11,796 nt of DNA, taken from contig CANHGC010000017.1 of NCBI GenBank assembly GCA_947460045.1, positions 1 to 11,796 of the forward strand. The letters are read 5' to 3'. This document shows positions 1-11,796 of the stretch, in pieces (position 1 is the first letter of the stretch; every line of letters begins with the position of its first letter). Both the position numbers and the translations under genes were made by a program. This DNA comes from Bacteroidota bacterium. GTDB taxonomy: Bacteria; Bacteroidota; Bacteroidia; NS11-12g; UBA955. The notes beneath the pieces were generated by a model. The model was not told where the DNA came from and did not search any database. It saw only the letters and a list, made by a program, of their open reading frames with translations.

Positions 1-81
1 CCACTTAAATTTAGAAACTTAACAAGGGAGCAAGTTGCAGAGATACTGGAAGCATTCACAAACGAAGATATAGCAGCATGA
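1..81 (+). other. Non-groEL sequence at the window start, with a short open frame
   Basis: Bases 1 to about 71 do not encode the GroEL residues that should precede the Ser-Ser-Met at 72-80. In the groEL frame there are stops at 6-8 and 12-14. Shifting the frame by one or two bases does not recover GroEL-like sequence either. Frame 1 is open from base 1 and gives a hydrophilic, protein-like 26-residue tail that begins [12 protein letters not shown]. It ends at a TGA at 79-81, which overlaps the groEL-frame ATG at 78-80. The stretch is AT-rich compared with what follows. I do not recognise the peptide. It could be the 3' end of an inserted gene or a chimeric contig end; that it is not groEL is much surer than that it is a real gene. 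Confidence 0.4.
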
Positions 82-1025
82 AAGACTTGCTTCCAGTATT
101 GGAAAAAGTAGTTCAAACTGGTAAGCCTTTGGTGATCATTGCTGAAGACATCGACGGTGAAGCGTTGGCTACTTTGGTGGTAAACCGCATTCGTGGTGCC
201 CTCAAAATCGCTGCGGTGAAAGCCCCAGGATTTGGCGATCGCAGAAAAGAAATGTTACAGGATTTGGCCATTTTAACCGGTGGTTCTGTAATCAGCGAAG
301 AGCAAGGTCGCAAATTGGATGACGCAACGTTGGAAGATTTGGGAAGAGCTGAGAAAATCACCATCAACAAAGACAATACTACCATTGTGAACGGTGCTGG
401 AGATTCAGCGGCAATTGCTGCGAGAGTTTCTCAAATCAAGGTACAAATCGAGAATACCACTTCTGATTACGACCGTGAAAAGTTGCAAGAGCGTTTGGCG
501 AAGTTGAGCGGTGGTGTTGCTGTATTGTACATCGGCGCAGCTACTGAAGTTGAAATGAAGGAAAAGAAAGACCGCGTAGACGATGCATTGCACGCAACCC
601 GTGCTGCCGTTGAAGAGGGAATCGTACCTGGTGGCGGCGTGAGCTTGATCCGCGCGATTGCTGGTTTGGAAAACTTGAAAGGCGAAAACGAAGACGAGAA
701 TACAGGTATTCAAATCGTTCGCAGAGCCTTGGAAGAGCCTTTGCGTCAGATCGTTGCCAACGCCGGTGGCGAAGGTAGCATCGTAGTTCAAAAGGTGATG
801 GAAGGCAAAGACGACTTCGGTTACAACGCGAGAACTGAGAAATACGAATACTTGATCGCTGCGGGTGTAATTGATCCGAAGAAAGTATCTCGCGTAGCGT
901 TGGAGAATGCGGCATCTATTGCCAGCATGATTTTGACCACCGAGTGCGTTTTGAGCGAAATCAAAGAAGACGAAAAAGGCCATAGCCACGGACCAGACAT
1001 GGGCGGCATGGGCGGAATGATGTAA
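78..1025 (+). CDS. groEL: Chaperonin GroEL (Hsp60), 5'-truncated
   Basis: GroEL is the ATP-driven cytoplasmic chaperonin that folds proteins inside a 14-mer with GroES. The 315 residues from Met at 78 align without gaps to about residue 230 onward of the usual ~545-residue protein. They contain the second half of the apical domain ([37 protein letters not shown]), the second intermediate segment and the second equatorial segment. The ATPase aspartate, equivalent to E. coli Asp398, is in [15 protein letters not shown], followed by the nucleotide-binding VPGGGVSL. The C-terminus is the usual Gly-Met tail (GGMGGMM). The N-terminal equatorial part, with the GDGTTT phosphate loop, and the GroES-facing half of the apical domain are absent. 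Homology reaches back two codons (Ser-Ser, 72-77) and then stops abruptly. The ATG at 78 is an internal codon of the family, not a true start. As it stands this is a fragment; whether the cell really carries it broken is unclear. Confidence 0.95.
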
Positions 1026-1107
1026 TTCATTCTTTCAGATTCTAATAAGAAATCAATACGCTGCAGGCTTCAAATCCCTGCACGGATTAAAAATTTCAGA
1101 ATAAAAC

Positions 1108-1138
1108 AAAGGGCCCCGTTGCAAACGGGGCCCTTTTC
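1108..1138 (+). terminator. Rho-independent terminator after groEL
   Basis: The arm at 1108-1120 (AAAGGGCCCCGTT) pairs perfectly with 1124-1136. This gives a 13-bp, very GC-rich stem with a 3-base loop (GCA), and TTTT begins at 1134. It lies 83 bases after the groEL stop and 74 bases before the ruvX start. The opposite strand also runs into a T-rich stretch beyond the hairpin, so it could work in both directions. The only same-strand gene upstream is groEL, so it marks the end of that unit and insulates ruvX. Confidence 0.92.
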
Positions 1139-1199
1139 GTTTATAACAATCAAGATAATTTGTAACCCTCAATCACACCACCCAATTCTAGCATTTCCG

Positions 1200-1207
1200 T
1201 ATCTTTG
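1200..1207 (+). promoter_or_regulatory. Bacteroidota -7 box of the ruvX-def-ubiA unit
   Basis: TATCTTTG matches the Bacteroidota -7 consensus TAnnTTTG exactly and is followed by a C. Only 4 bases separate it from the ruvX ATG at 1212, so transcription would begin at or within a few bases of the start codon. No TTG is visible at the expected -33 distance; the nearest, at 1160-1162, is too far upstream. The box lies after the groEL terminator, which supports a new transcription unit here. Confidence 0.6.
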
Positions 1208-1211
1208 CAGT

Positions 1212-1625
1212 ATGGGAAGAATCATGGGCATCGACTACGGCAGTAAACGCACTGGCCTGGCCGTAACAGACCCCCTCAAAATGATCGCCCAGCCACTGGA
1301 AATGGTTTATACCGCCGACCTCAAAATGTACCTCGATTCCTACCTCTACGATGAAGATGTTGAGTGCTTTGTGGTAGGTATGCCCACCAACCTAAACGGC
1401 ACCGATACCGATGCCACCCAGCCCGTAAAGCAATTCATCGAAGCGCTCAAAAACGCTTACCCCAATATCCCAGTCAACACCATCGATGAGCGCCTCACAA
1501 GCCACGAAGCCCAACAAAGCATCATCGCCTCGGGAGCCAAAAAATCGCAACGACAAAACAAAGGACTCATCGATGCAGTGAGCGCCTCCCTCATACTCCA
1601 AACCTACCTACAGAAGATTTCATGA
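1212..1625 (+). CDS. ruvX: Holliday-junction resolvase-like RNase H-fold nuclease RuvX (YqgF)
   Basis: The product is 137 residues, normal for the family. RuvX/YqgF proteins have an RNase H-like fold and act in processing the 5' end of pre-16S rRNA and/or on branched DNA. Motifs in order: GIDYGSKRTGLAVTD at 6-20 with Asp8; VVGMPTNLNGT at 54-64; DERLTSHEAQ at 92-101 with Glu93; and GLIDAVSASLIL at 118-129 with Asp121. Asp8, Glu93 and Asp121 form the expected acidic metal-binding set. The frame stays open upstream to an ATG at 1119, but that ATG lies inside the terminator hairpin and adds 31 residues unlike the family. The ATG at 1212 (MGRIMGIDYG) fits family N-termini and lies just after a -7 box. 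The stop TGA (1623-1625) overlaps the def start as ATGA, so the two are probably translationally coupled. Confidence 0.93.
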   Translation: MGRIMGIDYGSKRTGLAVTDPLKMIAQPLEMVYTADLKMYLDSYLYDEDVECFVVGMPTNLNGTDTDATQPVKQFIEALKNAYPNIPVNTIDERLTSHEAQQSIIASGAKKSQRQNKGLIDAVSASLILQTYLQKIS

Positions 1626-2176
1626 TACTGCCTATCTACGCCTATGGCATGCCCGTGCTAAGAAAAAAAGCCGAAGACATCACCCCCGAATACGAAGGTC
1701 TCAGCACCCTCCTCGAGAACATGTTTGAAACCATGTACGACAGCAGCGGCATTGGATTGGCAGCACCACAAATTGGCTTGCCCATTCGTTTGTTCATTGT
1801 GGATGGCTCCGATATCGAAGACGATCCAAGTACCAAAGACTTCAAAAAAATCTTCATCAACGCCCAAATCCTCGAAGAATTCGATACCGCCTGGGAATAC
1901 GAAGAAGGCTGCCTATCAATCCCCTTCGTTCGCGCCAATGTCAAACGCAATGCCAAAGTAACCATCCAATACCTCGATGAAAACTTCGTGCAGAAAACGG
2001 AAACCTACGACGGCATGGCCGCGCGCATCATTCAACACGAATACGACCACATCGAAGGCATTTTGTTTACCGATCGCATTCACCCCCTCAAAAGAAATAT
2101 GTTGAAGAAAAAACTCAACAACATCTCCCTCGGATTGGTGAACGCACCCTACAAAATGAAATTTCCGAAAAAATAA
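1622..2176 (+). CDS. def: Peptide deformylase
   Basis: Peptide deformylase removes the formyl group from the initiator methionine of nascent proteins in the cytoplasm. All three family motifs are intact: GIGLAAPQIG at 43-52 with Gln50, EEGCLSIP at 94-101 with the metal-binding Cys97, and QHEYDHIEG at 138-146 with metal ligands His139 and His143 and catalytic Glu140. At 184 residues with a C-terminal helix (LKRNMLKKKLNNI), it is of ordinary length for Bacteroidota. The start codon overlaps the ruvX stop by 4 bases and is the only sensible choice, since the N-terminus MILPIYAYGMPVLRKKA matches the family. It is the middle gene of ruvX-def-ubiA. It should be an active enzyme. Confidence 0.97.
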   Translation: MILPIYAYGMPVLRKKAEDITPEYEGLSTLLENMFETMYDSSGIGLAAPQIGLPIRLFIVDGSDIEDDPSTKDFKKIFINAQILEEFDTAWEYEEGCLSIPFVRANVKRNAKVTIQYLDENFVQKTETYDGMAARIIQHEYDHIEGILFTDRIHPLKRNMLKKKLNNISLGLVNAPYKMKFPKK

Positions 2177-2205
2177 TGTAGCTTGCATGTATTGAGCCAC
2201 AAATC

Positions 2206-3105
2206 ATGCGTGCATATCTAGCCATCATTCGGCCCTACAACATCCTGCTCACCCTGCTTACCCAAGCGGTGTTCATGGTGGCTGCATCGCGAACCAACTA
2301 CATCAACATCGATTGGGAAAACATATCCTTCCCTCAATCCTACTTGGTCATTCTCACCTGTTGCCTCACCGCCGCCGGAGGATATGTCATCAACGACCTC
2401 TTTGATGTTGACACCGACCACGTAAACCGCCCCAACAAACGCATTCTCAAGCGCGATATTTCACACAATGCCGCCATCGTTTATTATGTTTTGCTTACTG
2501 CGGCCGGACAAATTTGTGGCTATTGGGCAGGTCTCGGCGTTGGACTGTTTGCAACTGCAATTGCCATTTTGCTCTACTTCTACTCATCAGACCTCAAAGC
2601 GATGGGATTGCCCGGAAACTTGCTCATTGCTTTTATGTCGGGCAGCGTCATCTACATCGCCTCGCGCGGCATACACGAAATTCATCGGGGTTACTTCGCC
2701 GAATACGCTTTCTTGGCTTTTTTACTGACCTTCTCCCGCGAACTCATCAAAGACGCTGAAGACATTGAGGGCGATAAGCAGCAAGACTGTGAAACCTTTC
2801 CGATTGTGCATGGCACCAAAAAAACCAACGTGCTCAGCAATGTCGTTTTGGGCACCATTGTAATCTTCCTCGGCGTGGCCAGTTATATCCTGTTCCTTGA
2901 GCCTTTTCTCAACGTTAAAACGCCTTTTCAAACAGCGTTGTTGATGTTCCCCACTTACCTCACCACCATCCTCATTCCGATGCTGTTGAGGGGCATGTAC
3001 ATGACAGCCAAAGCAGAAAACAAACGCGATTACAAGAAAATCAGTAAGTGGTTAAAGTTGACCATGCTGATGGGACTGTTCAGCGTGCTCTTTTCGCAGC
3101 CCTAA
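2206..3105 (+). CDS. UbiA-family membrane prenyltransferase
   Basis: This is a 299-residue polytopic inner-membrane protein with about eight or nine hydrophobic segments. Both aspartate-rich motifs of the UbiA superfamily are complete: Asn63-Asp64-x2-Asp67-x3-Asp71 (NDLFDVDTDHVNRPNK) and the second, Asp183-x2-Asp186-x3-Asp190 (ELIKDAEDIEGDK). They bind the Mg2+-diphosphate of the prenyl donor. UbiA enzymes transfer a polyprenyl chain to an acceptor such as a quinone ring or a glycerol phosphate. Homologues in Bacteroidota are commonly labelled geranylgeranylglycerol-phosphate geranylgeranyltransferase, but the acceptor cannot be read from sequence, so I give no symbol. It starts 29 bases after def and is probably co-transcribed with it; a weak TAGCTTGC box near 2180 could add a promoter. 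Its stop lies 1 base from the stop of the convergent DUF3109 gene. Confidence 0.88.
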   Translation: MRAYLAIIRPYNILLTLLTQAVFMVAASRTNYINIDWENISFPQSYLVILTCCLTAAGGYVINDLFDVDTDHVNRPNKRILKRDISHNAAIVYYVLLTAAGQICGYWAGLGVGLFATAIAILLYFYSSDLKAMGLPGNLLIAFMSGSVIYIASRGIHEIHRGYFAEYAFLAFLLTFSRELIKDAEDIEGDKQQDCETFPIVHGTKKTNVLSNVVLGTIVIFLGVASYILFLEPFLNVKTPFQTALLMFPTYLTTILIPMLLRGMYMTAKAENKRDYKKISKWLKLTMLMGLFSVLFSQP

Positions 3106-3106
3106 A

Positions 3107-3688
3107 TCAACGGGGTTTCTGGGATTCCCAAACCTCTGCAACGGCCTCAAACTCCTCATACCATGAAGGACCCATCTTGCGGGTCAACGCCTCCTTCAAA
3201 AACCGATATACAGGCACTTTTTTCTCCTCACCAACCCTACACGCTTCTGAACACAAATTCCAATTGTGGTAATTCAAGGCCATGTATTCACCATATTGCT
3301 TGGCCCTGATGGGATACAAATGACAGCTCAACGGTTTTCGAAACCATGTTTTCCCTGCGAAATAGGCCTTTTCGATGGCACAACCCGCAATCCCCGCCTC
3401 ATCATACACAACAAACACACACTCTCCCCCTGGTAAACAAGTGGTCACCAAGTCACCATCTCGATCCTTTTCATGAAAACCCACTTCTTTCACTTTCGCC
3501 AACCCCGCCGCCGCCATAAAAGGCCTCACATTTTCATATTCCGCCGCAATCACCTCCAACTCTGCCTCATCCAACGGCGCACCTGCATCGCCCTGCACAC
3601 AGCAAGCGCCTTTGCAGCTCAATATCTGACACTCAAATTTCTTCTCTAAAATATCTTCCGATACCAGGGCCTGACCCACAATAATCAT
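3107..3688 (-). CDS. DUF3109 family cysteine-rich protein
   Basis: This 193-residue cytoplasmic protein matches the DUF3109 family, which is widespread in Bacteroidota and has no established function. It has an N-terminal cysteine cluster Cys20-x4-Cys25-x3-Cys29-Cys30 (CQILSCKGACCVQGDAGAPL). Further cysteines are Cys84, Cys90 and Cys103, then Cys122 in the signature PLSCHLYPIR at 119-128, and Cys146 and Cys150 in NLCSEACRVG. The spacing suggests metal or Fe-S binding, as in the loosely similar YkgJ-type zinc/iron-chelating proteins; that is inference. The start (MIIVGQALVSEDI) fits the family. It is the last gene of the minus-strand operon, 12 bases after purE, and no terminator is visible beyond it. 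The purE link hints at a housekeeping role but does not define one. Confidence 0.88.
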   Translation of the reverse strand: MIIVGQALVSEDILEKKFECQILSCKGACCVQGDAGAPLDEAELEVIAAEYENVRPFMAAAGLAKVKEVGFHEKDRDGDLVTTCLPGGECVFVVYDEAGIAGCAIEKAYFAGKTWFRKPLSCHLYPIRAKQYGEYMALNYHNWNLCSEACRVGEEKKVPVYRFLKEALTRKMGPSWYEEFEAVAEVWESQKPR

Positions 3689-3700
3689 CGCAGCCGCAAA

Positions 3701-4210
3701 TTATTCGCCCAAGTATTTCTTCCAACCGTCCTGCTCCAATCGCGCCGCCTTGTCCATCACCTCCACCCGCATCGATTCTTTGTACTCAGCCACTTTTTGA
3801 CCAAGGGCTTTATCGCCAACCGACAAAATCTGCGCTGCCAAAATACCCGCATTCTTTGCGCCATTGATCGCCACCGTAGCCACCGGAACCCCGGGAGGCA
3901 TTTGCACGATGGAATACAAACTGTCCATCCCACTCATGGTTTTGGTTTGAACCGGTACACCAATGACCGGCAAATGAGTAAATGAAGCCACCATACCGGG
4001 CAAATGAGCAGCCCCACCCGCGCCAGCAACAATCACCTCCAAACCGCGAGCCGCAGCACTTTCGGCGTATTCCATCAAGCGTTTTGGCGTTCTGTGCGCA
4101 CTCACTACCGTCATCTCGTAGTCTACACCCAACGCATCCAAAATGGCGCCCGCCTCTTTCATTACTGGCAAGTCGCTATCGCTACCCATGATGATGCCTA
4201 TTTTCTTCAT
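3701..4210 (-). CDS. purE: N5-carboxyaminoimidazole ribonucleotide mutase PurE (class I)
   Basis: PurE converts N5-CAIR to CAIR in de novo purine synthesis. The 169-residue length is standard for the bacterial class I enzyme. The substrate-binding motifs are intact: [12 protein letters not shown] at 6-17, SAHRTP at 37-42 with His39 (equivalent to the catalytic His45 of E. coli), and [14 protein letters not shown] at 62-75. In class I systems PurK supplies N5-CAIR; purK is not in this window. The start ATG follows the pssA TGA by 2 bases, so translation is probably coupled. The gene lies inside an operon of otherwise mostly envelope-related genes, an unusual place for a purine gene, though the sequence shows no purine-specific regulation. 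Confidence 0.97.
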
Positions 4211-4212
4211 TT

Positions 4213-4956
4213 TCAGTTCGATTTATTCGCAAAGTTCGCTAAAAGCGATACAATAATGTACAAAAAGTAAAAAACGATGAATCCAGCCGACCCAAACAGC
4301 GCACAAGGAATGGCCAACCCCACCAACGACAATTTGTATTTGCGCAGTGGATCGTTAGCAGAAAACTTCATCGCCAACATGGGCAAATCGCTCACCATCA
4401 TATAGGCAGCCAGCAACGGCATGTACAACCAAACCCAAAACGAATTGAATACAGGTCTCACATCAATCAAAGGCTTATCAATGAACCACACATCGCCCGG
4501 ATTGCCCAAGTTGTAGCTCATCCAAGCAAAAGACCCCAACACCAACCCTGTTATGGGTGTAGGAATGCCCAAAAAGCCTGTGGTTTGTCGTGTATCAATA
4601 TTAAACTTGGCCAACCTGTATCCCGCTGCCAAGGGAATCAATAACCAAATGTAACCGTTGATGCAAAAGCGATCGGGCGGACAATATCCGTGATACTCCA
4701 TCATCGCCTTCCAAATCAAGCCTGGAAGCACGCCAAAAGTCACCACGTCGGCCATAGAATCCAGTTGCTTGCCCATCTCACCGGCTACACCCAATTTCCG
4801 GGCAGCAAACCCATCGAAAAAGTCCAGACCCGCACCCAACAACATCATCAAAAAGCCCATCCACTCCTGTCCCGCCATCACAAAACCTATCCCCAACAAG
4901 CCACAAGCCATGTTGCCCATGGTAATCATATTTGGAATTTCCTTAGTCCATTTCAT
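4213..4956 (-). CDS. pssA: CDP-diacylglycerol-serine O-phosphatidyltransferase
   Basis: This enzyme makes phosphatidylserine, the precursor of phosphatidylethanolamine, from CDP-diacylglycerol and serine in the inner membrane. The complete CDP-alcohol phosphatidyltransferase signature D-x2-D-G-x2-A-R-x8-G-x3-D-x3-D is present with no substitution: Asp45, Asp48, Gly49, Ala52, Arg53, Gly62, Asp66 and Asp70. The N-terminus [19 protein letters not shown] is typical of the PssA subgroup (type II serine synthases), which argues against PgsA. The 247-residue chain has about six to eight membrane segments, the last near the C-terminus ([17 protein letters not shown]). It begins 1 base after the stop of the EreA/ChaN-like gene and ends 2 bases before purE, so it is well inside the operon. 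Confidence 0.95.
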
Positions 4957-4957
4957 A

Positions 4958-7012
4958 TCAATCCATTGTATCTAAGTTGAGGGTAATCCCTACTTCGGCA
5001 AAAATACCCGCCTTTAAGCCACCCAAACTCTGTCCATTGACGTAGTTTAAGCCCGTTTCTTTGTACTGCCAACTGCGATCCTTGGCTTGCGATTCCTGAT
5101 AACCGGCTTTCGCATACAACGACAATCCATTGTGAGGCCTGTAGCGCGCAGAGAAATACGCACCCGGCACCCATTCACGCGACTCGATGGTTTGAATCCC
5201 ATTCACAACAGGATTTCCAAAATCAATGGTGGGTGGAACATATTTGAGTTTGTGGCGCACATGAAATGCACGCAATCCCAAGCCCAATTGCCAGCGCGAA
5301 CTACCCGCCGTATTGATACCGGCATCCACGTGATACACATTGGCTGTATAATTCAACCGCTCACCATTATCGGCCGAAAAGAGGGTTTTCTTGCCACGGG
5401 CATAACCCATTTCCATGTGTCCGTGCTTGCCCAAAAATGTCAAACCCACCGGCACATAAAACAATTTGGCATCCCCAATTGCGTAGTTATTGGCTTGAAA
5501 GTGCTGTAAAAACTCGTCGGATAAAAACTGAGGCGCCATGTACCGCGCTGCAAAGCTCAATCCAATATGGTAATCGCCTGGACCTTCGCTGCCATCGTAG
5601 TCATCCACTTCCTCCTCATCATCAGATTCTTCCGTAAAATCGTGGGCCAAGACAAAATCAAATTTCTTCGACAATTCAGCCAAAGGCGCAGCAGAATCCT
5701 TCGTGTGGTACAACATCATCCCTTTGTCTACGGTGCCCAAAATGGATTGTATTTCCGCGTTGATTGCCAAGGTATTTCCCAAATTCACCGCACAAATGTC
5801 TTTGCCATCAAACGATTTCTCTTTGTAAAAAATACCGATAGACAACACCGATTCGTTGTTCTTGAAATAACGGGTACGCAAGCGGGTCAACAAACTGTTA
5901 TACTCAAACCAACCGCAATCTTGCTGTTGTTTGTTGGTGCTGATGTGACAACGTCCAAACTGTCCGAAGAACTTACCCGTAGGATACTTTTGCAACAGAT
6001 TCACCATGTTTTTGTACATGTGCTCTTCGCGCCAGGCCACTTGCTGGGCAGTATTGTCGGTTTTCGTCCACAAATACCACTCCCGCAACTGTGAAAACGC
6101 CAAGGCATATTCTGCATAGTCATCGCCCAACCACTGCTTCCACACTTTGCTACTATCGGCATACCTACCATCAATCGCTGCGTGTTTGCTCAACCACAAA
6201 TACAATTCCATGGAACCGTCTTCGGTGTCGAAATCATCGTCCTCCTCATTCATCAAAATTACATCGAGCCGTTTATCCAATAATTCATTCTGCTCTTCAA
6301 CCAACTTTTTCACAATGAGGGTATCAACCGCCGACAGATCTACCGCTCGGGCTGAATCCACCATAGATTCTGACGTGCTTTCATCCTCTTCAGAATACTC
6401 ATCCTCATCGTCTGTGCCTTCCTTTTCGATTTGTTGGGCCAATTTGGTCACCATCATGGCACCCATACGAATGCTCGGTGGGGCCATGCCACGCTTTTGA
6501 ATCACATCGCCCAAACGCATCACGGTCATGTCGTAGAATCGCTCCACATCCAATCCATGCACTTTGATTTTCTGAGAATCCGGCAAAGTCTGGTTCCAAA
6601 CCCGAATGCTATCGAACAGATTCATATAGTCTTTCGAAGATGTGGCCTGTAAAAAGCGCTTCGCTGTAGAATCGGCATTGGTAAAATATCGCTCCATGTA
6701 AAGGGCGCGTGTGGGACTCAATTCAATCACAAAATGACGTACACCCGCTTGCTCGTGGAAAAACTTCAAAAAGCGGTATTCGCCCAACGAATTAAAGCTT
6801 GAGAACATGTGATTTTCCCCTGAAAGCATCACCCGGGCTTGGGCGGCACGATCGGTTAACGGCCTGATGCTCTTCAATTCCCCAAAGCCGTTTTGCTTGA
6901 AATCGATGTAATATCCGGTGGGCAGTACACCCTCCTCTGGAGAATCCTGCTTTTGCGCCTGTGCCGTAAAGGCCACTGCGAACAAACAGCCTGCTAATAT
7001 CCACTTTTTCAT
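4958..7012 (-). CDS. Secreted EreA/ChaN-like domain fused to an outer-membrane-type beta-barrel
   Basis: This 684-residue exported protein has a signal peptide (1-19) ending AQA, giving mature Gln20. Residues ~55-370 resemble the EreA/ChaN-like (erythromycin-esterase-like) superfamily: RVMLSGENH at 60-68 with Glu66 and His68, VRHFVIELSP at 91-100 with Glu97, VHGLDVERF at 151-159 with Asp155, and FFGQFGRCHIS around His356, where the family has its late histidine. Acidic inserts interrupt or follow this domain (about 200-216, 255-266 and 460-480). From about 484 to the end, short alternating hydrophobic strands (YHIGLSFAARYM, LFYVPVGLTFLG, HMEMGYARGKK, WQLGLGLRAF, LSLYAKAGYQE, GIFAEVGITLNL) suggest an outer-membrane barrel of about eight strands. 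The C-terminus is Asp, not the usual aromatic residue. The substrate is unknown; macrolide hydrolysis should not be assumed. The gene overlaps its upstream neighbour by 4 bases (ATGA). Confidence 0.7.
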   Translation of the reverse strand: MKKWILAGCLFAVAFTAQAQKQDSPEEGVLPTGYYIDFKQNGFGELKSIRPLTDRAAQARVMLSGENHMFSSFNSLGEYRFLKFFHEQAGVRHFVIELSPTRALYMERYFTNADSTAKRFLQATSSKDYMNLFDSIRVWNQTLPDSQKIKVHGLDVERFYDMTVMRLGDVIQKRGMAPPSIRMGAMMVTKLAQQIEKEGTDDEDEYSEEDESTSESMVDSARAVDLSAVDTLIVKKLVEEQNELLDKRLDVILMNEEDDDFDTEDGSMELYLWLSKHAAIDGRYADSSKVWKQWLGDDYAEYALAFSQLREWYLWTKTDNTAQQVAWREEHMYKNMVNLLQKYPTGKFFGQFGRCHISTNKQQQDCGWFEYNSLLTRLRTRYFKNNESVLSIGIFYKEKSFDGKDICAVNLGNTLAINAEIQSILGTVDKGMMLYHTKDSAAPLAELSKKFDFVLAHDFTEESDDEEEVDDYDGSEGPGDYHIGLSFAARYMAPQFLSDEFLQHFQANNYAIGDAKLFYVPVGLTFLGKHGHMEMGYARGKKTLFSADNGERLNYTANVYHVDAGINTAGSSRWQLGLGLRAFHVRHKLKYVPPTIDFGNPVVNGIQTIESREWVPGAYFSARYRPHNGLSLYAKAGYQESQAKDRSWQYKETGLNYVNGQSLGGLKAGIFAEVGITLNLDTMD

Positions 7013-9243
7013 TTCTGTGCTCTCCTTTCTTTTGTACGGGGCGATTTTTTGCCAACTGAAACTGCTACTGAATCTACACCAACTGCGTCGTAACGATCGT
7101 ACGATTCATTGGAATAGGAACGGAACAAAGCCTGGTTAAACTTCCAATGCAAACCGGCTTCCGCCATCACATACCAACCGGTGCTCTTAAAGTTGGATCC
7201 GTTGTTCATGGGTTCATTTTGATACAGCCAAGTGCCTTCACCCAAATCCCAAGCATAGCCGCCGGTGATGCGCGCGTAGAAAGGCCCAACGTGCAAAGTA
7301 GGCTCCACCGTTAAACCGTACAAATAAGCGGGGTTGGTCACCACAAAACTGGGTTGATCTTGATTGATAAAACCACCTGTTGTATTGGTAAATTTCTTGT
7401 ACCGCTGCTCTCCGTAACCGGTAAATCCACCAATGCCAAAGGTGAAGAATCGGCCCAAAGCAAATTGCGTCATATCGCTATATAAAACATACGTAGCACC
7501 GTAATGGTCGCCTTGCGTAGCCAAAGTTTGAGCAATCTGCAAGCGATGATTTTGCAACAACTTGCCATTGCGGGTATTTACACCAATGCTGATACCTTGG
7601 GTATTGAGGTTCAATTTTTCCGTTTCCGCCATCCCCATCACAGCGCGCATGGCGTTGAGGTTTTTTGACTGAAAGGTGGGTTGTATTTGGGTGTACGCAA
7701 TATCAAAAACCAATTTTGAATTTTCTCTGCCTGCCCATCGTGTGCGGTATTGCATAAAACTACTTTTGGATCTGTCTGCCAGTCCCACCCCTTCTTCATC
7801 CCAATCTGCCATTGCCGTATCCACCGCAGCCATCCAGTCTTCGCCATTTCCTTCGTTATTAAAAACCATGGTTTCAATATTCACAGTATCCATAAACTTG
7901 TAGCGATTTGTAATATCTGCAAAAAGTTTCACGGTATCTTGAGAACCAATACCAAACGGATCGTCTGAAAGTACAGCTGTGTCTGAACCACCCAACGCGC
8001 TCAAAGGCGGGTAAATGGTTGTATCGGATTGGGCGCTAGAGGAATCAGGCAACAACCGCATCAACAAATGCTCGTAAGTACCCGGTATGCTCATTACAAA
8101 AACGCGGGCCATATCGGTTGGTTTCACCCCTTCGCTGAACAAATCCTCCATCAAACTGGGCAGTACTTTTTGGCTGAATTTGTTCACGGCCATTTGCTCA
8201 ATGGGGTCGGAACCGATGACAAGTGCTCTGCGCTTTTCATTTTTCAATCTGCCCACCAATTCTGCGCGCTTTTGCAATTGCTCAAAGAACGTTTCGCCCA
8301 CCAACACACGATCGTTCACGGAATCGCGGGGGATGGGTTTCAACCAAGGTTTCAACGCTTGGAAAGTAGCCCTATTTTCGGGCAAAACATAATTTTCTAA
8401 ATCTTTAGAAATGCTCCACAAAGAATCCCTGAGTACTGTAATGGTTTCCACAGCACTGAAAGCGGGATCTACATCCAACGATTCTGTTTCATCTTCGTCA
8501 TCGCCCGGAACCTGTATTTCTTGATCTGCTTGCCACAAGCGCCACAATCCAACCGAAACCAAAGATCTGATCCCTTCAACTTGCGAGCGAATGCGATCTG
8601 GAATTTGCTCATCGTTCCGTTCAGCACCACCCAATCCGAGGGTTGAATCGGCCGGAAACAAAGCATTCAAATACGCCGCCAAGGCATACTCATATTCACG
8701 GTCGCTGTATTCCAAATACGAACCATTGGCTTTCCCGTACAATTCCATCGAAGCGAATGAAAATTGAGAAAACGCGGTACTGTCCACCTTCCTGCGGGCA
8801 TCCATCGCATCCATCACAGCCACAAAGGGGTTCTCGATATCATCATCAAACGACATTCGAACATAGTTCCGGTGCATTTGATCGGGGTGTTTCAGGTATT
8901 CGTTCAGCAAACCCACTTGCAAGGGGTGAAAATTGATGTAGGCCACCTCAAAACGCTGCAAATCTCCGGTTCGAATCAACGAAACCAGGTTCGGCACTTC
9001 AAGGGGTGTCTCACTATGCAAAACGTCATCGCACAGAGAAAAGAGCACAATTTTCTTTTGGTCTAGTGCGCTCAGCACCCGTTCTTGATAGGTGGTAGGT
9101 TTAGACTCATCGCCAACGTTGGTAGCCATGACCGTTGTATCTGCCGCGGCTGAGGTTGCAGCAAAATCCCATTGGGCATGCAAACCGCTCAAGCAAAGGG
9201 CGCAGGCAGCCAAGGCCCAATGCTTCTTTAAGTTCTTGTTCAT
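7009..9243 (-). CDS. Secreted barrel protein, probable degenerate EreA/ChaN-like paralogue
   Basis: The product is 744 residues. The signal peptide (1-23) ends LHA, leaving mature Gln24. The ATG at 9243 is preferred to the TTG one codon upstream. No family is obvious, but the N-terminal domain can be laid beside that of the next gene: KIVLFSLCDD at 64-73 against RVMLSGENH, RFEVAYINFHP at 97-107 against RHFVIELSP, the following EYLKHPD against RYFTNAD, and RALVIGSDP ending at Pro347 against KFFGQFGRCH. At each site the catalytic-type Glu and His residues are missing. Acidic linkers follow (GDDEDETESLDVD; DTAMADWDEEG). Strand-like segments from about residue 510 to 700 (LVFDIAYTQIQP, FFTFGIGGFTGYG, FYARITGGYAWDLG, GWYVMAEAGLHWKF) suggest an outer-membrane barrel. 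An unusual basic, hydrophilic tail of ~35 residues follows the last strand. It starts 13 bases after yicC. Confidence 0.6.
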   Translation of the reverse strand: MNKNLKKHWALAACALCLSGLHAQWDFAATSAAADTTVMATNVGDESKPTTYQERVLSALDQKKIVLFSLCDDVLHSETPLEVPNLVSLIRTGDLQRFEVAYINFHPLQVGLLNEYLKHPDQMHRNYVRMSFDDDIENPFVAVMDAMDARRKVDSTAFSQFSFASMELYGKANGSYLEYSDREYEYALAAYLNALFPADSTLGLGGAERNDEQIPDRIRSQVEGIRSLVSVGLWRLWQADQEIQVPGDDEDETESLDVDPAFSAVETITVLRDSLWSISKDLENYVLPENRATFQALKPWLKPIPRDSVNDRVLVGETFFEQLQKRAELVGRLKNEKRRALVIGSDPIEQMAVNKFSQKVLPSLMEDLFSEGVKPTDMARVFVMSIPGTYEHLLMRLLPDSSSAQSDTTIYPPLSALGGSDTAVLSDDPFGIGSQDTVKLFADITNRYKFMDTVNIETMVFNNEGNGEDWMAAVDTAMADWDEEGVGLADRSKSSFMQYRTRWAGRENSKLVFDIAYTQIQPTFQSKNLNAMRAVMGMAETEKLNLNTQGISIGVNTRNGKLLQNHRLQIAQTLATQGDHYGATYVLYSDMTQFALGRFFTFGIGGFTGYGEQRYKKFTNTTGGFINQDQPSFVVTNPAYLYGLTVEPTLHVGPFYARITGGYAWDLGEGTWLYQNEPMNNGSNFKSTGWYVMAEAGLHWKFNQALFRSYSNESYDRYDAVGVDSVAVSVGKKSPRTKERRAQK

Positions 9244-9256
9244 CAAGTGTTTTATA

Positions 9257-10144
9257 TTAAACGAGATTCAGGACTTGTTCTTTGATTTGCTCCAATTTTT
9301 CCTTCATCTGAACCACCGCTTGCTGCATGGGGAAATAATTGCTTTTTACCCCCATTGTATTCATTTCACGTCCCATTTCCTGGGCGATAAAATTCAGCTT
9401 TCTGCCCAAGGGCTCTTTTTTCAGGCAGGTTTTAAAGTAATCGAGGTGCTGTTGCAGGCGCTGCTTTTCTTCGGCGATGTCCCACTTATCGAGGTACAAC
9501 AGGATTTCTTGTTCGAAGCGATTGTTATCGCGCAGTTCTGCACTCACGTGCTCGGCCAATTGGCCGTAAATGCGATCGCGCAAGCCTTGCTTGCGGGGTT
9601 CTTCGTGAATAGAAACCTCGTTCAAATCCAACTGTATCGATTCCACCAATGAAAGCAATTTTACCCCCGTGGCTGCGCCCTCCTCTTTCCTGAACTGCAC
9701 CAACAAATCAGCGGCCTGCATCGTTAAATCAACAATGGTTTGCTTTACACTTTCATCGATGCTTCTCTCGCCCGATTGAATCACTTCTGGAATTCGAATG
9801 ATCTCCCTAAATGGATCGCGAAACTCCACACCCAAACTCGAACTCAACTCCTGATATTTATCCAAATAAGCCTTCGCCAATCCCGCATTGATGTGAATGG
9901 TTTGATCCTCCGCCTTCACATTCGGAAACGTAATACTGTAAGTACAAGTAATGGTGCCACGCTCCAATTTCTCATTCAACTGACGGCGAATCTGCGCATC
10001 AATCTCATACAAAAACTTTGGCAACCGCAAATCGGCCTCAAAATACCTGCCGTTTAATGCTTTGATCTCACATACCGCGCGCAATGTTGGCGTTTCAATT
10101 TGGGCCCGCCCAAAACCCGTCATACTCTGAATTTGAATATCCAT
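9257..10144 (-). CDS. yicC: YicC/YloC family endoribonuclease
   Basis: The product is 295 residues, the usual family length. YicC/YloC proteins are cytoplasmic endoribonucleases; E. coli YicC is linked to turnover of the small RNA RyhB. The N-terminal signature is MTGFGRA, followed by EIKALNGRYFEADLRLP. The conserved C-terminal DUF1732 block is complete: EEKQRLQQHLDYF, EPLGRKLNFIAQEMGREMNT, GVKSNYF and a charged final helix (MKEKLEQIKEQVLNLV). I place the start at the ATG at 10144 (MDIQIQSMTGFG). The frame extends upstream to a GTG at 10189, but those 15 residues are not family-like and run through the promoter region. It is the first gene of the six-gene minus-strand operon. yicC is often followed by gmk; here the two barrel proteins follow instead. 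Confidence 0.95.
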   Translation of the reverse strand: MDIQIQSMTGFGRAQIETPTLRAVCEIKALNGRYFEADLRLPKFLYEIDAQIRRQLNEKLERGTITCTYSITFPNVKAEDQTIHINAGLAKAYLDKYQELSSSLGVEFRDPFREIIRIPEVIQSGERSIDESVKQTIVDLTMQAADLLVQFRKEEGAATGVKLLSLVESIQLDLNEVSIHEEPRKQGLRDRIYGQLAEHVSAELRDNNRFEQEILLYLDKWDIAEEKQRLQQHLDYFKTCLKKEPLGRKLNFIAQEMGREMNTMGVKSNYFPMQQAVVQMKEKLEQIKEQVLNLV

Positions 10145-10225
10145 GCTTGTACAGGCGAAATTAGACCTTAAAATATAATTTTGAATCACCCTACACCCAC
10201 AATTAATTAACTTTGTACAACATTG
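10145..10225. promoter_or_regulatory. Divergent promoter region between yicC and the M28 lipoprotein gene
   Basis: This 81-base AT-rich gap must carry start signals for both the minus-strand operon and the plus-strand pair. Toward yicC, the minus strand has TAATTTCG (10156-10163), one mismatch from TAnnTTTG, with 11 bases before the ATG. Toward the lipoprotein gene there are two exact TAnnTTTG boxes, at 10176-10183 and 10208-10215. No clear operator repeat is visible. Confidence 0.6.
10208..10215 (+). promoter_or_regulatory. -7 box of the M28 lipoprotein-bshB1 unit
   Basis: TAACTTTG is an exact match to the Bacteroidota TAnnTTTG box. It lies 10 bases before the ATG at 10226, giving a 5' leader of only a few bases. 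A TTTG at 10180-10183 could serve as the -33 element, but its 24-base spacing is longer than usual. A second exact box, TAATTTTG at 10176-10183, overlaps that element and is an alternative. Confidence 0.55.
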
Positions 10226-11218
10226 ATGAAACCAAAGTACATATTGGCCTATTGCACCGCCTTAACCTCCCTTTTTTGGGGCTGTAACCAAACCACAGAA
10301 ACCACCACAAGTGACTCCCCTGCAGCGTCGGAAACAGTCATCGTTACCCAGAAAAAAACAGGCTTCTCGGCCGATAACGCCTACAACCACATCAAGTCAC
10401 AACTCGATTTTGGCTTCCGTATCCCCGGTACCCCCGCCCACAAACAGTGCGCAGATTGGCTTTTGAAACAACTCAAAGCCCAATGCGATACCACCTATTT
10501 CCAGGTTGGACAATCCAAAAATCCCACTTCAGGCGCCACCATCCCCATCTACAACATCATCGGAAGCATCAACCCGCAAGCCGAAAAACGCATGATTTTC
10601 GCCGCCCACTGGGACAGCAGACCCATGGCAGATCAAGACGATAACAATCCCAAAGACCCCATCCTCGCCGCCAACGATGGTGCCAGTGGTGTGGGTGTGA
10701 TCCTCGAATTGGCGCGCATCCTCCACAGCGAAAAACCAGAATGGGGCGTAGATTTCATCCTCTTCGATGCCGAAGATTTGGGCGTTGCCGAAATCGAAAA
10801 TTCGTTCTGCTTGGGCAGTCAATATTGGGGCAAAAACCTTCACAAAGACAACTACAAAGCCAACTTTGGCGTACTGCTCGATATGGTCGGTGGCAAAGAC
10901 GCCAAATTCATGTGGGAAGCCAATTCCAACCAATACGCCAACTGGATTTTGGTGCATACCTGGCAAATCGCCAAGGAACTCGGACATGATAACCACTTCC
11001 AGTTGCAGAACATCGGTGCCATCACAGACGACCACAAATACGTGTACGAGGCCACCAACATCCCCATGATCGACATCATCCAATACAACGAAAACACAGG
11101 TTTTGCGCCTTATTGGCATACCCATGACGACAACCTAGATGCCATCGACAAAAACACCTTACAAGCGGTGGGGAACACCCTACTAAACCTCATATTCAAT
11201 CCTCCCGCAACCCTATGA
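10226..11218 (+). CDS. M28-family lipoprotein, probable glutaminyl-peptide cyclotransferase
   Basis: The 330-residue product has an N-terminal hydrophobic stretch ending LFWGC, with lipidation expected at Cys20, followed by a Thr/Ser-rich linker without the acidic surface-export signal. The M28 fold has AAHWDSRP at 126-133, ILAANDGASG with Asp151, LFDAEDLG with Glu183-Asp184, LLDMVG with Asp219, DDHKYV with Asp268, and PYWHTHDDN with Trp297-His298. This pattern resembles type II glutaminyl cyclases of Bacteroidota. By alignment with human QC, Asp151, Asp184 and His298 would bind one zinc and Glu183 would be catalytic. Such enzymes convert N-terminal Gln of exported proteins to pyroglutamate at the periplasmic face. 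An M28 aminopeptidase is the alternative. The frame can begin at a TTG one codon earlier; the ATG is preferred. Its TGA overlaps the bshB1 ATG (ATGA). Confidence 0.88.
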   Translation: MKPKYILAYCTALTSLFWGCNQTTETTTSDSPAASETVIVTQKKTGFSADNAYNHIKSQLDFGFRIPGTPAHKQCADWLLKQLKAQCDTTYFQVGQSKNPTSGATIPIYNIIGSINPQAEKRMIFAAHWDSRPMADQDDNNPKDPILAANDGASGVGVILELARILHSEKPEWGVDFILFDAEDLGVAEIENSFCLGSQYWGKNLHKDNYKANFGVLLDMVGGKDAKFMWEANSNQYANWILVHTWQIAKELGHDNHFQLQNIGAITDDHKYVYEATNIPMIDIIQYNENTGFAPYWHTHDDNLDAIDKNTLQAVGNTLLNLIFNPPATL

Positions 11219-11796
11219 CCACAAAAAACCTAGACGTTCTGGCATTCGCCGCCCACCCCGATGACGTGGAATTGGCCGCCAGTGGCACCCTCATCAAACA
11301 CATTCAGATGGGTCAGGCCTGTGGCATCATCGACCTAACCCGCGGAGAACTGGGCACCCGAGGCACAGCTGATGATCGCGATGCGGAGGCTGCCGAAAGC
11401 AGTAAAATCATGGGATTGACCGTGCGAGAAAACCTCAATCTGGGCGATGGATTTTTTGAAATCAACGAATCCTCCCTGCTTGCCGTTGTGACCCAAATTA
11501 GAAAGTACAAACCCAGCATCGTGTTGGCAAATGCGATGAGTGATCGACATCCCGACCACGGAAGGGCTGCAGAACTGGTCTCAAGGGCTTGCTTTTTGGC
11601 TGGTTTACCGAAAATCATCACAACATCTTACGAAGCCCATCGCCCGAAAGCCGTATACCATTACATCCAAGATCGCTTCATGAAACCGGATGTCATTGTT
11701 GATATCAGCGATGTTTTTGAACAGAAAATGCAAACCATTTTGGCTTTCAAAACCCAATTCTACAACCCCAACAGCACCGAGCCCGCAACCCCCATC
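11215..11796 (+). CDS. bshB1: Bacillithiol biosynthesis deacetylase BshB1, 3'-truncated by the window
   Basis: The frame is open from the ATG at 11215 to the window end, giving 194 residues of a family usually about 235-240 long, so roughly 45 are missing. BshB1 is a zinc hydrolase of the LmbE/PIG-L family. It deacetylates GlcNAc-malate to GlcN-malate, the second step of bacillithiol synthesis, in the cytoplasm. Visible motifs are AAHPDDVELAASGT at 12-25 (zinc ligands His14 and Asp17, general base Asp16), LTRGELGTRG at 41-50 and SDRHPDHGRA at 109-118 with the third zinc ligand His115. YEAHRPKAVYHYIQ and KPDVIVDISD further on are typical of the BshB1 group rather than distant LmbE proteins. 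It overlaps the M28 lipoprotein stop by 4 bases, implying co-translation. No other bsh gene is in view. Confidence 0.93.
   Translation, partial: MTTKNLDVLAFAAHPDDVELAASGTLIKHIQMGQACGIIDLTRGELGTRGTADDRDAEAAESSKIMGLTVRENLNLGDGFFEINESSLLAVVTQIRKYKPSIVLANAMSDRHPDHGRAAELVSRACFLAGLPKIITTSYEAHRPKAVYHYIQDRFMKPDVIVDISDVFEQKMQTILAFKTQFYNPNSTEPATPI

Follow-up and report, generated by a model that had tools for sequence, protein, structure and literature searches.

Pseudoenzymes that act as partners are known chiefly from eukaryotic signalling. In OmpA the barrel comes first. The two proteins described here, A and B, differ from eight-stranded barrel proteins of the OmpA/OmpX/NspA type in that their barrel comes after an Ere-like domain. 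B also differs from EreA/EreC and Bcr135/Bcr136 (PF05139): it looks exported, carries an outer-membrane barrel, has E-x-H spacing where those esterases have E-x-x-H, scores under the Pfam cut-off and stands beside an apparently dead tandem copy. A passage of PMC6254334 groups ChaN, HopBA1 and RRSP in the TIKI superfamily, with a 2His/2Glu site; compared with these, A and B have no toxin context and carry a barrel in the same chain. The pseudo-TIKI domain of PMT, which a passage of the same source describes as being without the 2His/2Glu motif, resembles A in belonging to this superfamily and having lost the catalytic set. However, the PMT domain is one domain of a toxin, whereas A stands in tandem with, or is fused to, an active-type paralogue. 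Among the open-access papers searched, none joined 'erythromycin esterase' with 'pseudoenzyme' or 'phosphatidylserine synthase'. The one such paper that brings together erythromycin esterase, the outer membrane, Bacteroidetes and beta-barrels has, in its relevant passages, an erythromycin esterase homologue of unclear function and no such fusion.

The window, meaning the whole stretch of 11,796 nucleotides that was analysed, comes from a Bacteroidota bacterium of the UBA955 lineage. We give a probability of roughly 0.7 to the reading that B is an outer-membrane-anchored hydrolase and that A is its pseudoenzyme paralogue and partner. Sequence comparisons and structure models support the homology, the shared architecture, the loss of motifs, a single duplication, the conserved pairing and the fusion; from these we infer that B is active, that A is inactive, that the two form a complex, that their translation is coupled and that they face the periplasm. 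A first-pass annotation had already proposed an enzyme/pseudoenzyme pair from the letters of this DNA. What is new beyond it is a polarised tree, graded intermediates, natural fusion of the two proteins and a link to a pssA-like gene. The features of the locus are as follows.

3107-3688, minus strand: gene that we take to encode DUF3109
3701-4210, minus strand: purE
4213-4956, minus strand: pssA-like CDP-alcohol phosphatidyltransferase gene (TIGR00473, 94.3 bits, under the cut-off of 107)
4958-7012, minus strand: gene B, 684 aa, putative exported protein of hydrolase type from the Ere/TIKI superfamily, ending in an outer-membrane barrel
4967-5581, minus strand: predicted C-terminal 8-strand barrel of B, about residues 478-682
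5633-6925, minus strand: N-terminal Ere-like domain of B, about residues 30-460, from the fold match
5945-5956, minus strand: GRCH of B (H356), residues 353-356
6548-6556, minus strand: GLD of B, the GxDVE motif, residues 153-155
6722-6724, minus strand: E97 of B (in VIEL), from profile alignment to Bcr135 E113
6809-6820, minus strand: GENH of B (E66, H68), residues 65-68, from motif reading
About residues 205-256 of B: acidic insert in the N-domain, low confidence (model pLDDT <50)
7009-7012, minus strand: ATGA shared by the stop of A and the start of B, from the junction sequence
7009-9243, minus strand: gene A, pseudoenzyme-type paralogue of B with the same plan
7135-7761, minus strand: predicted C-terminal 8-strand barrel of A, about residues 496-704
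7849-9093, minus strand: predicted N-terminal Ere-like domain of A, about residues 52-466 (TTG numbering)
8203-8214, minus strand: GSDP of A, where B has GRCH (to about 1 residue)
9028-9039, minus strand: SLCD of A, where B has GENH
9257-10144, minus strand: yicC, directly upstream of A (TIGR00255, 184.9 bits, over the cut-off of 167.5)

On the minus strand the A/B junction reads GAAATGAAA, which contains ATGA at 7009-7012 and confirms the overlap of the two genes. A may start at ATG (744 aa) or at a TTG at 9246 (745 aa), and residue numbers of A follow the 745 aa TTG form. The GENH, GLD and GRCH motifs of B all lie at the residues where the first-pass annotation had placed them, and the common plan that it described (signal peptide, N-terminal domain, acidic linkers, barrel) held for both proteins: by eye, each begins with a signal-peptide-like stretch ending in AQ, acidic stretches are present in each, and each model has eight C-terminal strands with OmpA-type matches. 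Both models contain an eight-stranded outer-membrane barrel; the PF13505 score of B is 12.2 bits, under the cut-off of 28.7. A basic tail, GKKSPRTKERRAQK (window 7012-7053), ends A and is common to its close subfamily but absent from B. No further copies of A or B were detectable in the genome of this organism (1.78 Mb, 80% complete), and scans for promoters and terminators returned nothing above shuffled controls.

The B profile has matches in 59 of 70 family genomes. In 37 of the 59, spread over seven genera, A lies directly upstream of B, once as a fusion; a solo gene, with no upstream match to either profile, is present in 15, so that by profile the hydrolase is not dependent on A everywhere. 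Of the remaining seven, G040 is split over two contigs, G001 has a weak candidate, and G004, G033, G034, G046 and G063 were left undetermined; loci L110-L113 were left out of later analysis. The A stop and B start share ATGA in 22 of the 35 pairs examined, and in 33 of 35 the ATG falls within -11 to +7 bases. A search across the phylum, which scored only about three candidates per genome, gave matches in 3 of 392 genomes, this one included; in the other two the N-terminal part alone matches, within open frames 425 and 353 aa long. Three upstream genes of sister family f2, examined as hidden copies of A, gave no profile match.

Some loci depart from this arrangement. In UBA955 locus L007 (2400-6755; G042), A and B each consist of two overlapping or adjoining open frames, possibly from assembly frameshifts, and B has 97% identity in its best segment. 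A B-like gene in G004 (C94:4485-5430; L113) has several stops in its matched pieces and looks like a remnant. In genus g2 (L099:3870-5666), a protein of about 600 aa with a signal-peptide-like start lies between yicC and a B-like gene and is possibly an extremely diverged A; it matches through the barrel alone, weakly (E 3.7e-4), and was not counted as the A of a pair.

In genome G024 (genus g7), a single open frame after yicC encodes A and then B without a stop, with the contig ending at residue 1098. Four fusions of full length, 1461-1496 aa, are present in the protein database: P0147 (1494 aa, 100% to the query), P0148 (1496 aa, 89%), P0149 (1479 aa, 87%) and P0150 (1461 aa, 61%). GENH, GLDVE, WREE and GRCH occur once each in all four, always in the B part. 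GExH is absent from the A part of three of them, and the one in P0150, at residue 365 and far from the GENH-equivalent place, was taken as chance. The fusion linker is less hydrophobic than the N-terminus (15-residue maxima of 0.61-1.15 vs 1.54-1.85). Because eight strands put both ends of a barrel on one side, the fusion fits if both Ere-like domains share one face, presumably the periplasmic one. The joining of A and B in one lineage gives good, though indirect, evidence that the two function as a pair.

Rates of change were compared for A and B. When 13 pairs were divided by a fixed cut near the C-terminus, the four most distant had the A N-domain as the least conserved part (in one pair jointly so; 23-34% identity) and the B N-domain as the best conserved (46-56%), with barrels at 28-48%; in the nearest pairs, the two parts of A differ little. 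The dN/dS of A, computable in 6 of the 13 pairs, is 0.11-0.44: 0.11 and 0.12 for the two computable pairs that include the window, with dS of 1.98 and 1.35 near saturation, and 0.16-0.44 for the other four. Several of the dS values are saturated or nearly so. On these ratios, A appears to be under selection without its catalytic residues, as a pseudoenzyme would be. Over 25 of 26 loci, L012 having been dropped for a missing neighbour and the window left out, the distances of A in the trees go with those of B (r 0.93). After removal of three operon neighbours, partial r is 0.49 for A-B, 0.04 for A-Pss and 0.21 for B-Pss; no significance is claimed for any of these values. A evolves fast (mean tree distance 4.34, against 3.49 for B and 1.26 for YicC), carries residues that are peculiar to it and invariant across its subfamily, and bears the basic tail that B lacks, all of which would suit a neofunctionalised ligand-binding protein that is no partner of B and stands beside it only by operon inheritance. 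We think this unlikely, in view of the partial correlation of A with B and not with Pss, the four natural fusions, and the occurrence of pairs in seven genera, so many of them with the ATGA overlap.

GExH is present in 44/44 B or solo proteins and in 0/31 upstream copies; for GRCH, the counts are 44/44 and 2/31. The upstream genes of genera g8, g6 and g12 match the B profile at 98-334 bits, and in eight such intermediates the alignment columns of B E66, H68, E97 and H356 could be read. L046 has E, F, E, H, so that its sole loss is the His of GENH. The others read V, E, E, E (L047); Q, S, A, H (L048); I, K, P, H (L049); I, R, P, F (L050); I, R, P, Y (L051 and L053); and V, H, P, Y (L052, with a His at the H68 place and no Glu). 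None of the eight has the full set, and seven lack the GENH His. The loss was not uniform, as R328 is retained in 8/8 and D155 in 7/8, and L052 has its His at the H68 place.

Window A is connected to these intermediates through the A part of the fusions (E 1.8e-17, 313 columns), which in turn matches the g12 upstream copies (E 1.5e-7); the latter match those of g8 (E 1.1e-48) and g6 (E 3.6e-44). Weaker profile links join g1 to g14 (7e-5) and g14 to g12 (2.5e-5), the worst reversed control for all such links being E 0.0043. The g1-g12 match (E 0.0025) is barely better than that control, and comparisons of g1 with g10, g8 and g6, of g14 with g10, g8 and the fusion A part, and of g10 with g12 and g8 did not improve on the control. 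The mildest intermediate raises the prospect that A, or some of the upstream copies, is a diverged enzyme with different or weak activity: L046 keeps the equivalents of E66, E97 and H356 and is without H68 only, R328 persists throughout, and a passage of PMC6254334 assigns the second His and the Glu as the essential pair of RRSP. The chance of this seems slight, because window A has 0 of the 6 motifs tested and the GENH position is variable in the A subfamily, SLCD itself not being conserved there.

The catalytic reading of B draws on its fold and motifs. Residues 30..459 of its model match EreC (6xcs_A) with an rmsd of 6.0 over 323 residues, and the 2His/2Glu residues expected of an active TIKI/Ere protein are present as E66, H68, E97 and H356; A lacks them. 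By alignment to Bcr135 and the fold match, the four residues of B would lie in one pocket, with the role of the E97 counterpart, Bcr135 E113, taken from a passage of PMC6254334. The model of A is of poor quality (mean pLDDT 57). When it was searched whole with Foldseek, nearly all of the best 50 matches were barrels and none belonged to the Ere family; a second fold comparison of A, with VIA, did list the Ere family, with a match to EreC. An EreC/Bcr135-type N-terminal fold is therefore predicted for B and, from a poor model, for A, and no difference of fold emerged that would contradict the first-pass annotation. For Pfam Erythro_esteras (PF05139), B scores 18.2 bits, short of the gathering score of 26.4, and of 30 alignment members 18 reach E <= 0.01, the strongest at 7.4e-11. 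The resemblance to EreC, and the name of a B relative, P0134, called an erythromycin esterase family protein by its source, might suggest a barrel-anchored macrolide-resistance esterase with A as a decaying copy without a role; this is highly improbable given the conserved operon-like order of B with housekeeping genes, the dN/dS of A, which speaks against decay, the score of B under the Pfam cut-off and its ExH, not ExxH, spacing.

BLASTP gave no useful match between A and B (E 0.095), and A found nothing at E <= 1 in Pfam and NCBIfam searches or in a PDB sequence search. Profile-profile comparison did align A with B, over the full length (P 96, E 4.8e-9) and over the N-domains only (E 1.2e-5; reversed control 0.12, best of ten column shuffles 0.08), so the collinearity exceeds chance. 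Of the blocks that had been aligned by eye, the order stood throughout and the register only in part. RYFTNAD/EYLKHPD is paired identically by hhalign, and RVML/KIVL with GENH/SLCD is consistent with the predicted strands; three blocks, in contrast, are out of register. For RHFVIEL/RFEVAYI the shift is about 2 residues, as hhalign pairs A N105 with B E97; for the fourth block it is about 3, with strands at 163-166 in A and 150-153 in B; and for GSDP/GRCH it is about 1, with strands at 341-345 in A and 348-352 in B. That A and B share the barrel only, with N-domains that are not homologous, was already disfavoured and is scarcely credible: the B profile signal in A proteins of the first loci does lie mostly in the barrels, but the N-domain profile matches beat their controls, the intermediates match the B profile at up to 334 bits and A has its EreC fold match.

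A tree of 63 N-domains, rooted on ten sister-family relatives, bears on when the two copies arose. It took in seven upstream copies (from g6, g8 and g12), those of other genera being too diverged to align; the partial L053 was left out, and window A was too diverged to be placed. The seven A copies form one clade (100/98), and A and B group together (99/99), with the g2 gene L099 inside the group. Solo genes, from g4, g9, g11 and g13, fall outside A + B; the nearest is that of g11, which stands alone between yicC and the pssA-like gene. A topology that unites B with the solo genes to the exclusion of A was rejected (p-AU 1.7e-4; 5e-5 without five fast A copies), and one with exactly A + B, without the long-branched L099, was not (p 0.33 and 0.39). 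The trees support one duplication, after the solo genes had split off. Together with the position of the g11 gene, the rooted tree suggests that the tandem duplication befell a gene that already had its barrel, most likely at the yicC-[gene]-pssA site, with which the single duplication fits. Fold, profiles, intermediates and rooted tree all support the proposal that a duplication was followed by loss of the catalytic residues from the upstream copy.

Downstream of B, one base separates its end (4958) from the start of the pssA-like gene (4956), of which no second copy turned up in this genome. Among the 56 family genomes with that side examined, 51 have a pssA-like gene immediately after B or its solo homologue; all five exceptions come from a group of ten in g4. 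At several loci of g4 and g9, none of the nine window neighbours apart from the pssA-like gene was seen in the stretch fetched. In sister family f2 this adjacency was seen at 0/14 loci. The adjacency weakly hints at a role near envelope lipid metabolism. Across genera, the long order yicC-A-B-pssA-purE-DUF3109 is conserved between the window (1622-10144) and the loci of the family; UbiA-type, def and yqgF genes lie on the opposite strand. Separately, window 11215-11796 strongly matches BshB1 bacillithiol deacetylase (249.7 bits, over the cut-off) and is cut by the window end.

In the preferred reading, the eight-stranded barrel of B would anchor the protein in the outer membrane, with the N-terminal domain hanging in the periplasm, where E66, H68, E97 and H356 could activate water against an ester-like or amide-like bond. 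A would be the tandem-duplicate paralogue that kept fold and barrel and lost the catalytic set, made beside B by coupled translation, in one lineage in the same chain, and acting as a structural or regulatory partner. A hetero-complex of A and B, as first suggested from this locus, gains weight from the fusions, the conserved order and overlap and the covariation of rates. More speculatively, and with doubt on our side, a two-barrel A-B complex in the outer membrane may hydrolyse or edit a lipid of the envelope that stems from PssA products; the dead domain of A would gate substrate or present it to B, and the fusion lineage would have fixed the complex in one chain. If true, this would give the Ere/TIKI fold an envelope-lipid role under the control of a pseudoenzyme.

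The polarised duplication, living intermediates that have lost catalysis to different degrees, conserved pairing and fusion of a dead to a live-type copy make the birth of a bacterial pseudoenzyme partner traceable, so that the route from dead paralogue to partner becomes testable. The case also suggests that a fold whose known activity is the cleavage of antibiotics may serve in the envelope.
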